Made by a program: the position numbers and the translations under genes. Below the pieces are notes generated by a model. The model did not search any database and was not told the DNA's origin. It saw nothing but the letters and a program-made list of their open reading frames with translations. From the NCBI GenBank assembly GCA_001567105.1, contig LMZR01000014.1, positions 124,001-188,000 on the forward strand: a DNA stretch of 64,000 nucleotides. Reading direction: 5' to 3'. Of the stretch, positions 1-64,000 are shown one piece after another. Position 1 is the stretch's first letter. Every line of letters starts with the position of its first letter. The stretch is from Chloroflexi bacterium OLB14. GTDB lineage: Bacteria; Chloroflexota; Anaerolineae; Anaerolineales; Villigracilaceae.

Positions 1-581
1 ATATTGCTTGAATTTGTTTCAGTTATTATTTTAGGATTCTGCGCCCATAAACTCACTACCAAAAAAATAATAGATAAAATCCATAGCAGTGTATTGAACC
101 ATGTAAACAAAGTGTCTTTGAAACTATAAAAAGAAATGGCTGCACAAATAACCGAAGCAATTAATGGGAATAACTTTGCCGTAAGCGGATCTTGCATTTG
201 TATAATAGCAGGCAAAGTAGGTAAGTGCCATTGTTCCTTACGATATGACCAAATAACCAAGCCAAACGCTGCTAAATAAAAAATAATTGATAACATGCTT
301 TGGCGTTGTGGAGGTTCTACCCATGCTTGAGCAATCAATGCACATACCAAAGCAAATAACGCCAGCCATGGAAAGCTTCTAGAACGTGTTGGCTCAATTA
401 CTTCTTCAACAACATGTTCATGCACATCATGCCTAAGGCTTTGATTCATTTCCTCGCGCTTACGCGCATCCCACAAAGAGCGGATGAAGGTAGAAAAAGA
501 TTTCCAATCTTTAGTGACTGATTTATACAAGTCTAATACTGTTGGTTCTTGCTCGGGGGGAAGGTTAGTGTTTTGTTCCAT
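1..581 (-). CDS. N-terminal part of a multi-pass membrane protein (truncated by window edge)
   Basis: An open frame runs from an ATG at 581-579 off the left edge, giving 193 codons. The first 75 or so residues are polar and acidic and rich in Lys, Arg and Glu, so they are probably cytoplasmic. At least four hydrophobic segments follow, beginning around FPWLALFALVCALIAQ and later LLWILSIIFLVVSLWA. I cannot assign a family. The neighbouring sugar-related genes make a polyisoprenyl-phosphate-type (GT39-like) glycosyltransferase or other envelope protein plausible, but this is inference. It lies downstream of the methyltransferase gene in the same orientation, separated by a perfect 11-bp inverted repeat. 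Confidence 0.6.
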   Translation of the reverse strand, partial: MEQNTNLPPEQEPTVLDLYKSVTKDWKSFSTFIRSLWDARKREEMNQSLRHDVHEHVVEEVIEPTRSRSFPWLALFALVCALIAQAWVEPPQRQSMLSIIFYLAAFGLVIWSYRKEQWHLPTLPAIIQMQDPLTAKLFPLIASVICAAISFYSFKDTLFTWFNTLLWILSIIFLVVSLWAQNPKIITETNSSN

Positions 582-623
582 TTTTCAGTGCGGTGGCATC
601 GCTTAAATTTACAACATATAGAT

Positions 624-650
624 TACGAATTACGGGGCGCGTAATTCGTA
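624..650. repeat. Inverted repeat of the TTACGAA heptamer family
   Basis: The 11-base arms TACGAATTACG and CGTAATTCGTA are perfectly complementary around GGGCG. The core words recur in the arrays near 41100, 41755, 45720 and 47610. It could act as a weak terminator, but no T-run follows. Confidence 0.6.
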
Positions 651-677
651 GTTCACAGCGATTCTATACTATTTTTA

Positions 678-1391
678 TTATTTTTTCCTTGCAATCACGA
701 TAATACTCTCACCCCACGTCATCGGCAAAAAGACAAATCCAGTAATGGCTTGCAAGCCACCGAGAGAGCCGAAAAATAATTTTTGAATTTGTGGCGGGAT
801 GAAACGAATATATGGCACATCCCAAAAACCGTCAGAGAAAACTTTTTGCAATTCAAAGCCTGCATCTTGAATCAACTGCAACCATTCTTGCGGTTGTTTC
901 AATGAAATATGCGTCGGGTCTTGATAACCAATCCACTTATCACCTTTCCATGGTTTTAATAACGAACCCAAATTCGGCGTTGCTAAAATCAAAATGCCAT
1001 CTTTTTCAGTCACACGTCCAATTTCATGAATGGCTTTGGCAGGGTCAGGCAAATGTTCCACAATGTGTTTGATAATCACCACATTGAAAGATGATTTTTT
1101 ATACGGCAAATCTTGTGCGGATGCAGTTTGTAAAGATGCACTACCCGCATCTTTTTTGGATTGATTCACAGCCCAATGATTCAAATCCATGCCATACGCT
1201 TCAAACCATGCCGACAGTTGCCCAACGAGATGCCCCATGCCTGAGCCTACCTCCAGCATTCGCGCTCCGCGTTTGCCATAACGTTTTGCTAACATACCAA
1301 AGAATCGGTTAGACCACCAATACATGCTGTATTTAGCAAAGGTGATATTTTTATAAGTGTGTGTGGAGAAATATTTTTCGTCGAAAGCCAT
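678..1391 (-). CDS. SAM-dependent class I methyltransferase
   Basis: The product (237 aa from the ATG at 1391) has the Rossmann-type methyltransferase core. Motif I is MLEVGSGMGHLVGQL, an acidic residue follows the next strand (YGMDLNHWAV), the post-I region is ASAQDLPY, and motif IV/V is VVIIKHIVEHLPDP. This matches the Methyltransf_11/UbiE-like superfamily. It probably methylates a sugar or lipid in envelope glycan synthesis, given a second methyltransferase, a GT4 glycosyltransferase and a nucleotide-sugar epimerase upstream on the same strand. The substrate cannot be read from sequence. A TTG 39 bases upstream would add residues encoded by the octamer repeat array, so the ATG is preferred. 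Confidence 0.8.
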   Translation of the reverse strand: MAFDEKYFSTHTYKNITFAKYSMYWWSNRFFGMLAKRYGKRGARMLEVGSGMGHLVGQLSAWFEAYGMDLNHWAVNQSKKDAGSASLQTASAQDLPYKKSSFNVVIIKHIVEHLPDPAKAIHEIGRVTEKDGILILATPNLGSLLKPWKGDKWIGYQDPTHISLKQPQEWLQLIQDAGFELQKVFSDGFWDVPYIRFIPPQIQKLFFGSLGGLQAITGFVFLPMTWGESIIVIARKK

Positions 1392-1475
1392 GTGATAAGT
1401 ATACAAGTAAATAGGTAAACAAGTAATCAATGACGCATGTCTACTTGTTTACTTGTGTACTTGCCTACCTTTTCC
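1392..1475. repeat. Octamer tandem array with inverted arms (AAGTAAAC family)
   Basis: Degenerate 8-base units of the form AAGTAnnn are followed by reverse-complement units TTGTTTAC, TTGTGTAC and TTGCCTAC, so the array can fold as a long hairpin. It fills the space between two methyltransferase genes and overlaps the stop region of the upstream one. The same words recur at 61168-61260 and inside valS. Confidence 0.7.
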
Positions 1476-2256
1476 TCGCGATATAAAATGTAAACGTCCC
1501 ATCAGCAACAGGTTCGGAAGAAGCATATTTTTTGACGTAACTTTCAGTGACAGATAAATTCCATTTGGTTGGGGAAATGATCCATTTGCCAGTTAACACT
1601 TTAGCAACAACTGAAGGTAAACCAAAATAATGTCCCCATTCTAACACGCGCATAGATGCAGGAGAAAAATAATGCCACCATTTTTCAAGTGTGAAACCTG
1701 CCTTGTTTAATCTTTTTTCCCACACATCGGGTTCATCGGCGTGATGCACGCGCGAAATTTTACGAAACCAATTTTCATAAGGCTTGCCGAAAACTTTGGT
1801 CAGTGACAATGCCGAAAAATATCTAGTGTTGGGAACACAAAAATAAAATGGCGCATTGGGCTTAAGCACACGGCAAGTTTCTTTTAATACAGCATCAATG
1901 TGTGGGATATGTTCTAAAACCGAGTTACTTAATCCACTAGCGAAATAATTCGAAGGGAAAGGTGTTTGCGATCCATCTGCTTCTACCAGTGATTCATAAG
2001 CATTATATTTCTTAGCTTCTTTCATAGAAAAACGCCAAGGGTCGAGACCAACATCTAATTTTTTATCAAAGGTCAATGAAGCGAAGTGACCATCTCCACA
2101 ACCGACATCATATATTGGAGAAGGCAAATCTAAATCTTGATAATATGATGATTCAATGGCGCGTAAAAATCCGCGAAAGTAGGGCAGGGAACTGATTTGC
2201 AGAAACAAAAAATCTTTCGATTTACGATTTTCGATTGATGATTGACGATTGTTCAT
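1465..2256 (-). CDS. SAM-dependent class I methyltransferase
   Basis: A second class I methyltransferase (about 263 aa). Motif I is IYDVGCGDGHFASLTF, the acidic loop is VGLDPWRFSM, and motif IV is ASGLSNSVLEHIPHID, followed by VLKPNAPFYFCVPN. The family is close to Methyltransf_11. The N-terminus is odd: the ATG at 2256 opens directly into a stretch coded by a heptamer array (NNRQSSIENRKSK), so part of the N-terminus is repeat-derived and the original start may have been further in. It sits between a GT4 glycosyltransferase gene upstream and another methyltransferase downstream, suggesting a role in decorating a surface polysaccharide. The substrate is unknown. Confidence 0.78.
   Translation of the reverse strand: MNNRQSSIENRKSKDFLFLQISSLPYFRGFLRAIESSYYQDLDLPSPIYDVGCGDGHFASLTFDKKLDVGLDPWRFSMKEAKKYNAYESLVEADGSQTPFPSNYFASGLSNSVLEHIPHIDAVLKETCRVLKPNAPFYFCVPNTRYFSALSLTKVFGKPYENWFRKISRVHHADEPDVWEKRLNKAGFTLEKWWHYFSPASMRVLEWGHYFGLPSVVAKVLTGKWIISPTKWNLSVTESYVKKYASSEPVADGTFTFYIARKR
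2222..2256. repeat. AATCGTC-type heptamer array covering a start codon
   Basis: Read on the minus strand, words such as AATCGTC, AATCATC, AATCGAA and AATCGTA follow each other at 7-base spacing, beginning with the ATG of the methyltransferase gene. The array is therefore translated. Confidence 0.7.
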
Positions 2257-2271
2257 AAATATTCCATAAAG

Positions 2272-2323
2272 GTACAGCAAGATTTATCTTGCTACTATAA
2301 AAGCGAGATAAATCTCGCTGTAC
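2272..2323. repeat. Paired palindromic repeat (GTACAGC..GATTTATC type)
   Basis: Two diverged copies of a 22-base unit containing AGATTTATCT face each other around a short centre, both ending in GTAC. Each copy is itself palindromic. The pair lies between the methyltransferase start and the end of the upstream glycosyltransferase gene, and could end or stabilise that part of the transcript. Confidence 0.7.
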
Positions 2324-3478
2324 TTAATTTTTCAACTTCTCAAACAATTTTTCATACTCTTGGGCAATTGAATCGGGATTGTATGCTTTCTTAATCGCTT
2401 CAATATCACCGCGATATTTTTCTTTATTATCTAACACTTCCAAAATTGATTTTGCTAAACTATGTGCATTCCCAATTTCAGAAACGACTCCCATGCCGTG
2501 CATTTTGACTGGTTGACGAACACCAGGCAATGCCGATGGCACAGATGGCACACCATTTAACATGGCTTCAATTTGCACCAAACCAAATGCTTCGGTTGAA
2601 TTTAAGGATGGCACTGTTATCACATCTAAGTTTGGATAAAAAGCAGACATTTGCACAGGATTCAAATTGCCTAAAAATTTCCAATGCCCTGCTATTTCAA
2701 ATTCGTGAATGCGTGGCATTAATCTATCTGAATAGGCTTGCTCACCCATCACGTTTTGATATGTGCCTGCAAACAACACTTGAGCATGGGGATATTTCTG
2801 CAAAATAATTGGTAAAGCATCTAACAAAACTTCCACACCTTTTTCAGATGCAAAGCGTGCCGCCACGCCGATGACAGGTTTTCTTTCATGTACTAAATTC
2901 GTTTGAGCAAAAGAAGTCACAGCCTCAGGTGAAGAATCAGGTAAAAGGACAGGAGGCAGGATGGGGGTCAGTTTTGAAGCGTATTTTGAAAGATAAGGCG
3001 AATGGTCAGCATAATCTTGGGTATAAGTCACAATATGATTCGCTAAAATCCCAGCCATGTTATTTTGAAAATCAACCACTGCATTGACGATACGATTAAA
3101 AAAACCTTGTGGCAATTGCACATCACAATGATACGTTAACACAGCGGGCTTGCGGAACAAACGCGCGCGCAAGGCAACACCTGGCGCATCAAATTGTGGC
3201 AAATGCATTTGCACAACATCATGTTGCCAAACTAATTTTGTAGCAACCAAACCAAAGGTTGGCGCAATCACACCTTTGCTAACGCGCGCAATGACTGGCA
3301 CGCGAATTACTTTTACACCATCCATCATTTCTTCTTGCGGAAGTGATGGATCAAACTGCGTAGTCATCACAGTTACTTGATGACCGCGTTTTACAAATGC
3401 TTGTGCTAAGCGTTCAGCATAAATTGTTAAACCAGAAGTGTGCGGACGATAATAAGTTAAGACAGTTAAGATTTTCAT
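2324..3478 (-). CDS. GT4-family glycosyltransferase
   Basis: This 384-aa GT-B fold glycosyltransferase opens with an N-terminal Rossmann domain (ILTVLTYYRPHTSGLTIYAERLAQ) typical of the GPGTR1/GT4 family. The C-terminal nucleotide-sugar half has VIGVAARFASEKGVEVLLDAL, then FLGNLNPVQMSAFYPNLDV and the E-x7-E region STEAFGLVQIEAMLNG. It is expected to transfer an activated sugar to a lipid-linked or polysaccharide acceptor at the cytoplasmic membrane face. Its stop lies 2 bases from the start of the upstream mscS-like gene region, suggesting co-transcription with the glycan genes. Donor and acceptor are unknown. Confidence 0.88.
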   Translation of the reverse strand: MKILTVLTYYRPHTSGLTIYAERLAQAFVKRGHQVTVMTTQFDPSLPQEEMMDGVKVIRVPVIARVSKGVIAPTFGLVATKLVWQHDVVQMHLPQFDAPGVALRARLFRKPAVLTYHCDVQLPQGFFNRIVNAVVDFQNNMAGILANHIVTYTQDYADHSPYLSKYASKLTPILPPVLLPDSSPEAVTSFAQTNLVHERKPVIGVAARFASEKGVEVLLDALPIILQKYPHAQVLFAGTYQNVMGEQAYSDRLMPRIHEFEIAGHWKFLGNLNPVQMSAFYPNLDVITVPSLNSTEAFGLVQIEAMLNGVPSVPSALPGVRQPVKMHGMGVVSEIGNAHSLAKSILEVLDNKEKYRGDIEAIKKAYNPDSIAQEYEKLFEKLKN

Positions 3479-3480
3479 GC

Positions 3481-4299
3481 TTATTTATTTTTCTTGGTGC
3501 GCGTCATTTGTACTTGAATAGGATATGGGATTTCAATTTTTGCTTTTCTAAAAGAAGTATGAATTTTTTCTATGGCGACATCTTGCGCAACGCCTGTAGA
3601 TGTAAGCGATGTATCTATCCAAAATAATACATTCAAATCTATAGATGAGTCACCAAAGGTGTGAAATAAAACTTGCGATTCAGGCTCATCTACATATCCA
3701 TGGATTGTTTTGATTTGATCTAAAATCAAATTGCGTACTTTTTCAATATCGGAATCATACGCCACGTGAAGCGGTAATTCCACACGCCGTACTTGTGCGC
3801 GAGTATGATTAATAATTGCTTGAGAAAGCACATCTGCATTTGGTACAAACATAATACGTCCATCGTTTGTTTTCATCTCAGTTGTGCGTAAGCCAATTTT
3901 CAAAACAACACCTTCGTACCCAGCAATGCCCACTTTATGCCCCACTCGAAACGGTCTTTGCACCAGCAAAATTACACCAGAGACAAAATTTTGCATAATG
4001 TTTTGTAACGCAAAACCAATTGTAAAACCGATAATACCCAACCCTGCTAAAAAAGCGGTGACATCAAAAAATAATTGCAAAGCCGTGATGATACCCAAAA
4101 AGATGAAGACCCACTTAATAGTGCCAGAAAGTAACTGTGTTACACCCACATCGGCGCGATGGCGGGTTAACACGCCATATAAAAATTTTCCTAAAATTTT
4201 GCCAAGGTAATAACTGGCAATCACAATCAAGACTGCCGCAAAAACCTTCGGCAAAGATTGTAAAAAATTATCTATCAATGTAGAAAAGATTTCCATCAT
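3481..4299 (-). CDS. Small-conductance mechanosensitive channel (MscS family)
   Basis: About 272 aa, near the usual length of MscS proteins. Three hydrophobic segments (around residues 17-40, 60-85, 88-112) end in a glycine/alanine-rich pore helix, FAALQ-like in the family and here FAL(Q)NIMQNFVSGVILLVQRPF. The beta domain VGHKVGIAGYEGVVLKIGLRTTEM follows, with the characteristic PNA segment FVPNADVLSQAIINHTR. The family forms heptameric tension-gated channels that release solutes on osmotic downshock. ATGs at 4299 and 4296 and a GTG at 4302 are alternative starts; an AAAGG lies just upstream. It is embedded among glycan genes with no obvious functional link. Confidence 0.9.
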   Translation of the reverse strand: MMEIFSTLIDNFLQSLPKVFAAVLIVIASYYLGKILGKFLYGVLTRHRADVGVTQLLSGTIKWVFIFLGIITALQLFFDVTAFLAGLGIIGFTIGFALQNIMQNFVSGVILLVQRPFRVGHKVGIAGYEGVVLKIGLRTTEMKTNDGRIMFVPNADVLSQAIINHTRAQVRRVELPLHVAYDSDIEKVRNLILDQIKTIHGYVDEPESQVLFHTFGDSSIDLNVLFWIDTSLTSTGVAQDVAIEKIHTSFRKAKIEIPYPIQVQMTRTKKNK

Positions 4300-4309
4300 C
4301 ACCTTTTAT

Positions 4310-5335
4310 TTAGAACAAGGATTTATTTTCCTTGACCCACTCAAACAACATCTGCACGCCTCTTTCGACATTTATGCTTGGTCGCCAACCCAATTCTTTT
4401 TCTGCCTTTGAGATGTCGGCATAAAAAACTTTTTGGTCACCAGGTCGCCAATCACCGCGAGCGACTTCAATTGTGTCACCGATATATTTTTCAAGTTTTG
4501 GTCCAAATTCAGCCCAAATAGACATAACGTTATCTGGTCCCCCACCCATGTTATAGACTTGTCCTTTGGCAATATCAATTTTTTCAATGGCTAAATCATA
4601 AGCGTTCATCAAATCATTGACATGCAAAATATCACGCACTTGTTTGCCATCACCATAAATCGTAATATCTCTACCCATCACTGCCGCGATGATAAACCAA
4701 GCAACCCAGCCTTGATCTTCAATACCGAATTGTCTTGGTCCATAAATACAAGATTGTCTAAAGACAACGGTTGGCAAATCATACATACGAGCGTAATCGC
4801 GAACGTATTGGTCGCCTGTTCCTTTTGAACAGCCATAAGGAGAATGGAAATCTAACGGCTGAGTTTCAGGGCAACCATTGATTAAATCTTTATATCGCCA
4901 ACGCGTGGGCTCTTCATATAATTCAACATCTTCCATGCCACCATATACTTTATTTGTAGAAGCGTAAATAAAAATTGGTTTTCTACCAGAAGCACGCGCC
5001 GCTTCTAAGACATTAAATGTACCTAGAGCATTTGATTCAAAATCATCCCGCGGATTAATGACGGAAGTTGTCACTGCCACTTGACCTGCTAAGTGCATAA
5101 TCACATCCGCAGTTTTAGCGGCTTCTTTTATTTTGTCAGCATCTTTGATATCCCCAACGATTAAGTCAAACGCATTTTCGCCAAATTCTTTTTTCAACCA
5201 TTCTAAGTTACGCGGCGCACCGCCACGCGAGAGATTATCATAGATGGTTACTTTTTCACCGCGTTTCAATAATCTGTGAACATAATTTGAACCGATGAAG
5301 CCTGCCCCACCAGTGACGAGATAATGTTTTTTCAT
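4310..5335 (-). CDS. CDP-paratose 2-epimerase-like NAD-dependent sugar epimerase
   Basis: An extended short-chain dehydrogenase of 341 aa. The N-terminal NAD motif is VTGGAGFIGS, catalytic Ser/Thr lies in IYASTNKVYGG, and the YxxxK element is YGCSKGTGDQY. The combination of DNLSRGGAPRNLEWLK, STNKVYG, LDFHSPYGCSKG, DQGWVAWF and GKQVRDILH is what I recall of RfbE/tyvelose epimerases acting on CDP-paratose; UDP-glucose-4-epimerase or dTDP-glucose dehydratase activity is less likely. It probably makes a dideoxy- or related sugar nucleotide for the surrounding glycosyltransferases. The substrate assignment is by family resemblance only. Confidence 0.82.
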   Translation of the reverse strand: MKKHYLVTGGAGFIGSNYVHRLLKRGEKVTIYDNLSRGGAPRNLEWLKKEFGENAFDLIVGDIKDADKIKEAAKTADVIMHLAGQVAVTTSVINPRDDFESNALGTFNVLEAARASGRKPIFIYASTNKVYGGMEDVELYEEPTRWRYKDLINGCPETQPLDFHSPYGCSKGTGDQYVRDYARMYDLPTVVFRQSCIYGPRQFGIEDQGWVAWFIIAAVMGRDITIYGDGKQVRDILHVNDLMNAYDLAIEKIDIAKGQVYNMGGGPDNVMSIWAEFGPKLEKYIGDTIEVARGDWRPGDQKVFYADISKAEKELGWRPSINVERGVQMLFEWVKENKSLF

Positions 5336-5354
5336 TTGATTGCCTTATAAAAAT

Positions 5355-5377
5355 GTAGGTCACGTTTTCAGCGTGAT
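5355..5377. repeat. GTAGGTCACG palindromic repeat
   Basis: The palindrome pairs TCACG with CGTGA and is preceded by the invariant GTAGG. It lies just upstream of the epimerase start. Other copies are at 29349-29371 and 29391-29414 (inside dnaE) and 53024-53047 (inside the valS T-box leader). Confidence 0.75.
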
Positions 5378-5381
5378 TGAT

Positions 5382-6380
5382 TTATTCTTCTGTTTTGTTT
5401 CTTAAATTCATCAGTTGCTGATAAATGCCAGAAAGGGTTTGACCTTCACGCATTAAACCAATGCCACCGATGACTCCGCTGTTGAGATAATTATACAAGC
5501 GAGCGGTTAATGCAACCGCCAAAGCAGTGGATTCATCACCTGTGAATAAAACTAAAGCGGCGGTCACTGCTCCTTCAAACGTCCCAACGCCACCAGGCAA
5601 AGCAGGGATTGCTCCACCAAATGCAGCAGCACCTAAAATAAATAATGCCCAAACAGGTTGTGCTTGTGGAAAAAATGAAAGCGTAATTAAATAATATGCC
5701 ACCAATGCTGTAAACCAGTTGAGTGCCATCCAAAATAAAAAGCGTAAGAAGAGCCAGCCATCGGTTAATACACTTAATCCATTGAAAAATGATTCGAGGA
5801 AACTTCCGCCAATTTTTTGTAAAGCAGGGAAGCGTTGACTTATTTTATGAAATACATCTAATGCCCATTTGTTATTGCGAGCAACAATGTACATAATAAT
5901 CAACCCAACAATCACCAATCCGCCAACAATATAACCAATTTTTGCAGATGATGAACCCTCTGCGCCAACTACAAAAGGCAAAGCGGTAAGTAAAAATGCG
6001 GCGGAAAATGCAAGGTCAACGATTCGTTCAATTACGATGGTCGGCAAAATTTCACCAAACTGCATGCCTGATTTTCGGCTTAATAAAAATGCACGTCCAA
6101 GTTCGCCGAGGCGAAAAGGTAAAAATGTATTTAATAAATAACCTTCAGCGGCGGCGAATAAAGTATCAATATATTTTGGTTTGTCTCTTAGTAAAGTGTG
6201 CCAAACTTTTGCCCGCCCGAACATCCACACAAAGGCTAATACTGCTGACCCTGACAAAATTTTATAATTTGCATTTTTAATAGCATTCCATAAAGTTTGG
6301 AAATCTACAAAATATAAAATTGCCGCAATAAGCAAAATACTGATAATTGCGCCAGGGATTAATCGTTTGATATCTTTCAT
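5382..6380 (-). CDS. Lysylphosphatidylglycerol synthase TM-like flippase/UPF0104 membrane protein
   Basis: This 332-aa, strongly hydrophobic protein has about eight membrane segments. It shows the family pattern of AglD/LPG_synthase_TM (TIGR00374-like) proteins: a GRAKVWHTLLRD loop, then YLLNTFLPFRLGELGRAFLLSRK, IVIERIVDLAFSA, and the C-terminal PALPGGVGTFEGAVTAALV followed by LTARLYNYLNSGVIGG. These proteins are associated with lipid-linked glycan transfer or translocation and glycolipid modification. Position upstream of the epimerase, glycosyltransferase and methyltransferase genes supports a role in the same pathway. The exact reaction is unknown. Confidence 0.85.
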   Translation of the reverse strand: MKDIKRLIPGAIISILLIAAILYFVDFQTLWNAIKNANYKILSGSAVLAFVWMFGRAKVWHTLLRDKPKYIDTLFAAAEGYLLNTFLPFRLGELGRAFLLSRKSGMQFGEILPTIVIERIVDLAFSAAFLLTALPFVVGAEGSSSAKIGYIVGGLVIVGLIIMYIVARNNKWALDVFHKISQRFPALQKIGGSFLESFFNGLSVLTDGWLFLRFLFWMALNWFTALVAYYLITLSFFPQAQPVWALFILGAAAFGGAIPALPGGVGTFEGAVTAALVLFTGDESTALAVALTARLYNYLNSGVIGGIGLMREGQTLSGIYQQLMNLRNKTEE

Positions 6381-6391
6381 TGTTTTAATTT

Positions 6392-6462
6392 ACCACAGAG
6401 AACACAGAGCGCACGGAGATTCTTTTTTTTCTTTCTCTGTGTTCTTCGTGCGCTCTGTGGTG
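6392..6462. repeat. CCACAGAGAACACAGAG inverted repeat
   Basis: A left arm beginning CCACAGAGAACACAGAG is mirrored by a right arm ending in CTCTGTGG around a T-rich centre. It lies between the stop of lepA and the start of the flippase-like gene. Related words occur at 8361-8432 and 14573-14600, and a partial one lies at the end of maf. Confidence 0.75.
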
Positions 6463-6468
6463 AAAATC

Positions 6469-8269
6469 TTATTCGTCTTCCAATTTTAGTACAGCCATAA
6501 ACGCTTCTTGCGGAATTTCAACATTGCCAACCATCTTCAAGCGTTTCTTGCCGCGTTTTTTGTTTTTCGAGTAATTTCTTTTTACGAGAAATGTCACCGC
6601 CATAACATTTGGCTAAGACATCTTTGCGTGTGGCTTTGACGTTGGCTCTGGAAATAATTCTGCCACCCGATGAGGCTTGCACAGCCACATCATATAACTG
6701 GCGCGGAATTAAATCTTTGAGTTTGGTAATTAATCGTTGACCTTTATGATAAGCATCTTTTTCATGCACAATGGCGGCAAGCGCATCTAATGGCTCACCA
6801 TTGACTAGGATTTCTAGCTTCTGCAATTTATCTGGGCGATATTCTAAAAATTGATAATCTAACGAAGCATAGCCTTTTGTTTTTGATTTCAATTGATCAA
6901 AAAAATCTACAATCACTTCTGAAAGTGGAATTTCAAAATCTAATTGCACGCGATGAGGGGCAGGATATTCTTGTTGCTTAAATATGCCTCTGCGTTTTGT
7001 CACCAATTCCATAATGGGACCATAATAATCAGTGGGTGTGATGATTTCAATATTCATCCATGGTTCGCGCACTTCAATAATTTTGCTTGGGTCTGGTAAC
7101 TCGGCGGGTGAATCAACTTTGACGACTTCATTATTAACAGTCAATACTTCATATTCTACGGATGGCGCTGTAAATAAAACATCTAACAAATATTCACGTT
7201 CGATTCTTTCTTGAATAATTTCCATGTGAAATAAACCAAGAAAGCCCGCACGAAATCCAAAACCAAGTGCTTGCGATGTTTCAGGTTGAAATGTTAATGA
7301 AGCATCATTGAGTTGTAATTTTTCAAGCGACTCACGCAACTCTGTATAATCATCTGCTTCGACGGGATAAATTCCCGCAAAGACCATCGGCTTGGGTGTG
7401 AAATATCCAGGTAAAGGTTCGGCTGCTGGAGCAGTAGCAACTGTCAGCGTGTCACCGACGCGACATTCATGTACAGTTTTAAATCCCGTTGCAATATATC
7501 CAACTTCGCCAGAACTAATTTTATCCACTGGTTTCATCGAAGGTGAAAAAATTCCAATTTCAACTGGGCGTAAATCCATGTTGGTTGCGAAGGTTCGCAA
7601 AATGTCACTGCTCTTAATCGTGCCTTCCATAACGCGCACATACGCCACAACACCTTTATACGAATCGTAATGTGCATCAAAAATTAACGCACGCAATGGT
7701 TCGTTATCGGCATCTTTTGGAGGCGGAACTCTTTCAACGATGGCTTCGAGAATCGCTTCGACATTGATACCCTCTTTTGCTGAGACTCGAAGAACCGCTT
7801 CAGGCTGGACCCCAAGCAGGCTACCGACATCTTCAGCCACTTCATCGGGTCGAGCGGATGGTAGATCAATTTTGTTAATTACGGGAACAATTTCTAAATC
7901 GGCGTTCAAGGCTTGATATAAATTTGCCAGTGTTTGTGCTTCGATACCTTGTGTTGCATCAACGACAAGGATTGCACCTTCACAAGCTTTGAGCGCACGG
8001 CTGACTTCATAACCAAAATCCACATGCCCTGGTGTATCAATTAAATTGATTTCATATTGTTGTTTATCTTTGGCAGTGTAAAGCATGCGCACAGCAGAGG
8101 CTTTAATCGTGACGCCTTTTTCTTTTTCCAAGTCCATTGAATCTAAGGCTTGGTCGGTCATTTCGCGTTCAGAGATAGCGCCTGTTAATTGAAGCAAGCG
8201 GTCTGCCAGAGTTGATTTGCCATGATCTACATGGGCGATGATACAGAAGTTACGAATGTGTTGAGTCAT
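6469..8269 (-). CDS. lepA: Elongation factor 4 (LepA), apparent 3'-end frameshift
   Basis: A translational GTPase that back-translocates ribosomes. G1 is [16 protein letters not shown]2/G3 are [19 protein letters not shown] and [12 protein letters not shown], and G4 is INKIDLPSA. The LepA-specific C-terminal domain includes [20 protein letters not shown] and [13 protein letters not shown]. The uninterrupted frame stops at 6518 after 583 aa with an atypical tail. Removing one A from the A6 run near 6560 restores [20 protein letters not shown] and a stop at 6469, giving 599 aa, the normal LepA length. I therefore treat 6469 as the true end. The indel may be a sequencing error or slippage site. 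Confidence 0.93.
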
Positions 8270-8360
8270 ATTTGCGGGCGCAAGTATAACCGATTAAAAA
8301 GTGATAGTCACCTTTGAAACATGACATGGGAGTGGCGAAAATGGAGAGTAAAAAACAATC

Positions 8361-8432
8361 ACCACAGAGAACACAGAGGCTACAGAGGTTTTCATAAGGT
8401 TTTCTCTGCGATTTTCGTGGTCTCTGCGGTTA
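8361..8432. repeat. CCACAGAGAACACAGAG inverted repeat
   Basis: ACCACAGAGAACACAGAGG is followed by a partly complementary arm containing TTTCTCTGCG and CGTGGTCTCTGCGG. It occupies the divergent spacer between lepA and the gene at 8568. Beyond this repeat and a weak promoter I see nothing else in 8270-8567. Confidence 0.7.
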
Positions 8433-8507
8433 AATCTTTTAGATTACCTTCTTTATTAGCCACTCTCAACATGGCATATTAACCTTTTATAAAACCCTTC
8501 TATAGCA

Positions 8508-8538
8508 TTGCATAGCCGCTCAAAAGATAGGATACAAT
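8508..8538 (+). promoter_or_regulatory. Possible sigma-70-type promoter
   Basis: TTGCAT (8508-8513) and TACAAT (8533-8538) are separated by 19 bases, longer than ideal. They lie about 30 bases before the ATG at 8568. Confidence 0.35.
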
Positions 8539-8567
8539 CCAAGCCTATTTCATTAGAAAGAACGTAT

Positions 8568-9281
8568 ATGCAGACTACAAAATCAAAATCTACTTTTTAT
8601 TATCTTATTTATACCTTTGGCGTCGTACTTGGCGTTGCTTTTATTACCCTCAGTATTTGGGCAGATTTAGAAGCATCATTTTACGGGTTTTATCACCGCC
8701 CCAGTTCTCGCTTTGAAGGGCTATCTTGCCCAATTTTTATGACCCCAAATGAAACAACTTCGTTCTCTGCTACGATTACAAATACATCAGATAGAACACT
8801 TTCCCCCACCATTAAAGCGGAAATTAGTTCAACAGGTACGCTGGTGACGATTAATGAAAAAATATCATTAGAAGCAGGCGAAAGTAAAACACTAACATGG
8901 GAGATTGGACCAGAAAATATTGACTTGGAACATTTTGCTTTTGCAAATGTTTATATTTACACTTTCTATCCTATTCAAGATAGTGAAAATAATTGTGGCA
9001 TCTTTGTGCTAAATTTACCAGGCAATGGCACGGTCATTACTTGGAGTGCTGTAATCTTATCTGTATTTAGTTTGAGTTTCGGCTTATATCAATTACGAAA
9101 ACAACAAGAGCATTTATCTAAAAGGAAAAATGTTTTCCCCGCGTTAATCTTTTTAACTGGGCTTATCTTCGTTGGGTTGCTAGTTGCTTTTATAGGCTCT
9201 TGGGTGCAAGGGATATTGATTTTAGTTGTGTTAGCCTTCTTGTTGCTCATCATTGTAGGAACTATTATTAAGCATTTATAA
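8568..9281 (+). CDS. Hypothetical membrane protein with an extracytoplasmic domain
   Basis: About 237 aa from the ATG at 8568; an upstream TTG at 8508 overlaps the putative promoter. There is an N-terminal membrane helix (residues about 10-35, FYYLIYTFGVVLGVAFITL). A domain of roughly 120 residues follows with beta-rich character and an Ig-like or APHP-like look (PNETTSFSATITNTSDRTL). The C-terminus holds a helix near 160-180 and two more near 200-235. Two cysteines flank the outer domain. I do not recognise a named family. It stands alone between lepA and a convergent gene pair, with a shared terminator downstream. Confidence 0.65.
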   Translation: MQTTKSKSTFYYLIYTFGVVLGVAFITLSIWADLEASFYGFYHRPSSRFEGLSCPIFMTPNETTSFSATITNTSDRTLSPTIKAEISSTGTLVTINEKISLEAGESKTLTWEIGPENIDLEHFAFANVYIYTFYPIQDSENNCGIFVLNLPGNGTVITWSAVILSVFSLSFGLYQLRKQQEHLSKRKNVFPALIFLTGLIFVGLLVAFIGSWVQGILILVVLAFLLLIIVGTIIKHL

Positions 9282-9290
9282 AATTTATAA

Positions 9291-9326
9291 AAAAGAGGCT
9301 GTCGTTATGACAGCCTCTTTTTATTA
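9291..9326. terminator. Bidirectional intrinsic terminator
   Basis: The stem AAAAAGAGGCTGTC / GACAGCCTCTTTTT has a short TTAT loop with an A-run on one side and a T-run on the other. It serves both the plus gene ending at 9281 and the minus gene ending at 9324. Confidence 0.85.
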
Positions 9327-9608
9327 GTAAGTTTTTGTTTCCATTGTTTCTACAATGGTGGCTTGTGGATTTGTCATAATTGTGCCTTGCACACGTTTCC
9401 AAACTTCACGCATGGCATTAAGTAATGCTTCGGCTTCTTGTGCAGTATTAAATTCAAGATCAATCATCACATGATTAGGGTTATCTACTGGGCGTAAGAT
9501 TTGATAGCGCTTAACACCCATTTTTTCACGCCCCACAGGATCACTATCAAAGGCTTGTTTCCATTTTTCATAACTTGGAATAGGGTGTTCAATTCGTAAC
9601 ATATACAT
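9324..9608 (-). CDS. Small conserved hypothetical protein, possible dimeric alpha/beta-barrel fold
   Basis: A 94-aa soluble protein (MYMLRIEHPIPSYEKWKQAF...). The start MLRIEHPIPSYEKWKQAFD and the middle HVMIDLEFNTAQEAEALLNA suggest a beta-alpha-beta ferredoxin-like fold of the ABM/dimeric barrel type, with the typical Tyr-xx-Trp helix after strand 1. No catalytic residues are evident. It follows the membrane protein gene at 9620 by 11 bases and is likely in one transcript with it, divergent from a TetR regulator. Function unknown; the fold assignment is inference. Confidence 0.6.
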   Translation of the reverse strand: MYMLRIEHPIPSYEKWKQAFDSDPVGREKMGVKRYQILRPVDNPNHVMIDLEFNTAQEAEALLNAMREVWKRVQGTIMTNPQATIVETMETKTY

Positions 9609-9619
9609 AAGATGCTCCT

Positions 9620-10063
9620 TTATTTTTGTTGAATGAAAGTAAGAAAGAAAACAACAATGATTAATGCCCCAAATATAAGCGTGACATGGAATCCATATTC
9701 AATAGCAAGTAATCCACTGAGATTGCCTGTTTCAAGAGTTTGATGAAAATTAGTATGGGGCCACCAACTCATCAAAGACCATGCCATGGCTAAATATGTG
9801 GCAGTGCTTAAGTTTTTGTTGCCATGCAAAATAGCATTTATATATGGCTGACCAAATATTAAAAATGCTATTCCCAACCCAAAGGCAAACGACTGGATAA
9901 TAGATAAAAGAATGAAAAGCACCTTTTGTAAACCTGTTGGATTCATATTTGGGGCATCATGCCCCCAGATGTGACCCAAAGGTGCATTTGGGCTGGCTAA
10001 AAAGGCTAGAAGCCCAAAAACTAAAGTAACTGCAAACCATTTCCAATTTATATTTGCTGACAT
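9620..10063 (-). CDS. Hypothetical four-helix membrane protein
   Basis: The 147-aa product has four predicted membrane helices: about 8-25, FILLSIIQSFAFGLGIAFLIFG, THYLAMAWSLM-like around 88-100, and FHVTLIFGALIIVVFFLTF at the end. It carries several His residues (GHIWGHD, WPHTNFHQTL), which may be coincidental or metal/heme-related. I do not recognise the family. It is divergently transcribed from the TetR regulator at 10140, and the 8-bp-arm palindrome at 10090 lies in the shared spacer. It is therefore a good candidate for the regulator's target together with the 94-aa gene downstream. Confidence 0.6.
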   Translation of the reverse strand: MSANINWKWFAVTLVFGLLAFLASPNAPLGHIWGHDAPNMNPTGLQKVLFILLSIIQSFAFGLGIAFLIFGQPYINAILHGNKNLSTATYLAMAWSLMSWWPHTNFHQTLETGNLSGLLAIEYGFHVTLIFGALIIVVFFLTFIQQK

Positions 10064-10089
10064 ATTCGTTTCCTTTCAAATTAATTTAG

Positions 10090-10106
10090 ATACAGTATTA
10101 CTGTAT
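10090..10106. promoter_or_regulatory. Palindromic operator, probable TetR-family binding site
   Basis: ATACAGTATTACTGTAT has perfect 8-base arms around one central T. It lies in the 76-base spacer between the divergent membrane-protein gene and the TetR gene, close to a TAAAAT (10121-10126) before the TetR start. Binding there could repress both directions. Confidence 0.7.
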
Positions 10107-10139
10107 TCAATATTGATATGATAAAATGAAAGTAGAGAA

Positions 10140-10796
10140 ATGTCAAGCACAATGCCCATCCAAAAACAAACCAAACGTAAATATGATTCCAGCCGCCGCA
10201 AGGCACAGGCTTTGGAGACACATCAGCAAATTCTAGTATCTGCTGAAAACCTTTTTACAAGCAAAGGCTATGCAGGTACATCCATTGAGTCAATTGCTCA
10301 AAAAGCCAGTGTTGCGCCTGAAACAATTTATGCAACATTTAAGAATAAGCAAACGATTCTTTCAAAATTAATCAAAACTTCTATTCTTGGAGATGATGAC
10401 AACCCCGTTCCGCTAATGTTGCGAGAGCAAATTCGTGAAGTGGCAGAAGAGCGGAATCAAAAACGCCAGATTCAACTATTTGCAAAACGGATTCAAGTAT
10501 TAATGTCTCGTATTGCGCAATTGCTCGAAGTAATGAAGAGTGCATCAAAAACAGAGCCTGAAATTAAACGCCTGCTAAAAAAATATGTGGATGGCAGATT
10601 TCAGGGAATGGGATTTTTTATTGATTGCGTTACAGCCAATGGTGCGTTAAGAGTTAATAAACTAACAGCCACTGAAACTGTTTGGCTATTAACCAGTGCA
10701 GAAGTATATAACTTATTGACTATCGAACGGGGATGGTCAGGCGAAGAATATGAAATGTGGCTATCACAAACTTTGGAAGATTTTTTACTTCAATAA
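10140..10796 (+). CDS. TetR-family transcriptional regulator
   Basis: 218 aa. The N-terminal helix-turn-helix (residues about 25-70) is clear: QQILVSAENLFTSKGYAG, then TSIESIAQKASVAPETIYATFKNKQTIL, the classical TetR_N signature. The C-terminal ligand-binding half is all-helical and not recognisable further. ATGs at 10140 and 10152 are both possible; the upstream AGTAGAGAA is a weak ribosome site. The gene is divergent from a two-gene membrane/small-protein unit, with a palindromic operator between them, so it probably autoregulates and represses that unit. The inducer is unknown. Confidence 0.88.
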   Translation: MSSTMPIQKQTKRKYDSSRRKAQALETHQQILVSAENLFTSKGYAGTSIESIAQKASVAPETIYATFKNKQTILSKLIKTSILGDDDNPVPLMLREQIREVAEERNQKRQIQLFAKRIQVLMSRIAQLLEVMKSASKTEPEIKRLLKKYVDGRFQGMGFFIDCVTANGALRVNKLTATETVWLLTSAEVYNLLTIERGWSGEEYEMWLSQTLEDFLLQ

Positions 10797-10844
10797 ATTT
10801 CACACCTCCTTATATCATCTATCTTTTTTATAAAAATTAAAGTC

Positions 10845-10875
10845 TTGACTCTCCTGTCACTGGAGGGTGTATAAG
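10845..10875 (+). promoter_or_regulatory. MerR-type promoter with 19-bp spacer and dyad operator
   Basis: TTGACT (10845-10850) and TATAAG (10870-10875) are separated by exactly 19 bases. The spacer holds the inverted repeat ACTCTCC...GGAGGGT. Overlong spacers corrected by DNA distortion are the hallmark of MerR-activated promoters, and this one directly precedes a MerR gene, so autoactivation is likely. Confidence 0.85.
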
Positions 10876-10893
10876 AGAATACAGGCGCCCTAT

Positions 10894-11715
10894 ATGATCC
10901 GAATCGGAGATTTTTCAAAACTCAGCCGTGTGTCTATTAAGACGTTACGATACTACGACGAAATGGATTTACTGAAACCCATTGAAGTAGATCGCTTTAC
11001 TGGCTATCGTTATTATGATTTTAACCAATTGCCTCGTTTGTATCGCATTTTGGCATTGAAGGAGTTAGGATTCTCGTTAGAAGAGATTGGCAATTTTCTC
11101 AAAGAGAATCTCTCTACAGATGCCTTGCAAGGAATGTTGAAGTTACGACGATCACAAATTCGGCAACAGGTTGAAGCAGAAATGGAACGATTAGCACATG
11201 TAGAACATTGGCTGAGACAAACTCAACAGGAGAATTTTATGTCTAAGTATGATGTTGTCTTAAAAAAGATTGAACCAATAAAAGTTGTTACTATCCGAGG
11301 TACTGTAGCAAATCCACCTGCACAGCGTTCGTTATGGGATGAATTAATGACTTTTATCAATCAAAATGATATTCGAATGAACGGTACACCCATGGCGATA
11401 TATCACGATACAGAAACCCATGAAAGTGGTTGGGATATTGAAGTTGCCATGCCAATTAGCAACAATGTTTCACCCACTAGCCGTATAAATGTATACACCT
11501 TGCCAACTGTTGAAAAAATGGCATGTGTTGTACATACAGGGTCATTCGCTACTATTGGCGAAGCCTATGATGCACTTGCTAAATGGATTGATGTGAATGG
11601 TTATCAAATTGTTGGACCAAGCCGCGAATTGAATCTCAAAATGCCAGAAAAGAAAGGAGACCAAAACGACTCAAATACTGTTAATGAGATACAGTTCCCC
11701 GTTCAAAAGATTTAA
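10894..11715 (+). CDS. MerR-family regulator with GyrI-like effector-binding domain
   Basis: 273 aa from the ATG at 10894. The longer frame from a GTG at 10867 would begin inside the -10 box, so it is rejected. The N-terminal winged HTH is IRIGDFSKLSRVSIKTLRYYDEMDLLKP with the TGYRYYDFNQL wing, followed by a coiled-coil dimer helix (residues about 75-115). The C-terminal 150 residues resemble the GyrI/BmrR-type drug-binding domain, starting YDVVLKKIEPIKVVTIRG. Such regulators activate efflux or stress genes on binding lipophilic cations. No efflux gene is adjacent, so the regulon lies elsewhere. Confidence 0.9.
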   Translation: MIRIGDFSKLSRVSIKTLRYYDEMDLLKPIEVDRFTGYRYYDFNQLPRLYRILALKELGFSLEEIGNFLKENLSTDALQGMLKLRRSQIRQQVEAEMERLAHVEHWLRQTQQENFMSKYDVVLKKIEPIKVVTIRGTVANPPAQRSLWDELMTFINQNDIRMNGTPMAIYHDTETHESGWDIEVAMPISNNVSPTSRINVYTLPTVEKMACVVHTGSFATIGEAYDALAKWIDVNGYQIVGPSRELNLKMPEKKGDQNDSNTVNEIQFPVQKI

Positions 11716-11754
11716 ATAAAAAAAGAGACTGGCGCACGCCAGTCTCTTTTTACA
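11716..11754. terminator. Bidirectional intrinsic terminator
   Basis: The stem AAAAAGAGACTGGCG / CGCCAGTCTCTTTTT has a short CA loop and flanking A and T runs. It separates the convergent MerR and aconitase genes. Confidence 0.88.
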
Positions 11755-11760
11755 ACAAGT

Positions 11761-14472
11761 TTACTTCACTAAATTTCGCAACACAGTATGAAGAATACCG
11801 CCGTTACGATAATAGTTGACTTCAACATCTGTGTTCAACAAAGCAGTGACTTTGAATTCGATTATTTTTCCATCAGATTTTTTTTGCTTTGACAGTTAAT
11901 TCACTCTTCGGCTTGATATTGTTATCCAAACCTTCGATGTCGAACACTTCGCTTCCATCTAGACCGAGAGACTCGGCATTTTGACCTTCAGCGAATCTTA
12001 GCGGGAGGACTCCCATGCCAACCAAATTTGAGCGATGAATACGTTCAAATGATTCAGCAATGACTGCTTTGACTCCTTGCAACATAGGTCCTTTTGCTGC
12101 CCAGTCTCTACTTGAGCCTGTGCCATATTCTTTGCCTGCAATCACAATGGCTGGTACGCCTTCGCCTTGATATTTCATCGCCGCGTCAAAAATTGACATG
12201 ACTTCACCAGAAGTGTGATGTTTCGTCCAGTTGCCTTCTTTGGGTGCAACCAATAAATTTTTCAAGCGGATATTTGCAAATGTTCCGCGTGCCATCACTT
12301 GGTCATTGCCACGCCGTGAGCCATACGAATTAAAGTATTGTGGAGCAACATCTTGATCTTGTAAAAATTTTCCAGCGGGTGAATCAACTGCGATGTTACC
12401 AGCAGGAGAGATATGGTCAGTGGTGATGGAGTCACCGAACATGCCTAACACTCTAGCAGATTTAATTTCTTTAACAGAACCAACTTCTAATGTCAATTCT
12501 TGGAAGTATGGCGGATGATGAATGTAAGTAGATTTTTCATCCCATTCATATAAATCACCGCCTGTTACTTCAATTTCTTTCCACATATCAGAACCACCGA
12601 ACACATCGGCGTATCTTTCTTTGAACATTTCGGCTTTGACGTTGCTTGCAATGACATCACTAATTTCTTGTTGAGTGGGCCATAAATCTTTGAGGTAAAC
12701 AGGAGCACCATCTTTATCATTGCCTAATGGTTCTTTATCTAAATCAATATCAACTGTGCCTGCTAAAGCATAAGCAACAACCAATGGAGGTGATGCTAAA
12801 TAATTTGCTTTGACTAATGGATGCACACGACCTTCAAAATTTCTATTGCCTGAGATAACTGCCGCGGCGACTAAATCTGAACCTGTGACTGCTTTGGCAA
12901 CTTCGCCTGGTAATGGACCTGAATTTCCAATACAAGTTGTACAACCATAAGCAATGACGTTAAAGCCAAGTTTTGATAGTGGATCAATCAAACCTGCTTT
13001 ATCTAAATATTCTGTCACTACACGAGAGCCTGGAGCAAGTGAAGTTTTGACATACGGTTTAACGTTCAAACCTTTTTCAAGTGCTTTCTTAGCAACTAAA
13101 CCTGCCGCAATTAACACGGATGGATTTGATGTATTAGTACATGATGTAATCGCGGCAATCACCACAGCACCATGTTTCATTTTTTGTGTGCCACCATTGG
13201 TGCCAAACGTTGCTTCACGCGTTAATGAATCACCAGATAATTCGTAGCCTCTATCTTTAACTGGAGTGGTTAATGCTTTTTGAAATGTCTCTTTCATTTC
13301 AGTTAATGCGACTCTATCTTGCGGACGTTTGGGTCCTGCTAATGATGGAACGACAGAGGCTAAATCAAGTTCAAGTGTGTCTGTAAATTCTGGGTCTGGT
13401 GAATTTGAATCGCGGAATAAACCTTGCTCGCGTAAATAGGCTTGGGTTAAATCAATGGTTTGTTGTGAGCGACCAGTTAGACGCATGTAACGAAGCGTCT
13501 CCTCATCTACAGGGAAATAGCCGATGGTAGCACCATATTCGGGAGCCATGTTTCCAATCGTGGCGCGGTCAGTTAATGACATGCTATCTAAACCTGCACC
13601 ATAGAATTCAACAAATTTATCAACCACACCTTTTTTGCGAAGCATTTGTGTGACGGTTAAAACTAAATCGGTGGCTGTAACACCATCACGCAGTTTGCCA
13701 TGAAGTTTGAAACCGATAACATCGGGCAGAAGCATATCCATTGGTTGACCAAGCATAACGGCTTCGGCTTCGATACCACCAACGCCCCAACCTACCACAC
13801 CTAAACCATTAATCATGGTGGTATGTGAATCGGTGCCGACTAATGTATCGGGGAAGGCCAAGACCTCCGAGGTTTTGGAAACCTCGGAGGTCTCCTTAAC
13901 CATTACAACTTGAGCGAGATTTTCAAGATTGACTTGATGCACAATGCCTGTCATGGGTGGAACAACGCGGAAGTTTGTAAATGCTTTTTGTCCCCATTTG
14001 AGAAATTCATAGCGTTCACGATTGCGTAAAAATTCCATTTCGGTGTTGCGATTTAATGCATCGGCTGTGGCGAAGAAATCTACTTGCACAGAATGGTCAA
14101 TGACTAAATCTACTGGCACAAGTGGATTAATTTTTTTCGGGTCGCCACCGAGTCTGGCAACAGCGGCGCGCATAGCGGCTAAATCTACTACGCTGGTACG
14201 CCTGTAAAATCTTGCATGATGACGCGTCCAGGTAAAAATGGGATACCAGGACGATTGCCCTTGGGAGTCCATGAGGCAATATTTTTTACATCTGCTTGGG
14301 TGATTTCTTCATCATTGCATTGACGTAGTGCCGCTTCGAGCAAAATGCGAATGGAATAAGGCAGTTTATTTAATTTTGTTAATCCTGCTTTTTCTAAAGC
14401 ATCTAGCCGATAGATTGTATAATCTTTACTTCCCACCTTTAATACATGACGTGCGTTAAATAAATCTTTCAT
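11761..14472 (-). CDS. acnA: Aconitate hydratase, interrupted by two apparent frameshifts
   Basis: The TCA-cycle enzyme interconverting citrate and isocitrate through a [4Fe-4S] cluster. The N-terminal fragment (14188-14472) ends [11 protein letters not shown] and the main frame (11873-14272) resumes [18 protein letters not shown], so one G is missing near 14190. One extra A in an A8 run near 11880 hides the C-terminus [20 protein letters not shown], whose stop is at 11761. Corrected length is 903 aa, normal for AcnA. Cluster cysteines are in SCTNTSNPS and [11 protein letters not shown]; the swivel domain has [17 protein letters not shown] 33-bp palindromic repeat is inserted in frame at 13861-13893, adding about a dozen residues before the [14 protein letters not shown] motif. 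Confidence 0.92.
13861..13893. repeat. AGACCTCCGAGG palindrome inserted in frame in acnA
   Basis: Arms of 15 bases, AGACCTCCGAGGTTT and AAACCTCGGAGGTCT, are perfect around TGG. It is translated as part of [13 protein letters not shown], a segment with no counterpart in ordinary aconitases as I remember them. A relative (AGACCTGGCAGG type) is at 62280-62314. Confidence 0.85.
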
Positions 14473-14494
14473 TTGTTACTCCTTTTGGTTTAAA

Positions 14495-14697
14495 TTTCAC
14501 CGAAGAACACAAAGGAGCGCCTTTGTCATCCTTGATATTTCTAATATTGGATTTTTTGAAAAAAACATTTTTAGCCACAGAAAACACAGAGAAAAAGAGA
14601 GCTAATATATTTTATTTCAAAATCTTTTTGCCGCGAATTGCGCTAATTGACGCGAATTTTTAATCCATTAGCGAAAATCCGCGAAATTCGTGGCTGA
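14495..14697. repeat. Repeat-rich spacer upstream of acnA
   Basis: This spacer holds a short inverted repeat (AAAGGAGCGCCTTTG), a CCACAGAAAACACAGAG copy and an imperfect inverted repeat. The latter starts GCGAATTGCGCTAATT and returns through TTAGCGAAAATCCGCG. No gene or clear promoter is visible. Confidence 0.6.
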
Positions 14698-14703
14698 TCT
14701 TTT

Positions 14704-15744
14704 CTACAATTTTAATTCTTTTTTCAACAAAGTGGTTAATTTTTCTTTATCTTCATCATTCAAAAATGCAGATTGTGCGGCCACAATGATAGACTTTTTC
14801 AATTCATCAAGTGATACATTTAATTTATCACAGGCAATTTGATATTCATTTGCCAATACGATTCTTGAAATGCTAGGGTCATCGGTATTAATTGTAACCT
14901 TCAACCCTTTCTCCATCATCTTTGATAATGGATGTGCTTCAACAGATTTGACCACACCTGATTGAAAATTGCTGGTCACACACACTTCAAAAACTGTGCC
15001 ACATTCTTTGGCAAGCGCAACAACTGCCTCATCTTCTAAGACGCGCACACCATGCCCAATTCTTTCGGCACCTAAATTCTCAATAGCATCACGCACATTT
15101 TGAGCAGGTCCCCACTCACCTGCATGAATGGTGATGTGTAAACCAGATTGTTTGGCTTCTTTGAAAATTCCATAAAACGGACTGGATGGAAATTCTGCTT
15201 CATTGCCTGCTAAATCCAAACCCATTAAGCCATGCTTCATGTGATCCACTGCTAACCAAGCCACTTGCTCGGCTAACTCTGGGCTTTCGTGGCGGTTCAC
15301 CGAAGCAATTAGATTCACTTTGATTTTATATTTCTTCGCCGCTTCTTGTGTACTGGTAATAACCCAATCCATCACATCATGCAATGGAAAACCTTCTGCC
15401 CTGCTCAACGCCACAGGTGTAAAACGTAATTCCAAATAGCGCACATGATCTTTAGCCGCATCTTCCACTGCTTCAGCAGAGACTCTATGAATCACATCAG
15501 GCGATTTATAAAATAAACGTAATGTCTTGAATTTTTCAAGAAAGTTTGAAAACGTCATTGGGTCTTGGTCTTGCACTTGCACCAAGCCGCTTAAATTCAA
15601 CATCGAAACAGGCACTGTCACACCATGTTGTTTAGCAATATCCAACATAGTAGATAAACGCAATGAGCCTTCCAAATGCCGATGCAAATCAACCTTTGGA
15701 AGCGACACATATTTGTTCAACGGTGCAGTATCGTCTGAAAACAA
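14704..15744 (-). CDS. add: Adenosine deaminase
   Basis: 346 aa, near the usual size. Metal-binding HxH is in KVDLHRHLEGSLR, the catalytic HAGE is in ITIHAGEWGP, the active-site His/Gly segment is ERIGHGVRV, and the metal/catalytic Asp pair is in TINTDDPSIS. The enzyme deaminates adenosine to inosine in purine salvage; an adenine or aminofutalosine deaminase of the same superfamily cannot be excluded from motifs alone. The start is a TTG at 15744 with GAGG about 9 bases upstream. It lies directly downstream of secA, separated by an octamer repeat array, and probably shares its transcript. Confidence 0.88.
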   Translation of the reverse strand: MFSDDTAPLNKYVSLPKVDLHRHLEGSLRLSTMLDIAKQHGVTVPVSMLNLSGLVQVQDQDPMTFSNFLEKFKTLRLFYKSPDVIHRVSAEAVEDAAKDHVRYLELRFTPVALSRAEGFPLHDVMDWVITSTQEAAKKYKIKVNLIASVNRHESPELAEQVAWLAVDHMKHGLMGLDLAGNEAEFPSSPFYGIFKEAKQSGLHITIHAGEWGPAQNVRDAIENLGAERIGHGVRVLEDEAVVALAKECGTVFEVCVTSNFQSGVVKSVEAHPLSKMMEKGLKVTINTDDPSISRIVLANEYQIACDKLNVSLDELKKSIIVAAQSAFLNDEDKEKLTTLLKKELKL

Positions 15745-15756
15745 TTTTGCCTCAAT

Positions 15757-15795
15757 AAACTAGCCAACTAGCAAACTAGCAAACCAGAAAACTAA
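15757..15795. repeat. ACTAGCAA octamer array
   Basis: Units CTAGCCAA, CTAGCAAA, CTAGCAAA and CCAGAAAA repeat at 8-base intervals between the secA stop and the add start. Confidence 0.7.
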
Positions 15796-18700
15796 TTAAT
15801 TCCTTCGTCTTCTTTTCTTCTTATTGCCAGAATCTGAATCGCCAATTTGAATTGATGTTTCATTTGGCGCACTTGCAACTTCTGCTGTTTCAAGTGCGGT
15901 AATTTCAACACGGCGAGGTCTAGCAGCAAAGGCGCGTCCAATCACCAAACCACGCACATCTTCCAACAACTGCGCAAACATTTCAGATGCCTGTGCTTTA
16001 TATTGTACCAGTGGGTCACGCTGTCCGTAAGCCTCTAATCCAATCGAAACACGCAAAGCTTCAACTTTTGTTAAATACTCAACCCATAATTCACTGAAAG
16101 CGCCCAATAACAATTGACGATGAACTTCATTTAATACATACTTTCCAATTGCATCTGATAAAGTACCCGCTTCCGACTCGCTCAAGCTTGATACTGCTCC
16201 ATTGAGTTTATCTTCCCCGAAAGCGATTCGCGCCGCTGGACCAAAATCTGCCAATTTATTTGCATTTTGTTTCAGACGTGCAAACTCACTTTGTCCCCAA
16301 GTTGTTTGCAATTCTTTTTCAGCAGTTTCTAAATGATTCATGACATCATCAACAATGTCTTCGCTATCTTTGCCTTCTAACAGTTGGGCTGCATAAAAAA
16401 CATAAGTAAAGCGATTAAATAATTGCTTCACTTGTTTATGAGTCTTTTGGTCAAAGGCTGTGCGTGTGCCTTGAGATAATGTCAATAACAAACGTAACTT
16501 ACCCGTATTCGTAGATACATCTTCTCTTTGTAACAAAATATCAATATCACGCGCAATCTGATTATTTAATCGCTCACGTTTATTATCAAAGGCTTGTTTG
16601 GCAGTATCTAACAAAATATCTGCTAACTCGTCCCAATCTGATGGCAATGGACTTTGCAATTGCAATTGTTCACCCAAACGATTTTGAATCGCACCAATCA
16701 CTCTGGTTGCACTAATCACAGTCAATTGACTGGCTACCAAATCTTGAATTGATTCTTTAGCATCTTCGGGGTCATCTGCTAACAACTTTTGAATTTCATT
16801 ATTAAATCTCAATTGCAAACGGGCTAAAGCACTAATCTCTTCTTGTATCTTTTGCGGACGAGGCTTTTCCTCCATATCTCGCAAGCCTTGAAAGTAAGCA
16901 TCTAAGGCATCTTCTCTATCTGAGATTTGACTGTCTAAACTTTCTTGCGTTCGATTTATTAAATTCTCAATAGATTTAATGGCATGAGCATATTCTGCTT
17001 CGATAGATTTTGATGTCACTTTTTGGAATGCAGAAGCTTGCTCTTGCACATCCATCGGCAAGCCGATGGACTCCAAAAGAAGTTTGAAACCATAAGAAGG
17101 ATACAAACCATCTTTCGATTCAAATGCTGGTTGCACTTGATCTAACCAAGCGATTAAACGCCACGCGCCTTCTTCATCAGCCAAACCTGCTTCAACACGT
17201 TTGGTCACTTCGGCATCCAGCATTTCGTTAACATCATCACTCAAATCTTCTTTGAGAAAAATTCTGTCTCGTTGCTCATAAATTTGTTGGCGTTGTTTAT
17301 TCAACACATCATCATATTCCAACAAATGTTTACGCACATCAAAGTTTGCACCTTCAACGCGCGTTTGTGAACCTTCAATAATATTGCTGACGAGTCTTAG
17401 TTCTAATGGAAGTGCATCATCTACCTTAAGGCGATTCATCATTCCACCAACTTGCTCACCACCGAACAAACGCATCAAGTCATCTTGCATGGAAAGATAA
17501 AAACGTGAAGAGCCAGGGTCACCCTGACGAGCAGCACGTCCGCGTAACTGATTATCAATACGTCTGGCTTCGTGACGTTCCGAACCAATCACATGCAAAC
17601 CACCTAACTCTCTAACCAACGCCATATCTTCAAAATACTGTAAGAAAAGTTTAATCTCGGCTTCGTACAAACCAAAATTAGCGGGGTCCATTTTTTGTAA
17701 GGCTTCACGACGTTCTTGTAAAGTCATATCAAACGGATCTTTGTAACCTGCTTTATTCAACACGCGGTTAACTGCTGAAATAACTTCTTCTGCAATTTCA
17801 CCGCCCAATTTAATATCTACACCACGACCTGCCATGTTCGTAGCAATCGTCACAGCACCGAATGCACCAGCCCCTGCAATGATTTGCGATTCTTCCGTGT
17901 GTTTACGTGCATTCAACACTTGATGTGGCACACCACCTTGAAAAATTTTCTTCAATCTATCTTTGGCTGATTCTGGTAAGTGTAAAATTTCCAGCAATGC
18001 TTTCAGATTATTTTCATCGTCCAAACTGATACTATTTAATCCATGTGGCTTGATGAACGCCCGCAAAGCATCAGGCGTAATCTTATCTATCGGTTCATTG
18101 AACGGCACGAGGTCAGCAATGAGGCGTCCGTCTTCTTCCAAATTATTCGCTCGCAGATAATGATCACGCACCAAAGCATATTGCATCAAACGGCGAATCG
18201 ATTCTGCTTTCAGCCTGTTAGATAATTTATCAGATGATTCAACTGATGTAGTTCCCACCAACAACGGGCGACCAAGTGCATGGTTGCGAATTATTTCTGT
18301 AACAATAGCACGCAACTTTGCTTCAACATTTTTGAAGATGACATCAGGGTAATCTTTGCGGCGATAAAAAAGCGGCGTAGTTTCACCTGCTTTTACAAAA
18401 TATGAATAAGCATAGCCTTCATCATCTTTGCTTTTAATTTCAGTTAGCGGCGCAGTTTTTCCATAACTTTGATATTCAAGATTCGGCGCAATGGGTGCAA
18501 CTTCTAATTTATAAATTTTATTAAACTCTTCGGCTTCGGTTAATGCAGTGCCCGTCATGCCTGCAAGTTTTTGATACATGCGAAAATAATTTTGCAAAGT
18601 AACAGTAGCATACGTTACCGATTCAGGTTCAACCTTCACACCTTCTTTCGCTTCCACTGCCTGATGCAAACCATCACTCCATCTACGACCTGGCATTAAA

Positions 18701-19809
18701 CGCCCAGTAAATTCATCAACGATAACAACTTTGCCTGCTTGCACCAAATAATCTTTATTGCGATGAAAAAGATATTGTGCTCTTAACGCTTGTTGTAGAT
18801 AACCCATCATGCGGGCTTGTTCTGGAGATAAATCTTCGGGTCTTTCTGGATCTAATAGTTGGGTGCCCAATATGGCTTCTACTCGGCTGACACCAATTTC
18901 TGTTAAATTGATGTTGCGATTCTTTTCTTCCATTTCATAATCTTCGGGCTTGAGTTGTTTAACCACCTGCGCCATACGACCATACCATTCCAAATCACCT
19001 TGTGCTGGACCTGAAATAATTAACGGCGTGCGGGCTTCATCAATTAATACATTATCTGCTTCATCTATGATGGCGTAATAATGCCCGCGTTGAACACGTG
19101 CATCAAGTTTCATTGCCATGTTATCGCGCAGATAATCAAAACCAAATTCGGAATTTGTCCCAAAGGTTACATCGGCTTTATACGCTTCGACTCTATCCAC
19201 CATTCTTAAATGGCGTTGATCTTCATGTGGTGAATCTTTTTCAAAATCAACAATGAATGCTTTTTTGCCATTCTCTGTCACTGCCGCCATTTGCAAAACA
19301 CCAACGGATAATCCCAACGCATGATAAATCGGTGCCATCCAACGCGCATCACGACGGGCTAAATAATCATTGACTGTAATTAAATGTACGCCACGCCCTA
19401 ACAAGGCATTGAGATAAACAGGCATAGTAGCGACAAGTGTTTTTCCTTCACCTGTACGCATCTCTGCAATGTTACCTTCATGCAACGCCGCGCCACCGAT
19501 AATCTGCACGTCATAATGACGCAAGCCAATTGTGCGTTTAGATGCTTCACGCACCAAGGCAAAGGCTTGTGGCATGATTTCATTTAATACATCTTGTTCT
19601 GCTTGATGGCGTTCTTTTTCATCCTCAATCCCCTCAACAGCAGAAGTGACTTGAGCCTTAAACTCATCCGTCTTAGCCCGAATCTGCGCATCACTTAAAG
19701 AAGCAAACTGCTCCTCAAGCCCATTCACTTCCTCTACAATATGTTGATACTGCTCAACCGTCTTCTTTGTGGGGTCACCACTGAATAATTTTACAAAGTT
19801 CTTAAGCAT
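15796..19809 (-). CDS. secA: Preprotein translocase ATPase SecA (unusually long)
   Basis: The motor of the Sec export pathway. Walker A is AEMRTGEGKTLVATM, Walker B is YYAIIDEADNVLIDEARTP, and the second motor half holds VGTTSVESSDKLS, TIATNMAGRGVDIKLGG and the arginine-finger region LRGRAARQGDPGSSRFYLS. At 1337 aa it is about 400 to 500 residues longer than E. coli SecA. Extra length lies in NBD2 (around residues 540-640, before VPHQVLNARKHTEESQ) and in a long helical C-terminal half. The tail ends in a basic KKKRRRR stretch and lacks the usual zinc-binding Cys motif. Both traits fit Chloroflexota-type SecA as I understand it. Confidence 0.95.
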   Translation of the reverse strand: MLKNFVKLFSGDPTKKTVEQYQHIVEEVNGLEEQFASLSDAQIRAKTDEFKAQVTSAVEGIEDEKERHQAEQDVLNEIMPQAFALVREASKRTIGLRHYDVQIIGGAALHEGNIAEMRTGEGKTLVATMPVYLNALLGRGVHLITVNDYLARRDARWMAPIYHALGLSVGVLQMAAVTENGKKAFIVDFEKDSPHEDQRHLRMVDRVEAYKADVTFGTNSEFGFDYLRDNMAMKLDARVQRGHYYAIIDEADNVLIDEARTPLIISGPAQGDLEWYGRMAQVVKQLKPEDYEMEEKNRNINLTEIGVSRVEAILGTQLLDPERPEDLSPEQARMMGYLQQALRAQYLFHRNKDYLVQAGKVVIVDEFTGRLMPGRRWSDGLHQAVEAKEGVKVEPESVTYATVTLQNYFRMYQKLAGMTGTALTEAEEFNKIYKLEVAPIAPNLEYQSYGKTAPLTEIKSKDDEGYAYSYFVKAGETTPLFYRRKDYPDVIFKNVEAKLRAIVTEIIRNHALGRPLLVGTTSVESSDKLSNRLKAESIRRLMQYALVRDHYLRANNLEEDGRLIADLVPFNEPIDKITPDALRAFIKPHGLNSISLDDENNLKALLEILHLPESAKDRLKKIFQGGVPHQVLNARKHTEESQIIAGAGAFGAVTIATNMAGRGVDIKLGGEIAEEVISAVNRVLNKAGYKDPFDMTLQERREALQKMDPANFGLYEAEIKLFLQYFEDMALVRELGGLHVIGSERHEARRIDNQLRGRAARQGDPGSSRFYLSMQDDLMRLFGGEQVGGMMNRLKVDDALPLELRLVSNIIEGSQTRVEGANFDVRKHLLEYDDVLNKQRQQIYEQRDRIFLKEDLSDDVNEMLDAEVTKRVEAGLADEEGAWRLIAWLDQVQPAFESKDGLYPSYGFKLLLESIGLPMDVQEQASAFQKVTSKSIEAEYAHAIKSIENLINRTQESLDSQISDREDALDAYFQGLRDMEEKPRPQKIQEEISALARLQLRFNNEIQKLLADDPEDAKESIQDLVASQLTVISATRVIGAIQNRLGEQLQLQSPLPSDWDELADILLDTAKQAFDNKRERLNNQIARDIDILLQREDVSTNTGKLRLLLTLSQGTRTAFDQKTHKQVKQLFNRFTYVFYAAQLLEGKDSEDIVDDVMNHLETAEKELQTTWGQSEFARLKQNANKLADFGPAARIAFGEDKLNGAVSSLSESEAGTLSDAIGKYVLNEVHRQLLLGAFSELWVEYLTKVEALRVSIGLEAYGQRDPLVQYKAQASEMFAQLLEDVRGLVIGRAFAARPRRVEITALETAEVASAPNETSIQIGDSDSGNKKKRRRRN
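17052..17069. repeat. xxGCAAGCxx palindrome inside secA
   Basis: CCATCGGCAAGCCGATGG has 8-base arms and falls in a loop coding SIGLPM. It shares the GCAAGC centre with palindromes at 49864 and 59618. Confidence 0.55.
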
Positions 19810-19873
19810 TCAATTCCCTTTCGGGAAGAGATTATAGCATGGGGAATATTGGAGGAGTGTTAGAGATGGGAAA

Positions 19874-20494
19874 TTAAGGACTAAGATTTTGGGGACAAAT
19901 AAAATATTTATCAACATTGTCTCCACCTTCAGAAACCCAACCTCTTACTCCATCATCTGTTCTTATCTCCCACCACGACCAGTTATTTGCACATACCGGT
20001 CCATCAATAACACGAAAATAAGTGTTTGGTTCAATACGAGTAATTTCGGTGTCCGATGCATAAGGGCCAGTACGAACAATTAAGCGGTCATATTGTGTAC
20101 AAACAAAGCCTCTTCTTCCAACTTCGACTCTTTGAGGCGGAGCACCAGAACAACTTGTAATTAGAGGCAAAGGGGTATTTGAAGGTGTTGTTTTCAATAC
20201 TGAAGGGGTATTTGTTGGCGCAAAAAATAAAGTAGGTTCAATTAGCGTTGGAACAGGATTAGTTATTTGTTGTGTAAGAGCAATAAATTTAGAATCTTTT
20301 ATCAAAAAAATTCTAAGGAAGGAAAATGAAGCTATAAACATAATTAATAGCAGCGAAATAATAAGAAACTCCCACTGTTGGATCCTTATAAATCTGTCTC
20401 TTTTACATATCTTACAAAAGATATATCCATCTGGGATTATGGAATTACAAGCATGACAATGGGCTCTTTGTAAAAATTTCATTGCTTTATCCAT
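19874..20494 (-). CDS. Zinc-ribbon / TM / SH3b-domain protein (paralogue 2)
   Basis: 206 aa in three parts: an N-terminal four-cysteine zinc ribbon (CHACNSIIPDGYIFCKICKR, residues about 13-32), one membrane helix (FLIISLLLIMFIASFSFL), and a Ser/Thr/Pro-rich linker. A bacterial SH3 domain closes it, holding YDRLIVRTGPYASDTEITR, VIDGPVCANNWSWWEIRTDD and GWVSEGG. The topology suggests a cytoplasmic ribbon and an outside SH3b that binds peptide or cell wall. It is the last gene of the GTPase cassette and a clear paralogue of the gene directly upstream (same architecture, same GPxCA..WWEVRTDNG-like core). Function unknown. Confidence 0.75.
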   Translation of the reverse strand: MDKAMKFLQRAHCHACNSIIPDGYIFCKICKRDRFIRIQQWEFLIISLLLIMFIASFSFLRIFLIKDSKFIALTQQITNPVPTLIEPTLFFAPTNTPSVLKTTPSNTPLPLITSCSGAPPQRVEVGRRGFVCTQYDRLIVRTGPYASDTEITRIEPNTYFRVIDGPVCANNWSWWEIRTDDGVRGWVSEGGDNVDKYFICPQNLSP

Positions 20495-20512
20495 ATAAAA
20501 CGGTTTATAAAA

Positions 20513-21154
20513 TCATTTTATAGGCTCAAGTAAAATTTTGTTAGGTTGCATCTCACGTATCCACCCTTCATATCCATTATCTGTACGAACTTCCCACCAT
20601 GTACCTTCATGAGCGCATTTAGGTCCGCCAATAACTACCATTTTATCTCCTTCACTCAGCATTACAATAATGTTTTCATCCCATACATCTGGGACAATAG
20701 GAGTTGACCGTAAATTCACATCATAGAATGAAACAACGGCAGTATATCCGACTCTAAGTTTGACTTCAGATTTATCAGGGCAAGAATAATTTGTAAATGT
20801 TAAATCTTTCGGTGTGCTTGTACGTTGAGGTATTCTCGTGTTTGTTGGTATTTTAGTAGCCGTGATAAAAGATGAATTGTTATTTTCAGGTATTATCGGA
20901 GGTGACGATGCACTAGGGTTTTCAGTTGTTGACATTATGCTCTGCAAACTAGCAATTAACGCAGTCAAAGTCAATAACGATAATGAAACAACTATAGATA
21001 AGCTAGTTACAATGGCTATCAACTCCCATTTCTTAAATTGTAAAGCTCCATTAATACCTCTGCTACGACCACAGGTTTTGCAAAACCATTGCCCTTTGCT
21101 AATAACTGCACCACAAGATTGGCAAGGCGTTTCTTTTAACCAAGAACTTAGCAT
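20513..21154 (-). CDS. Zinc-ribbon / TM / SH3b-domain protein (paralogue 1)
   Basis: 213 aa with the same order of parts as its downstream neighbour. The zinc ribbon is CQSCGAVISKGQWFCKTCGR (residues 10-29), a membrane helix sits near 50-72 (AIVTSLSIVVSLSLLTLTAL), and the linker is rich in Ser, Pro and Thr. The C-terminal SH3b-like domain has VVSFYDVNLRSTPIV, VIGGPKCAHEGTWWEVRTDN and GYEGWIREM. The duplication of this module next to a GTPase and a large associated protein suggests it is part of that system, perhaps the sensory or output arm at the membrane. No enzymatic residues are visible. Confidence 0.75.
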   Translation of the reverse strand: MLSSWLKETPCQSCGAVISKGQWFCKTCGRSRGINGALQFKKWELIAIVTSLSIVVSLSLLTLTALIASLQSIMSTTENPSASSPPIIPENNNSSFITATKIPTNTRIPQRTSTPKDLTFTNYSCPDKSEVKLRVGYTAVVSFYDVNLRSTPIVPDVWDENIIVMLSEGDKMVVIGGPKCAHEGTWWEVRTDNGYEGWIREMQPNKILLEPIK

Positions 21155-21164
21155 AAAATTCCTC

Positions 21165-21482
21165 CTAAATACTCAGTAATGCAATAAATATGCTCAAAAT
21201 TATTGTGAATAAAAAAACTATTACAGGTATTCCAGTCTTTAAAAAAGGCGATAATTTTTCTAATCCCTTTCCCAACTGCTCTGCAAGTATATTACTTGCT
21301 ATCCCGTTTATTGCAGCAATAATCAAACCGATAACAACAATGATTTGAGGTGAAATGAAAATTTCATTAGACCCACCTTCTAATTCCCATCCAAAAAACA
21401 ATAAACTATACCCAAGTACAACGCAGGTAAAGACTAAAGTCATTATGCTAATGTAAATTAATATTCGAGAGTTATTGTTCAT
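21165..21482 (-). CDS. Small three-helix membrane protein of the GTPase cassette
   Basis: 105 aa with membrane helices at about 5-30 (ILIYISIMTLVFTCVVLGYSLL), 42-65 (IIVVIGLIIAAINGIASNIL) and 82-104. A short amphipathic stretch containing LGKGLEKLSPF lies between the last two. No family recognised. Spacings of 14 bases from the corrected upstream gene and 10 bases to the downstream gene indicate one operon. Confidence 0.6.
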   Translation of the reverse strand: MNNNSRILIYISIMTLVFTCVVLGYSLLFFGWELEGGSNEIFISPQIIVVIGLIIAAINGIASNILAEQLGKGLEKLSPFLKTGIPVIVFLFTIILSIFIALLSI

Positions 21483-21496
21483 GAATTTATTCTCTC

Positions 21497-21974
21497 TTAC
21501 CGAACAAAACGTGAGAATGTTCCTCGTGGCCCTTTAATTACCATATATACAAGTACGCCAAATAAAAAGCCCCAAGCTGAGCTCATGAGTAATTCCTGTA
21601 CTTGTGTATGAAAAAAAATAAAAGTAAAGGCAAATTGTGCTACCAGCAATAGTACCTAAAACAAAGAGGCTTGTAACTGCAGAATTATCTAAGACAAGAC
21701 TAGCAGACCATATATAAATCAAGCCTACAAAAAAACCGATACCTAAAGTTAGACATATTAAAGGCAGAATTATTTCAATAGACGGAATTTCCAGCCTACC
21801 AAATTGAATAAGAACAGCTACCAATGGACAAGTTGATAATCCAGCAAGAATAGCAATATAAGGTTGAGCATTAATGCCCTTTCGTTGTCTACCACTAATC
21901 GCCCCAATCCATGCTGAAAACAATATAATCAAAATATAAATAACTGGCGCTGTAATTAATAGAATTGTTTGCAT
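21497..21974 (-). CDS. Multi-helix membrane protein of the GTPase cassette (frameshifted near 3' end)
   Basis: The open frame from 21974 would end at 21534 with a polar, unlikely tail. Removing one T from a T8 run near 21620 restores a final membrane helix (SSAWGFLFGVLVYMVIKG) and a stop at 21497, giving about 158 aa with five hydrophobic segments. That end also leaves a normal 14-base gap to the next gene. The N-terminus (ILLITAPVIYILIILFSAWIG) is a signal anchor-like helix, followed by a short basic SGRQRKG loop. No family recognised. Confidence 0.6.
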
Positions 21975-21988
21975 GTTATTTCCTCTAG

Positions 21989-24618
21989 TTAGTATTTTTT
22001 TATTTCAGATTTAAGTTGTTTTGATAATGCTTTGCAAATTTCTAGCCAAATTATGTCTGGTGGTAAATCAGTAACCAAAGTTCTTAATCGATTTCCAAAA
22101 GTACTGGTTACATATTTTCCCATATAAACATCAAGTTTTTCTATCAAGCTTTCAGCCTCCTTAGGGCTCATTTCAACTATCCTTGCTGCTATCGAGCGGA
22201 TGAGTTTACTATCAAAAGCTTTCTTTTGTCCTATTAGCATCCCAGCATGATTAGGCCGTATATAAGACAAGTTGGACAAACTAAGAGTCCGATAAATCGT
22301 ATCGAATGGATTTATAAATATTCCTCTATGAAATAATAGCCAATACGCAAAAACATCAGCTTCGTAGTGTAATCCGGCATTATCTAATGAGAAATATAAA
22401 TCTTTCAATTTATAATCCTCAATCTTGTAAAACCGATTCTCTAAAAGAATTTGAATTAAGTAATTATGATATTCATTTAAGTATCTACGGTTGCGAATAT
22501 GTCCTTCAAATAACATCCACGCCTCAATATCCACAAATCGAGAAAATTCATAAGTAAAATCAAAAATGATATGTCCTAAATTTTCTTTTTTGATTTTACT
22601 AGTGAATGTGTCTTCAACCCTCTTAATTCTATTTTTTTTCTGAATATTAGTTCTTATTTCCTCAGAGATTCGGTTAATATTTCTAAGTTTAGGTTTAGTC
22701 TCAACAAAATTTAGCATCGTCTCTAATTGCTGAACAGAAAAAAACATCCAGTGTTTCATTAAGATTTCTATTCCCTCGTCAATGTACTGAGGTTGACACA
22801 TTTCTATTGAAGATAGATAATTATTTAAGAACTTGGGTTTTGTATCTCCTTTCTGTATTTGATTCAAAATAATTGAAAAAGCCGTGATAGCAGTTAGCAG
22901 ATCATCTCTTTCATCTCTTACGTTTTCAAAAAATTTATTTGCTGTTTCCAATCCGATTTTTTCAATTAGGAGCGGTATTTCTTGATAGAATCCATCAACA
23001 TTTTCATAACCGAATTTAATTTGAGAACCAAGCCATTTGTAGCTTTGAAGTTCTGCGAAACATTTTGGAAGAAATTCAAGATATTTTTTAGGGACATCAT
23101 CATTTACAGAATCTAAAAACTTGAAATTCTGAGGTATATCAGTTGGTAATTTTGAAAGTCTTTTCAATAAGCTTAAAAGAGCCATGAATGCTTGTTTATT
23201 AGGTGGGCATCCAATTATATTTACGATATATAAAAAATCATCTTTACCTTGGATTTGACTAAGTTGAGCTAAAGCAGAGACAAAATGTCCCGTAGAACTT
23301 GCCCATTCAAGTTGTATTAATTTTGACCAAAGGTATAATGCCTTTTTATATTGTTTTGAATTAAGGCAATATTGTAGAATTTCTTCACAAAACCTAATAA
23401 GTAATGGCTGATTAGTTTTGATACCATATTCAGTAATATGGATAATAAAGTCAGTTAGTTTAAATAAATCTTTTTCTTTTTGGGGTAAAAATATTTCATT
23501 TACAATTTTCTTAACAAGTATTTGTCTGGATTTATCATCAGAAATTATCACTATATAATGAGACAATGCTTCTACCCCAATATCATAAGCAGGGAAATTA
23601 ATAACAAAAGTCAATAAGTCTGAAAGCCACCTCTCTGCTTCCTCTTTCGGAAATATCCATGAGAACTCATTGACAGGTGTATTTAATTGTTGTTTGATCT
23701 GAGATACCTCCGTAATTTTTAAGTATTCGTTACGATTGGGATACCACCGTTTGTACTTAACTGCCAAATCTAGTTCATCGCCAATAGTTTTCAAATGCTT
23801 TGCTTTTTGCGGCAAAATTAATTTTGAAATTTCTCTTTTGAGTTCTCTGCCATCTGATTTTCTAATGAGTTCATCTATCCAATTTACATATATTACACCA
23901 GATAAGTCTTGTATATTTGGAGATTGCCACTCTACAACCTGTCCATATTGGCTTTGCCGAGTCGAAAAAAAATACTCTTACTGAATCAGATGTATCTTTA
24001 GCAAGGGTAGAAAAAGATATAGAGGCTCTATAGGGTTGCGGGATACATTGGAAAATTGAGCATAAAAATTCTATTCGAATTTTATGATCACCTAGAGAAG
24101 AAATTATATTAATTTTTTCTCTAGATGATAAATACTTAGCAAGCACTGCTCCAATTTGAGCAGGAAATTGAGAAAGTACATCCACCCGAATAGTATTATT
24201 AGTAAATTCAATTTCTATAGGTGGAATATCTTTTGTAATATTTTTATAATATGAAATGTTTTTAAATGCTTGAAAAATTGGATAAACATCCCAATCAATT
24301 TTTTCAAGTTGAGATAAAGTAATATAAAGAAATTCTGAAAAGACTGGCTTACCGCGCGAAGTTGGCTCGGTAAGTTCCATCAACTCATAATGAGCGGCAA
24401 CAAAACCATCTTTGAATAAAGGAAAAAAGCCATAGACATGACTGGATTCTCCCATGAAATCATTTGTTAAACCTAATCTTATAGTTTTGTATATTTCTCT
24501 TTGTAACTCTTCCGAAAAAGATTCACTATAAGCTATGGGTTGCAAGTCACCATATACATTTTTTTCCATCTGATGTTTGCAACATGCCATAAATATAATG
24601 AGGAAATTCAAGTTTCAT
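21989..24618 (-). CDS. Large GTPase-associated protein, GAP1-like (two apparent frameshifts)
   Basis: Three fragments join into one 875-aa gene. A start ATG at 24618 (MKLEFPHYIYGMLQTSDGK) is separated from the frame ending at 23871 by an extra A in an A7 run near 24570. That frame joins the long one ending at 21989 after one extra T in a T8 run near 23970. The corrected start, the loop LTEPTSRGKPVFSEFLYITL and the position behind a P-loop GTPase resemble the N-terminal domain of GTPase-associated protein 1 (GAP1-N) of NTPase-based conflict systems. This is by recollection, not search. The last 600 residues look alpha-helical and repeat-like. The start is 1 base beyond the GTPase stop, implying translational coupling. 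Confidence 0.6.
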
Positions 24619-24619
24619 T

Positions 24620-25546
24620 TTATATACCTAGAAACTTACGGAGTCCTTTAACTACATCGGCATACTTCTTCCCTCTTGTCCTTCTAATTCTAACATCTTC
24701 GTCGTCATCAGCCAGTTTATCTAGAATCCATTCCAAAGACTCAGCCACGCCTATTGGTTTTATGCTTGCTGGCTTTCGAATTTTGTTTACATCGCCGTTG
24801 CTGGCTTCTTTATCCCACTGAGACTTTCTACCTTTTTCTGTATCAACAAACCCTGTAGCGCTAACTGGCAACCAATAAACATGATCGGTATCAAAGGCCT
24901 GATCAATTATTGCCTTAGCATTTCTGCCGAGAATCTTTTCCGCTAACTCCTCAACCTCCTCAAAGTATCCCTCTTTGTCAAATTTGCTATTGGGTCCTTG
25001 CCCCTCAACTTGATCAACTTTTGTCACGCAAAACACTATATAAGGTTTAGCACCTTCTGTTTGCTCTTGAATTTGGGCAATAATAGCACTAAATAATGGA
25101 AAATATGGATCAGTACCTTTATTGGGTAAAATTTCACCTTCTAGCCAAGATTGTTGTGAGTCTAATAAGAATATTATTCCAGAGCTACCTTTTACATACT
25201 GCTCATAGAAATCGTGATAAATAGATGCGCCAGCAACCCCTCTGATCGCTTCACCCGGCACGTCTGCTGCATGAAGCCTAAATTGAGCGCCGGGACTTAA
25301 ACCAAGCATGGTTGCCTCCTTCTCAACCACAAAAAACATCTTATTTTCTACTTGAGTTTGTGGAGGGTATTCGCTCTGTGAGAAAATTTGTGCTGTAAGA
25401 TCTGACATATCTTTGATTGTTTGCCCCACTGGTCTAATCCGCCATGGAGATTGTTCTAAGGCTAATGCTAAATTCAATACACCTAAGAAAGTTGTTTTAC
25501 CCGCTTTTTTAAGTCCTAATATTGAAATTACTTTATCACTTGGCAT
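24620..25546 (-). CDS. P-loop GTPase of the DO-GTPase/GAP1 type
   Basis: 308 aa. G1 is ISILGLKKAGKTTFLGVLN, with a G3-like element in LHAADVPGEAIRGV (DxPG), and G4 is FCVTKVDQVEG. A Ser-rich loop and LLDSQQSWLEGEIL follow G3, and the C-terminal tail is short and basic (RIRRTRGKKYADVVKGLRKF). It resembles TRAFAC-like GTPases found beside GAP1 proteins in bacterial conflict and signalling loci. It is the first gene of a tight six-gene operon with the large GAP1-like protein, two small membrane proteins and two SH3b proteins. Substrate and trigger are unknown. Confidence 0.75.
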   Translation of the reverse strand: MPSDKVISILGLKKAGKTTFLGVLNLALALEQSPWRIRPVGQTIKDMSDLTAQIFSQSEYPPQTQVENKMFFVVEKEATMLGLSPGAQFRLHAADVPGEAIRGVAGASIYHDFYEQYVKGSSGIIFLLDSQQSWLEGEILPNKGTDPYFPLFSAIIAQIQEQTEGAKPYIVFCVTKVDQVEGQGPNSKFDKEGYFEEVEELAEKILGRNAKAIIDQAFDTDHVYWLPVSATGFVDTEKGRKSQWDKEASNGDVNKIRKPASIKPIGVAESLEWILDKLADDDEDVRIRRTRGKKYADVVKGLRKFLGI

Positions 25547-25886
25547 AAATCGTCTCCATCTTGGATTTTAGTTTTTCAATACAAAGATATCTATATTATG
25601 TTTGATTCATTTAATTTTTGCATCTTGACTAACGCATGTTAAACATGCTGGAAAGTTCCGCACTCAAATTCCCCTCAATTCTTAGATGCTCCCCTCTTAT
25701 CCATCGAACATTCGATATTTGACACCCAAGATGAATGCAGATATCTTTTAGGCGGTAATCTATTTCATTACCACCTAAAGATTATGGCTATTTTACGACT
25801 TTCCACATTTAATTTCAACCTCAATTTACTCAAAAAACTTTCAATTCTTTAAGCCACCCGCCCAGTGGATTTTTGAACATGCGTGC
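25547..25886. other. Divergent intergenic region between the GTPase cassette and dnaE
   Basis: No gene is visible. It holds TTGACT (25625-25630) followed by a 15-base palindrome GCATGTTAAACATGC (25634-25648). A strong stem-loop runs from 25743 to 25782, with arms containing TTTAGG(C)GGTAAT and ATTACC(A)CCTAAA. The palindrome is a plausible operator; the stem-loop lacks a T-run. Confidence 0.6.
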
Positions 25887-25892
25887 TATAAT
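25884..25892 (+). promoter_or_regulatory. Extended -10 promoter of dnaE
   Basis: TGCTATAAT combines a TG extension with a perfect TATAAT (25887-25892). No good -35 is present. The start site would be near 25899, so the whole dnaE leader is the octamer array that follows. Confidence 0.75.
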
Positions 25893-25901
25893 TCGGTTTG
25901 A

Positions 25902-25970
25902 TAGTTACATAGTTGGCTAGTTATCTAGTTCAACTAACAAACTACCAAACTACCTAACTAATAAACTAAC
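25902..25970. repeat. Octamer array forming the entire dnaE leader
   Basis: Units TAGTTACA, TAGTTGGC, TAGTTATC and TAGTTCAA are followed by complementary-type units CTAACAAA, CTACCAAA, CTACCTAA and CTAATAAA, giving a long imperfect hairpin. The array ends directly at the dnaE ATG, and no Shine-Dalgarno motif is visible. Confidence 0.75.
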
Positions 25971-28900
25971 ATGTCCTTCGCCCACTTACACGTTCACACT
26001 GAATATTCTTTATTAGATGGCTTCTCGAATATCAAGAAGTTAGTGAAGCGTGTTAAAGAAATGGATATGCCCGCAGTTGCCATCACTGACCATGGCACGA
26101 TGTATGGTGTGATTGATTTTTACAAAGCCGCAAAAGGTGTAGGGGTTAAACCTATCATTGGTTTAGAAGCCTATATGGCGCCACGCGGTATGAAAGATAA
26201 AGATTCAAAACTTGACCGTCATTCTTCGCATTTACTTTTATTAGCAGAAAATGAAGTTGGTTATCAAAACTTATTGAAGATTGCCTCCGCTTCACAATTG
26301 GAAGGCTACTATTATCATCCACGCATTGACCATGATTTTCTAGCACAACATTCAGAGGGATTAATTTGTACCAGCGGATGTATGTCTGCTGAAATTCCAA
26401 AAGCATTGTTATATGAAAATCCACAAGAAGCAGTGCGCCGTTGGAATTGGTATTACGATTTATTTGGTGCCGATAGATTTTTTGTAGAACTGCAAAGCCA
26501 TAACATTCCAGAAATTACAGACTTAAATAAAAAATTATTAGAACTTGGTGCAAAATATAACGCACGTTATATCGCCACCAATGATGTGCATTACATTAAT
26601 CAAGAAGATGCAAAGTTACAAGACATCATGTTAACGATGCAAACGCAAACGGTACTCAGTGACCCTGAACGTATGCGCATGAGTGATGATTCATATTTCC
26701 TGCGCCCACCTGCTGAAATGCAAAGGTTATTTGCTGAAGTACCTGAGTCAATGTCTAACACGTTGTTGATTGCTGAACGCTGTAATGTCAATTTAGATTT
26801 CCAAGGTTATCACTTACCAGATTTCCCTGTGCCTTCAAATCACACTGCTGAAACATATTTACGTGAACTTTGCGAGGCTGGGGCTAGGAAAAGGTATGGG
26901 GATGAAGCCACCAGCCAGAAAGTCCGCGAAAGACTCGCTTATGAACTTCGTATCGTGCATGAGATGGGATTCGATGCCTACTTCTTAATCGTGTGGGATT
27001 TATGTCGCTTCGCCCGTGAACGTGGAATTTGGTACAACGCCCGCGGCTCGGCGGCTGGCTCGATCATTGCTTATACACTCGAAATTGCATTGGTAGATCC
27101 ATTAGAACATAATTTAATTTTTGAACGCTTCTTAAATCCAGGTCGTGTGTCTATGCCTGATATTGATTTGGATTTTCAAGATGAGCGTCGGTCTGAAATG
27201 TTGGGCTATTGTGTGAATAAATATGGCACAGATAAAGTTGCTCAAATTATTACCTTTGGCACAATGGGAACAAAAGCCGCCATTCGTGATGTAGCGCGGG
27301 TGATGGAAATTCCATTACCCGAAGTTGACCGTGTTGCTAAACTTGTGCCATTTGCCGCCGCCAAAGGTGCAGGCATGGAAGATGCTATGGCAGTGCGTGA
27401 GTTCAAAGAAATTTATGATAACAACGCGCAAATGCGTGAAGTGATAGACATTGCCACAAAAATGGAAGGCACTGTGCGTAATGCAGGCACACATGCGGCT
27501 GGCGTTGTGATTTCAGATAAAGCACTGACAGAATATTTGCCACTTCATCGCCCAACATCAAATTCAGAAGAAACGCCAATAAAATCCGTAACGCAATTTG
27601 AAATGGGCGTGCTTGAAACATTGGGCATGTTAAAAGTAGATTTTCTTGGCTTAATCACATTAACTGTTATGGCACGCGCATGTGATTTTATTGAAAAACG
27701 TCACGGCATTAAATATGATTTGAATAATATTCCAATTGACGACCCGAAAGCATTTGAATTAATGAGTGCTGGTCAAACGGCTGGCGTGTTCCAAGTAGAA
27801 GGAAGTGGAATGACGCGTTACATCGTGCAAATGAAACCAAAAAATTTGGATAACATCATTGCTATGGTGGCGTTGTATCGTCCAGGTCCGATGGCGTTTA
27901 TTCCTGACTATATTTCTCGCATGCACGGCACACAAGCAGTTAAATATCGTCATCCATCAATGGAAAAGATTTTTAGTGATACCTATGGCATTCCAATTTA
28001 TCAAGAACAATTGATGCAAGCCGCAGTAGAGTTAGCAGGCTATACACCTTCCGAATCAGATGAATTGCGCAGAGCCATTTCTAAAAAGAAAAAAGAAGAT
28101 ATTGATAAACATCGTAATAAATTTGTAAAAGGTGCAGTAGCCAAAGGCATGACTGAACCTATTGCCAATGATATTTATTCTGATTGGGAAGAATTTGCAA
28201 GGTATGGATTTAACAAATCTCACGCCGCTGATTATGGTGTGATTGCAGTTCAAACTGCATTCTTAAAATCTAAATACCCAACCGAATACATGACCGCGCT
28301 TCTATCTGCTACGGCAAGCCAAACTGACAAAGTTGCTTACTATGTTGCCGATGCACGTTTAATGGGCGTACCAGTTTTACAACCTGACATCAATGCATCC
28401 ACTTGGGATTTTGATATTGAGGATGTTGAAACTTCCGCCGAGGACGGCGGAAGTAGCCATGCTCACACCGCCGTCCTCGGCGGCGTGGGAAAGAGCAAAA
28501 CAAAATCACAAATTCGTTTTGGCTTAGGCGCCATTAAAAATGTTGGTCAACAAGCCGTGCAACCGATTATTGATGAACGAATCAAAAACGGAAAATTTAC
28601 AGACCTAAATGATTTTGCTCGCCGTGTTGATTTACGTTCTGTTGGCAAACGCGCACTTGAATGTTTAATCAAAGTTGGCGCAATGGATTCTTTTGGTAAT
28701 CGTGCATCTATGTTGGCTTCGTTAGATAAAATCGTTTCCATTTCCAGTGCACACTTCCGCGCCGCAGATGTTGGGCAAATTAGCATGTTTGGTAGCACAA
28801 GCGGCGTTGTGGAAGAAATCAAATTGCCCGAAGTAAAAAATGTTGATAAACGTGAAATGTTAAATTGGGAACGCGAACTCATCGGGCTTTACATTTCAGA

Positions 28901-29957
28901 TCATCCGCTCAATGAATATCAAGCCACGCTTTCACAAATCGTCAGTTATTTTTCTGGTCAACTTTCCGAATCGAGTCACGAAGAAAAAGTTCGCGTGGCG
29001 GGTCTCATCACAAACATTCGTCCGTACACCACAAAAACTGGCAAGCCAATGGGCTTCGTCACCATTGAAGATATTCAAGGCGTAATGGAAACTGTTTTAT
29101 TTCCAAAAACTTGGGAGCAATACAAAACGAAATTAAATAATGATCAAATCGTTATTATTGAAGGAAAAGTTGATCACAGCAACACGCCACCAAAAATTTT
29201 AGTAGATGTGATTAAAACTGAAATCAAGATTTTAGAATCAGCAGATGATTCGACTCTCAAACCTATTCCTGTTCAAAAACCATCCGCTTCAAAACCTGAC
29301 CCGAAACCTGTTTCTGCACCCAAACAGAATCCAAAGCCTGATGCAAATGTAGGTCACGCTTCTAGCGTGACAAATAAAATTAAACAAGAAAGTCACGTTC
29401 AAAACGTGACCTACGCGATAGCAGAATCAAAACCTGAATATGATGATATGCCTCCCCCACCTGATAACTTCCCAGAAGATTGGGAAAGTCAATGGCAACC
29501 ATCTTTTGATGAAGCAAACATTGCTTCACAAAAAGAACCGAAATTTAAGAAAAATGAAGAAGTGACTCCACCTTTAGCGAATCGTGTGGCTGAGGCATTG
29601 ATAAATGTCGAAGAGCAGAACCAACTAGACGATAAGTTTGAAGCGCTTATTCCATCTTTATATGTTCCACTTGCAAAAGAAAATAAAGATAAAGAACATC
29701 CGCCACAACAGATCACAATTACGTTACGCTCCACTGGTGACCGCGAGCGTGATAAACGGCGCATCAAAACTTTGTATGGCACGCTGATTTCGTATCATGG
29801 GCGCGATAAATTTAGTTTTCAAATTTTTGAAAATAGCAAAGGGCATCTAATTGATTTCCCCAACGAAAGCACACGCATTTGCCCCGAGTTGTTAGAACGC
29901 CTGAAAAAATTATTAGATGAAGAATCTTGGCGGGTGGATGAGATAACGTATCAGTAA
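25971..29957 (+). CDS. dnaE: DNA polymerase III alpha subunit
   Basis: The replicative polymerase, 1328 aa. The N-terminal PHP domain is AHLHVHTEYSLLDGFSNIKK with VAITDHGTMYGVIDFYKA. The palm has RGSAAGSIIAYTLEI and PDIDLDFQDERRSEML, the fingers VALYRPGPMAFIPDYI, and RRAISKKKKEDIDKH with FARYGFNKSHAADY follow. Then come a helix-hairpin-helix region and an OB fold (KVRVAGLITNIRPYTTKTGK). After the OB fold there is a low-complexity linker rich in Pro and Lys and a last domain of roughly 110 residues. Two repeat families are inserted in frame, at 28431-28487 and 29349-29414. The ATG directly abuts the octamer leader. Confidence 0.95.
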   Translation: MSFAHLHVHTEYSLLDGFSNIKKLVKRVKEMDMPAVAITDHGTMYGVIDFYKAAKGVGVKPIIGLEAYMAPRGMKDKDSKLDRHSSHLLLLAENEVGYQNLLKIASASQLEGYYYHPRIDHDFLAQHSEGLICTSGCMSAEIPKALLYENPQEAVRRWNWYYDLFGADRFFVELQSHNIPEITDLNKKLLELGAKYNARYIATNDVHYINQEDAKLQDIMLTMQTQTVLSDPERMRMSDDSYFLRPPAEMQRLFAEVPESMSNTLLIAERCNVNLDFQGYHLPDFPVPSNHTAETYLRELCEAGARKRYGDEATSQKVRERLAYELRIVHEMGFDAYFLIVWDLCRFARERGIWYNARGSAAGSIIAYTLEIALVDPLEHNLIFERFLNPGRVSMPDIDLDFQDERRSEMLGYCVNKYGTDKVAQIITFGTMGTKAAIRDVARVMEIPLPEVDRVAKLVPFAAAKGAGMEDAMAVREFKEIYDNNAQMREVIDIATKMEGTVRNAGTHAAGVVISDKALTEYLPLHRPTSNSEETPIKSVTQFEMGVLETLGMLKVDFLGLITLTVMARACDFIEKRHGIKYDLNNIPIDDPKAFELMSAGQTAGVFQVEGSGMTRYIVQMKPKNLDNIIAMVALYRPGPMAFIPDYISRMHGTQAVKYRHPSMEKIFSDTYGIPIYQEQLMQAAVELAGYTPSESDELRRAISKKKKEDIDKHRNKFVKGAVAKGMTEPIANDIYSDWEEFARYGFNKSHAADYGVIAVQTAFLKSKYPTEYMTALLSATASQTDKVAYYVADARLMGVPVLQPDINASTWDFDIEDVETSAEDGGSSHAHTAVLGGVGKSKTKSQIRFGLGAIKNVGQQAVQPIIDERIKNGKFTDLNDFARRVDLRSVGKRALECLIKVGAMDSFGNRASMLASLDKIVSISSAHFRAADVGQISMFGSTSGVVEEIKLPEVKNVDKREMLNWERELIGLYISDHPLNEYQATLSQIVSYFSGQLSESSHEEKVRVAGLITNIRPYTTKTGKPMGFVTIEDIQGVMETVLFPKTWEQYKTKLNNDQIVIIEGKVDHSNTPPKILVDVIKTEIKILESADDSTLKPIPVQKPSASKPDPKPVSAPKQNPKPDANVGHASSVTNKIKQESHVQNVTYAIAESKPEYDDMPPPPDNFPEDWESQWQPSFDEANIASQKEPKFKKNEEVTPPLANRVAEALINVEEQNQLDDKFEALIPSLYVPLAKENKDKEHPPQQITITLRSTGDRERDKRRIKTLYGTLISYHGRDKFSFQIFENSKGHLIDFPNESTRICPELLERLKKLLDEESWRVDEITYQ
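28431..28487. repeat. CCGCCGTCCTCGGCGG palindromes in frame in dnaE
   Basis: Two GC-rich units in opposite orientation, TTCCGCCGAGGACGGCGGAA and CGCCGTCCTCGGCGGCG, code for the segment around SAEDGGSS and TAVLGGVG. Ordinary DnaE passes directly into IRFGLxAIKNVG there. A further copy is at 49580-49598. Confidence 0.85.
29349..29414. repeat. GTAGGTCACG palindromes in frame in dnaE linker
   Basis: One unit (29349-29371) and an inverted unit (29391-29414) flank a 19-base AT-rich spacer. They are translated within the low-complexity linker after the OB fold. Confidence 0.85.
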
Positions 29958-29966
29958 ACCAATGGT

Positions 29967-30635
29967 TTAATCAGCTGTTGGGTTTTTCTTTTGGAAGCGA
30001 AACAAACGCTCGATAGAAAAAGAGGCGAAGAATTTTTTAACAGCGGGGATGCGGATGATTAAAAACAAAGCCAGAATGAGACCATAAATTAATGGGCGTT
30101 GAATATCACCTGATAATGTGAAGATATCACCTTTTTTACTCCATGCATAATGTAAAACCGCAAGTGAAGCAATGAAGTAAATAGTTTTGTGCAATCGCTT
30201 CCAGTTTTTGCCGAGGCGAATTTTCCAAATATCAAAGGATGTGATGGCAAGTGGAATGAGCAAAAGAAATGTTATTACACCCACTACAATATATGGTTTT
30301 TCAAAAACAGTTTGGACAATTAAACTCCATGCTAAGCCATAATCGAAATTGACGAAAATTAAAACATGAATCACAGCATACATAAAAGCATACAAGCCCA
30401 ATGTACGACGGCGTTTGAGTGGCTCATTCCATTTGAAGATGGTGTGTAAAGGAGTGCAAATTAAAGATAATACTAATAGCGTAATGGCATGACGGCCTGT
30501 GCGCTGTTCTAATTCTTGAATGGGGTTAATTGAAAAACTATCTGTGAAAATTTCAAAGAGAATCCAAATAATAGCAGACCAAGCATAAAGATGTATTGAG
30601 ATTTGTAAGGGGGTATAACGAGAAAATAAATTCAT
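29967..30635 (-). CDS. msrQ: MsrQ-type heme-binding membrane subunit
   Basis: 222 aa with about six membrane helices and the ferric-reductase-like transmembrane pattern. Typical elements are QELEQRTGRHAITLLVLSLICTP, RRRTLGLYAFMYAVIHVLIFV and GKNWKRLHKTIYFIASLAVLHYAW, with conserved His residues as heme ligands. The protein passes electrons from the quinone pool or flavin to MsrP for repair of oxidised methionines outside the cytoplasm. It lies just downstream of msrP, separated by a 72-base palindromic repeat. The pairing strongly supports the call. Confidence 0.9.
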   Translation of the reverse strand: MNLFSRYTPLQISIHLYAWSAIIWILFEIFTDSFSINPIQELEQRTGRHAITLLVLSLICTPLHTIFKWNEPLKRRRTLGLYAFMYAVIHVLIFVNFDYGLAWSLIVQTVFEKPYIVVGVITFLLLIPLAITSFDIWKIRLGKNWKRLHKTIYFIASLAVLHYAWSKKGDIFTLSGDIQRPLIYGLILALFLIIRIPAVKKFFASFSIERLFRFQKKNPTAD

Positions 30636-30647
30636 GATTAAAAATTC

Positions 30648-30719
30648 TGTACCACGAAGGCTAGTTTTTTTCTAATTACACCATAAAAATTTTGATAATT
30701 AGAAAAGTTCGTGGTACAG
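30648..30719. repeat. TGTACCACGAA inverted repeat between msrP and msrQ
   Basis: TGTACCACGAA and TTCGTGGTACAG flank AT-rich inner arms (CTAATTA and TAATTAG). It may form a stem in the msrPQ transcript. Confidence 0.7.
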
Positions 30720-30741
30720 CTAAGTTAAATTGATTCCAAAA

Positions 30742-31692
30742 TTAATAATTCAGTTGCAAGTCCAAATCTTTATACAAATCAGCCACTTGTTCAGCATAGC
30801 CATTGAATAATAAGGTTTCGCGGCGGTTAAATTCGCCAATGCGTCTTTCTGAGGCTTGCGACCAACGCGGATGATTTACATTTGGATTCACATTGGCGTA
30901 AAAGCCATATTCATTTGGGGCTAGTAAATTCCATAATGTATCTGGTTGTTTATCTGTCAATTCAATTTTCACAATTGACTTTATAGATTTAAAACCATAT
31001 TTCCATGGCACTACCAAACGAATTGGCGCGCCGTTTTGGTTAGGCATCGGTTCGCCATATAAACCAGTTGCTAAAATGGCTAAGTCATTCATGGCTTCAT
31101 CAATACGCAAACCTTCATTATAGGGCCAAGGGTAAAACGGACTGCTTTGACCTTTCATCTCTTCGGGGCGATAGACAGTTTCAAAGCGTAAATATTTTGC
31201 GTTTGAAGTTGGCTCAACTACAGCCAACAAACTGGCTATAGGAAAGCCTTGCCACGGAATGACCATACTCCATGCTTCTACACAGCGTAAACGATAAATG
31301 CGGTCTTCTTGTGGGAATAATTTTAGTAAATCTTCTATGCCAAAGGTGCGTGGCTTATTGACCATGCCATATACTTCAACTGTCCATGGCGCAGGGGTAA
31401 AACTTTCAGCTAATGAAGCAACTGCTTCTTTGTTGGTGCTAAACTCATAATAATTATTGTAGTTGGTAATTTCTTCATAAGTATTAGCAGCATTACCTGT
31501 TTCATCGGCATAGCCAGAAGTAGTTGGCACTTGTGTTTGTGATTCTTCTGTAACTTCAGGGGCGCAAGCCGCCAATGCGGCACTACCAGCAAGTACACCC
31601 GCTGTTTTGATAAAATCTCGACGAGAAAAATAAATACTCTTCGGCGTAATTTCAGACGATTTAACAGGCACAGATTTGAACAGGTTACGCAT
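30742..31692 (-). CDS. msrP: Protein-methionine-sulfoxide reductase catalytic subunit
   Basis: 316 aa. The twin-arginine signal is SRRDFIKTAGVLAGSAALAA, so export occurs folded by Tat with molybdenum cofactor. The sulfite-oxidase-like fold shows LRCVEAWSMVIPWQGFPIASLL, which has the Mo-ligand Cys in RCVEAW. Later come PNQNGAPIRLVVPWKYGFKSIKSIVKIE and NPNVNHPRWSQASERRIG. An AAGGAG lies 9 bases upstream of the ATG. A lipobox-like AACAPE follows the Tat region, so it might also be lipid-anchored. It forms a unit with msrQ downstream. Confidence 0.93.
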   Translation of the reverse strand: MRNLFKSVPVKSSEITPKSIYFSRRDFIKTAGVLAGSAALAACAPEVTEESQTQVPTTSGYADETGNAANTYEEITNYNNYYEFSTNKEAVASLAESFTPAPWTVEVYGMVNKPRTFGIEDLLKLFPQEDRIYRLRCVEAWSMVIPWQGFPIASLLAVVEPTSNAKYLRFETVYRPEEMKGQSSPFYPWPYNEGLRIDEAMNDLAILATGLYGEPMPNQNGAPIRLVVPWKYGFKSIKSIVKIELTDKQPDTLWNLLAPNEYGFYANVNPNVNHPRWSQASERRIGEFNRRETLLFNGYAEQVADLYKDLDLQLNY

Positions 31693-31792
31693 GGCTCACT
31701 CCTTAATTTATTACTCAGATATAGCGATTCTAAAAAAACTTTCTTATTCAAACATGATAGTTTGATTAAGAAATATTTACCTTACTAACAAT

Positions 31793-34163
31793 TCAATTCC
31801 CACGCTCCACAACAACCTGCATTTCAACCCCATCAGTGCTAATATCAATCCAGCCATTTCGGTCGGTGCGCAACAAAGAAAAACCATCCAAAGCATCCAG
31901 CGTCTCTTTCGAGGGCAAGCCATTTGGGTCGCCCGCAGCAACACTCAATATCACCAATTGCGGAGTCAAATTCTCAAACAAATCTGATGGGTTCGATGGC
32001 GCGTACCCTGAATCGGCTAACAACAAAACATCTACAGCGCCAACTGTATTTCCAAATTCCAAAACATCATAAGTAGATTGATCAATGCCAATAGGAAGTA
32101 ATGCCCGAAAATTTTCATATTGGATTAAAAGTACGCTTCCTCTTGTACCTTGTGCCTGTATCTCGATAAACGAGTTTTCTCCTATCGTCAGTCTTTGACC
32201 TGTTTCCGCTTGCGTAACGGGAATATTTTCATTAGCAAAATATTTATCTAATGCTTGTGCCGAAAAAGAGGCTTGTAAATTTCCACTCCATAAAACATTT
32301 TCGGGGACATATCTCTCTACGATACGTGGCAAAGCCGTTAATTGTGCTTCTTGAGTAGATGCGATAATCAGCCAATCTAACTGGCGCGAAAAAAACGGAA
32401 GCCTTCTACCTAATTCATCAGACAATTCTGAAGCACTAGAGCCGCCGTTAATTAAAATGCTTCTGCCTTCGGGAGTTTGAATCAGAACTGCATCGGCTGA
32501 GCCAACATCTAAAAATGTTAGGTGAAATCTATTATCACCTGCACTGGCAGCGGCACGCCAAAAACCAGCATACACACAAAGGCAAATACAAAAGCAATCG
32601 TTAGAGCGACAGCACGAAGAGCAGAGGCTGAAGCGAGAATTTTTTTCTTTGATGATAGACCAATTAAAAGTCATGAAAAGAAGCGGGGGGTATATCCATA
32701 AAATCATATTAGACCAAAAGTCTCCTAAGATAATAACGCCATGTGGGATTGAATCGAAAAATTCAACCACATGAATTGTATAGGTGGCAAATGCCCATGC
32801 AAACCACGCTATGCTTTGACCAAGCCAATAAAAAATTAAACTTGCAAAAACTGAAAGCCCACCGATAATCATCACCATAGGTTGAACAGGCAAAATGAAA
32901 GGGTTGGCGATGAATGAAATGAGTGAAATACGTTGGAAGTGATAAGCCATAATGGGGATGGTCATAATTTGGGCGGCAATGGTGAGCATGATGTTGTCAT
33001 TGATGAGTTTTGTAATTGTATTGATATCAGATTTCCAAAACTTTGTTACAAGTTTTTCGGTCAGGTTTGCAAGCGGTTCAGCATATATAATAATTCCAAG
33101 TGTGGCAAAGAATGAAAGTTGAAAGCCAACATCCCATAAAACAAGTGGATTAAGCAGTGCCATGCAAGCGGCAACGAAAGCCAATGAACTCAGCATTGTT
33201 TGTTTGCGCCCTAACAACATGGCAAACATAGAAATACTCCCCATAATGGCGGCGCGTAAGACTGCGGCGTCCATGCCAACTAAAAAAGGCATATAAAAAT
33301 ACACCCATGATTGCCACTAAGGCGCCCCATCTTTCTCCTAAAAATGTTTTGAAGATAGAAAGAAAAATACCTGCAATGATGGCAATGTTGAAACCTGAAA
33401 TGGCAATGATGTGCGCCGTGCCTGTATTTTTGAAAGCTTGTTGTAAATCTTTGGGTAAGCCAGTATCTACACCGAATAATATGCCTGCAAATAATGAGGC
33501 TTCGGGGTCTTGAAAAAGTTGATATGTGTTTTGAATTAATTTGTTCTTGAAATTGTAAACTTGAGTTAAGAAAAAATTCCCACGATTATTAGGAAGTCGT
33601 GTTACTTCTGTTTTAGATATGGTTGCATAGATATATTGTCTAGCAAGATAGTCTTTATAAGAAAAGTCTTCATTTACTGGTGGCGTTAACAGCCGACCAC
33701 GTAACCTGAGGCGTTGACCATATTCATAGATTTCGTTAGGTTGCACACGCACAAGAATTAAACCTGAAACTGGTAAATCACCATCACCTGTATCAATAAA
33801 TTCGGTTTGAATTTTTAAGTTCGTATATGTGTCACGATAATCAGGTGCTTCCGCTACATATCCAGTAATTAATACTTCGTAATTGCGATCATTATAGAAA
33901 GCGATATGAAAGGCATCAACATTTGGTTGGCGAAATTGGTAGTAAGCTGAGCCGAGAAAAAAAAATAGCAGGAAGTAGAAAATGGAAAGTGGAAAGGTAG
34001 TTTGTATTGCGTACTTCGTGATTAATGATTTTCTTGCGAAGAAAAAAATAAAACAAGAAAAAAAGAAAGCCGAAATTAAAATCCATACCCATGTGGGAAG
34101 CGATATAAAATTAGCAAAAATAATTCCAAAGATGAAGGATAGTGAAATCCATAATAAAGGCAT
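31793..34163 (-). CDS. comEC: ComEC/Rec2-type DNA uptake channel, three apparent frameshifts
   Basis: Joined length is about 789 aa, normal for ComEC. The first part (from the ATG at 34163) has two helices, the OB-like domain (LRLRGRLLTPPVNEDFSYKD) and the competence signature HIIAISGFNIAIIAGI. An extra T near 33290 breaks it before LVGMDAAVLRAAIMG. An extra A near 32650 and a missing T near 32565 bracket a membrane helix (ASALRAVALTIAFVFAF) that is mistranslated in the open frame. The C-terminal metallo-beta-lactamase-like domain keeps FLDVGSADAVLIQTPEG but lacks the HxHxDH ligands (IIASTQEAQLTAL). It imports single-stranded DNA in competence. Confidence 0.88.
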
Positions 34164-34232
34164 GAGAAGATTTTACAACAAAAAGTAGATAGGCTTGAAA
34201 ACGTGTGAGAACTTTAAGTGTTATACATAGAC

Positions 34233-34826
34233 ATGGCAAATTACTTTTTCCTCATTTTAGGCTACTTGTTCGGTTCGCTTCCATTTTCAATTTGGATTAC
34301 CCGTTTTGTCAAAGGTGTAGATGTACGAGATTCTGGGTCTGGGCATGCTACTACAACCAATACGATACGTCAGGCTGGCTTTGGCTGGGGTGCTTTAGTT
34401 TTTATTTTAGATGTAGCTAAAGGTTTTCTGCCCACCTATTTAGCAAAAGAATATTCTACAGAAATTTGGGTAATTGCATTAACCGCAACTTGCGCTGTCA
34501 TTGGTCACTGCTGGACGATATTTGCAAACTTTCGCGGAGGTATGGGCTTAGCAACTTTCGGCGGTGCCTTACTAGCCACCACACCATTAGCATTTTTAAT
34601 TTGCCTTATTTTATTATTGACCTTAGTACTGCTCATCCGTCATTCTGCCAGAGCCAGTGTACTAGCAGGCATACTAGCCCCACTTACATTGTGGTTATTC
34701 AACATCCGCGCCGAAGCCTTTTGGATCTCACTTGGGTGTGGCATCGTCATTGCTATACGGTTTTTAATAGATTGGAATAGAAAATATAGAGAATTGTGGT
34801 TAGATAGAGAAAAGAACAAGAACTAA
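34233..34826 (+). CDS. plsY: Glycerol-3-phosphate acyltransferase PlsY family
   Basis: 197 aa from the ATG at 34233, with five membrane helices. The family opens with GYLFGSLPFSIWITRFVKGVDVRDSGSGH, then ILDVAKGFLPTYLA and IGHCWTIFANFRGGMGLAT. PlsY normally uses acyl-phosphate to make lysophosphatidate. The first conserved loop usually reads SGNxGATNxxR; here it is SGHATTTNTIR, and GGKGVAT is GGMGLAT. The overall match is clear, but the active-site loops are divergent, so a paralogue with another substrate is possible. Divergent from comEC. Confidence 0.75.
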   Translation: MANYFFLILGYLFGSLPFSIWITRFVKGVDVRDSGSGHATTTNTIRQAGFGWGALVFILDVAKGFLPTYLAKEYSTEIWVIALTATCAVIGHCWTIFANFRGGMGLATFGGALLATTPLAFLICLILLLTLVLLIRHSARASVLAGILAPLTLWLFNIRAEAFWISLGCGIVIAIRFLIDWNRKYRELWLDREKNKN

Positions 34827-34847
34827 TGACGAACTTTACATTATTAC

Positions 34848-35714
34848 TTATTCATCGCCTAACAACCAACCCAATACACTTCTGCGCGGTATCGTTTCTT
34901 CCACCCTAGGCATAGCCAGCAAAACCACAGTGATATTATCATGCCCACCACGTTGATTAGCAAGATTGACCAGCGCCTCCGCCGCAGATTTTAAATCTCG
35001 CTTCGAACGAATCGTCTGCTGAATTTCATCATCATAGACCAAATCCGTTAACCCATCAGTACACAAAAGAAGCGTATCACCAGGCTCAAGGTGAAAACCT
35101 TGATTATTAATTGACTCATCATCCGTCTCATCTTTATCAATACGCAAACGGAAATCAACCTCAGGCAACTTCAACCCACCCAAATGACGCCGAATCACAT
35201 GCTGATTAGGATGATCGTGCATTTGCTCTTTAGTAATAATGCCCTTTTCAAAAGCTTCTTGCACCCAAGTATGGTCAATACTCAGGCGTTGAATATATTT
35301 CCCACGCAATAAATACAAACGAGAATCCCCCACATACGCTGTATATAATCTATTCTCCACAACCCATACACAAGCACAAGTTGACCCCATACCTTGTTCT
35401 TCCTCTTTACCAGCGGAATGAGAAGCAATAGCTTGGCTGGCATCGTGAATCGCATTTTCTAAAATTTTAGTCGGCTTCTTCGCATTACTCTCAGCCACAT
35501 GCATACTAATATAGTTAACAGCCAACTCAGCCGCCACCTCACCAGCACGGTGCCCCCCAATCCCATCTGCCACCACAGCAAACACAGCAGGGCGTGGGTC
35601 TTCCTTACTTATTTGAAACGATGAAATTGCATACCGATCTTCATTATTCTTACCAGAAGCCCCAGCATGGCTAAGTGCCGCGATATGCAAATGAGCAAGT
35701 GTTGTGCGAATCAT
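34848..35714 (-). CDS. PP2C-type serine/threonine phosphatase
   Basis: 288 aa. The metal and catalytic motifs of PPM/PP2C phosphatases are all present: NEDRYAIS, FAVVADGIGGHRAGEVAAELA, GSTCACVW, YVGDSRLYLL, GDTLLLCTDGLTDLV and GGHDNITVVLL. It dephosphorylates Ser/Thr residues and presumably opposes a Hanks-type kinase located elsewhere. The start overlaps the stop of the upstream VWA-FHA gene by four bases (ATGA-type), so the two are translationally coupled and probably act together: FHA binds pThr, PP2C removes it. Confidence 0.92.
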   Translation of the reverse strand: MIRTTLAHLHIAALSHAGASGKNNEDRYAISSFQISKEDPRPAVFAVVADGIGGHRAGEVAAELAVNYISMHVAESNAKKPTKILENAIHDASQAIASHSAGKEEEQGMGSTCACVWVVENRLYTAYVGDSRLYLLRGKYIQRLSIDHTWVQEAFEKGIITKEQMHDHPNQHVIRRHLGGLKLPEVDFRLRIDKDETDDESINNQGFHLEPGDTLLLCTDGLTDLVYDDEIQQTIRSKRDLKSAAEALVNLANQRGGHDNITVVLLAMPRVEETIPRRSVLGWLLGDE

Positions 35715-37624
35715 TCGTCAATTAACTGTGTCACTCTCGGAGATGATGGAAGTGCAGGATTCTTAAGCATAAAACGATAAGCCAATTGACCAAAGTTTAC
35801 CATATCCCCGTGCCGTAAACGGTAGCCCTCGTGGGGGATGGCATCATAATTTACCCACGTTCCCCCAACAGAATTGTTATCTAGCAACAAATAACCACCA
35901 TCATCCGTCACTCGTAAACGAGCATGCACCGAAGCAATAGAAGCGTCATCCAAAATAAGAGTGCATTGCACAGGATCGGTGCCAAAAACAATTTCCGATT
36001 CAGTTACAAGAATGGGAGGCACAGCCACCACCTGACCTTCTGCATTAATCCTGACAAACGAAGCCAACGCCTCACTTACAGACCTTGAACCTGTTTCTGC
36101 TTTCTTCGACTTTATTTTTCTCTTTTTGCTTTTTTCCTGAAGAACCTCAGGCTCTTGCTTCAAAATTGGAATCGGTTGAGTTAATGGGTCATTATGTGCT
36201 TTAATCTCTTCTCGCACCGCCCGTACAGATAAAAACCTCAAACGCCCCCCTAACAACACCGCAAACAACGCCAAACCTGCCAAAATAATTGCACCAAATG
36301 TTAATGCTATCCGATATTTTACTAAAAAGGCAATTGGGCCACTCGGGGGTTTAATTACTGTAACCGTAACAGTTAACGGCATACTGGTTTTACTCAAGCC
36401 AAGCATATCCACTGCTTCTACCATAACCTGATGTTCAGCAGTAGAAGAATAATTTTTCAAATCCCATGCAAATGTGTCAAACGGCTCTGTTGTATTTTCA
36501 TCAACAATAGCTCCATCTACATATAAGGTTGTTCGAGTTAACTGGCGTGGATGCCCGTCAGGAAACTCAATAATAATTTCAATTTCTTGCGTTTCTGGCA
36601 AAAGCATTTCAGTATTAAATGGGTCATCTTCTGGAGCTTGGCGAGTAACTTGCAAGGTTGGCGAAACAAGGAACGGGTTTGGCGGTTGGATGTCTAAAGC
36701 AAAAGTATGCTCATTAGAATTGACAACACCTAAAGCAGGCGTATTAAGTTGCACAATAAGGCGTTGATCGCCTGCTGTGTTCAAGTGTGATGTATAAGAA
36801 AGCAAATAAATTCTGCGTAAGCCCGCAAAATAAGTTTCAAGGTCTGGAAATCTTTCTACGCCAGAATATTGAAACATGGTGCCACCTGTTTGAATGGCGA
36901 GATTATTAAATATAGCCGCACTGGTATTTGTGAAAGTTGTGTTGGCATCTACATACCAAACAAAAATACGAACATTATTTTCACTAGCACGTTGAATAAT
37001 TGATTCCAATGAAGAAGCCAATGCGGGGTCTTCCATTTGTGGTGTGATGAATAAAATTGCTCGTTTCATCCCAATGCGTGGAGCCTGTGCACTGACTACA
37101 TCTAAAGCGGTGACTAACGACTGCAAATTTGGAATTGCTGAGCGGAAATCAGGTTGGAAGCCGTGTAAAGCAGTAACAAATTCTGCGGCATTAGCATGAT
37201 TGATGACGGGACCCGCTTGGCTAACTAAACTTAAATCATCGGGTAAATCGGCAGGTCGGCTTTGCGCCCATTGCGTGATGATTTGTGACACTCGTTGAAA
37301 GCGAGCAATGCCATTCGAATCTTGCGTTGCTAATGAAGTGCCTTGATTAACTGCAACGACTAATTGTAAGGGCAATGCCATTTCAGTAAACGAATCAACT
37401 GGCAGAGTTTGACCATTTTCAATAGCAGAAACCGAGTCGGAGGTCAGCCCTGAGGCGAAAAATTTCTGCGCATCAAACACATCTACAAATCCTGTAATGG
37501 TTGGGAATGTAGATGTATCCACATTATATAAAGTCACTGTGGCTGTGTTTTGTTGGGCATTGACGGTTGAAACTATGCTCAACAAAAAGATAAGGCTAAA
37601 AGTAATCGAAAAGAGTTTACGCAT
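35711..37624 (-). CDS. Membrane protein with VWA domain outside and FHA domain inside
   Basis: 637 aa. There is a signal peptide (residues 1-23, cleavage after VNA) and a von Willebrand A-like domain (about 60-280; MKRAILFITPQMEDPALA, with a degenerate MIDAS). A beta-rich part to about 425 follows (RQLTRTTLYVDGAIVDEN), then one membrane helix (IALTFGAIILAGLALFAVLL) and a basic Lys-rich linker. The C-terminal FHA domain reads SIASVHARLRV, LLDNNSVGGTWVNY and GDMVNFGQLAYRF. It likely links an extracellular event to phosphothreonine recognition in the cytoplasm. It is flanked by PP2C downstream and a membrane protein upstream, both overlapping. Confidence 0.8.
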   Translation of the reverse strand: MRKLFSITFSLIFLLSIVSTVNAQQNTATVTLYNVDTSTFPTITGFVDVFDAQKFFASGLTSDSVSAIENGQTLPVDSFTEMALPLQLVVAVNQGTSLATQDSNGIARFQRVSQIITQWAQSRPADLPDDLSLVSQAGPVINHANAAEFVTALHGFQPDFRSAIPNLQSLVTALDVVSAQAPRIGMKRAILFITPQMEDPALASSLESIIQRASENNVRIFVWYVDANTTFTNTSAAIFNNLAIQTGGTMFQYSGVERFPDLETYFAGLRRIYLLSYTSHLNTAGDQRLIVQLNTPALGVVNSNEHTFALDIQPPNPFLVSPTLQVTRQAPEDDPFNTEMLLPETQEIEIIIEFPDGHPRQLTRTTLYVDGAIVDENTTEPFDTFAWDLKNYSSTAEHQVMVEAVDMLGLSKTSMPLTVTVTVIKPPSGPIAFLVKYRIALTFGAIILAGLALFAVLLGGRLRFLSVRAVREEIKAHNDPLTQPIPILKQEPEVLQEKSKKRKIKSKKAETGSRSVSEALASFVRINAEGQVVAVPPILVTESEIVFGTDPVQCTLILDDASIASVHARLRVTDDGGYLLLDNNSVGGTWVNYDAIPHEGYRLRHGDMVNFGQLAYRFMLKNPALPSSPRVTQLIDE

Positions 37625-38537
37625 TTGCTTCTGCTATGATAGGCACGTTGTCTGTTGGTTGTGTGAGGCGTAAAAATGTTATTGTCCAAACTGATTGAAT
37701 GTAGGCAGTTAAAATTCCGTTCAAGAAAAGAAGAATGGGGAAGTATAAGGTACAGCAAGCTAACGTAATATAGGCTGGTGTGAGGGATTGCTTAAGAGTT
37801 TCGGCACCAAGAATAAGCGGGATAATTGTTAAGAAAATAGGCATAATGATGATAAAACTAATAATGCCTGCACCAATTAAAACGATTAAAGCAAGGACAA
37901 AGAAAGTAAGTACATTGCTTTTAACAATTTCCAAACCACGCTTGAAGCCATCTAACATACTTAAGTTTTCAAGGATGATGGCAGGTTGTGCTTGTTCTAA
38001 AATGATAGATACGATCCAGCCAACTGGAATTAAGATACATATTAGTGGGAGTAAGCAAGCGAAGCCAATGCCTGCTGTTAAAATCCCTAGAAGGATAAAT
38101 GGGATAATAATGATGAAGATTACCAGACCAATGAGGAAGTTGATTCCAAAAATACGCCAGAAGTAAGGCATGCTTTCTGACCATAATTCGGCAAAGGTTA
38201 ATATTTCGGCACCTTTTTCTACTTTTGCAACGCCTTGAATTAGACCAATGCGCCCCATAATACCTAATGAATAAAACAGCATTGAAATGAGAAAGATAAT
38301 TAGAATAGCAATGACGAGTACCCACCAATTTTCTGCAATGAATCGCATAAATTGTTGGATGCGTGGATCGGTTTGAAAAGGAATATCTTGGCTGTAATCT
38401 GAGTTATTACTACCTCCACTATTTCCGCCACCTCCACCACGGGCAAAGCTTGCTAAAATACCAAACACCCATAAAATGCGATGCTTCCAAATAATTTGCC
38501 ATGAGCGTGTTAGGACTTCGCCAAAGTCAAATTTCAT
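37617..38537 (-). CDS. Multi-pass membrane protein (paralogue of next gene upstream)
   Basis: 306 aa with about six membrane helices. The N-terminus MKFDFGEVLTRSWQIIWKHRILWVFGILASF is followed by a Gly/Asn-rich loop, then long hydrophobic segments including FIIIIPFILLGILTAGIGFACLLPL and the amphipathic GFKRGLEIVKSNVLTFFVLALIVLIG. It resembles the DUF/GPDPase-type membrane domain family common in actinobacteria and Chloroflexota, with no catalytic residues seen. The stop overlaps the start of the VWA-FHA gene by 8 bases. It belongs to the PP2C operon. Confidence 0.7.
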   Translation of the reverse strand: MKFDFGEVLTRSWQIIWKHRILWVFGILASFARGGGGGNSGGSNNSDYSQDIPFQTDPRIQQFMRFIAENWWVLVIAILIIFLISMLFYSLGIMGRIGLIQGVAKVEKGAEILTFAELWSESMPYFWRIFGINFLIGLVIFIIIIPFILLGILTAGIGFACLLPLICILIPVGWIVSIILEQAQPAIILENLSMLDGFKRGLEIVKSNVLTFFVLALIVLIGAGIISFIIIMPIFLTIIPLILGAETLKQSLTPAYITLACCTLYFPILLFLNGILTAYIQSVWTITFLRLTQPTDNVPIIAEANA

Positions 38538-38552
38538 AACATTCTCCTTATT

Positions 38553-39443
38553 TTATGTTTCACTAACTATAACCTGATTTTCGTCTTTGCGTGTGAGGCG
38601 CAAATAGGTTAAGCCTAACGAAACTTTCATTAAAGTTTGAGATATGCCTGATACTAAAGCCATAAGAGGGAAAAAGATACAAAAAGATCCGATGATCATT
38701 AGCAGAAAAGGGGTTCTTCCAATTTCGTTCACTGATTCAGAAAATATTGCTAAGAATACAAATGGAAATGTGACAGGAAATATAGCCAAGCTAGTGAAAA
38801 TCGTTACTCCAAAATAAATAATGACGGTCAGAATTATATATTTCCAAATATGTTGGCGGACAATTTCTATACTTCTTTTGATGGCATCCCATGCACTTAA
38901 ATTTTCAGTGATAACGGCTATGTGCGCACCTTCTAAAACTGCAAACATAAGGAACATCAAAGGTGTTAGCAAAATCATAATTGGTTGCAAACAAATAGAT
39001 GCCATGCCTACTGTAACTATTGTTGCTACAAATACAAACCCGAAAAAGACTGCGAAAATTAGTCCGATAGATAATTGAATAATTAAGAAAACGCCGAGTT
39101 GTCGTCCAAAATATTGGCGACCATCTTGCAACAAATCCATAAATTTTAGTGAGCCTTCATCTTTTTCCACACGCACGATTCCTAAACTGACTGCTGAAAT
39201 GGCATAAATCTGCAATACCATAGTAATAATGGTAATTAAAATTGAAAAGGCTATAAAGCCAAGTGTTATCAGCGCATTTGTTTCTTGTGATTTTCCATCT
39301 TCAAACAAAAACAGAAACAAAAACATAACGGGGAATACAGCGAATGAAACTAAGATGGGCAACGTTAAGATTCCTGAAAAGGCTTTATGCTTCCAAGAAA
39401 TTTGTAACGTGCGAGTTAAGAGGTTGCCGTAATCAAAGTTCAT
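38553..39443 (-). CDS. Multi-pass membrane protein (paralogue)
   Basis: About 296 aa from the ATG at 39443 (GGGAG 5 bases upstream). The longer TTG start at 39455 is rejected because it would swallow that ribosome site. The N-terminus NFDYGNLLTRTLQISWKHKAF and the segment LSAWDAIKRSIEIVRQHIWKYIILTVI align with the neighbour at 37617, so this is a tandem duplication. There are six membrane helices and no catalytic motif. It is the first gene of the four-gene phosphatase/FHA operon, 15 bases from its neighbour. Confidence 0.7.
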   Translation of the reverse strand: MNFDYGNLLTRTLQISWKHKAFSGILTLPILVSFAVFPVMFLFLFLFEDGKSQETNALITLGFIAFSILITIITMVLQIYAISAVSLGIVRVEKDEGSLKFMDLLQDGRQYFGRQLGVFLIIQLSIGLIFAVFFGFVFVATIVTVGMASICLQPIMILLTPLMFLMFAVLEGAHIAVITENLSAWDAIKRSIEIVRQHIWKYIILTVIIYFGVTIFTSLAIFPVTFPFVFLAIFSESVNEIGRTPFLLMIIGSFCIFFPLMALVSGISQTLMKVSLGLTYLRLTRKDENQVIVSET

Positions 39444-39463
39444 AAAATCTCCCAATTGAAAAT

Positions 39464-39512
39464 GTGGTCTCGATACGCCTTGCGCAAAGAACGCTCAAGG
39501 CTACTCGACCAC
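39464..39512. repeat. TGGTCTCGATACG...CTACTCGACCA repeat
   Basis: GTGGTCTCGATACG and CTACTCGACCAC bracket an imperfect stem. It sits between guaA and the membrane protein operon. Further copies are at 48665, 48771, 52708 and 52782. Confidence 0.85.
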
Positions 39513-39513
39513 C

Positions 39514-39548
39514 AAATCGTAAATCCACAATCATAAATCGTAAATTAT
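39514..39548. repeat. AAATCGT heptamer array at the guaA 3' end
   Basis: AAATCGT, AAATCCA, CAATCAT, AAATCGT and AAATTAT follow each other at 7-base steps. Confidence 0.6.
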
Positions 39549-41086
39549 TATTCCCATTCAATCGTAGCAGGTGGCTTACTGGTAATATCATACACCACGC
39601 GATTAATTCCTTCCACCTCATTTACAATGCGACTCGAAACTTTTGCCAGCAAATCATGTGGCAAACGTGCCCAATCGGCTGTCATAAAATCATCTGTGGT
39701 CACTGCGCGAATCGCCGCCGCTTCTTGATACGTTCGTCCATCACCCATCACGCCCACCGATTTCACTGGTAACAAAACAACAAAAGCTTGTGACGTTTTT
39801 CCATGCTTGCCTAAAAATCCTGCGTTCAATAATTCATCTTGCAAAATTTTATCTGCGGCTCTTAATCTAGCAACGCGTTCAGGTGTAATTTCTCCCAAAC
39901 ATCGCACAGTCAATCCAGGTCCAGGGAAAGGTTGTCGCCAAACCAGATTTTCATTTAATCCCAAACTTTCACCCACCAAACGCACTTCATCTTTGAACAA
40001 CGTTCTCAACGGCTCTACTAATTCAAATGACATATCTTCAGGCAGACCGCCAACATTATGATGTGTTTTTATTTTTTCTGATTTACTCTTACTAGACGCA
40101 GACGATTCAACTACGTCGGGATAGATGGTGCCTTGTACTAAAAACTTGATATCACTCCCCAGCCTTTTCGCTTCGCGCTCAAATATGCGGATAAATTTTT
40201 CACCGACAATTTTTCTTTTCTGCTCAGGCTCAGTGACGTTTTTCAATGCCGATAAAAATTCTTCACTAGCATCAATGGTGATTAATTCCGCACCGAGTCC
40301 ATCACGAAAAGCACTAGCTACTTCAAGGCTTTCATTGTGACGAAGTAAACCAGTATCCACAAACATACAAACCAACTGCTGACCCACTGCTTTATGTACC
40401 AACGCCGTCGCCACAGATGAATCCACACCACCTGAAACTGCTGCTAAAACTTTATTATCTCCAACTTGTTCGCGAATTTTTTGCACGCTTTCATCAATAA
40501 TAGATTTGGGAGTCCATGTTGGTTTTACGTCACATATATCAATGGCAAAATGTTTAATTAATTCAGTTCCATCTTTTGTGTGATTCACTTCGGGGTGAAA
40601 CTGCACACCAAAATATTTTTTATCTAAATTCCCCATTGCGGCATACGGGCTATTGTCACTTTTGGCGAGTGAAATAAAACCTTGTGGTAATTCAGTAACT
40701 TTATCTCCATGAGACATCCATACCGTTGAGAGATTAGAGATTAGAGAATTAGAGATTAGAGATTGAATCTCCGCAAACCCATATTCACGTTCTGATGATG
40801 GATTCACTTTTCCACCCAAAGCATGAGTCAAGGCTTGCATACCATAACAGATTCCAAGAATTGGTAAACCTGAATCAAAAATAAATTGTTGAATATATGG
40901 CGCGTTTTTTTCGTAAACAGATTTTGGTCCGCCTGAAAGAATGAATCCTTTGGGGTTGATGGAAAGAATTTTTTCTTTGGGAGTATCCCAAGCGAATAAT
41001 TCACAATACACGTTTACTTCACGCACACGCCGCGCAATAATTTGTGCATATTGTGAGCCGAAATCAAGAATGGCAATTGAGTTCAT
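39548..41086 (-). CDS. guaA: GMP synthase (glutamine-hydrolysing)
   Basis: 512 aa. The class I glutamine amidotransferase has the nucleophile in ILGICYGMQALTHALGG and catalytic His/Glu in GVQFHPEVNHT. The ATP pyrophosphatase P-loop is AAVSGGVDSSVATALVHKAVG, and the C-terminal dimerisation domain has RQPFPGPGLTVRCLGE and RLPHDLLAKVSSRIVNEV. It converts XMP to GMP. A heptamer array (40728-40770) is inserted in frame just before VWMSHGD, coding SLISNSLISNLS. The neighbour xpt upstream supplies XMP from xanthine, which makes a sensible pair. Confidence 0.96.
   Translation of the reverse strand: MNSIAILDFGSQYAQIIARRVREVNVYCELFAWDTPKEKILSINPKGFILSGGPKSVYEKNAPYIQQFIFDSGLPILGICYGMQALTHALGGKVNPSSEREYGFAEIQSLISNSLISNLSTVWMSHGDKVTELPQGFISLAKSDNSPYAAMGNLDKKYFGVQFHPEVNHTKDGTELIKHFAIDICDVKPTWTPKSIIDESVQKIREQVGDNKVLAAVSGGVDSSVATALVHKAVGQQLVCMFVDTGLLRHNESLEVASAFRDGLGAELITIDASEEFLSALKNVTEPEQKRKIVGEKFIRIFEREAKRLGSDIKFLVQGTIYPDVVESSASSKSKSEKIKTHHNVGGLPEDMSFELVEPLRTLFKDEVRLVGESLGLNENLVWRQPFPGPGLTVRCLGEITPERVARLRAADKILQDELLNAGFLGKHGKTSQAFVVLLPVKSVGVMGDGRTYQEAAAIRAVTTDDFMTADWARLPHDLLAKVSSRIVNEVEGINRVVYDITSKPPATIEWE
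40728..40770. repeat. GATTAGA heptamer array in frame in guaA
   Basis: Units of the form GAGATTA/GAGAATTA recur at 7- to 8-base spacing and are translated. The segment falls in a loop of the amidotransferase domain. Confidence 0.85.
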
Positions 41087-41098
41087 AGGTTTGAAAAT

Positions 41099-41125
41099 TT
41101 ACGATTTACGAATTACGATTTACGA
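41099..41125. repeat. TTACGAT/TTACGAA heptamer array between xpt and guaA
   Basis: TTACGAT, TTACGAA, TTACGAT and TTACGAA repeat at exact 7-base steps. The last unit overlaps the end of xpt. Confidence 0.85.
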
Positions 41126-41695
41126 ATCTACAAACTCTATTTTCCCCTCATCCATAGACTTAATACATGCAATTGATTCAATCGGTATGTTTAATGAAGA
41201 GAGTGCATCACGCCCGCCTTCAAAACTTTTTTCAATAAGCGTGCCAATGCCAACTACTGTTGAACCAGAGGCTTCTGTCAGACGCACTAGACCTAAAATA
41301 GTTTGTCCGCTGGCGAGAAAATCGTCAATGATTAAAACTTTTTCGTTGTTAGCAAGATATTCAGGTGAGACGATTAATTCCACCATGCGACCTTTGGTGT
41401 GTGAAGGCGCCAGCGTTAAATAAACTTGATCAGGCATGGTGATGGGTTTTGTTTTACGCGCATACACAACAGGTAATTTCATGTGAATGGCAGTGGTGAG
41501 GGCTGGCGCAATGCCAGAAATTTCAGCAGTTAAAATTTTTGTAGCGCCAGTGTTTGCAAAGCGTTTAGCAAACTCACGCCCACAAGCATCCATGAGATTT
41601 GGGTCTACTTGATGATTGACAAAACTATCTACTTTCAAAATTCCGTTGCCGAGATATTTGCCATCTTTCACAATACGTTCTTGCAATTCGTTCAT
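41120..41695 (-). CDS. xpt: Xanthine phosphoribosyltransferase
   Basis: 191 aa, the length of B. subtilis Xpt. The N-terminus GNGILKVDSFVNHQVDPNLM and GREFAKRF, with the PRPP-binding motif EKVLIIDDFLASGQT and GIGTLIEKSFEGGRD, match Xpt closely. It makes XMP from xanthine and PRPP for guaA, which lies directly downstream. GGAGG is 8 bases before the ATG. Upstream I see no purine riboswitch, only a heptamer repeat near 41752. The gene diverges from maf. Confidence 0.93.
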   Translation of the reverse strand: MNELQERIVKDGKYLGNGILKVDSFVNHQVDPNLMDACGREFAKRFANTGATKILTAEISGIAPALTTAIHMKLPVVYARKTKPITMPDQVYLTLAPSHTKGRMVELIVSPEYLANNEKVLIIDDFLASGQTILGLVRLTEASGSTVVGIGTLIEKSFEGGRDALSSLNIPIESIACIKSMDEGKIEFVDS

Positions 41696-41751
41696 GCCGC
41701 CTCCGTTTGACTAGACAGGTTTATTTTTATTTTACCATTTTCAATTTGTGA

Positions 41752-41773
41752 ATTACGAATTACGCATTACTCT
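41752..41773. repeat. Short TTACGAA/TTACGCA array
   Basis: Three units, GAATTAC, GAATTAC and GCATTAC, lie in the divergent xpt/maf spacer. Confidence 0.6.
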
Positions 41774-41810
41774 CCCTCATCCCCCATTAATTCAGCAAAT
41801 TTCCTTGTGT

Positions 41811-41816
41811 TAGAAT
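41811..41816 (+). promoter_or_regulatory. -10 element of maf, likely leaderless
   Basis: TAGAAT ends 7 bases before the GTG start, which leaves room for transcription to begin at or near the start codon. No clear -35. Confidence 0.4.
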
Positions 41817-41823
41817 CTTTGGC

Positions 41824-42495
41824 GTGACACAGTTTATCCTTGCATCAGGTTCGCCGCGCAGAAAACAATTGTTTGCTTTAGGCAATTGGGATTTTGAGGT
41901 TATCGTCTCTGATGTGGATGAAACGCCATTGCCCAATGAGTCGCCGCGCGAATACGTTGTCAGATTGGCGGAGGCTAAGGCAAAAGCAACCAAGCACAAG
42001 GTCAAGCATGAAGCGGTGATTATCGGTTCAGATACAACTGTGGTAGATGGTCAAGAAATTTTAGGAAAGCCATCTGATGAAAAAGATGCAGAAAGAATGT
42101 TGAAGCAGTTGCGTGGAAAAAGTCATCAAGTGATGACGGCGATTGCTGTGTATCGAGTCAGTGATGAAAAATTGGTGACGGATTTATGTGTGGTTGATGT
42201 GCCGATGCGAAATTATTCGGATGATGAAATTTCTGCCTACATCAAAACTGGTGACCCAATGGATAAGGCTGGCGCGTATGCTATTCAACATGCTACATTT
42301 AATCCTGTTGAATTTTTGAGTGGCTGTTATGCTGGTGTGATGGGCTTGCCGATGTGCCATGTGACGAGAGCGTTAAGAAAATTTGATATTGCGCCAAATG
42401 CTGATGTGCCGATGCAATGTCAAAAATTTTTGAATTATGATTGTAAAGTGTACAATGAAATTTTATCAGCCACAGAGAACGCTGAAAAAATATAA
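41824..42495 (+). CDS. Maf-like nucleoside triphosphate pyrophosphatase
   Basis: 223 aa. The family signature is TQFILASGSPRRKQLFALG at the N-terminus, then VVRLAEAKAKAT, VIIGSDTTVVDGQEILGKP, LRGKSHQVMTAIAVY and DPMDKAGAYAIQ with the catalytic Asp and Lys residues. It hydrolyses dTTP, UTP or modified NTPs as a housecleaning enzyme. The C-terminus runs about 20 to 30 residues beyond the usual end, and its last residues are coded partly by a CCACAGAG-type repeat. The start codon is GTG; no Shine-Dalgarno is visible. Confidence 0.88.
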   Translation: MTQFILASGSPRRKQLFALGNWDFEVIVSDVDETPLPNESPREYVVRLAEAKAKATKHKVKHEAVIIGSDTTVVDGQEILGKPSDEKDAERMLKQLRGKSHQVMTAIAVYRVSDEKLVTDLCVVDVPMRNYSDDEISAYIKTGDPMDKAGAYAIQHATFNPVEFLSGCYAGVMGLPMCHVTRALRKFDIAPNADVPMQCQKFLNYDCKVYNEILSATENAEKI

Positions 42496-42505
42496 AGGAA
42501 TATAA

Positions 42506-44734
42506 ATGAAGTTTAAACGTGTAATTCAATTAATGCTGATTATAGTTTTTATAAGTGCTTGCTCTTCAAGTGGGATCGGGTCATCAAGTATATTTGCGAC
42601 CGATACCCCTTTGCCCACTGCGCAAATTGGTATTACACCTGCACCCGATGCCCCAGCGGCGGTTAATGCTTTTTTTGAGGCACTGAAAGAAAATGCTTAT
42701 GAAAGTATGTATGCTATGCTTTCGCAAGATAGCCAAAGTTTAATTACATTAGAAGATTTTTCTAAGCGTTGGAATGATGCTCTCAATGAAATGAGTGCAT
42801 CAAATTTTGAAATGGCAATTGTTTCTTCGCAAGTTAGCCCATACAATGCAGAAGTTGGATATAGTATTACTTATCAAACTGTTTTGGCAGGGAATATTCA
42901 ACGCGATATTATGATGCGCCTAGTAAATGAAAACAATGCATGGAAAGTAGTATGGGATGATAGTTTAATTTTGCCAGAATTAGCAGGTGGGAATCAATTA
43001 GCTATGGAATATAGTGTGCCTGCCCGTGGTGATATTTATGATATAGATGGCTTGCCAATTGTGACGCAGTCTGAAGCGTTAGCATTTGGTATTCAAACTG
43101 ATTTAATTGATTTGGATTTACAAGGCACACTGACGGCTGAACTCGGTTTGTTGTGTGGCTTTGACCCATTAGATATTCAAGATCAAATTGACGCTTCGGG
43201 ACCTGGCTGGTACTTGCCTATGTGTGAAGGAACTCGTGACGATGCCCAAAGGTTGCTTTCGATTAACCCTGGTGGTTTGGTGTTTAGTGCATACGAATCT
43301 CGTTACTATGCTCAAAATGGGCTTGCTCCACAAGCGGTGGGTTATACATTATCCATCGCACCTGAACAATATGATGAATATCGCCGTAGAGGATATGACG
43401 GTAGTGAGCGAATCGGGCAATCTGGCATTGAAGCATGGGCAGAAGATTATTTAGCAGGTCAGCACGGTGGTGTGTTAAGAGTCGTCAGCCCAACTGGTCA
43501 AATTATTTCTACTTTAGGTCAAACCAATCCTAAACCAGCAGATTCTGTTTACTTAACTATCAACAATAACATGCAATATTATGCTCAATCAGCCATTGAA
43601 TATTTCCGCGGGGCGGTGGTTGTAATGGAAGTGGATACTGGCAGAATTATTGCGATGGCATCTAGCCCAGATTTTGACCCCAATTATTTTGAAGCAGAAA
43701 ACCCCAATAATATTGGTATAGTGAATATGCTAAATAATGGCGGAACACTTAACCGTGTAACACAAGGACAATACCCATTAGGTTCAGTTTTCAAAATCAT
43801 TACCATGTCGGCCGCATTAGAAAGTGGAGCTTGGCTTAAAGATACACAATATGATTGTCAATATCAGTTTACAGAAGTAAACGGGTTTACTGGAAATGAT
43901 TGGACATATGATTATTGCCAAGAAGCTATTGCCAGAGGTGAAGGCTGTAATACATCTCGTACCAGACCTGGTGGGTTGTTAACTTTACAAGAAGGTTTAA
44001 TGCGTTCTTGTAATCCATATTTCTGGCATATCGGTAATGATTTATATTCAGTTTTGAATCGTCCCAACGATATTGCTACTATGGCGCGAGCTTTTGGTTT
44101 AGGCTCACCAACTGGCATTGAGCAACTTGCAGAAGAATCTGGTCAAATCTTAAATCCTACCAGCCAAATTGAAGCAGTCAATCAAGCCATTGGTCAAGGT
44201 GATGTACAAGTGACACCACTACAAGTTGTGCGCTTCATTTCTGCCATTGCAAATGGAGGTACTTTGTATCGCCCACAAATTGTAGAAAAAATTCAACCAG
44301 TAGACGGTGCGCCATTACTTGTTTTTAAGCCCGAGGCAAATGGCACACTCCCATTACGAGCAGAAAATTTAGAAATCTTAAAAGAAGCCATGTTTATGGT
44401 CACAGGTACAAAAGGGACTGCTTACAACAACATCCGTGGTTTACAATTTGATGTAGCAGGCAAAACAGGCACGGCTGAATCAGGTAGCGGACTTCCCCAC
44501 GCTTGGTTTGCAGGTTTTACGAACAATCAAGCCAACACAGGCTTACCTGATATTGCTATCGCTGTCATAGTCGAAAATATTGGTCAAGGCTCAGATTATG
44601 GCGTGCCGATTTTCAGATCTATGGTTGAAACTTATTATTATGGGGCACCACAACGCCCATTTTATGATTGGGGTCAAATTGGCCGCCCTCCTTATACACC
44701 TACCCCACCCAGTGGTGGAATATTTAGCCCATAA
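42506..44734 (+). CDS. Penicillin-binding protein (transpeptidase) with NTF2-like N-terminal domain
   Basis: 742 aa. A lipoprotein-type signal (LIIVFISACSSS) is followed by an MecA_N-like NTF2 domain (about 50-165; AAVNAFFEALKENAYESMY), a PBP dimerisation part (about 175-350) and the transpeptidase. The catalytic SxxK is PLGSVFKIITM, SxN is RSCNPYF and KTG is VAGKTGTAES. The domain order matches class B PBPs of the low-affinity/PBP2 type. It cross-links peptidoglycan outside the membrane and would be a beta-lactam target. It is translated from an ATG 10 bases after maf, with AAAGGA upstream. Confidence 0.9.
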   Translation: MKFKRVIQLMLIIVFISACSSSGIGSSSIFATDTPLPTAQIGITPAPDAPAAVNAFFEALKENAYESMYAMLSQDSQSLITLEDFSKRWNDALNEMSASNFEMAIVSSQVSPYNAEVGYSITYQTVLAGNIQRDIMMRLVNENNAWKVVWDDSLILPELAGGNQLAMEYSVPARGDIYDIDGLPIVTQSEALAFGIQTDLIDLDLQGTLTAELGLLCGFDPLDIQDQIDASGPGWYLPMCEGTRDDAQRLLSINPGGLVFSAYESRYYAQNGLAPQAVGYTLSIAPEQYDEYRRRGYDGSERIGQSGIEAWAEDYLAGQHGGVLRVVSPTGQIISTLGQTNPKPADSVYLTINNNMQYYAQSAIEYFRGAVVVMEVDTGRIIAMASSPDFDPNYFEAENPNNIGIVNMLNNGGTLNRVTQGQYPLGSVFKIITMSAALESGAWLKDTQYDCQYQFTEVNGFTGNDWTYDYCQEAIARGEGCNTSRTRPGGLLTLQEGLMRSCNPYFWHIGNDLYSVLNRPNDIATMARAFGLGSPTGIEQLAEESGQILNPTSQIEAVNQAIGQGDVQVTPLQVVRFISAIANGGTLYRPQIVEKIQPVDGAPLLVFKPEANGTLPLRAENLEILKEAMFMVTGTKGTAYNNIRGLQFDVAGKTGTAESGSGLPHAWFAGFTNNQANTGLPDIAIAVIVENIGQGSDYGVPIFRSMVETYYYGAPQRPFYDWGQIGRPPYTPTPPSGGIFSP

Positions 44735-44743
44735 TAGACTATT

Positions 44744-44786
44744 GATGGTGGACGATAGACAATAAGATAGTTTATCGTCCATCATC
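44744..44786. terminator. Inverted repeat after the PBP gene (possible terminator)
   Basis: GATGGTGGACGATA and TATCGTCCATCATC pair with one mismatch. There is no clean T-run, so the terminator role is tentative. The words are themselves 7-base repeats. Confidence 0.45.
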
Positions 44787-44803
44787 ATGAAAATAGGGAT
44801 CTC

Positions 44804-45715
44804 TTGGAAGAACATAAAACTCACGGATTAATCATCAAAGCCCAATCTGGTTTCTTTTGGGTAGAAACTGGAGCGGGCATTGTTGTTTGTCAACTACGCG
44901 GAAAGTTAAAGCAAGGCAAAGCCACAGGGGATATCGCCGCTTTAGGTGACCATGTTGAAATCACCATTTTGCCAGATAAAAGTGGAGTGATTGAAAGTGT
45001 CGAAGAGCGGAAACAAGCCATCACTAGATTAGATCCGCGCCCACAGGGTGAATATCAACAAATATTATTAGCCAATGCCGACCAAGCCATTTTTGTTTTC
45101 GCTTGTGCAAATCCAAATCCAAAATTAAAAATGTTAGATCGTTTTCTTGTCGTTGCAGAAAAACAAAAAATTCCACCCATTATCGTTGCCAATAAAATTG
45201 ATTTAGTGGATGATGCCAAAAATATTTTTGGTTTATATGAAACACTTGGCTATCGTGTTATTTATACTTCCACAAAAAATAATATAGGCATTGCTGAAAT
45301 AAAAAATCAATTGCAAAATAAAATCAGTGCCTTGGCTGGACCCAGTGGTGTTGGAAAATCAAGTTTATTAAATGCAATTCAAAATGGTTTAGGTTTAGCA
45401 GTAAATGAAATTAGTAAAGCCATGAACAAAGGTAAACACACTACCGTCACACGCGAAATGTTTAAACTAGATGATGGCGGTTATGTTGCCGATACACCAG
45501 GTTGGAAAAGTTTAGGCTTGTGGGATACCGAACCCGAAGAAATGGATGCGTATTTTCCTGAATTAAAAAATTTAGTTTCGCAATGTCAATTCAGCAATTG
45601 CACACATCAACACGAACCCAATTGCGCCGTCTTGAAAGCACTCAAAGAAAATAAAATTCATCAAGATCGTTATGATTCATACATCAAACTACGTTCAGGC
45701 AAAGCATATTCTTGA
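44804..45715 (+). CDS. rsgA: Ribosome small subunit-dependent GTPase RsgA
   Basis: 303 aa. Circularly permuted GTPase: N-terminal OB domain, then G4 PIIVANKIDLVDD before G1 ALAGPSGVGKSSLLNAIQ and G3 VADTPGWKSLG. The zinc knuckle is CQFSNCTHQHEPNCAV. It assists late maturation of the 30S subunit. The only plausible start is TTG at 44804, with AGGGAT about 6 bases upstream. It follows the PBP gene by about 70 bases. Confidence 0.93.
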   Translation: MEEHKTHGLIIKAQSGFFWVETGAGIVVCQLRGKLKQGKATGDIAALGDHVEITILPDKSGVIESVEERKQAITRLDPRPQGEYQQILLANADQAIFVFACANPNPKLKMLDRFLVVAEKQKIPPIIVANKIDLVDDAKNIFGLYETLGYRVIYTSTKNNIGIAEIKNQLQNKISALAGPSGVGKSSLLNAIQNGLGLAVNEISKAMNKGKHTTVTREMFKLDDGGYVADTPGWKSLGLWDTEPEEMDAYFPELKNLVSQCQFSNCTHQHEPNCAVLKALKENKIHQDRYDSYIKLRSGKAYS

Positions 45716-45830
45716 TTTACGATTTATGATTTTGGATTTATGATTTACAAATTACGATTTACGAATTACGATTACCGCTTCTTACCTGACCTGATACTTG
45801 GTACTTGAAACCTGAAACTTATGACTGACA
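45714..45830. repeat. Heptamer arrays (TTACGAT and ACTTGAA types) upstream of and into holB
   Basis: ATTTACG/ATTTATG units give way near 45785 to ACCTGAC, TTGGTAC, TTGAAAC, CTGAAAC and TTATGAC units at 7-base steps. The holB ATG (45821) is part of the last units, so its first residues (TDNWN) are repeat-coded. Confidence 0.8.
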
Positions 45831-46846
45831 ACTGGAACTTACTCGGACACGAATGGGCAGTGGATATGCTTCGTCAGCATGTTACACACCATGAGATTCG
45901 TCATGCCTATCTGATTACTGGTGCAACTGGTTTAGGGAAAAGAACGCTTGCATTAAGACTCGCTCAAGCATTAAACTGTGAAAAACCAATTTCAGCAGGA
46001 ATGCCTTGTTTGATTTGTAGAACCTGCAAACAAATTGAATCAATGGCACATCCTGATTTAACTATTATTGAGCCAACTATAAAAGACCCAAACGGTGGCA
46101 AAGAATTAATCCCCGATGAAAATGGCGAAATTCGCATAAGCCAAATTCGAGATTTTCATAAATCAATTACCTTAAAGCCATATCAAAATCGTTATCGTGT
46201 AATCATAATAAAAAATTTTCATCAAGCCAGTGATGAATCTGCAAATGCCTTACTCAAAACATTAGAAGAACCACCTGCTCATGCCGTTTTGATTCTGACA
46301 GCAGAAAATCCCGAACAATTATTACCCACTATCAACTCACGTTGCGAAATTTTGAGATTAAGACCTTTGCCAATTGAATCAATTACCAATGATTTAATGC
46401 AAAAAGGTTTAGACGAAGACCGCGCCCGTTTACTGGCACACATCTCTGGTGGCAGACCAGGCTATGCCAGAAAATTAATGGATGATGTCACTTTGCTTGA
46501 AAAACGTGATGAACAACTGAATGACTTGCAAACTTTACTGCCTGCCCCACGCGTAGAAAAATTTTCTTATGCCGATAAATTATCAAAAGATAAAGACCTG
46601 ATGCGAAAAACAATTTTGGTCTGGCTTTCATATTGGCGTGATGTCTTACTTCGAGTTGCAGGTGCAGAGACACCATTAATCAATATTGATAGAAACATGG
46701 AAATTGAATTCCTAGCAGGCAGGTTAGATTTAACTTCCGCCAGAAAAATTGTAAGCAATTTAGAAGCCACACTAGAGAAAATGGATAAAAACGTCAACGC
46801 CCGCTTACTAGCCGAAGTGTTGTTGTTAGATTTGCCGAAGGTGTGA
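45821..46846 (+). CDS. holB: DNA polymerase III delta' subunit
   Basis: 341 aa. AAA+ clamp-loader subunit: Walker A-like YLITGATGLGKRTLALRLAQ, the four-cysteine zinc module PCLICRTCKQ, and sensor 1 NALLKTLEEPPAHAVLILTAE with SRCEILRLRPL. It lacks nothing obvious. It loads the sliding clamp with the DnaX and delta subunits. The N-terminus begins within a heptamer repeat array, so the exact ancestral start is uncertain. Convergent with the riboflavin-transport operon. Confidence 0.9.
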   Translation: MTDNWNLLGHEWAVDMLRQHVTHHEIRHAYLITGATGLGKRTLALRLAQALNCEKPISAGMPCLICRTCKQIESMAHPDLTIIEPTIKDPNGGKELIPDENGEIRISQIRDFHKSITLKPYQNRYRVIIIKNFHQASDESANALLKTLEEPPAHAVLILTAENPEQLLPTINSRCEILRLRPLPIESITNDLMQKGLDEDRARLLAHISGGRPGYARKLMDDVTLLEKRDEQLNDLQTLLPAPRVEKFSYADKLSKDKDLMRKTILVWLSYWRDVLLRVAGAETPLINIDRNMEIEFLAGRLDLTSARKIVSNLEATLEKMDKNVNARLLAEVLLLDLPKV

Positions 46847-46851
46847 TTATT

Positions 46852-47610
46852 TCACTCAATAGCACTTCTTAACTTTTTCGCCAACTCGCCAAACTGATTT
46901 GTATAACGCATCTCTTCTTGTCTGGGTCTTGGTAGATTTACTTCGACATCTAATTTAATTTTGCCTGGTCGTTGTGTCAGAACCAAAACCCGATCTGCTA
47001 AAAATAATGATTCGTTAATTGAATGAGTCACCATAACTACAGTCTTTTGTTTGGCTTGGCAAATATTGGATAATTCCATCCACATTCTTTCGCGGGTGAT
47101 GGCATCCAGCGAGGCAAAAGGCTCATCGAGCAGAAGCAAATCGGGATCATGGATGAGCGCCCGAGCAATGCCAACTCTTTGAGCCATACCGCCAGATAAA
47201 TCTCGAGGCAATGAATTTTCAAAGCCTTTTAATCCAACCAATTGAATTAACTCATTTGCTTTTTGATTTGCAATATCTTTATCAACATTTTCCAATTCCA
47301 ATGGTAGTTTGATATTTTCAAGCACACTGCGCCACGCCATTAGATTTGGTTGCTGAAAAACCATCCCAATTTTTGGTTGGTGATCAAACGTAAACTCCAC
47401 TGCACCAGATGTTGGTTGAATCAAATTTGCAATCACACGCAACAACGTTGTTTTGCCCGAACCCGATGGACCGAGAAAACAAACAAATTCACGCGCCTGC
47501 ACATTGAACGAAATATTTTCAAGTGCGTGAATAGTGCTGTGATTATCTCTAAAGTTCACAGATAAATCTTTTACAACTAAAGCAGGGTTAGATAGCATAC
47601 TTTTACGCAT
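46852..47610 (-). CDS. ABC transporter ATPase of the riboflavin uptake operon
   Basis: 252 aa. Walker A is FLGPSGSGKTTLLR, the Q-loop MVFQQPNLMAW, the signature LSGGMAQRVGIARAL, Walker B LLLLDEPFASLDA and the switch His VMVTHSINESL. It is closest to the SsuB/TauB/ThiZ nitrate-taurine type that pairs with NMT1-type binding proteins. It is the last gene of a minus-strand unit with ribY and ribX controlled by an FMN riboswitch, so it should energise riboflavin import. In some lineages RibXY uses a shared ATPase; here it is encoded in place. Confidence 0.88.
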   Translation of the reverse strand: MRKSMLSNPALVVKDLSVNFRDNHSTIHALENISFNVQAREFVCFLGPSGSGKTTLLRVIANLIQPTSGAVEFTFDHQPKIGMVFQQPNLMAWRSVLENIKLPLELENVDKDIANQKANELIQLVGLKGFENSLPRDLSGGMAQRVGIARALIHDPDLLLLDEPFASLDAITRERMWMELSNICQAKQKTVVMVTHSINESLFLADRVLVLTQRPGKIKLDVEVNLPRPRQEEMRYTNQFGELAKKLRSAIE

Positions 47611-47655
47611 TACGGATTACGCATTAAATAATTCGTGATGCGTAATCCGTAAAAA
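47602..47655. repeat. TTACGCA heptamer inverted array
   Basis: TTACGCATTACGGATTACGC on one side and GCGTAATCCGTAA on the other form a hairpin between ribY and the ATPase gene. Confidence 0.75.
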
Positions 47656-47660
47656 GTCAA

Positions 47661-48644
47661 TTAAGGGATAAACTCATTCGTAAAGGCTTTACTCAAATCA
47701 ACTGGCGCAGGGATTAATCCCATCTTCACCAACAACTCATTCATATTTTCCCAAGCAACTGAATCAGAAAAACCGATTCGTTCTGCCTTCCAAAACTCGA
47801 TAGATGTATGCAACACTTGCATTTGAACATCTTTATCTTGTTCTAGTAAATTTTCAACATACTTCAAACTAATTGTATAAGCCTCATCAGGATTTGCAAT
47901 CGTATCTGCAATGCCTTTAGCAAGTGCATTTGCAAAACCGCGAATCAAAGCAGGATTATTTGCAATTATATTTTCGCTGGTCACAATACCATTAGCAATC
48001 AACTGCACATAATCAGCCACGCGCAATTCATTGAAATCAATACCTTGCGAACGTAATACAATCGGTTCATTGGCAGAGTAAACAGCCACCGCATCACTTT
48101 GCCCACTAACAAAAGATTCAACTTGATTAAAACCAATGGCATTGAAAGTCACATCAGTAGCAGGGTTCACATCATCCGCAAAAAACATGGCTTGCGCACC
48201 AATATAAGTTGCACCAAACAAACCTGGCACACCAATCGTATCCCCACGCAAATCACGCGGCTCATTCACGTTCATTTCTGTTTTCGTAACCACCGAAATT
48301 GGAAATTGTTGATACCAGACAAACACATACACCACTGGCAAATCTTGCGTGCGTGCTAATAAAACTTGCTCACCCGAAGCCACAGCAAACGGCAACTCAC
48401 CCGCACCCACTAATGCCACGCCATCTGTTTCAAATGAATAATCAAATTCGATTTCGATTCCTGCATCCGCAAAATAACCTTTATCAACTGCGACATAAAA
48501 CGGTGCGTATTGGATATTAGGAATATAGCCCATCGGCAATTTGATTTTTTGCATCTCACCCGCTTCATTCTTGACCTGCGAGTTGCTACAAGCCATCAAC
48601 AGAATCATTAACCCCAGCGTGAGCGCTATTATTTTTTTGTACAT
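47661..48644 (-). CDS. ribY: Riboflavin-binding lipoprotein (RibY type, NMT1 family)
   Basis: 327 aa. The signal peptide ends with a lipobox (GLMILLMACSNSQ). The NMT1/THI5-like solute-binding domain shows LPMGYIPNIQYAPFYVAVDKGYF, VGAGELPFAVASGEQVLLAR and VPGLFGATYIGAQAMFFAD. The family includes ThiY and SsuA. The FMN riboswitch at the head of the operon points to riboflavin rather than thiamine precursors, matching RibXY as known from Chloroflexota. It works with the upstream permease and downstream ATPase. The ligand is inferred from the riboswitch. Confidence 0.85.
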   Translation of the reverse strand: MYKKIIALTLGLMILLMACSNSQVKNEAGEMQKIKLPMGYIPNIQYAPFYVAVDKGYFADAGIEIEFDYSFETDGVALVGAGELPFAVASGEQVLLARTQDLPVVYVFVWYQQFPISVVTKTEMNVNEPRDLRGDTIGVPGLFGATYIGAQAMFFADDVNPATDVTFNAIGFNQVESFVSGQSDAVAVYSANEPIVLRSQGIDFNELRVADYVQLIANGIVTSENIIANNPALIRGFANALAKGIADTIANPDEAYTISLKYVENLLEQDKDVQMQVLHTSIEFWKAERIGFSDSVAWENMNELLVKMGLIPAPVDLSKAFTNEFIP

Positions 48645-48664
48645 AGAGTCTCCTATTAACTCCG

Positions 48665-48728
48665 ATGGTCGAGTAGATTGAGGGTTGAGTAGCGAAGCGT
48701 ATCGAAACCCGAAATCGTATCGAGACCA
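48665..48728. repeat. TGGTCGAGTAG...CTCGATACGA-type repeat
   Basis: ATGGTCGAGTAGATTGAG at one end and TCGTATCGAGACCAT at the other bracket inner copies of the same words. Confidence 0.85.
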
Positions 48729-48770
48729 TCAATTTTATTTATATTTTTTATTTCTTATTTATCTTCAACA

Positions 48771-48813
48771 GTTGGTCTCGATACGGCGGGCAAGCACCGC
48801 CTACTCGACCAAC
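48771..48813. repeat. TGGTCTCGATACG...CTACTCGACCA repeat
   Basis: GTTGGTCTCGATACGGCGGG pairs with CCGCCTACTCGACCAAC. With the copy at 48665 it fills the ribX-ribY spacer. Confidence 0.85.
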
Positions 48814-48820
48814 GGAATGT

Positions 48821-49564
48821 TTATTTAATAAACTTTCTCTCCAACAATGTGACCATGCCATATAAAATCAACGCCAGCGCAATCAACATAAACACCGCCA
48901 CAAAAACCATAGACGTGTCATATTGAAAATCACCGAGTTGTAATAAAAAGCCCAAGCCTTGTTCTGCATCTACTAACTCACCCACAATGGCACCAATCAC
49001 TGACAATGTCGCCCCGATTCTTAATCCACCTAGCAAAACAGGTAACGAAGCAGGGATTTCAAGTTTGAATAAAATTTGTAAACGTGTGGCTCGTAATGAA
49101 TTCATCAAATCATATAAAGGTATTGACACTGCTCTTACGCCAACAATGGTATTGACCAACACAGGAAAAAATACAATCAAAGCACAGATGACAACTTTCG
49201 AGAGAATCCCATCTCCCAACCAAATGACTAATAAAGGCGCAATCGCCACAATCGGAATTGCTTGACTAGCAACAAGATAAGGTGACAAAATTTTCTCAAG
49301 CGTTCTTGACTTTGCTAACATATAACCAACAATCGTTGCAAATAAAGTCCCTGCTAATAGACCGAGCAATACTTCAACAAATGTGATACTTGTATGAAAT
49401 AACAAACTGCCATCATTTAATGCTTTGATGAAACGAGTCCATACATCCAGCGGAGAGGGCAAGATAAATTTAGGCAAGTCACTGACGCGCACAATCAACT
49501 CCCATAATGGGATGAATAATAAAATGGAGAGTAAGGTCAGTAAACGAGATAATGATGTTTTCAC
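48821..49564 (-). CDS. ribX: Riboflavin ABC transporter permease (RibX type)
   Basis: 247 aa from a GTG at 49564, with six membrane helices and the permease EAA-type loop (SIPLYDLMNSLRATRLQILFKLEIPASLPVLLGGLRIGATLSV) of the BPD_transp_1/SsuC family. An open frame extends upstream to 49648, but those residues would be coded by the terminator stem and a GC-rich palindrome, so it is rejected. No strong Shine-Dalgarno precedes the GTG. Expression should be shut off by FMN through the riboswitch and terminators upstream. Confidence 0.85.
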   Translation of the reverse strand: MKTSLSRLLTLLSILLFIPLWELIVRVSDLPKFILPSPLDVWTRFIKALNDGSLLFHTSITFVEVLLGLLAGTLFATIVGYMLAKSRTLEKILSPYLVASQAIPIVAIAPLLVIWLGDGILSKVVICALIVFFPVLVNTIVGVRAVSIPLYDLMNSLRATRLQILFKLEIPASLPVLLGGLRIGATLSVIGAIVGELVDAEQGLGFLLQLGDFQYDTSMVFVAVFMLIALALILYGMVTLLERKFIK

Positions 49565-49579
49565 GTTATGTTTGCTCTT

Positions 49580-49598
49580 GCCGCCGTCCTCGGCGGCG
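49580..49598. repeat. CCGCCGTCCTCGGCGG palindrome in the ribX leader
   Basis: GCCGCCGTCCTCGGCGGCG is the same unit found twice inside dnaE. It lies between the terminator and the ribX start. Confidence 0.85.
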
Positions 49599-49620
49599 AG
49601 ACGCCACCGAGAGCAGAGGG

Positions 49621-49661
49621 TAATAAAAAACGCCTCAAACAAAAACAAAGTTCGAGGCGCA
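49621..49661 (-). terminator. Second terminator in the ribX leader
   Basis: On the minus strand CGCCTCGAAC pairs with GTTTGAGGCG, followed by TTTTTTATTA. Confidence 0.8.
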
Positions 49662-49700
49662 GAAACAAGCAGACGTTAAATCTGAAGCGATGTATCGTTA

Positions 49701-49738
49701 GAAAATAAAACCCGAAAACAGGAATCATTTTCGGGGAT
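49701..49738 (-). terminator. First terminator of the FMN riboswitch expression platform
   Basis: On the minus strand CCCGAAAA and TTTTCGGG form a stem directly followed by TTTTATTTT. It lies about 35 bases downstream of the aptamer, as expected for transcription control. A separate palindrome (ATAAGACTCATGAGAGTCTT) sits between them. Confidence 0.8.
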
Positions 49739-49768
49739 ACGTCAAATAAGACTCTCATGAGTCTTATA

Positions 49769-49930
49769 CCTTCTTATATCCAGACTATACTGTCGGCTTC
49801 GGAGTTGAACCGAATCATGTCATTTGGATTCAGCCAGCTTGCTGGCGTATTGCAGAAGCAAGCTTCTGCACTCCAAATCACTCGTGGGCTATACCACCGA
49901 TCGGGAATTGCACCCTGCCCCGAAGGTTGT
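49769..49930 (-). ncRNA. FMN riboswitch (RFN element)
   Basis: Read on the minus strand, the conserved RFN segments are all there: GGGGCAGGGTGCAATTCCCG, then a GGTGGTATAGCCCACGAG block. At the 3' side are GATTCGGTTCAACTCCGAA and GCCGACAGTATAGTCTGGAT. The facultative arm (49819-49879) closes with ATTTGGA/TCCAAAT and carries two nested hairpins, GCAGAAGCTTGCTTCTGC and CCAGCAAGCTGG, of the genome's repeat type. A TATAAT lies just upstream at 49950-49945. It should turn off the ribXY-ATPase operon when FMN is abundant. Confidence 0.95.
49819..49879. repeat. GCAAGC-centred palindromes inside the FMN riboswitch arm
   Basis: GCAGAAGCAAGCTTCTGCA and CCAGCTTGCTGG. The former shares GCA-GAGC/AAGC words with 59615-59639. 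They occupy only the variable arm. Confidence 0.8.
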
Positions 49931-49944
49931 TATTTAATTTTTGT

Positions 49945-49950
49945 ATTATA
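49945..49950 (-). promoter_or_regulatory. -10 element of the riboflavin operon
   Basis: TATAAT on the minus strand, with transcription expected near 49938, a few bases before the aptamer. The -35 is weak and would fall at the very end of valS. Confidence 0.65.
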
Positions 49951-49981
49951 ACGCAAATAGGTGCGTCGCACTTTTACAACA

Positions 49982-52690
49982 TCACTTCAATTGCGCTTTG
50001 ATTTTTTCAGCAGTATCTTTATAGCCTGCCAATTTATCTTTTTCTTTTTGCACTAATGCCGCAGGGGCTTTGTTAGCAAAATCACCATTCAATAAATTTT
50101 CTAATCTTGTAATATGTGATTCGGCTTCTTTGAGTTCTTTTTCAAGGCGGGCTTTTTCATTGGCGACATCTACCATGCCTGCTAACGGTAAATAAATTTC
50201 GATTGATCCAACAATCAATGCAGTTGAGTCACTTGGCTTTTCAGCAAGCGACTTGAGACTTGTAACCTGTGACTGATCCAATCCTGAAAGAGATGCAATC
50301 ACAGAAATTTGATTTGAAATTAAATCAAGTTTATCGCCAGCGGAAATCGTAGCAGGGATTTTCTTAGATGGTGCGATTCCTTTTTCTGCTCGCAGGTTAC
50401 GGATGGAACGAATCACTTCTTGAATCAACTCAAAATCAGCAATGGATTTTGCTTCCCAAGATTCTTCGTCTGTTGGCTCTGGGAATTTGGCAACAATCAA
50501 AACTTGGGTCCAATCTTTACACAGATTAGAGAGTGAAGATTCTCTTAGCGCACTATGCAAGTGACCCCAAACTTCTTCGGTCACAAACGGTGTGAATGGA
50601 TGTAATAATCTTAAACAAGTATCAAACACTTTAGCCAGCATTTCAACAGTCTGCATTTTGCTTTCTGCATTTTGCATTTGACCTTTGGCAATCTCTACAT
50701 ACCAATCAGCAAAGTCACTCCAAATGAATTCATAAATCTCTGCACCAGCCTGACCATATTGAAAATTTTGAAATTGTCTTTCCACATTGCGAATCAATTT
50801 ATTTAATTTTGCTTGAATCCATTGATCAGCTAAAGATACAGGTTGCGCGTTACGAGTTACTTGTGTACTTGTTTCCTTGTTTACTTCTAAACTTTCAATC
50901 GCATTAATTACAAATCGTCCTGCATTCCAAATCTTATTTGCAAAATTACGATTCGATTCAACTTTCTTAACTCCAACGTTAGTATCATTTCCAGGTGTAG
51001 AACCAACTAGCAGCGTGAAACGAAGCGCGTCTGTTCCAAATTCATCCATGACGATTAATGGGTCAATCACATTGCCTGTGGTCTTAGACATTTTTCGTCC
51101 TTGCTCATCACGCACAAGTCCATGTAAATAGACAGTATGAAATGGCGCTTCATTTGTAAATTCAAGTCCCATCATAATCATACGCGCCACCCAGAAAAAT
51201 ATAATATCGTATCCAGTTTCCATATAAGAAGTTGGATAAAAATATTTTAAGTCTGCTGTTTGTTGGGGCCAGCCCAAAGTTGAAAAGGGCCACAAGCCCG
51301 ATGAAAACCAAGTATCTAACACATCATCATCTTGACGAATTTCTTTTGAGCCACACGTTGCACATTGTGTTGGATCCTCACGCGCAACAGTCATATGATT
51401 TTCTTTGCAATACCAAACAGGAATGCGATGCCCCCACCACAACTGCCTGCTAATGCACCAATCTTTTATATTTTCAAGCCAATTGAAATATGTTTTTTCA
51501 AAACGCTCTGGCACAATTTTTATTTTTTCATTACGCACTGCCTCCAAGCCAGCATTCGCCAGCGATTCCATTTTGACAAACCATTGTTCCGAAATCATCG
51601 GCTCAACAATTTCACCACCGCGTTGTGAACGTGGAATCGTTGTGCGATAATTTTCTGTTTTGATAGTTAGATTCGCATCTTTCATATCTGACCATAAATT
51701 TTTTCGCGCTTCATACCTATCTTGTAGTTGGTATTTGCCTCCGTTGGCATTGATCTTCGCCTCAACATCCAAAACCGATATGATTGGCAAATTATGACGT
51801 TGTGCAATGGCATAATCATTCGGGTCGTGACCTGGCGTAATTTTTAACGCACCAGTACCAAACTCCATGCTGACGTAATCATCACCAATGACTGGAATTT
51901 CACGATTCAAAATTGGCACAATGACTGTTTTACCAATATATTTTTTATATCTTTCATCTTCTGGGTGAACAGCCACAGCAGTATCACCTAAAATAGTTTC
52001 AGGTCGAATCGTTGCTACTGGAATGAATTCATCTGAATCTTTTAACTTATATTTGAAATAATATAACTGCACATCTTCTTCGCTGTATTCCACTTCCAAA
52101 TCTGATACTGCGGTTTTGAGCCCAGGTGACCAGTTGATTAATCTCGGTCCGCGATAAATTAATCCTTTTTCGTAGAGACGCACAAAAGCCTCACGCACAG
52201 CAGTACTCAAACCGTCATCAAGTGTGAAGCGTTCTCTATCCCAATCACATGAAGCACCAAGCCTGCGAATTTGAGTCGTGATGATGTTGCCGTATTTTCT
52301 TTTCCATTCCCATGTGCGTTTTTCAAATTCTTCACGCCCAAGTTCTTCACGAGTCACTTCTTCGTTTTTGAGTAAATCCCTTTCAACCATTAATTGCGTG
52401 GCAATGCCTGCATGGTCTGTACCTGGAATCCAAAGTGCTGAATAGCCTTTCATGCGATGATAACGAATCATCAAATCTTCAACTGAAACAAACATAGCGT
52501 GACCAATATGTAATTCACCCGTCACATTTGGTGGCGGAATAGCAATTACGAATGGTTTTACATTCGGGTCAAAGTTTGCATTGTTGGGATCATTGTGCGG
52601 TTTGAAAAATCCGCCCGCTTCCCACATGGCATAAATACGCGCTTCAGTAGATTTGAAATCGTATGCTTTAGGTAATTCTTTTTTAGTCAT
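49982..52690 (-). CDS. valS: Valyl-tRNA synthetase
   Basis: 902 aa, class I. HIGH motif is PPPNVTGELHIGHAMF, KMSKS is RKMSKTTGNVIDP, and the editing domain (CP1) carries TIRPETILGDTAVAVHPED. The C-terminal anticodon domain is followed by the ValS coiled-coil arm (ARLEKELKEAESHITRLE). It charges tRNA-Val and edits Thr. TCAAGGAGC precedes the ATG by 7 bases. A T-box leader upstream reads a Val codon. Three short repeat arrays are inserted in frame, at 50250-50277, 50649-50680 and 50842-50888. Confidence 0.96.
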   Translation of the reverse strand: MTKKELPKAYDFKSTEARIYAMWEAGGFFKPHNDPNNANFDPNVKPFVIAIPPPNVTGELHIGHAMFVSVEDLMIRYHRMKGYSALWIPGTDHAGIATQLMVERDLLKNEEVTREELGREEFEKRTWEWKRKYGNIITTQIRRLGASCDWDRERFTLDDGLSTAVREAFVRLYEKGLIYRGPRLINWSPGLKTAVSDLEVEYSEEDVQLYYFKYKLKDSDEFIPVATIRPETILGDTAVAVHPEDERYKKYIGKTVIVPILNREIPVIGDDYVSMEFGTGALKITPGHDPNDYAIAQRHNLPIISVLDVEAKINANGGKYQLQDRYEARKNLWSDMKDANLTIKTENYRTTIPRSQRGGEIVEPMISEQWFVKMESLANAGLEAVRNEKIKIVPERFEKTYFNWLENIKDWCISRQLWWGHRIPVWYCKENHMTVAREDPTQCATCGSKEIRQDDDVLDTWFSSGLWPFSTLGWPQQTADLKYFYPTSYMETGYDIIFFWVARMIMMGLEFTNEAPFHTVYLHGLVRDEQGRKMSKTTGNVIDPLIVMDEFGTDALRFTLLVGSTPGNDTNVGVKKVESNRNFANKIWNAGRFVINAIESLEVNKETSTQVTRNAQPVSLADQWIQAKLNKLIRNVERQFQNFQYGQAGAEIYEFIWSDFADWYVEIAKGQMQNAESKMQTVEMLAKVFDTCLRLLHPFTPFVTEEVWGHLHSALRESSLSNLCKDWTQVLIVAKFPEPTDEESWEAKSIADFELIQEVIRSIRNLRAEKGIAPSKKIPATISAGDKLDLISNQISVIASLSGLDQSQVTSLKSLAEKPSDSTALIVGSIEIYLPLAGMVDVANEKARLEKELKEAESHITRLENLLNGDFANKAPAALVQKEKDKLAGYKDTAEKIKAQLK
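50250..50277. repeat. GACTTGA heptamer array in valS
   Basis: GACTTGA, GACTTGT, AACCTGT and GACTGAT at 7-base steps, translated as SQVTSLKS in the C-terminal domain. The words match the array at 45785-45825. Confidence 0.7.
50649..50680. repeat. TGCATTT heptamer array in valS
   Basis: TGCATTT, TGCTTTC, TGCATTT and TGCATTT at 7-base steps. On the coding strand it gives QMQNAESKMQT. Confidence 0.8.
50842..50888. repeat. TTACGAG/ACTTGTGT mixed array in valS
   Basis: GTTACGAGTTACTTGTGTAC and following ACTTGTTT/CCTTGTTT units are translated in frame as part of a segment containing TSTQVTRNAQ. Confidence 0.65.
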
Positions 52691-52707
52691 TCTTGCTCCT
52701 TGATATC

Positions 52708-52758
52708 CGTTGGTCGAGTAGCCTGAGGCGATAGCCGAAGACGTACCGAGACCAACCG
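52708..52758. repeat. TGGTCGAGTAG...CGAGACCA repeat
   Basis: GTTGGTCGAGTAGCCTGAGG and ACCGAGACCAAC bracket a stem. It lies in the valS leader between terminator and start. Confidence 0.85.
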
Positions 52759-52781
52759 TTAATGAAAATCACTTTATTAAC

Positions 52782-52829
52782 TGGTGGTCTCGATACGTTC
52801 CTCGCTTCGCTCCGAACTACTCGACCACC
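52782..52829. repeat. TGGTCTCGATACG...CTACTCGACCA repeat
   Basis: GGTGGTCTCGATACG and CTACTCGACCACC around TCGCTTCGCTC. It is the mirror partner of the copy at 52708. Confidence 0.85.
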
Positions 52830-52842
52830 GAATTTACTTAAA

Positions 52843-52880
52843 ATAAAAAACACTCCATCCATTAGAGGACGAAGTGTTTC
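52843..52880 (-). terminator. T-box controlled terminator of valS
   Basis: On the minus strand AAACACTTCGTCC and GGATGGAGTGTTT pair, then T-run. It lies directly downstream of the T-box sequence. Confidence 0.88.
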
Positions 52881-52924
52881 CCTTCGATAAACTCAGGGCG
52901 GCGCTCCGTGGTACCACCTCAATT

Positions 52925-52975
52925 CATTATTAGTTAGCTAGTTTACTGGTTAGATAGTTTGCTAGTTAAGAAATA
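52925..52975. repeat. TAGTTAGC octamer array inside the T-box leader
   Basis: TAGTTAGC, TAGTTTAC, TGGTTAGA, TAGTTTGC and TAGTTAAG at exact 8-base steps. It is flanked by AATTCATTATT and AATAATGCACTT, which can pair around it. Confidence 0.85.
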
Positions 52976-53023
52976 ATGCACTTGAATTGCTATAACGGGC
53001 TGACCCGTGATGTTCTACGTTTT

Positions 53024-53047
53024 GTAGGTCACGTTTGTAACGTGACT
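53024..53047. repeat. GTAGGTCACG palindrome inside the T-box leader
   Basis: GTAGGTCACGTTTGTAACG with the closing CGTGACT. It sits between stem I and the octamer array. Confidence 0.85.
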
Positions 53048-53167
53048 TGCAAAATTTCTTCATCAAATAATTCAGACGACTTTGGCAATTTTTTTCTGTG
53101 AAGGCTTTCAGCCAATGACCTTCGTTTCTGTCAGAGAACGAATTGCTTACTACTTCTGAATGGCGAG

Positions 53168-53196
53168 ATTATACGCCTCGAATTTGTGAAAGTCAA
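53168..53196 (-). promoter_or_regulatory. Strong sigma-70-type promoter of the valS leader
   Basis: TTGACT (53196-53191) and TATAAT (53173-53168) on the minus strand with an exact 17-base spacer. Transcription would start near 53161, just before stem I of the T-box. Confidence 0.9.
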
Positions 53197-53210
53197 GAAT
53201 AGAATTATTG

Positions 53211-53216
53211 TATAAT
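53211..53216 (+). promoter_or_regulatory. -10 element for the gene at 53229
   Basis: TATAAT, 12 bases before the ATG, so a leader of about 6 bases is expected. The -35 is unclear. It is back to back with the valS promoter. Confidence 0.55.
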
Positions 53217-53228
53217 ATTCAAATAATT

Positions 53229-53818
53229 ATGCCTAAACGTCGTTCAAGAAAAAAAGATTTTGAAATTAGATAATTCACTTGAAAATCTTTCTGATAATGA
53301 AATTCTTGAGTATCTTTTTAATCCTAAAAGACTTACAACACCATTTATAATTGATGCAAATGTTAATAAGTTTTGTAAGCAGATTTCACCAGATGAAAAA
53401 CCTATTTTTCTTGATTTACAACCTCAACCTTGGTCACGTTTAGATTACTGTAATAAAAAATGTAGAAAAAATGATACAGATTTACGGGGGTAAAATGGTA
53501 CTTGGATATAAAATTTGGTATATTAAATCTTTATATATTGAAGCGGAAAGACATTCTGTATGGAAAAACTTAGAGAATAAGTTAGTAGACATAACTTTCA
53601 ATAAATCAGGGGAAGAAAGAATTTTATTCCTTCCTAATCCAAATCTAAAAACTGTAGTCGCAGAAGGCTTTACAAAACCTCGTATGGCTTTTACATCTAG
53701 GGTTGAAAAAGCAATCAGAACTCAAATAGAAATGGAAAAAATGATGATAGGTATCACTGATGATACGTGGACTGGTTGGGACAATGCCATATCATTTGAA
53801 AAGTGGAAGATTAAATAA
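53229..53818 (+). CDS. Conserved hypothetical protein, two apparent frameshifts
   Basis: Removing one A at about 53250 and one at about 53460 joins three frames into 195 aa, from the ATG at 53229 (MPKRRSRKK) to the stop at 53816. The reconstructed middle reads LDLQPQPWSRLDYCNKNVEKM, then YGGKMVLGYKIWYIKSLYIEAERH, a Cys, Trp and His-rich block that looks conserved. After it come DITFNKSGEERILFLPNP and a helical end. I recall similar uncharacterised proteins but no function. The ATG of the next gene begins directly after the stop, so they are coupled. Confidence 0.6.
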
Positions 53819-54571
53819 ATGTTAATAGAAATTGATTTTCTATTTATCGCACTCGCCTCTTTACTTGCAGGTATGGTCAATGCCCTAGCTGGGGGTGGCA
53901 CGTTAATCACATTTCCTGTGTTAACTTTTTTAGGTGTGCCTGCGGTTTCAGCCAGTATTACAAATACAGTGGCATTGTCACCTGGTTATTTGGGCGGGAC
54001 GTTGGCTCAAGCAAATGATTTACGCGACCAAAAGAATCGTTTATGGATATTAATGCCAGCAAGCATTATCGGTGGAATCATTGGTGGATTTTTACTTTTA
54101 CGGACTGGCGAAAAATTATTTAATCAACTCATCCCCTATTTGATTTTGTTAGCTTCAATTTTATTAGCGATTCAAGAACCTGTGCGAGCATGGTTGCTGA
54201 AAAGAAATCATGTCTCTAACCTTGAAAAAATCTCATGGCTTCCAGTTGGTATCGCTTCTATCTATGGCGGATATTTTGGCGCAGGCTTGAGTGTTATTGT
54301 TTTATCAGCATTAGGATTAACTATTGAAGATTCGCTTACAAGACTCAATGCTTTGAAACAAGCAGTAGCATTTGCTGTGAACACTGCCGCCGCATTTTTC
54401 TTTTTGTTTTCGGGTCAAGTGTTATGGAGTGTTGCATTAGTCATGGCAGTTGGGGCATTGATTGGCGGAAGTTTGGGCGGAAAACTTGCAGGCAAAATTA
54501 AACCGTCCACACTGAGGTGGACGGTTGTGACAATTGGCGTAATTGTGTCAATTATTTATTTTGTAAAATAG
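53819..54571 (+). CDS. TauE/SafE-family membrane transporter
   Basis: 250 aa with about eight membrane helices. The repeated family motif is clear: [38 protein letters not shown] in the first half and [21 protein letters not shown] with [18 protein letters not shown] in the second. The family exports or imports sulfite, sulfonates or related anions. The start directly follows the previous gene's stop. Substrate unknown. Confidence 0.9.
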
Positions 54572-54583
54572 GAATTCACCACA

Positions 54584-55297
54584 ATGAAAAGACCTCGACT
54601 ATGGCAAATTCTCATTATTCTTTTTCTTGTTGGGTTTACAAATTCTTGTAGTTTAAGTGGTAACTCAAACCTTCCTGCAAAACGAGTTTTATTTATTGGA
54701 AACAGTTTCACTGCTTACAATGGAGGGTTAGATAAACTTTTAACAGGACTTGCTCCAAACACATTTGCTTCAGGTATTACCTCTGGTGGATATACTTTAC
54801 AACAACACTGGGAATCCGCAGATACATTAGCTCAAATTCAATCAGGAGATTGGGATATCGTTATATTGCAAGAACAAAGCCAAAACTCCATAATCAATTA
54901 CTATAATTTCTTTGAATATGCCAAAAAACTAAATGCAGAGATTGAAAAGTCTGGAGCAGAGACCATTATATTCATGACGTGGGAAAGACCAGACAGTATT
55001 CAATATAACGTCACAACACAAGCGTTATATAAAGCATATACAGCGCTTGGTCAACAACTGAATGTAAAAGTTGCACCTGTTGGTTTAGCATTTGCTAATG
55101 CTTTAAAGGAACGCCCAGATTTGAAATTATATGTAGAAGATGGTCATCCAACACTTGCAGGCAGTTATCTGGCATCCTGTGTGTTTTATGAAATTATTTA
55201 TGGCGAAAGCCCAGTAGGGAATTCTTTTGATGCTGAATTAAGCAGTGAAGATATATTTTTTCTACAAAATATCGCAGCAAAAACTTTAGGGCAATAG
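54584..55297 (+). CDS. SGNH-hydrolase-like lipoprotein
   Basis: 237 aa. The signal peptide ends in a lipobox-like NSCSLSG (residues about 20-26). The SGNH fold begins RVLFIGNSFTAYNGGLDKLL, the block-I Ser being in GNSF. Then come GDWDIVILQEQSQNSI and, near the end, YVEDGHPTLAGSYLASCVFYE, which supplies the block-V DxxH pair. It is probably an extracellular esterase acting on glycan or lipid acyl groups, attached to the membrane. It is separated by 12 bases from the TauE gene. Confidence 0.8.
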   Translation: MKRPRLWQILIILFLVGFTNSCSLSGNSNLPAKRVLFIGNSFTAYNGGLDKLLTGLAPNTFASGITSGGYTLQQHWESADTLAQIQSGDWDIVILQEQSQNSIINYYNFFEYAKKLNAEIEKSGAETIIFMTWERPDSIQYNVTTQALYKAYTALGQQLNVKVAPVGLAFANALKERPDLKLYVEDGHPTLAGSYLASCVFYEIIYGESPVGNSFDAELSSEDIFFLQNIAAKTLGQ

Positions 55298-55298
55298 A

Positions 55299-56070
55299 TT
55301 ATTTAGAATCTGGCAACACCATTGGGATATCCAAAAACGGATGCTTGACTACTTGCACAGGTAAACAATAGGCATTGGCAATTAAATCAGGTTTCAAAAC
55401 TTCTTTTGGCGTGCCAATGGCATTGATTTTCCCAGCCACCATCACAGCGATTCGATCTGCATAACGTGCGGCTAAATTCAAATCGTGCATGGCGACTAAG
55501 ATTGCTAAATTATTTTCTTTGGCTAATTTACGAATCAATTCCAATAAACTAACTTGATATTGCAAATCTAAATGTGAGGTTGGTTCATCTAATAAAAGAA
55601 TCGGTGTGGATTGACATAATGCACGGGCTAATAAAATTCGTTGGGCTTCACCGCCAGATAATTCACCCACACGCCTTTCAGCAAAGTTCAAGGCATTGAC
55701 TCGGTTCAAAGATTCACGCACCAACTCTTCGTCATGTTTTGAAGCGTTTCCTAAAAATCCCAAGTAAGGTGTACGTCCCATCAAAACTGTTTCCCAAACA
55801 GAAAATGCAGGTGGCAATGAAATCGCTTGCGGAACAACGGCAATATAACGCGCACGTTCCATGGGATTCATGTTGCTGAAATTTTTTTCCATCAGTTTGA
55901 ATTTCACCACGCGCATCAATCACGCCACTGACGGCGCGAATCAAAGTTGATTTACCCGCACCGTTGGGACCAATCAACGCTAACACTTCGCCATTTTTCA
56001 CATCAAACGAAACATCATGCAAAATTTCGCGTTGATTATAGGAAACAAAAAGATTTTTTATGTTTAACAT
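55299..56070 (-). CDS. btuD: Cobalamin/Fe-siderophore ABC ATPase BtuD, apparent frameshift
   Basis: The start MLNIKNLFVSYNQREIL with Walker A LIGPNGAGKSTLIRAVSG runs from 56070. One extra A in the A7 run near 55890 shifts it, and the rest continues in the frame to 55299. That part has NFSNMNPMERARYIAVVPQ, VWETVLMGRTPYLGFLG, signature LSGGEAQRILLARAL, Walker B LLLDEPTSHLD and the H-loop AMHDLNLAARYAD. Corrected length is about 256 aa. It pairs with btuC and btuF of the same operon for corrinoid import. It is the last gene of the operon, its ATG abutting the acetyltransferase stop. Confidence 0.88.
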
Positions 56071-56607
56071 TTAAAACACCAAATACCAATACAATGCGGT
56101 TTCATCTGGCTTTACATTTTTATAAACGTATCTATCGAAACCTTGTAAGATGCAACCACATGATTCATACAACTTACAAGCAGGGACATTATCATCTTGT
56201 GTCTCAATCATCATGCCAGGAAAACGCTTCTCTTTTGACCATCGAATTGCTTCTGCAATTAGATTTTTGCCTACTCCCAAGCCGCGAAACTGTGGGTTGA
56301 CAATTAAATCATCTACATAAGCAAATTGATTCCACCAAGATATTATTTTGATTTGACCTGCAAGTTGATTATTGACAAATGCCAGAAAAATTGTTTTTTC
56401 ATCATTATCAATAAACGATGAAAAATCTTCATCGTGATCTTCATCTACAAACATTTCTTTTTCGTATGGTTGAACTGGAACAATAGAACAGGTTAACTTT
56501 CCATCTTCCATGCTTAAAGCAATTTTCTCTTTGACAGTAAATTTTCTATCAAATTTATCTACATGATTTTTATTTGTAGAACTTACTTTTTGAATTTGAA
56601 TATCCAT
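56071..56607 (-). CDS. GNAT acetyltransferase of the streptothricin acetyltransferase (Sat) type
   Basis: 178 aa. Acetyl-CoA-binding motif A is VNPQFRGLGVGKNLIAEAIRW. The order WNQFAYVDDLIV, then GMMIETQDDNVPACKLYESCG and the final ALYWYLVF, is close to what I recall of Sat4-like streptothricin acetyltransferases. The substrate here need not be an antibiotic. It is unexpected inside a cobalamin operon, with no gap to btuD and 5 bases to cobU. An unrelated cargo gene or a metabolite-protecting enzyme are both possible. Confidence 0.75.
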   Translation of the reverse strand: MDIQIQKVSSTNKNHVDKFDRKFTVKEKIALSMEDGKLTCSIVPVQPYEKEMFVDEDHDEDFSSFIDNDEKTIFLAFVNNQLAGQIKIISWWNQFAYVDDLIVNPQFRGLGVGKNLIAEAIRWSKEKRFPGMMIETQDDNVPACKLYESCGCILQGFDRYVYKNVKPDETALYWYLVF

Positions 56608-56612
56608 AATTT

Positions 56613-57158
56613 CTATTTCACTTTCATTGGAATTCCAGATACCATAAACAAAACCGAATCTGCTTCCTTTGCTAAACTTTGATTTGCCCAGCCAAGCACA
56701 TCACGATAAACTCTTCCCATTTGATACGGAGGCACAAGCCCCAAGCCAACTTCGTTTGAGATGATAATCCATTCTTTATCATCTTGTTGAATATATTTAA
56801 TCAATTCAGCAATTTCGTTTTGCAATGCCGTTTGTGCTTTGGTTTCATTTACTAAATCATCTTCAATGAATTGCATAAAAACATTGCTGGCTAATAATGT
56901 AATGCAATCTAATAAATAAATTTGTGTTTGCAACTGATTTTGAATCAGATAAGCAGGTATATTTTTTTGCACCTCGCATGTTTGCCAATGGCTGGGTCTA
57001 TCAGCACGATGTTTTTCAATACGCATTTTCATTTCTTCGTCAAAGGCTTGGGCTGTAGCAATAAATGTTACCAACTTACCCGAGTCTTCGGCAAGTTTTT
57101 GTGCGTACCATGATTTTCCACTTCTTGCGCCACCGAGAATAAAAGTAATCTTCGACAT
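56613..57158 (-). CDS. cobU: Adenosylcobinamide kinase / guanylyltransferase
   Basis: 181 aa. P-loop is FILGGARSGKSWYAQKLAED, with the nucleotide and catalytic stretch VTFIATAQAFDEEMKMRIEKHRADRPSHW (His acceptor in the latter) and EWIIISNEVGLGLVPPYQMGRVYRDVLG. It phosphorylates adenosylcobinamide and forms the GDP derivative for CobS. It overlaps cobC by one base and lies in the cobalamin operon. Confidence 0.95.
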   Translation of the reverse strand: MSKITFILGGARSGKSWYAQKLAEDSGKLVTFIATAQAFDEEMKMRIEKHRADRPSHWQTCEVQKNIPAYLIQNQLQTQIYLLDCITLLASNVFMQFIEDDLVNETKAQTALQNEIAELIKYIQQDDKEWIIISNEVGLGLVPPYQMGRVYRDVLGWANQSLAKEADSVLFMVSGIPMKVK

Positions 57159-57766
57159 TATATTTCCTGCAAATGATTTACATCGTTCAACAAATTTAAT
57201 ACAACACTATCTTCATATACTTTTAGTTCAGATAAAGAGGCTTGGGATATTTTGAACTGCCAATAAAAATTTAATTCTATGCCTAAGAGAGTTGCCAGTA
57301 AGGCTTGTAATGCTCCACTGTGAGAAACAACTAGAACGGTTTGGTCTTTATGTTTATTTTTTATTTCATCAAACGCGGTTTTGACTCTATGTGCTAATTG
57401 TTTTAAGCTTTCGCCATTTGGTGTAGAGATGTTTGTAGAATCTTTCATCCAGTTTTCAAATAATTCTGGCGAATGAGCAGACATCTCTTTGTAGTTCATG
57501 CCTTCCCAATCTCCAAAGTTAAGTTCACGCCAACATAAATCTGTATTGATGTGGAGTTGATGGAAATTTGCAATGGCTTGAGCAGTATCTTTCGCGCGTG
57601 ATAAATCACTTGAATAGATAGCATCAATTTTTTCTGCTGAAAGTCTTTTGGCAAGTGCTTCGGCTTGTAAAATACCTGTTTGATTTAACGGCACATCACT
57701 CTGACCTTGATATTTGCCAGCAATGTTCCAATCGGTTTGTCCGTGACGGGTGAGAAATAATTTCAT
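57158..57766 (-). CDS. cobC: Alpha-ribazole phosphatase / histidine phosphatase
   Basis: 202 aa. The histidine-phosphatase signature is LFLTRHGQTDWNIAGKYQG, with the second His in VLVVSHSGALQALLA. ELNFGDWEGMNYKEM is typical of CobC-type members. It removes phosphate from alpha-ribazole phosphate during nucleotide-loop assembly; context inside the cob operon supports this over a phosphoglycerate mutase. Starts 2 bases after cobS ends. Confidence 0.88.
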   Translation of the reverse strand: MKLFLTRHGQTDWNIAGKYQGQSDVPLNQTGILQAEALAKRLSAEKIDAIYSSDLSRAKDTAQAIANFHQLHINTDLCWRELNFGDWEGMNYKEMSAHSPELFENWMKDSTNISTPNGESLKQLAHRVKTAFDEIKNKHKDQTVLVVSHSGALQALLATLLGIELNFYWQFKISQASLSELKVYEDSVVLNLLNDVNHLQEI

Positions 57767-57767
57767 A

Positions 57768-58493
57768 TTATGTTATTGTAAAGATTATTAATACAAACAT
57801 TTCAACCACAGTTGTGATTGCGCCGTAAATATCGCCTGTGAGACCTGAGATTAAGCGCATTACATACAAAGATAGCAAAACACTAATTACGACTGAAGCA
57901 AGCATTAATAAGAAACTTAGTGGGCTAGAAATAAATAAGCAGGTTATGCCTGTAATTAAGCTAGCAATGACTATTTCTTTTAATGTGACTTGTTGTTTCA
58001 TTTCAAAACCAAGTCCGTTTTCGCGTACATAGGGGAAGAAATAAATTGCAATGGGAGATGCAAAACGCCCCAGCGTAGTTGCAAGTATCAGTGCGGCAAA
58101 CAAGTTGACGGAAGAATGAAGCGCAGTGTACTTCGTCAATAAAACTAAAATGCCACCGATCGTTCCGAATGCGCCCATGCGTGAGTCTTTCATAATTTCT
58201 AAACGGCGTTCGGGAGTGAAGCCACCAAACAAACCATCGCAGGTATCCATGAAGCCATCGAGGTGAAAGGCGCGGGTGAAAATTATCCATGCGAATAATG
58301 TGATGGTGGCAGAAACTGAAATAGGGAAAAATATTTGGGCAAGATAATTTACGCCATACAATAAAAATCCAAGTGCAATGCCAACGAGTGGAAACCATGC
58401 TACGGCACGACCCATCTCTTGTGAGGTGAACATGCGTTTGATGATGGTTGGGAAGATTGTTAGAAATTGAAATGCGGCAATAATTGAAATCAT
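57768..58493 (-). CDS. cobS: Cobalamin synthase (adenosylcobinamide-GDP ribazoletransferase)
   Basis: 241 aa, membrane enzyme with about six helices. Family motifs are AFQFLTIFPT, GRAVAWFPLVGIALG, RAFHLDGFMDTCDGLFGG with the Asp-rich active site and RRLEIMKDSRMGAFG. It joins adenosylcobinamide-GDP to alpha-ribazole. Between it and cobT downstream is a perfect 14-base tandem repeat (58501-58556 is upstream of its ATG). Confidence 0.95.
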   Translation of the reverse strand: MISIIAAFQFLTIFPTIIKRMFTSQEMGRAVAWFPLVGIALGFLLYGVNYLAQIFFPISVSATITLFAWIIFTRAFHLDGFMDTCDGLFGGFTPERRLEIMKDSRMGAFGTIGGILVLLTKYTALHSSVNLFAALILATTLGRFASPIAIYFFPYVRENGLGFEMKQQVTLKEIVIASLITGITCLFISSPLSFLLMLASVVISVLLSLYVMRLISGLTGDIYGAITTVVEMFVLIIFTIT

Positions 58494-58500
58494 AATATTA

Positions 58501-58556
58501 GTGAATAGGGAATGGTGAATAGGGAATGGTGAATAGGGAATGGTGAATAGGGAATG
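58501..58556. repeat. Perfect 14-base tandem repeat, four copies
   Basis: GTGAATAGGGAATG is repeated four times without change. Each unit is two related heptamers. It fills the gap between the cobT stop and the cobS start within the operon. Confidence 0.95.
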
Positions 58557-58563
58557 GTAACTG

Positions 58564-59637
58564 CTAAACTGCTGCGCTTACTCCTGCTTCGCCGAAGGTT
58601 GCCATTTCACTTAAAATTTTACAAGCCGCTTCAGCCAATGAAATTCCAAACGTTGCGCCTGTGCCTTCGCCGAGTCGCAAATCTAAATCAAGCAATGGTT
58701 TTGCGTTTAACCAATCTAACATCAAAGCGTGACCATTTTCTTTTGAGCGGTGTGCGAAAATTAAATAATCTTTGCATTGTGGTGCAAGCGTTACTGCAAT
58801 CATCGCGGCGGCAGTGGATATAAAACCATCTACCATAACAGGAATATTTTTAGATGCCGCACCAATCATCACGCCAGCCAGCCCGCCAATTTCAAAGCCA
58901 CCCACTTTAGATAACACATCCAAGCCATCATTTACATTTGGCTTATTCACTTTCAAACTTTTTTCAATAACAGAAATTTTTCTTTTGAGTCCATCATCAT
59001 CCACACCTGTGCCACGCCCTGCAATTTTTTCAGGATGAACATTCATCAATGCACATGCAATCGCCGCAGATGGTGTTGTGTTACCAATGCCCATATCACC
59101 TGTGCCAATGATATCTGCACCTTTGGATATTTCTGCTAAGGCGATTTCGATTCCGCTTTGAATTGATTCTTGTGCCTGTTCACGCTTCATTGCCTGACAT
59201 TGAGCTAGGTTCTGTGTCCCCAAGCCAATGCTACGCCGAATCAGTTTTTCATCATCAGTAGAGATTTCATTTGCAACGCCCATATCTACCACAACGACTT
59301 TGGCACCGATATGATTTGCTAATACATTAATCGCCGCGCCACCTGATAAAAAGTTCAAGACCATTTGCGGAGTCACTTCTTGTGGGTACGCACTGACTCC
59401 TTCGGCAACCACGCCATGATCACCAGCCATGACGATGATAACTTTATTTTTGATGTGCGGAATATTTTTTCCAGTAATGCCTGCAAGCTGAATAGAAAGT
59501 TCTTCCAACTTGCTTAAACTGCCAGCAGGTTTGGTGAGTTGGTTTTGTCGCTCACGTGCAAATTGCATGGCAGATTGGTTGAGAGGTTGAATGATTGGCA
59601 GGTTCATAATTTTATTTACAGGAGCAAGCTCCTGCAT
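58564..59637 (-). CDS. cobT: Nicotinate-nucleotide--dimethylbenzimidazole phosphoribosyltransferase
   Basis: 357 aa. Motifs are RQNQLTKPAGSLSKLEELSIQLAGI, VIVMAGDHGVVAEGVSAYPQEVT, GADIIGTGDMGIGNTTPSAAI and KVGGFEIGGLAGVMIGAA. The Glu and Gly-rich catalytic loop is at the C-terminus (LGEGTGATFG). It activates the lower ligand base as alpha-ribazole phosphate. Expected to act before CobC and CobS. An ATG at 59607 (MNLPII) is an alternative start. Confidence 0.95.
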   Translation of the reverse strand: MQELAPVNKIMNLPIIQPLNQSAMQFARERQNQLTKPAGSLSKLEELSIQLAGITGKNIPHIKNKVIIVMAGDHGVVAEGVSAYPQEVTPQMVLNFLSGGAAINVLANHIGAKVVVVDMGVANEISTDDEKLIRRSIGLGTQNLAQCQAMKREQAQESIQSGIEIALAEISKGADIIGTGDMGIGNTTPSAAIACALMNVHPEKIAGRGTGVDDDGLKRKISVIEKSLKVNKPNVNDGLDVLSKVGGFEIGGLAGVMIGAASKNIPVMVDGFISTAAAMIAVTLAPQCKDYLIFAHRSKENGHALMLDWLNAKPLLDLDLRLGEGTGATFGISLAEAACKILSEMATFGEAGVSAAV

Positions 59638-59639
59638 TC
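59615..59639. repeat. GGAGCAAGCTCC repeat
   Basis: CAGGAGCAAGCTCCTGCATTCC is the same type as the palindromes in the FMN riboswitch arm. It overlaps the longer cobT N-terminus. Confidence 0.75.
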
Positions 59640-59644
59640 CATAG

Positions 59645-60178
59645 TTAAAAATCTATGCCTGCTTGGGCAAGGATGCCTTGATTGAATGGATGTTTGATTT
59701 CGCGCATTTCGGTTACAAGGTCGGCATATTCGATTAATTCAGCAGGCGCATCACGCCCAGTGATGACTAAATGTAAATCTTTTGGCTTGTTGGCTTTAAG
59801 CCACTCAACCACCTCTTTTGTATCTAGCCATTTGAAGTGCATGGCATAAGTAAATTCATCTAGCACGACCAAATCATATTTGCCACTGGTGATTTTTTCT
59901 TTAGCAACTTCCCAGCCATCAATAGCACGTGCAATGGTTTCATCCATATCTTTAGATGCCCATGTAAAGCCATCGCCTTTGGCGAACCAGTCAATGCCGA
60001 GTTTTTTGGCGGCTTTGATTTCTCCCCATTGCCCCGTCTCTGCTTTGATGAATTGCACCACGCAGATATTAAATCCACGCCCCCAAGCGCGTAAAATCAC
60101 CCCAAATGCGGCAGTGCTTTTGCCTTTACCATTGCCTGTATTGACAATGACTAAACCATTTTTTACTTTTGTACCCAT
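59645..60178 (-). CDS. cobO: Cob(I)alamin adenosyltransferase (CobO/BtuR/CobA)
   Basis: 177 aa from the ATG at 60178. The P-loop is [24 protein letters not shown], and [18 protein letters not shown] with [21 protein letters not shown] are family hallmarks. It adds the 5'-deoxyadenosyl group to corrinoids. The ATG overlaps the btuC stop as TAATG, so they are translationally coupled. The open frame upstream to 60217 is therefore not used. Confidence 0.95.
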
Positions 60179-61167
60179 TACCATAATCCTTGTGTTTTTG
60201 AACGGCGCAAAACCCATAAAAAGAATGGTACGCCTGCTAATGATGTGATTACACCAACTGGCAATTCTTGTGGAGCCAAAATTACACGAGCAATCACATC
60301 TGAAAATAATAAGACCGTTGCACCACCAATAATAGAGAGTGGCACCAGTTTGCGATAGTCACTGCCAAACCATAAGCGCATCAGGTGTGGCACAATCAAA
60401 CCGACAAAGCCAATAATCCCCGCAAAGGCAACAGCCGCCGCAGTTGTCATAGATGCCATAATTAATATCATTGTTTTTGAACGCGCCACATTCAAACCAA
60501 GTTGTTGGGCTTGCTCATCGCCAAATTGTAGTAAATTCAAAATATGGCCACTGAATATTAATACACCAAGTCCCAGCAAAAGATAAGGCAAAATTATAAA
60601 AACAAATTCCCACCCCAATTGAATCGAACCGCCCATCAGCCAACTCATAGCACGCCGTAATTCACCATCCGTACGAAGCATAATAAAAGACATCAATGAT
60701 GTAGTAAATGATGAAACTGCTACACCTGCTAAAAGCAAATTAGTAATTGGAACAGTTTGCCCAACCCGTGCTAAGAAATATACAACAGCCACAGTTAACA
60801 AAGCAAAAATAAATGCAGTTAATGGAATTGCCATTAATCCCCAAAAAGAAAAAGTTCTATCAAAACTCATGGCAATTACAGCACCAAGTCCCGCCCCTGA
60901 TGCAATTCCAATTAAGTATGGGTCTGCTAACGGGTTACGAAACAAACCTTGATACGCCGCACCACTGCCACCTAAAGCCATACCCGTTAATGCAATCAAC
61001 ACAGTTCGTGGAAACCGAATATTCCACAATATATTTGTTGTTAAATTTGAACCATTACCTTTTAACGCTGCAAATATTTCATTGAATGGCAAATACACTG
61101 AACCAATTGCAAGGCTTACAAGTAATGCAACGAGAAGAAAGAGAAAAGCGGGAAGATAGGCGCGCAT
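60178..61167 (-). CDS. btuC: Corrinoid ABC transporter permease BtuC
   Basis: 329 aa, FecCD family with about nine to ten membrane helices. Motifs are [86 protein letters not shown] and [11 protein letters not shown]. It forms the channel for BtuF-bound corrinoid; the riboswitch upstream specifies cobalamin rather than iron chelates. The preceding spacer is an octamer array. Confidence 0.92.
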
Positions 61168-61260
61168 GAGAGAAGTAGATAGGTATATAAGTAGACAAGT
61201 AGGCAGGTAAATAAGTAGACAAGTAAACAGGTAAACAGGTACTTACATGTCTACCTGTTT
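61168..61260. repeat. Octamer array with inverted arms (AAGTAAAC family)
   Basis: AGGTATAT, AAGTAGAC, AGGTAAAT, AAGTAAAC and AGGTAAAC units give way to complementary TACCTGTT units. It lies between btuF and btuC. The same family as at 1392-1475. Confidence 0.85.
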
Positions 61261-61275
61261 ACCTGTCCATATTTA

Positions 61276-62262
61276 TTACTGTGTCACTACCAATTCAGGG
61301 TGCAAAATTTTCAGCAATTCTTCCAATCCATCTACCAAGCGTGGTCCAGGTCGCGTAGCGAGGTTATCATCAAATGCAAAAATTTTATTTTCTTTCACAG
61401 CAGTTAAATCAGCCCAGCCTGCGCGTTCAGCAACCGACTCAATTGTAACGCCATACAATGTATCACCCAAAATAATCACATCAGGATTTTGCAACACAAT
61501 CTCTTCAATGCTAATTTGTGCATAAGGTTCACTCAACACGCCACCAATGTTTATACCGCCCGCCATTGTAATCATCGTATCCATAAAAGTGCCAGCACCT
61601 GTCGTCCAAGGTTTGGCAGTATCAGTTCCATCAATTTCATAAAAGACGGTTGTTTTTTCTGTTAGACCTTCTACTGCAGATGAGACAGCATCAACTCTTT
61701 CAGATAATGAATCTGCTAAAGCATTCGCTTCATCTTCGTGACCTGTAATTGTTCCTGCCCATCGAACTTGGTCATACAATTCAGCATAAGTGACGGGATT
61801 CTTAAGATAATAAACCGTAATGCCCAAATCTTCTAATGATTTAACTTGTTCAGGTGTATTAATTTCTGCCGCAACTACCAAATCAGGCTCTAACGCTAGA
61901 ATAGCCTCAGTATTCAAAGGTCCAAATGTAGAACCAATGCTGGCAACATCTGCCGCTTCAGCAGGAAAATCAGAAAGATCATCACGCCCCACAACTTGAT
62001 CACCTGCACCTACTGCAAAAAACAATTCTGTCAATGACGGTGCAAGCGTAACAATTTTTTGAGCAGGTCCTGCTAAGGTCACTTCACGGCCTAAGCCATC
62101 GGTAAACGTTAATGAGGTAGAAGCAGGCTCTTCAGTGGCAGGTACATCAGTCGCAACTACTTCAGTTGCAGGTACTTCGGTTGGGACAACTTCTGCTGTA
62201 GCAGGCGCACAGGCAGTTAGCAAAGTAATTAGTAAAGTAAAAATCAAAAACTTACGAAACAT
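61276..62262 (-). CDS. btuF: Corrinoid-binding lipoprotein BtuF
   Basis: 328 aa. Lipoprotein signal (LITLLTACAPATA), then a low-complexity Val/Pro/Thr/Glu linker. The periplasmic-binding-type domain has GLGREVTLAGPAQKIVTLAPSLTELFFAVGAGDQVVGR, the FxxxNxEAILALEPDLVVA region and NPDVIILGDTLYG. AAGGAG is well placed before the ATG. It delivers cobalamin or cobinamide to BtuCD. It is the first gene under the cobalamin riboswitch. Confidence 0.92.
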   Translation of the reverse strand: MFRKFLIFTLLITLLTACAPATAEVVPTEVPATEVVATDVPATEEPASTSLTFTDGLGREVTLAGPAQKIVTLAPSLTELFFAVGAGDQVVGRDDLSDFPAEAADVASIGSTFGPLNTEAILALEPDLVVAAEINTPEQVKSLEDLGITVYYLKNPVTYAELYDQVRWAGTITGHEDEANALADSLSERVDAVSSAVEGLTEKTTVFYEIDGTDTAKPWTTGAGTFMDTMITMAGGINIGGVLSEPYAQISIEEIVLQNPDVIILGDTLYGVTIESVAERAGWADLTAVKENKIFAFDDNLATRPGPRLVDGLEELLKILHPELVVTQ

Positions 62263-62279
62263 CTTTTCTCCTTGAGATT

Positions 62280-62314
62280 AGACCTGGCAGGTTTTAAGAA
62301 AACTGTCAGGTCTT
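62280..62314. repeat. AGACCTGGCAGG palindrome in the btuF leader
   Basis: AGACCTGGCAGGTTTT and the mirror AAAACTGTCAGGTCT. It sits between the terminator and the btuF start, and is related to the palindrome in acnA. Confidence 0.85.
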
Positions 62315-62328
62315 GTATTTATTTGATG

Positions 62329-62362
62329 AAACAAAAATCCCCAGCAATTTGCTGGGGAGATG
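62329..62362 (-). terminator. Terminator of the cobalamin riboswitch
   Basis: On the minus strand TCCCCAGCAA and TTGCTGGGGA form a stem followed by TTTTTG. It directly follows the aptamer. Confidence 0.88.
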
Positions 62363-62364
62363 GA

Positions 62365-62578
62365 CAGGCAATCCGAACAGGCTACCTTCATCCACCTCCT
62401 TCCGCGAGAGTGTGGTGAACAAACCAGTAGCGGGCGACCTGACTTCTTAACCATTAGCTTTTGGCAATTAGCGTTTAGCCTTTTGGCTAATTGCTAATTG
62501 CTAACTGCTAACTGCTAATTTCACAGTTGCGCGACAGTGTTGGAATTTCACCAACTTCGCCGCTTGCTAGTCGTTATT
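62365..62578 (-). ncRNA. Cobalamin riboswitch
   Basis: On the minus strand GTTGGTGAAATTCCAACACT and GTCGCGCAACTGTGA carry the conserved B12-box core. GTCAGGTCGCCCGCTACTGG and then CTCGCGGAAGGAGGTGGATG follow. A heptamer array occupies 62455-62520, exactly between the CAACTGTGA and AGTCAGGTCGCC blocks. It should repress the downstream btuF-btuD operon in the presence of adenosylcobalamin. A TACAAT at 62594-62589 is a likely -10. Confidence 0.95.
62455..62520. repeat. GCTAATT/GCTAACT heptamer array inside the cobalamin riboswitch
   Basis: GCTAATT, GCTAATT, GCTAACT, GCTAACT and GCTAATT follow at 7-base steps after an inverted half with ATTAGCG/GGCTAAT words. It folds into a stem in the variable region only. 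Confidence 0.88.
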
Positions 62579-62588
62579 TATATTTTGT

Positions 62589-62594
62589 ATTGTA
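62589..62594 (-). promoter_or_regulatory. -10 element of the cobalamin operon
   Basis: TACAAT on the minus strand, within about 12 bases of the riboswitch start. A TTGCTA lies 19 bases upstream at the end of the lipoprotein gene. Confidence 0.5.
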
Positions 62595-62612
62595 CCACTG
62601 CTTTAGAGGTGG

Positions 62613-63257
62613 TTAGCAATCGGTAAATTGAGGGAATAAGCTATATGAATATTCATCCATATAATCACTTAATTCAACAGGCAATATAATTTCAAGTGTT
62701 ACAACACGATGTTCGGTATCATTTACTGCCCAATATTTCACATCATACTCATAACCACTTAAGCTAGTAGAGAATTGATATAAACGCAAGCCACTGTTGC
62801 TACGACATTCGGTTAGATATTCATAGCTATCATAGCCTTCAAAAACAATTTGCCAATTATCAAGGCTAAAATAATTGTCCAAATCAAGGTCTTCGTAGCT
62901 ACAGGGGAAAATTAGCAACTCCAAAAAAACAACGCCTGCCAATGAAGTACTATTCCAAAATACTGAGACTCGATCTGCTGAAACTGTATAAGTGCGAGCC
63001 CAATCTTCTGTATCAAATAATTTTCCCGTAAAAGATAAAGCACGTTCAATATCTTCTGTTGTAGGTTCAGTTGCCACGCAAGCCGATATACTAGGAGTTT
63101 CTTCTATAACTTCCGCTTTTGTTGAGGAAGGAGAATTGGGCTCAGGAGAAGGCGGAAGCAAGGCAGGCAAATCACTTGTTGGAACGTTTGAAGCATTTTT
63201 TGTACCACAGGCGGCTATTAGCAATAGAATTAGAAATGCAGATAGAAATCTTTTCAT
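62613..63257 (-). CDS. Hypothetical lipoprotein
   Basis: 214 aa from the ATG at 63257, with GAGG 8 bases upstream. The signal peptide has a lipobox (LILLLIAACGTKN). A Ser/Pro-rich stretch (about 25-45) and a globular domain with several Cys and aromatic residues follow. No known domain recognised. Divergent from the response regulator downstream, whose Pho-box-like region lies in the shared spacer, so it could be phosphate-regulated; this is inference. Confidence 0.65.
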   Translation of the reverse strand: MKRFLSAFLILLLIAACGTKNASNVPTSDLPALLPPSPEPNSPSSTKAEVIEETPSISACVATEPTTEDIERALSFTGKLFDTEDWARTYTVSADRVSVFWNSTSLAGVVFLELLIFPCSYEDLDLDNYFSLDNWQIVFEGYDSYEYLTECRSNSGLRLYQFSTSLSGYEYDVKYWAVNDTEHRVVTLEIILPVELSDYMDEYSYSLFPQFTDC

Positions 63258-63332
63258 GTAAAACCTCAAAAACTTTCACATGGGAGTATAGCACGTCAAA
63301 TAAAAAATCCTAGCATTATTTTATATTTGCCC

Positions 63333-63370
63333 TTAACATGTCATTAACGCAGTGTAACTTGATATTAACA
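63333..63370 (+). promoter_or_regulatory. Four TTAAC direct repeats, Pho-box-like operator
   Basis: TTAACA (63333), TTAACG (63344), GTAACT (63354) and TTAACA (63365) lie at 11-10-11 base spacing, as in tandem PhoP boxes of B. subtilis. The last repeat ends 20 bases before TATAGT (63391-63396), so it covers the -35 zone of the response-regulator gene. Confidence 0.75.
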
Positions 63371-63390
63371 TTTTTTTCTATCTTTAATGA

Positions 63391-63396
63391 TATAGT
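63391..63396 (+). promoter_or_regulatory. -10 element of the response regulator gene, leaderless
   Basis: TATAGT ends 6 bases before the ATG at 63403, so transcription probably starts at or beside the start codon. Confidence 0.6.
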
Positions 63397-63402
63397 GTAA
63401 AC

Positions 63403-64000
63403 ATGGCAGAGAAAATATTAATCGTTGAAGATGAGATTGCCCTACAAGAAACCTTAGCCTATAACTTAAAGAAAGAAGGCTATACAGTTGAAACTGTTGG
63501 CAATGGACGTTATGCTTTAGAGTCTGCTCGTAAACTTAAACCAGATTTAATTGTATTAGATATTATGCTCCCCGAAATGGATGGCTTTGAGGTGGCACGC
63601 ATTTTGCGCAAAGAAATGTCAGCCGCCATTTTGATGCTAACTGCCCGCGATGATGAAATAGATCGTGTCGTTGGTTTAGAGGTTGGGGCAGATGATTATT
63701 TAACTAAGCCGTTTTCGATGCGCGAATTAATGGCGCGTGTTAAAGCTCAATTAAGAAGAACGCGTTTATTAAAAGAAGAAATTACTAAATCGGATGAGCC
63801 TATCAAACATGAAATTTTGACATTTGATAACTTATCTATTGACCTCACCCGCCGCGAAGTGATGTTAAACCAAAAAGTAATTGAACTGAAACCTAAAGAA
63901 TATGAATTATTATTATTCTTTGCCGAACATCGCCGTCAAATGCTTTCACGTGAATTTATTTTAGAAAGAGTATGGGGCTGGGATTATATTGGTGATAGCC
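63403..64000 (+). CDS. OmpR/PhoB-family response regulator (truncated by window edge)
   Basis: 199 codons are visible. The receiver domain has the acidic pair in [14 protein letters not shown], phosphoacceptor Asp in [15 protein letters not shown], Thr in [10 protein letters not shown] and Lys in [15 protein letters not shown]. The winged-helix output domain starts [18 protein letters not shown] and continues [34 protein letters not shown]. This is the PhoB/PhoP/RegX3 pattern. Four Pho-box-like repeats before the gene suggest phosphate control and autoregulation. The partner kinase is not in the window but is likely downstream. Confidence 0.92.

What the first reader, a model, noticed from the sequence alone, without database searches (positions are those of the whole stretch)
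19874..25546. GTPase / GAP1-like / membrane / SH3b cassette, candidate undescribed signalling or defence system
Six tightly spaced minus-strand genes. In order they are a P-loop GTPase, an 875-aa partner whose start resembles GTPase-associated proteins, two membrane proteins, and two duplicated zinc-ribbon/TM/SH3b proteins. The region is more AT-rich than its neighbours by eye. Known GAP1 systems (Aravind/Iyer-type NTPase conflict systems) have GTPase and GAP1 with peptidase, TIR or other effectors; a pairing with SH3b surface modules is not one I know.
Basis: partly seen in the sequence, partly recalled or inferred. Interest (0 to 1): 0.72.

Follow-up and report, generated by a model that had tools for sequence, protein, structure and literature searches.

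The report
Split membrane GTPase–GAP1 conflict-type cassette
A small gene cluster that looks like a variant of a known bacterial GTPase switch thought to guard the cell membrane, with its cell-wall-sensing parts on separate proteins; it is a lone insertion in this genome and its second gene is broken as assembled.

Summary
Six tightly packed minus-strand genes are really there. The first is a DO-GTPase2 (PF19993, 30.6 bits against a cut-off of 27). The "875-aa partner" is not one open frame: it is read in three pieces with two frame breaks. No Pfam GAP1 model finds it, but it is a very divergent GAP1: read through, it scores E 9e-5 against a profile of GAP1 and GAP1-like proteins that excludes it (0 of 3000 shuffles as high). 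The match, the GAP1 middle domain, runs across the second break. The GTPase–partner pair recurs in 12 of 12 readable relatives, 11 actinobacterial and one Nostoc. The rest (4-TM protein, 3-TM protein, two zinc-ribbon–TM–SH3b proteins) recurs in none, except a possible ribbon–TM gene in Nostoc. The partner is absent from the other 56 genus genomes; the cassette sits in a variable spot between secA and dnaE. SH3 with DO-GTPases is already published (Kaur 2020), fused to the GTPase. Verdict: new variant of a known kind, probably a membrane-proximal conflict or envelope switch; function untested, possibly a decayed copy.

The parts
24620..25546 (-). DO-GTPase2-like GTPase, 308 aa, no zinc ribbon, no TM
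   Evidence: PF19993 E 3.4e-7, 30.6 bits (cut-off 27); only PF19993 match in its genome; G1 GLKKAGKT, G3 DVPG(E), G4 TKVD, G5 SAT
24549..24618 (-). first piece of the GAP1-like gene (N-terminal ..HYIYG.. motif), starts 1 nt after the GTPase stop
   Evidence: collinear by eye with the N-terminus of the Nostoc protein
23937..24611 (-). second piece of the GAP1-like gene (rest of N domain and most of the M domain); its frame stays open to 23871
   Evidence: 14.1 bits, E 0.006 with a profile built without it
21989..23941 (-). third piece of the GAP1-like gene, about 650 aa; end of the M domain, then predicted all-helical C-terminal region
   Evidence: low-confidence model, mean pLDDT 50, all helices
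21534..21974 (-). 146-aa membrane protein, 4 predicted TM helices
   Evidence: no family at or above a curated cut-off; no match in plasmids
21165..21482 (-). 105-aa membrane protein, 3 predicted TM helices, candidate effector (inference)
   Evidence: no family match; no match in plasmids
20513..21154 (-). 213-aa zinc ribbon / single TM / SH3b protein, N-terminus predicted inside
   Evidence: Zn_ribbon_3 E 6.6e-4, SH3_3 E 2.6e-4 (both below cut-off); CxxC-x10-CxxC and TM 45-63
19874..20494 (-). 206-aa zinc ribbon / single TM / SH3b paralogue, 32% identical to the previous one
   Evidence: SH3_3 34.2 bits (cut-off 27)
25547..25970 (.). divergent intergenic region to dnaE, place of a presumed promoter
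   Evidence: promoter-like matches in the region scanned are not above shuffles (29 against 27.6)

Best explanation
A horizontally acquired DO-GTPase-GAP1 membrane switch, a relative of the GAP1-N2-type GTPase systems of Kaur et al. 2020. Shown: the GTPase family; the adjacency of GTPase and GAP1-like genes across phyla; the divergent GAP1 middle domain; the ribbon/TM/SH3b anatomy; the placement in a variable spot between secA and dnaE. Inferred: the zinc-ribbon-TM-SH3b pair is a bitopic sensor, with SH3b outside on the cell wall and the ribbon inside where it can touch the GTPase-GAP1 complex. A wall or envelope disturbance is relayed to the GTPase. GTP binding and hydrolysis, read out through GAP1, then set free or activate the small membrane proteins (3-TM and 4-TM), which act on the membrane. 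The parts that other systems fuse into one membrane DO-GTPase (ribbon, TM bundle, C-terminal TM with SH3) are here separate polypeptides.
For: GTPase over the Pfam cut-off. Partner directly downstream in 12 of 12 readable relatives; its start overlaps the GTPase stop in 8 of the 12 (L065, L066, L067, L068, L070, L071, L072, L074). Leave-one-out scores are 76-277 bits for 12 actinobacterial sequences (L051 included) and 8.7 bits for Nostoc, 0 of 1000 shuffles each. A profile of these partners, run on 599 other ORFs and 2000 shuffles, put six further ORFs above every shuffle; five of the six are GAP1-N2/GAP1-M proteins by Pfam, one is an ABC ATPase. Window partner with the combined profile: 19.8 bits, E 9e-5, 0 of 3000 shuffles, best of all except a true GAP1. 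SH3 and zinc ribbons are recorded in such systems.
Against: Neither GAP1-N1, -N2 nor -M of Pfam finds the window protein. The N domain was not shown by profile, only by a short motif. Profile-profile scores are weak (hhalign E 0.03-0.09 for the window in one comparison each), and with the relatives' profile alone 3 of 3000 shuffles score as high. No FNIII protein and no second GTPase. The downstream genes are unique to this locus, so their membership is guilt by proximity. Frame broken twice. Structure models too poor to use (pLDDT 48 and 50).
Confidence: 0.6

Rival explanations
1. Only the GTPase-GAP1 pair is the system; the two membrane proteins and the SH3b pair are separate cargo or host-lineage genes that ended up next to it in an insertion hot spot.
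For: SH3b relatives occur in 20 of 56 other genus genomes and once more in the own genome, never beside a GTPase or GAP1 relative in the 12 regions read. The secA-dnaE spot carries different genes in different genomes. No relative has the SH3b pair.
Against: Gaps of 10-51 nt and one strand throughout. SH3 and zinc-ribbon/TM modules are recorded for this system type. Nostoc has a short ribbon-TM gene right after GAP1 (E 0.03).
Confidence: 0.25
2. Decayed remnant: the GAP1-like gene is truly frameshifted and the cassette is dead.
For: Two frame breaks in one gene. Low GC and lone occurrence fit a recent, dispensable insertion.
Against: A conserved gene in the same window, comEC, is split in the same manner, so assembly errors are at least as likely. 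The other cassette ORFs are intact, and the two long partner frames stay open for hundreds of codons outside the breaks.
Confidence: 0.15
3. Housekeeping-like envelope signalling rather than defence: a wall-integrity sensor that uses a GTPase switch.
For: SH3b outside, ribbon inside; relatives carry vWA and Ser/Thr kinase genes. A 2024 PSP paper places a DO-GTPase protein with membrane stress (one passage seen).
Against: Partner absent from all 56 other genus genomes, and placed in a variable spot: an accessory pattern.
Confidence: 0.25

Closest known systems
GAP1-N2-type GTPase-centric conflict systems (Kaur, Burroughs, Iyer, Aravind 2020, PMC7159879)
   Same: DO-GTPase followed by a GAP1; membrane proteins; zinc ribbons; bacterial SH3 domains
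   Different: GAP1 too divergent for Pfam; single ribbon-less GTPase; ribbon, TM and SH3b on separate, duplicated proteins; no FNIII, tubulin, HSP70, kinase or vWA gene
Actinobacterial GTPase + partner (about 730-990 aa) + vWA + Ser/Thr kinase loci (L051, L065-L075)
   Same: GTPase and partner gene, order and coupling; same divergent GAP1 class
   Different: Further genes are vWA and kinase proteins. They may be the 'third theme' of Kaur et al. (kinase, PP2C, vWA); this was not checked against that paper's gene lists
Nostoc punctiforme NIES-2108 locus (L076)
   Same: GTPase, GAP1-like 1175 aa, then a short ribbon-TM gene
   Different: Dynamin-like GTPase upstream, trypsin-TPR protein downstream, no SH3b seen
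Pfam-positive GAP1-N2 loci in the same phylum sample (L036, L041-L048)
   Same: DO-GTPase2 and GAP1 with membrane companions
   Different: Pfam-detectable GAP1 where scanned; ribbon often on the GTPase; other membrane companions; GTPases fall on the other side of a weakly supported split

Membership tests
DO-GTPase family | match to the DO-GTPase Pfam model over its curated cut-off | tested here: met
   PF19993 30.6 bits against 27; DO-GTPase1 25.9 against 27 not reached
DO-GTPase family | glutamate in the Walker B motif | tested here: inconclusive
   window has DVPGE at residues 95-99; that this is the meant glutamate is my reading of one sentence
GAP1 | gene directly downstream of the DO-GTPase | tested here: met
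   start 1 nt after the GTPase stop
GAP1 | GAP1-N1 or GAP1-N2 domain | tested here: inconclusive
   no Pfam match; short YG motif only
GAP1 | GAP1-M domain | tested here: inconclusive
   no Pfam match at E 1; own profile E 9e-5, 0 of 3000 shuffles
GAP1 | GAP1-C domain | not tested
   no profile was built for it; C-terminal model all-helical at pLDDT 50
GAP1-N2-type system | FNIII-repeat protein in the operon | tested here: not met
   no FNIII match in any cassette ORF
GAP1-N2-type system | GTPase with N-terminal zinc ribbons (usual, not universal) | tested here: not met
   no CxxC in the GTPase; ribbons lie on the SH3b proteins
GAP1-N2-type system | TM components and, in some, bacterial SH3 | tested here: met
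known anti-phage defence systems | match to a PADLOC model | tested here: not met
   no match at E 0.1 for the seven window ORFs scanned

The most novel reading that the evidence does not exclude
The window protein, the actinobacterial vWA/kinase-linked proteins and the Nostoc protein form a third GAP1 class outside N1 and N2, with its own GTPase clade and reaching cyanobacteria. In the window's version the membrane sensor has been unbundled into paired ribbon-TM-SH3b receptors that report cell-wall damage to a soluble GTPase-GAP1 switch.
Probability: 0.3. Interest if true: 0.6.

Novelty: new variant of a known kind. Interest (0 to 1): 0.42.

Why it matters
The Pfam models of GAP1 miss this class, so DO-GTPase systems are likely undercounted, including in cyanobacteria, where they were reported as nearly absent. 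If the ribbon–TM–SH3b proteins are the receptors, separate genes make the sensing step of these untested systems easy to probe one by one.

Tried and rejected
Pfam, PADLOC, NCBIfam and PHROGs on the cassette: nothing for the partner or the two small membrane proteins at a curated cut-off. Viral contigs: 0 relatives in four scans. Plasmids: none for the window GTPase or the two membrane proteins. phmmer against the PDB: no usable hit. Profile-profile comparison: weak. Structure: two models at pLDDT 48 and 50, so no fold search was run. Repeats or att-like ends: only chance-like repeats. Promoter and terminator scans: not above shuffles. GTPase tree: the window row has a long branch (1.91), placed with the relatives' side at 92/74, not a firm fork; the relatives form one side in 47% of bootstraps.

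In one search a real Nostoc homologue (L089) was among the 599 'decoys', and the decoy loci include many fetched for a DO-GTPase2 match, so GAP1 neighbours are enriched in them to a degree that I did not count. In-97 loci known or likely to hold GAP1 were taken out of the decoys except L008, which proved to be GAP1.

Full report
What is there. Between secA (15796-19809, minus) and dnaE (25971-29957, plus) lies a block of minus-strand genes. The first, 24620-25546, is a 308-aa GTPase with G1 GLKKAGKT, G3 DVPG followed by E, G4 TKVD and G5 SAT. It reaches the curated score of PF19993 DO-GTPase2 (30.6 against 27 bits) and just misses DO-GTPase1. It is the only PF19993 match in its genome.

The partner. 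In the window an ORF starts 1 nt after the GTPase stop (24618) and runs into a stop at 24549; the homology goes on in the frame of 23871-24611 and then in the frame of 21989-23941. The frame changes near 24,560 and near 23,940. comEC in the same window is split too: one ORF covers positions 1-71 of PF03772 and the next 67-267. Broken frames are thus not special to the cassette, and assembly errors and real decay cannot be told apart here.

Finding relatives. The 608-aa part of the partner was found in 1 of 57 genus genomes and 1 of 152 family genomes, the own one in both cases. The GTPase was found in 2 of 400 genomes of the phylum: the own one and G436. The record title of that contig says Rubrobacter, while the genome tool counts it in the window's phylum; I could not settle this. 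The G436 protein led to a Streptomyces plasmid with, in order, a 432-aa gene, GTPase, an 868-aa gene, a vWA gene and a protein kinase. One is a false ABC-type match and one ends after the GTPase. In the other 12 (Lentzea x2, Microbispora, Frankia, Streptomyces x3, Streptosporangium x2, Protofrankia, Actinoplanes, Nostoc) a large gene follows the GTPase; in eight of these 12 its start overlaps the GTPase stop. vWA relatives were found by blastp in 7 of the 12 and kinases in 6 of the 12, some loci being cut by contig ends.

Is the partner a GAP1? Pfam finds no GAP1 domain in the window protein, nor in the seven relatives scanned, except GAP1-M at E 0.06 in one. Three tests say it is nonetheless related. 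(a) A profile of 13 relatives' N-terminal parts, without the window, ranked 599 ORFs and 2000 shuffles. Apart from a real Nostoc homologue left in by mistake, six ORFs beat every shuffle; five are GAP1-N2/GAP1-M proteins by Pfam, one an ABC ATPase. This ties the relatives to GAP1; in that run the window protein scored only 2.6 bits and ranked 13th. (b) A profile of 13 GAP1 proteins scored the window piece 9.5 bits; of 455 decoys only a true GAP1 scored higher (the window's own ORF, counted among the decoys, scored 9.4), and 0 of 2000 shuffles did. For the read-through form 1 of 3000 shuffles did. (c) A profile of both sets, window left out, gave the piece E 0.006 and the read-through protein 19.8 bits, E 9e-5, 0 of 3000 shuffles; the match is the middle domain and runs through the second frame break. 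The N domain rests on a short YG motif and position only. Profile-profile scores were weak, and the relatives' profile alone is not decisive for the window (3 of 3000 shuffles, 0 of 1000).

The other genes. The 146-aa and 105-aa proteins have 4 and 3 predicted TM helices (hydropathy only) and no relatives that I could find. The 213- and 206-aa proteins have a CxxC-x10-CxxC ribbon, one TM helix and a C-terminal SH3b, and are 32% identical. Seven or eight K/R against two to four D/E in the first 44 residues suggest that the ribbon lies inside and SH3b outside (inference). SH3b relatives occur in 21 of 57 genus genomes, the own one included. In the 12 regions read none sits by a GTPase or GAP1 relative; one, with a double ribbon, lies beside a TrwB/TraD-like ATPase. 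The Nostoc locus has a 121-aa ribbon–TM gene right after GAP1, weakly similar to the 213-aa protein (E 0.03). A scan for four-cysteine ribbon proteins in the relatives' loci found no ribbon–TM gene in the actinobacterial ones; its pattern misses the Nostoc one.

Setting. The block is 34.1% GC against 39.3%, lower than any other non-overlapping 5.67-kb stretch of the window. The GTPase gene is not AT-rich. In 20 secA regions of genus-mates, dnaE was reached in six, and the genes between differ; no cassette protein was found in any of the 20 (tblastn E 1e-5; three of the 20 regions hold less than 4 kb upstream of secA). So the cassette is an insertion or replacement in a variable spot.

How it probably works. 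By analogy with the published proposal for DO-GTPase systems, where the GTPase is a switch and GAP1 joins sensing to effectors (passages of PMC7159879), I infer: SH3b senses the wall, the ribbon relays inward, GTPase–GAP1 switches, and the small membrane proteins act. Only anatomy and homology are shown. GAP1-N2 systems in that paper put ribbons, TM helices and SH3 on DO-GTPases; here the same modules are separate genes.

Novelty. Three text searches for DO-GTPase, GAP1 and related terms returned Kaur et al. 2020 and one PSP paper as the only relevant items in the listings. Nothing seen there describes standalone ribbon–TM–SH3b pairs with a DO-GTPase, but I read only passages and one section of the main paper, and its gene lists were not readable. 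I therefore call it a new variant of a known kind.

Noticed in passing
L091:9731-14620 (genome G817, same class as Nostoc NIES-2108): A tightly overlapping operon of iSTAND (PF19995 E 1e-28), MoxR-type AAA, vWA_CoxE and a 589-aa protein with a C-terminal DO-GTPase2 45% identical to the Nostoc GTPase: a DO-GTPase inside a MoxR-vWA ternary system, though Kaur 2020 states that the core pairs are not exchanged.
   Followed up: partly
31793-34163: comEC is broken into two ORFs in the window, which hints at indel errors or decay in this assembly.
   Followed up: partly
55299-55919: ABC ATPase ORF matches only positions 55-137 of ABC_tran; its N-terminal part seems lost or out of frame.
   Followed up: no
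19809-25971 and L145-L164: The secA-dnaE interval is a variable spot in the genus, with STAND-like, toxin-like or regulator-like ORFs by eye in different genomes.
   Followed up: partly
L103:7711-9839: In a genus-mate, a double zinc-ribbon-TM-SH3b protein follows a TrwB/TraD-like ATPase.
   Followed up: no
L076:6445-17737: Nostoc NIES-2108: dynamin-like GTPase, DO-GTPase2, GAP1-like, ribbon-TM, a 169-aa gene and a trypsin-TPR gene in a row.
   Followed up: partly
L074:1104-11292: Protofrankia coriariae carries two GTPase-partner pairs on opposite strands around a vWA gene.
   Followed up: no
L035/L064: The nearest GTPase relative has a Ser/Thr kinase gene, fused to a domain like the 432-aa Streptomyces gene, 10 nt upstream.
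   Followed up: no

Follow-up and report, generated by a model that had tools for sequence, protein, structure and literature searches.

The window, the whole 64,000-nt stretch of Anaerolineales DNA analysed here, carries three riboregulators on its minus strand. The FMN riboswitch aptamer (49764..49931, minus strand) scored 97.4 bits against RF00050, above the gathering score of 66.2, and its core helices were intact. Pfam placed a BPD permease and an NMT1/THI5-like binding protein downstream of the aptamer, a pair that by domain content would be a RibXY-type transporter. Downstream of the aptamer, direct reading of the sequence showed a T-rich run after a terminator-like hairpin (CCCGAAAA..TTTTCGGG; 49700..49736, minus strand), and comparison of FMN leaders showed a similar CCCCGAAAA..TTTTCGGG hairpin in relatives. 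In the RF00050 alignment the variable arm, P4 (49817..49881, minus strand), has a 53-nt insert, and a copy of a dispersed element occupies 49822-49878. This element of ~56 bp consists of ATTTGGA, two palindromic hairpins and TCCAAAT. It had 30 matches in its own genome, namely the arm and 29 other places; the best genomic match to the arm was 93% identical over 57 nt, and further window copies lie at 17022-17080 and 59616-59641. Many similar copies together with presence or absence at orthologous sites were found, which is the pattern of mobile palindromic (REP/MITE-like) elements. An earlier sequence-only reading of this DNA had reasoned that equally long, unrelated arms in relatives would make the repeats ordinary variable arms and not insertions. 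For FMN this came half true, in that P4 of relatives has long unrelated arms of 43 and 59 nt; P4 is an ordinary variable arm, yet the arm in the window demonstrably copies a dispersed element.

The valS T-box leader (52891..53166, minus strand) scored 62.7 bits against RF00230 where the gathering score is 93, so that formal membership is not reached by score, and most orthologous valS leaders in relatives likewise scored <93 bits. Its anatomy is intact: GUC is the specifier codon for Val, CCGUUA the F-box and UGGUACC the T-box sequence, all upstream of valS, and on that anatomy it can be counted as a T-box. A terminator-like hairpin and T-rich run (52846..52880, minus strand) were likewise read from the sequence. 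The Stem II apical loop (53019..53054, minus strand) holds a TAGGTCACGTTTGTAACGTGAC palindrome, which has 74 pattern matches genome-wide compared with 0 for the control and recurs in the window at 5354 and 29348-29414. The Stem III apical loop (52930..52969, minus strand) holds an octamer array (AACTANNN) in a single orientation, identified by TRF, blastn and comparison with relatives. The same family includes an intergenic array hairpin (TAGTTNNN / AACTANNN, about 25896..25971) and a single-orientation intergenic array (15757..15799). In relatives, the Stem II loop is ~20 nt long or contains heptamer arrays; its lengths cluster at ~20+7n (20, 27, 34, 41, 46-47 and 62), and 11/11 significant arrays in this loop had period 7. 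Mapped on the valS tree, arm type changed at least 10, 11, 9 and 5 times at the four sites compared.

The cobalamin riboswitch (62412..62614, minus strand; RF00174, 33.6 bits against a gathering score of 31.5) lies upstream of an operon assigned by Pfam to a periplasmic binding protein, FecCD permease, CobA, CobT and CobS. The core motifs GGUG.AAUUCC, CGCAACUGU and AAGUCAGG..GCCCGC were also found in the extracted relatives. After CGCAACUGU, the variable arm (62446..62522, minus strand) forms a heptamer hairpin, TTAGCNN x5 / GCTAANN, with period 7 (p = 0.005) and a predicted fold of -31.5 kcal/mol (z = -8.2). The sequence-only reading had placed repeat copies in all three riboregulators and had described their conserved cores as intact. 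Both statements were confirmed by dispersed or array matches for the FMN riboswitch, the cobalamin riboswitch and the valS T-box, by Rfam alignments of the two riboswitches and by the T-box motifs given above. Because the valS T-box falls below and the cobalamin riboswitch barely above the Rfam cut-offs, and both bear inserts, the inserts partly explain the poor RNA family model scores of such leaders.

Pairing and turnover of the arms in related species

Among ~30 same-genus species, the cobalamin arm was a tandem array in 18/27 and the glycine aptamer-2 arm in 17/30. Most of these arrays pair as 5-bp blocks (TAGTY/RACTA) with 3-nt spacers between them. Pairing was seen in 25/32 arrays in riboswitch arms compared with 7/31 elsewhere (Fisher p = 1.3e-5), and the two sides of an array co-varied across species, TAGTC going with GACTA and TAGTT with AACTA (rho = 0.71, p = 4e-5), p-values that are optimistic because the species are not independent. 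Covariation at position 2 of the repeat units was not significant (rho = 0.22). In the predicted folds, 84% of constant positions but 38% of spacers were paired, and the mean fold z of the repeat arms was -5.9 and -4.4. The polarity of the array hairpins was fixed, with TAGTY 5′ and RACTA 3′, and with TTAGC 5′ and GCTAA 3′.

Sister species carry differing repeats at identical arm boundaries, where both arm length and repeat class change (G036/G016 and G004/G011). TTAGC heptamers, TAGTY octamers, TAGAGAA heptamers and palindromes substitute for one another at one site, and in some species plain 14-20-nt hairpins serve in place of arrays. REP-like hairpins were cleanly present or absent in glycine aptamer 1 (G000, G011 and G014) and in the distal loop of T-box Stem I (G025 and G036). 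In addition, hairpins occur within FMN L2 (G016, G017, G019, G031 and G036) and L5 (G030). The suggestion that insertions are tolerated only in peripheral arms is therefore right about the tolerance, which extends to FMN P4, the cobalamin and glycine aptamer-2 arms and the T-box Stem II/III apical loops, but the word "only" was too strong given the hairpins in FMN L2/L5 and in the Stem I distal loop of relatives.

Repeat counts and controls across the genome

Repeats were present in 8 of the 11 riboregulators found genome-wide, comprising five of seven T-boxes and the FMN, cobalamin and glycine riboswitches, the glycine one having been out of sight of the sequence-only reading; the TPP riboswitch and two T-boxes were without them. 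The three-of-three occurrence that had seemed striking thus holds in the window, although it was a slightly lucky draw. Intergenic tandem runs peaked only at periods 7/14/21 and 8/16/24, where shuffles gave zero, and period-7/8 arrays make up 5% of intergenic bases. As in the STRRs of cyanobacteria, tandem units of ~7 nt (periods 7/14/21) are dispersed through intergenic DNA. The units are degenerate 7- or 8-mers of about 5 constant and 2-3 free nucleotides, and by a strict pattern the constant pentamer with free spacers is confined to one family.

Array density per kb was 4.8 in cobalamin riboswitches, 2.6 in glycine riboswitches and 2.1 in valS T-boxes, compared with 1.2 in intergenic and 0.2 in coding DNA. 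Three repeat families together placed 6 copies in riboregulators genome-wide against 0.87 expected given how much of the intergenic DNA the riboregulators occupy (P = 3e-4), the family counts coming partly from the analyst's clustering of pattern matches. Because the octamer pattern at 2 mismatches equalled its reversed control, octamers were counted from exact matches only; alone they gave 3 occurrences in the riboregulators of their own genome against 0.17 expected. When RNAs were pooled genus-wide, with lower-scoring T-boxes partly sampled, arrays were enriched 1.9-fold over intergenic DNA.

The TPP riboswitch, a negative control, had no insertion in 30 species, FMN riboswitches of same-genus species contained no period-7/8 arrays, and 7/8-nt arrays were found in RNase P RNA in 0/30 species. 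Riboregulator status alone is therefore insufficient, and array presence seems to need a tolerant loop. Assembly artefact was ruled out as a source, since genomes of one or few contigs (G020, G025 and G016) also contain arrays and arms built from them. Spread of the arrays through simple copying was also considered, and shared spacer order reached only P = 0.06.

Origin of the repeat arms

The variable arms of several RNA switches in this group of sludge-type Anaerolineales are built from scattered genomic repeats, in paired arrangement and swapped fast between sister species, and they lie outside sensing cores that stay intact. We consider it probable that intergenic repeats of the lineage are caught in loops that tolerate them and persist only if they are self-folding. 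The variable arms would then consist of the lineage-specific repeats that also fill the spaces between genes in this Anaerolineales family, namely degenerate 7-/8-nt tandem arrays and short palindromic elements, which would arise or land in non-coding DNA again and again. Selection would purge copies that disrupt the sensing core, and copies within tolerant apical loops would persist. In the cobalamin and glycine arms the survivors would mainly be complementary array pairs forming a self-contained ladder hairpin, and an arm may grow or shrink in whole units or, now and then, be replaced wholesale by another repeat class. We infer neutrality of the arm sequence, a selection filter, and slippage or copying as the source. 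A purely neutral filter leaves the fixed polarity (TAGTY 5′, RACTA 3′) unexplained, however; the genus-wide enrichment is modest, and the spacer-order value argues little for a copying origin. A dedicated, still-active process that installs and swaps fixed-polarity paired arrays as whole units in structured-RNA loops is rather unlikely. If real, it would be hairpin-templated repeat synthesis or a mobile array hairpin, and would provide one clade with a standard exchangeable arm for its cobalamin and glycine riboswitches and T-boxes.

Tuning of folding by the repeats, as raised in the sequence-only reading, found no support. In its fuller form, arm length and stability would govern how fast the RNA folds, the transcription-pause window or the switch threshold, and species would adjust regulation through repeat number. 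The arms do lie between core helices, their length steps by whole units, their hairpins are strongly stable and the leaders carry terminator-like hairpins; however, sister species jump in length, class and stability without visible pattern, minimal hairpins work in other species and the same repeats occur in unrelated intergenic DNA, which makes functional tuners improbable. Similarly doubtful is a mobile element whose transposase or RAYT-like enzyme inserts palindromes into the exposed loops of transcribed or extruded hairpins. Although the clean presence or absence of the REP-like hairpins and the up to 93% likeness of copies would suit it, the loop bias may be mere survivorship and the arrays are without element ends.

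Riboregulator arms of this kind vary in length in Rfam, and together with the long unrelated P4 arms of relatives and the modest pooled enrichment this would allow ordinary variable arms with an incidental likeness to genomic repeats. That reading is very improbable, being contradicted already for the FMN, cobalamin and Stem III arms of the window; dispersed copies match the FMN arm at up to 93% identity, shuffles yield zero period-7/8 arrays, octamers far exceed expectation in the genome's own riboregulators and the Stem II loop grows in heptamer steps. It is highly unlikely that the arrays are binding sites of a sequence-specific RNA- or DNA-binding protein in a regulatory network. The constant pentamer with free spacers, confined by strict pattern to one family, and the precedents of Beggiatoaceae TAACTGA heptamers (PMC4679880) and Geobacter octanucleotide sites (PMC2700814) favor such a role, but unlike repeat classes replace one another at one site, and in riboswitch arms the predicted folds pair the constant part. 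The ~30 sister species represent a natural experiment, in which the riboswitch and T-box loops that accept inserts and the need for arm self-folding are now directly readable and testable.

Comparison with known repeat systems

By analogy, the closest known case would be the Nostoc tRNA-Leu(UAA) group I intron, whose P6b stem contains degenerate heptanucleotide repeats (PMC3488679, PMC4476775). As in P6b, degenerate repeats base-pair into a hairpin that forms an arm of a structured RNA, copy number shifts in 7-nt steps, and one repeat class has been independently replaced by another at a fixed site; in the cobalamin arm of G000, the two strands carry degenerate 7-nt units that pair with each other. 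In contrast to that one cyanobacterial intron, the Chloroflexota repeats occupy riboswitches and T-boxes, several RNA families per genome, and include 8-nt units besides 7-nt ones. Repeat-built RNA arms are thereby extended to a further phylum and, within it, to several riboregulators together.

The Geobacter octanucleotide repeats, proposed as binding sites in a regulatory network, share the 8-nt unit, a TAGTT-like constant part and the inverted arrangement, but in the accessible part of the source they are not reported inside riboswitches (PMC2700814). Heptamer arrays with the unit TAACTGA, known from Beggiatoaceae, Cyanobacteria and Bacteroidetes and in Beggiatoaceae also proposed as regulatory-network sites, are similarly abundant in intergenic DNA; they differ in their invariant unit, direct orientation and position adjoining start codons, and their description makes no mention of riboswitches (PMC4679880). 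Hairpin elements of the TTTGGA, TAGGTCAC and TCGAGTA..TATCGAGA types occur at many scattered places and resemble REP and other palindromic intergenic elements. Searches of main texts, few of them from subscription journals, brought up no description of riboswitch or T-box arms that carry repeat arrays. Judging by a title, dispersed short tandem repeats have reportedly been seen inside a structural RNA gene, whereas RNase P RNA of this clade is without such repeats (0/30). In several species, a GC-rich CCCTCTCCC hairpin repeat occurs in a P12-like arm of RNase P.

Repeat inserts in the three riboregulators

In the 3.04-Mb draft genome from which the window derives (G000; contig C14, 124001-188000), the FMN riboswitch (49764-49931, minus strand) and the cobalamin riboswitch (62412-62614, minus strand) scored above the Rfam cut-offs (97.4 and 33.6 bits, respectively). 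The valS T-box (52891-53166, minus strand) scored below its cut-off (62.7 vs 93 bits); it lies upstream of valS and contains a Val specifier GUC, an F-box, and a T-box sequence. The sequence-only reading had placed repeats inside the variable regions of all three, and each case proved real, with copies of repeats found elsewhere in the window. The FMN P4 arm (49817-49881, minus strand) consists of a palindromic element of ~56 bp (ATTTGGA..two hairpins..TCCAAAT). The genome contains 30 matches to this element, the top one outside the window being 93% identical over 57 nt. In the T-box (minus strand), the Stem II loop (53019-53054) carries a TAGGTCACGTTT..AACGTGAC palindrome, whose pattern was matched 74 times across the genome vs 0 times for the reversed control, and the Stem III loop (52930-52969) carries an octamer array with the unit AACTANNN. 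The cobalamin arm (62446-62522, minus strand) is a heptamer hairpin, TTAGCNN / GCTAANN. When 37 kb of intergenic DNA was analyzed, tandem runs over threshold clustered at periods 7, 14, and 21 and 8, 16, and 24, and dinucleotide shuffles of this DNA gave no runs at these periods. The Stem III octamers and the cobalamin heptamers are members of one genome-wide repeat class.

Two REP-like hairpins, at 52706-52754 (GGTCGAGTA..CGAGACC) and 52786-52829 (GGTCTCGATACG..CTCGACCACC), lie between the terminator-like hairpin of the T-box and the valS start. A run of about four octamers (TTACTTGT) was also seen in the valS coding sequence (50857-50886).

Repeats in other riboregulators and in relatives

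Repeats were present in 8 of 11 riboregulators of G000, including 5 of 7 T-boxes: CAGTNAT heptamers in L002, the same heptamers plus a REP-like hairpin in L003, a TAGGTCAC palindrome in L004, octamers in L005, and the inserts of the valS T-box (L007). In the glycine riboswitch (G000:C62:55091-55249), aptamer 2 contains an octamer hairpin and aptamer 1 a REP-like one. The TPP riboswitch of G000 has no repeats. For the three countable repeat families, 6 riboregulator copies were observed vs 0.87 expected from the intergenic share (P=3e-4). Elsewhere in G000, the 3′ end of RNase P RNA is partially duplicated ~125 nt downstream of rnpB (L233; contig C62, about 64640-64790), with an octamer array after each copy of that 3′ end, and Rfam matched PYLIS_3, the pyrrolysine insertion sequence of mttB, at L109:16110-16209.

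Among orthologous arms drawn from up to 36 same-genus genomes, significant tandem arrays were found in 18/27 cobalamin arms (7 heptameric, 10 octameric, and 1 of period 9) and 17/30 glycine aptamer 2 arms. T-box Stem II loops had arrays in 11/26, with period 7 throughout and lengths of about 20+7n, and Stem III in 3/22. No tandem arrays were found in 32 FMN P4 arms, no 7- or 8-nt arrays in 30 RNase P loci, and no such arrays in TPP riboswitches of 30 species (106-112 nt long). The P4 arms were short, of two conserved longer kinds (43 and 59 nt), or built of repeat elements, the last only in G000, G001, and G036. The two long alternatives are well conserved in FMN loci of sister species (e.g. 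L028 and L015). In RNase P of six relatives (G005, G018, G021, G031, G032, and G036), a dispersed CCCTCACCCC..CCCTCTCCC..GGGAGAGGG hairpin repeat, also present in T-box L004, replaces a P12-like arm. Array density per kb was 4.8 in cobalamin riboswitches, 2.6 in glycine riboswitches, 2.1 in valS T-boxes, 1.2 in intergenic DNA, 0.8 in other top-scoring T-boxes, and 0.2 in coding DNA; therefore, repeats are frequent throughout the non-coding DNA of these genomes, and the hot spots are particular loops, not riboregulators in general.

Pairing and turnover of arms

In the riboswitch arms, arrays occur as complementary pairs, with TAGTYNNN units 5′ and RACTANNN units 3′. Paired octamer arrays were found in 25/32 riboswitch arms vs 7/31 octamer loci elsewhere (Fisher p=1.3e-5, which is optimistic since the species are related). 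Across species, the fifth, variable unit letter co-varies with its partner (rho 0.71), and predicted pairing was 84% at constant positions and 38% in spacers. The paired arrays are thus predicted to form a ladder of ~5-bp blocks. Polarity was constant in the arms and in nine strictly checked hairpins. Across the octamer and heptamer hairpins examined, TAGTY (or TTAGC) was 5′ and its complement 3′, and the reverse order was never met.

Mapped onto a valS tree that covered 29 species, arm type changed at least 10 times for cobalamin (21 species), 11 for glycine (25), 9 for T-box Stem II (26), and 5 for Stem III (22). Sisters G036 and G016 differ in the cobalamin arm (TAGTC vs TAGTT octamers) and the glycine arm (octamers vs heptamers), as do G004 and G011 in the cobalamin arm (octamers vs heptamers). 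Arm boundaries, set by conserved core motifs, are constant between sisters. Because both hairpin sides differ together between sister species, these comparisons suggest whole-arm replacement as one unit.

Tolerated positions, origin, and distribution

The proposal that repeats are tolerated only in peripheral arms held in part: cores were intact and apical loops accepted repeats, but inserts also occurred in FMN L2 and L5 and in the distal loop of T-box Stem I. These loops are usually held to be functional or conserved, and the Stem I distal loop contacts the tRNA elbow; the tolerance map is therefore wider than had been supposed. An extra L2 hairpin, GGGUG-[hairpin]-GAAUUCCC, was present in five relatives (L073 of G016, L078 of G036, L082 of G019, L085 of G031, and L086 of G017), an L5 insert in one (L084 of G030), and a REP-like hairpin adjoining the conserved GGUGGAAG of the Stem I distal loop in two.

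The simplest account is a steady supply of intergenic repeats filtered by selection, in which cores could not accept repeats, apical loops could, and those surviving in cobalamin and glycine arms would be mostly self-folding ones. Slippage fits the length changes by whole units. The other suggestion, that the repeats tune folding, is possible but not supported by these results.

Our literature search, with most subscription journals outside its scope, found no report of such repeat arms in riboswitches or T-boxes. A 1997 paper by Vioque, judging by its title, reportedly concerns STRRs in cyanobacterial RNase P. The nearest precedent comes from the Nostoc tRNA-Leu intron: its P6b stem is a hairpin of paired degenerate heptanucleotide repeats, whose length changes by repeat units and in which one repeat class replaced another several times (PMC3488679, PMC4476775). 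In Geobacter metallireducens, octanucleotide repeats whose unit resembles TAGTT have been described on both strands (PMC2700814), and TAACTGA heptamers are known from Beggiatoaceae (PMC4679880).

Of 301 Chloroflexota genomes, 14 contained exact four-unit TAGTY arrays, and every one of these belongs to the window's own family (14/18 sampled there vs 0/283 elsewhere in the phylum); the reversed control was near zero. A different family of the same order also has looser octamer arms in its cobalamin riboswitch (G039 and G052).
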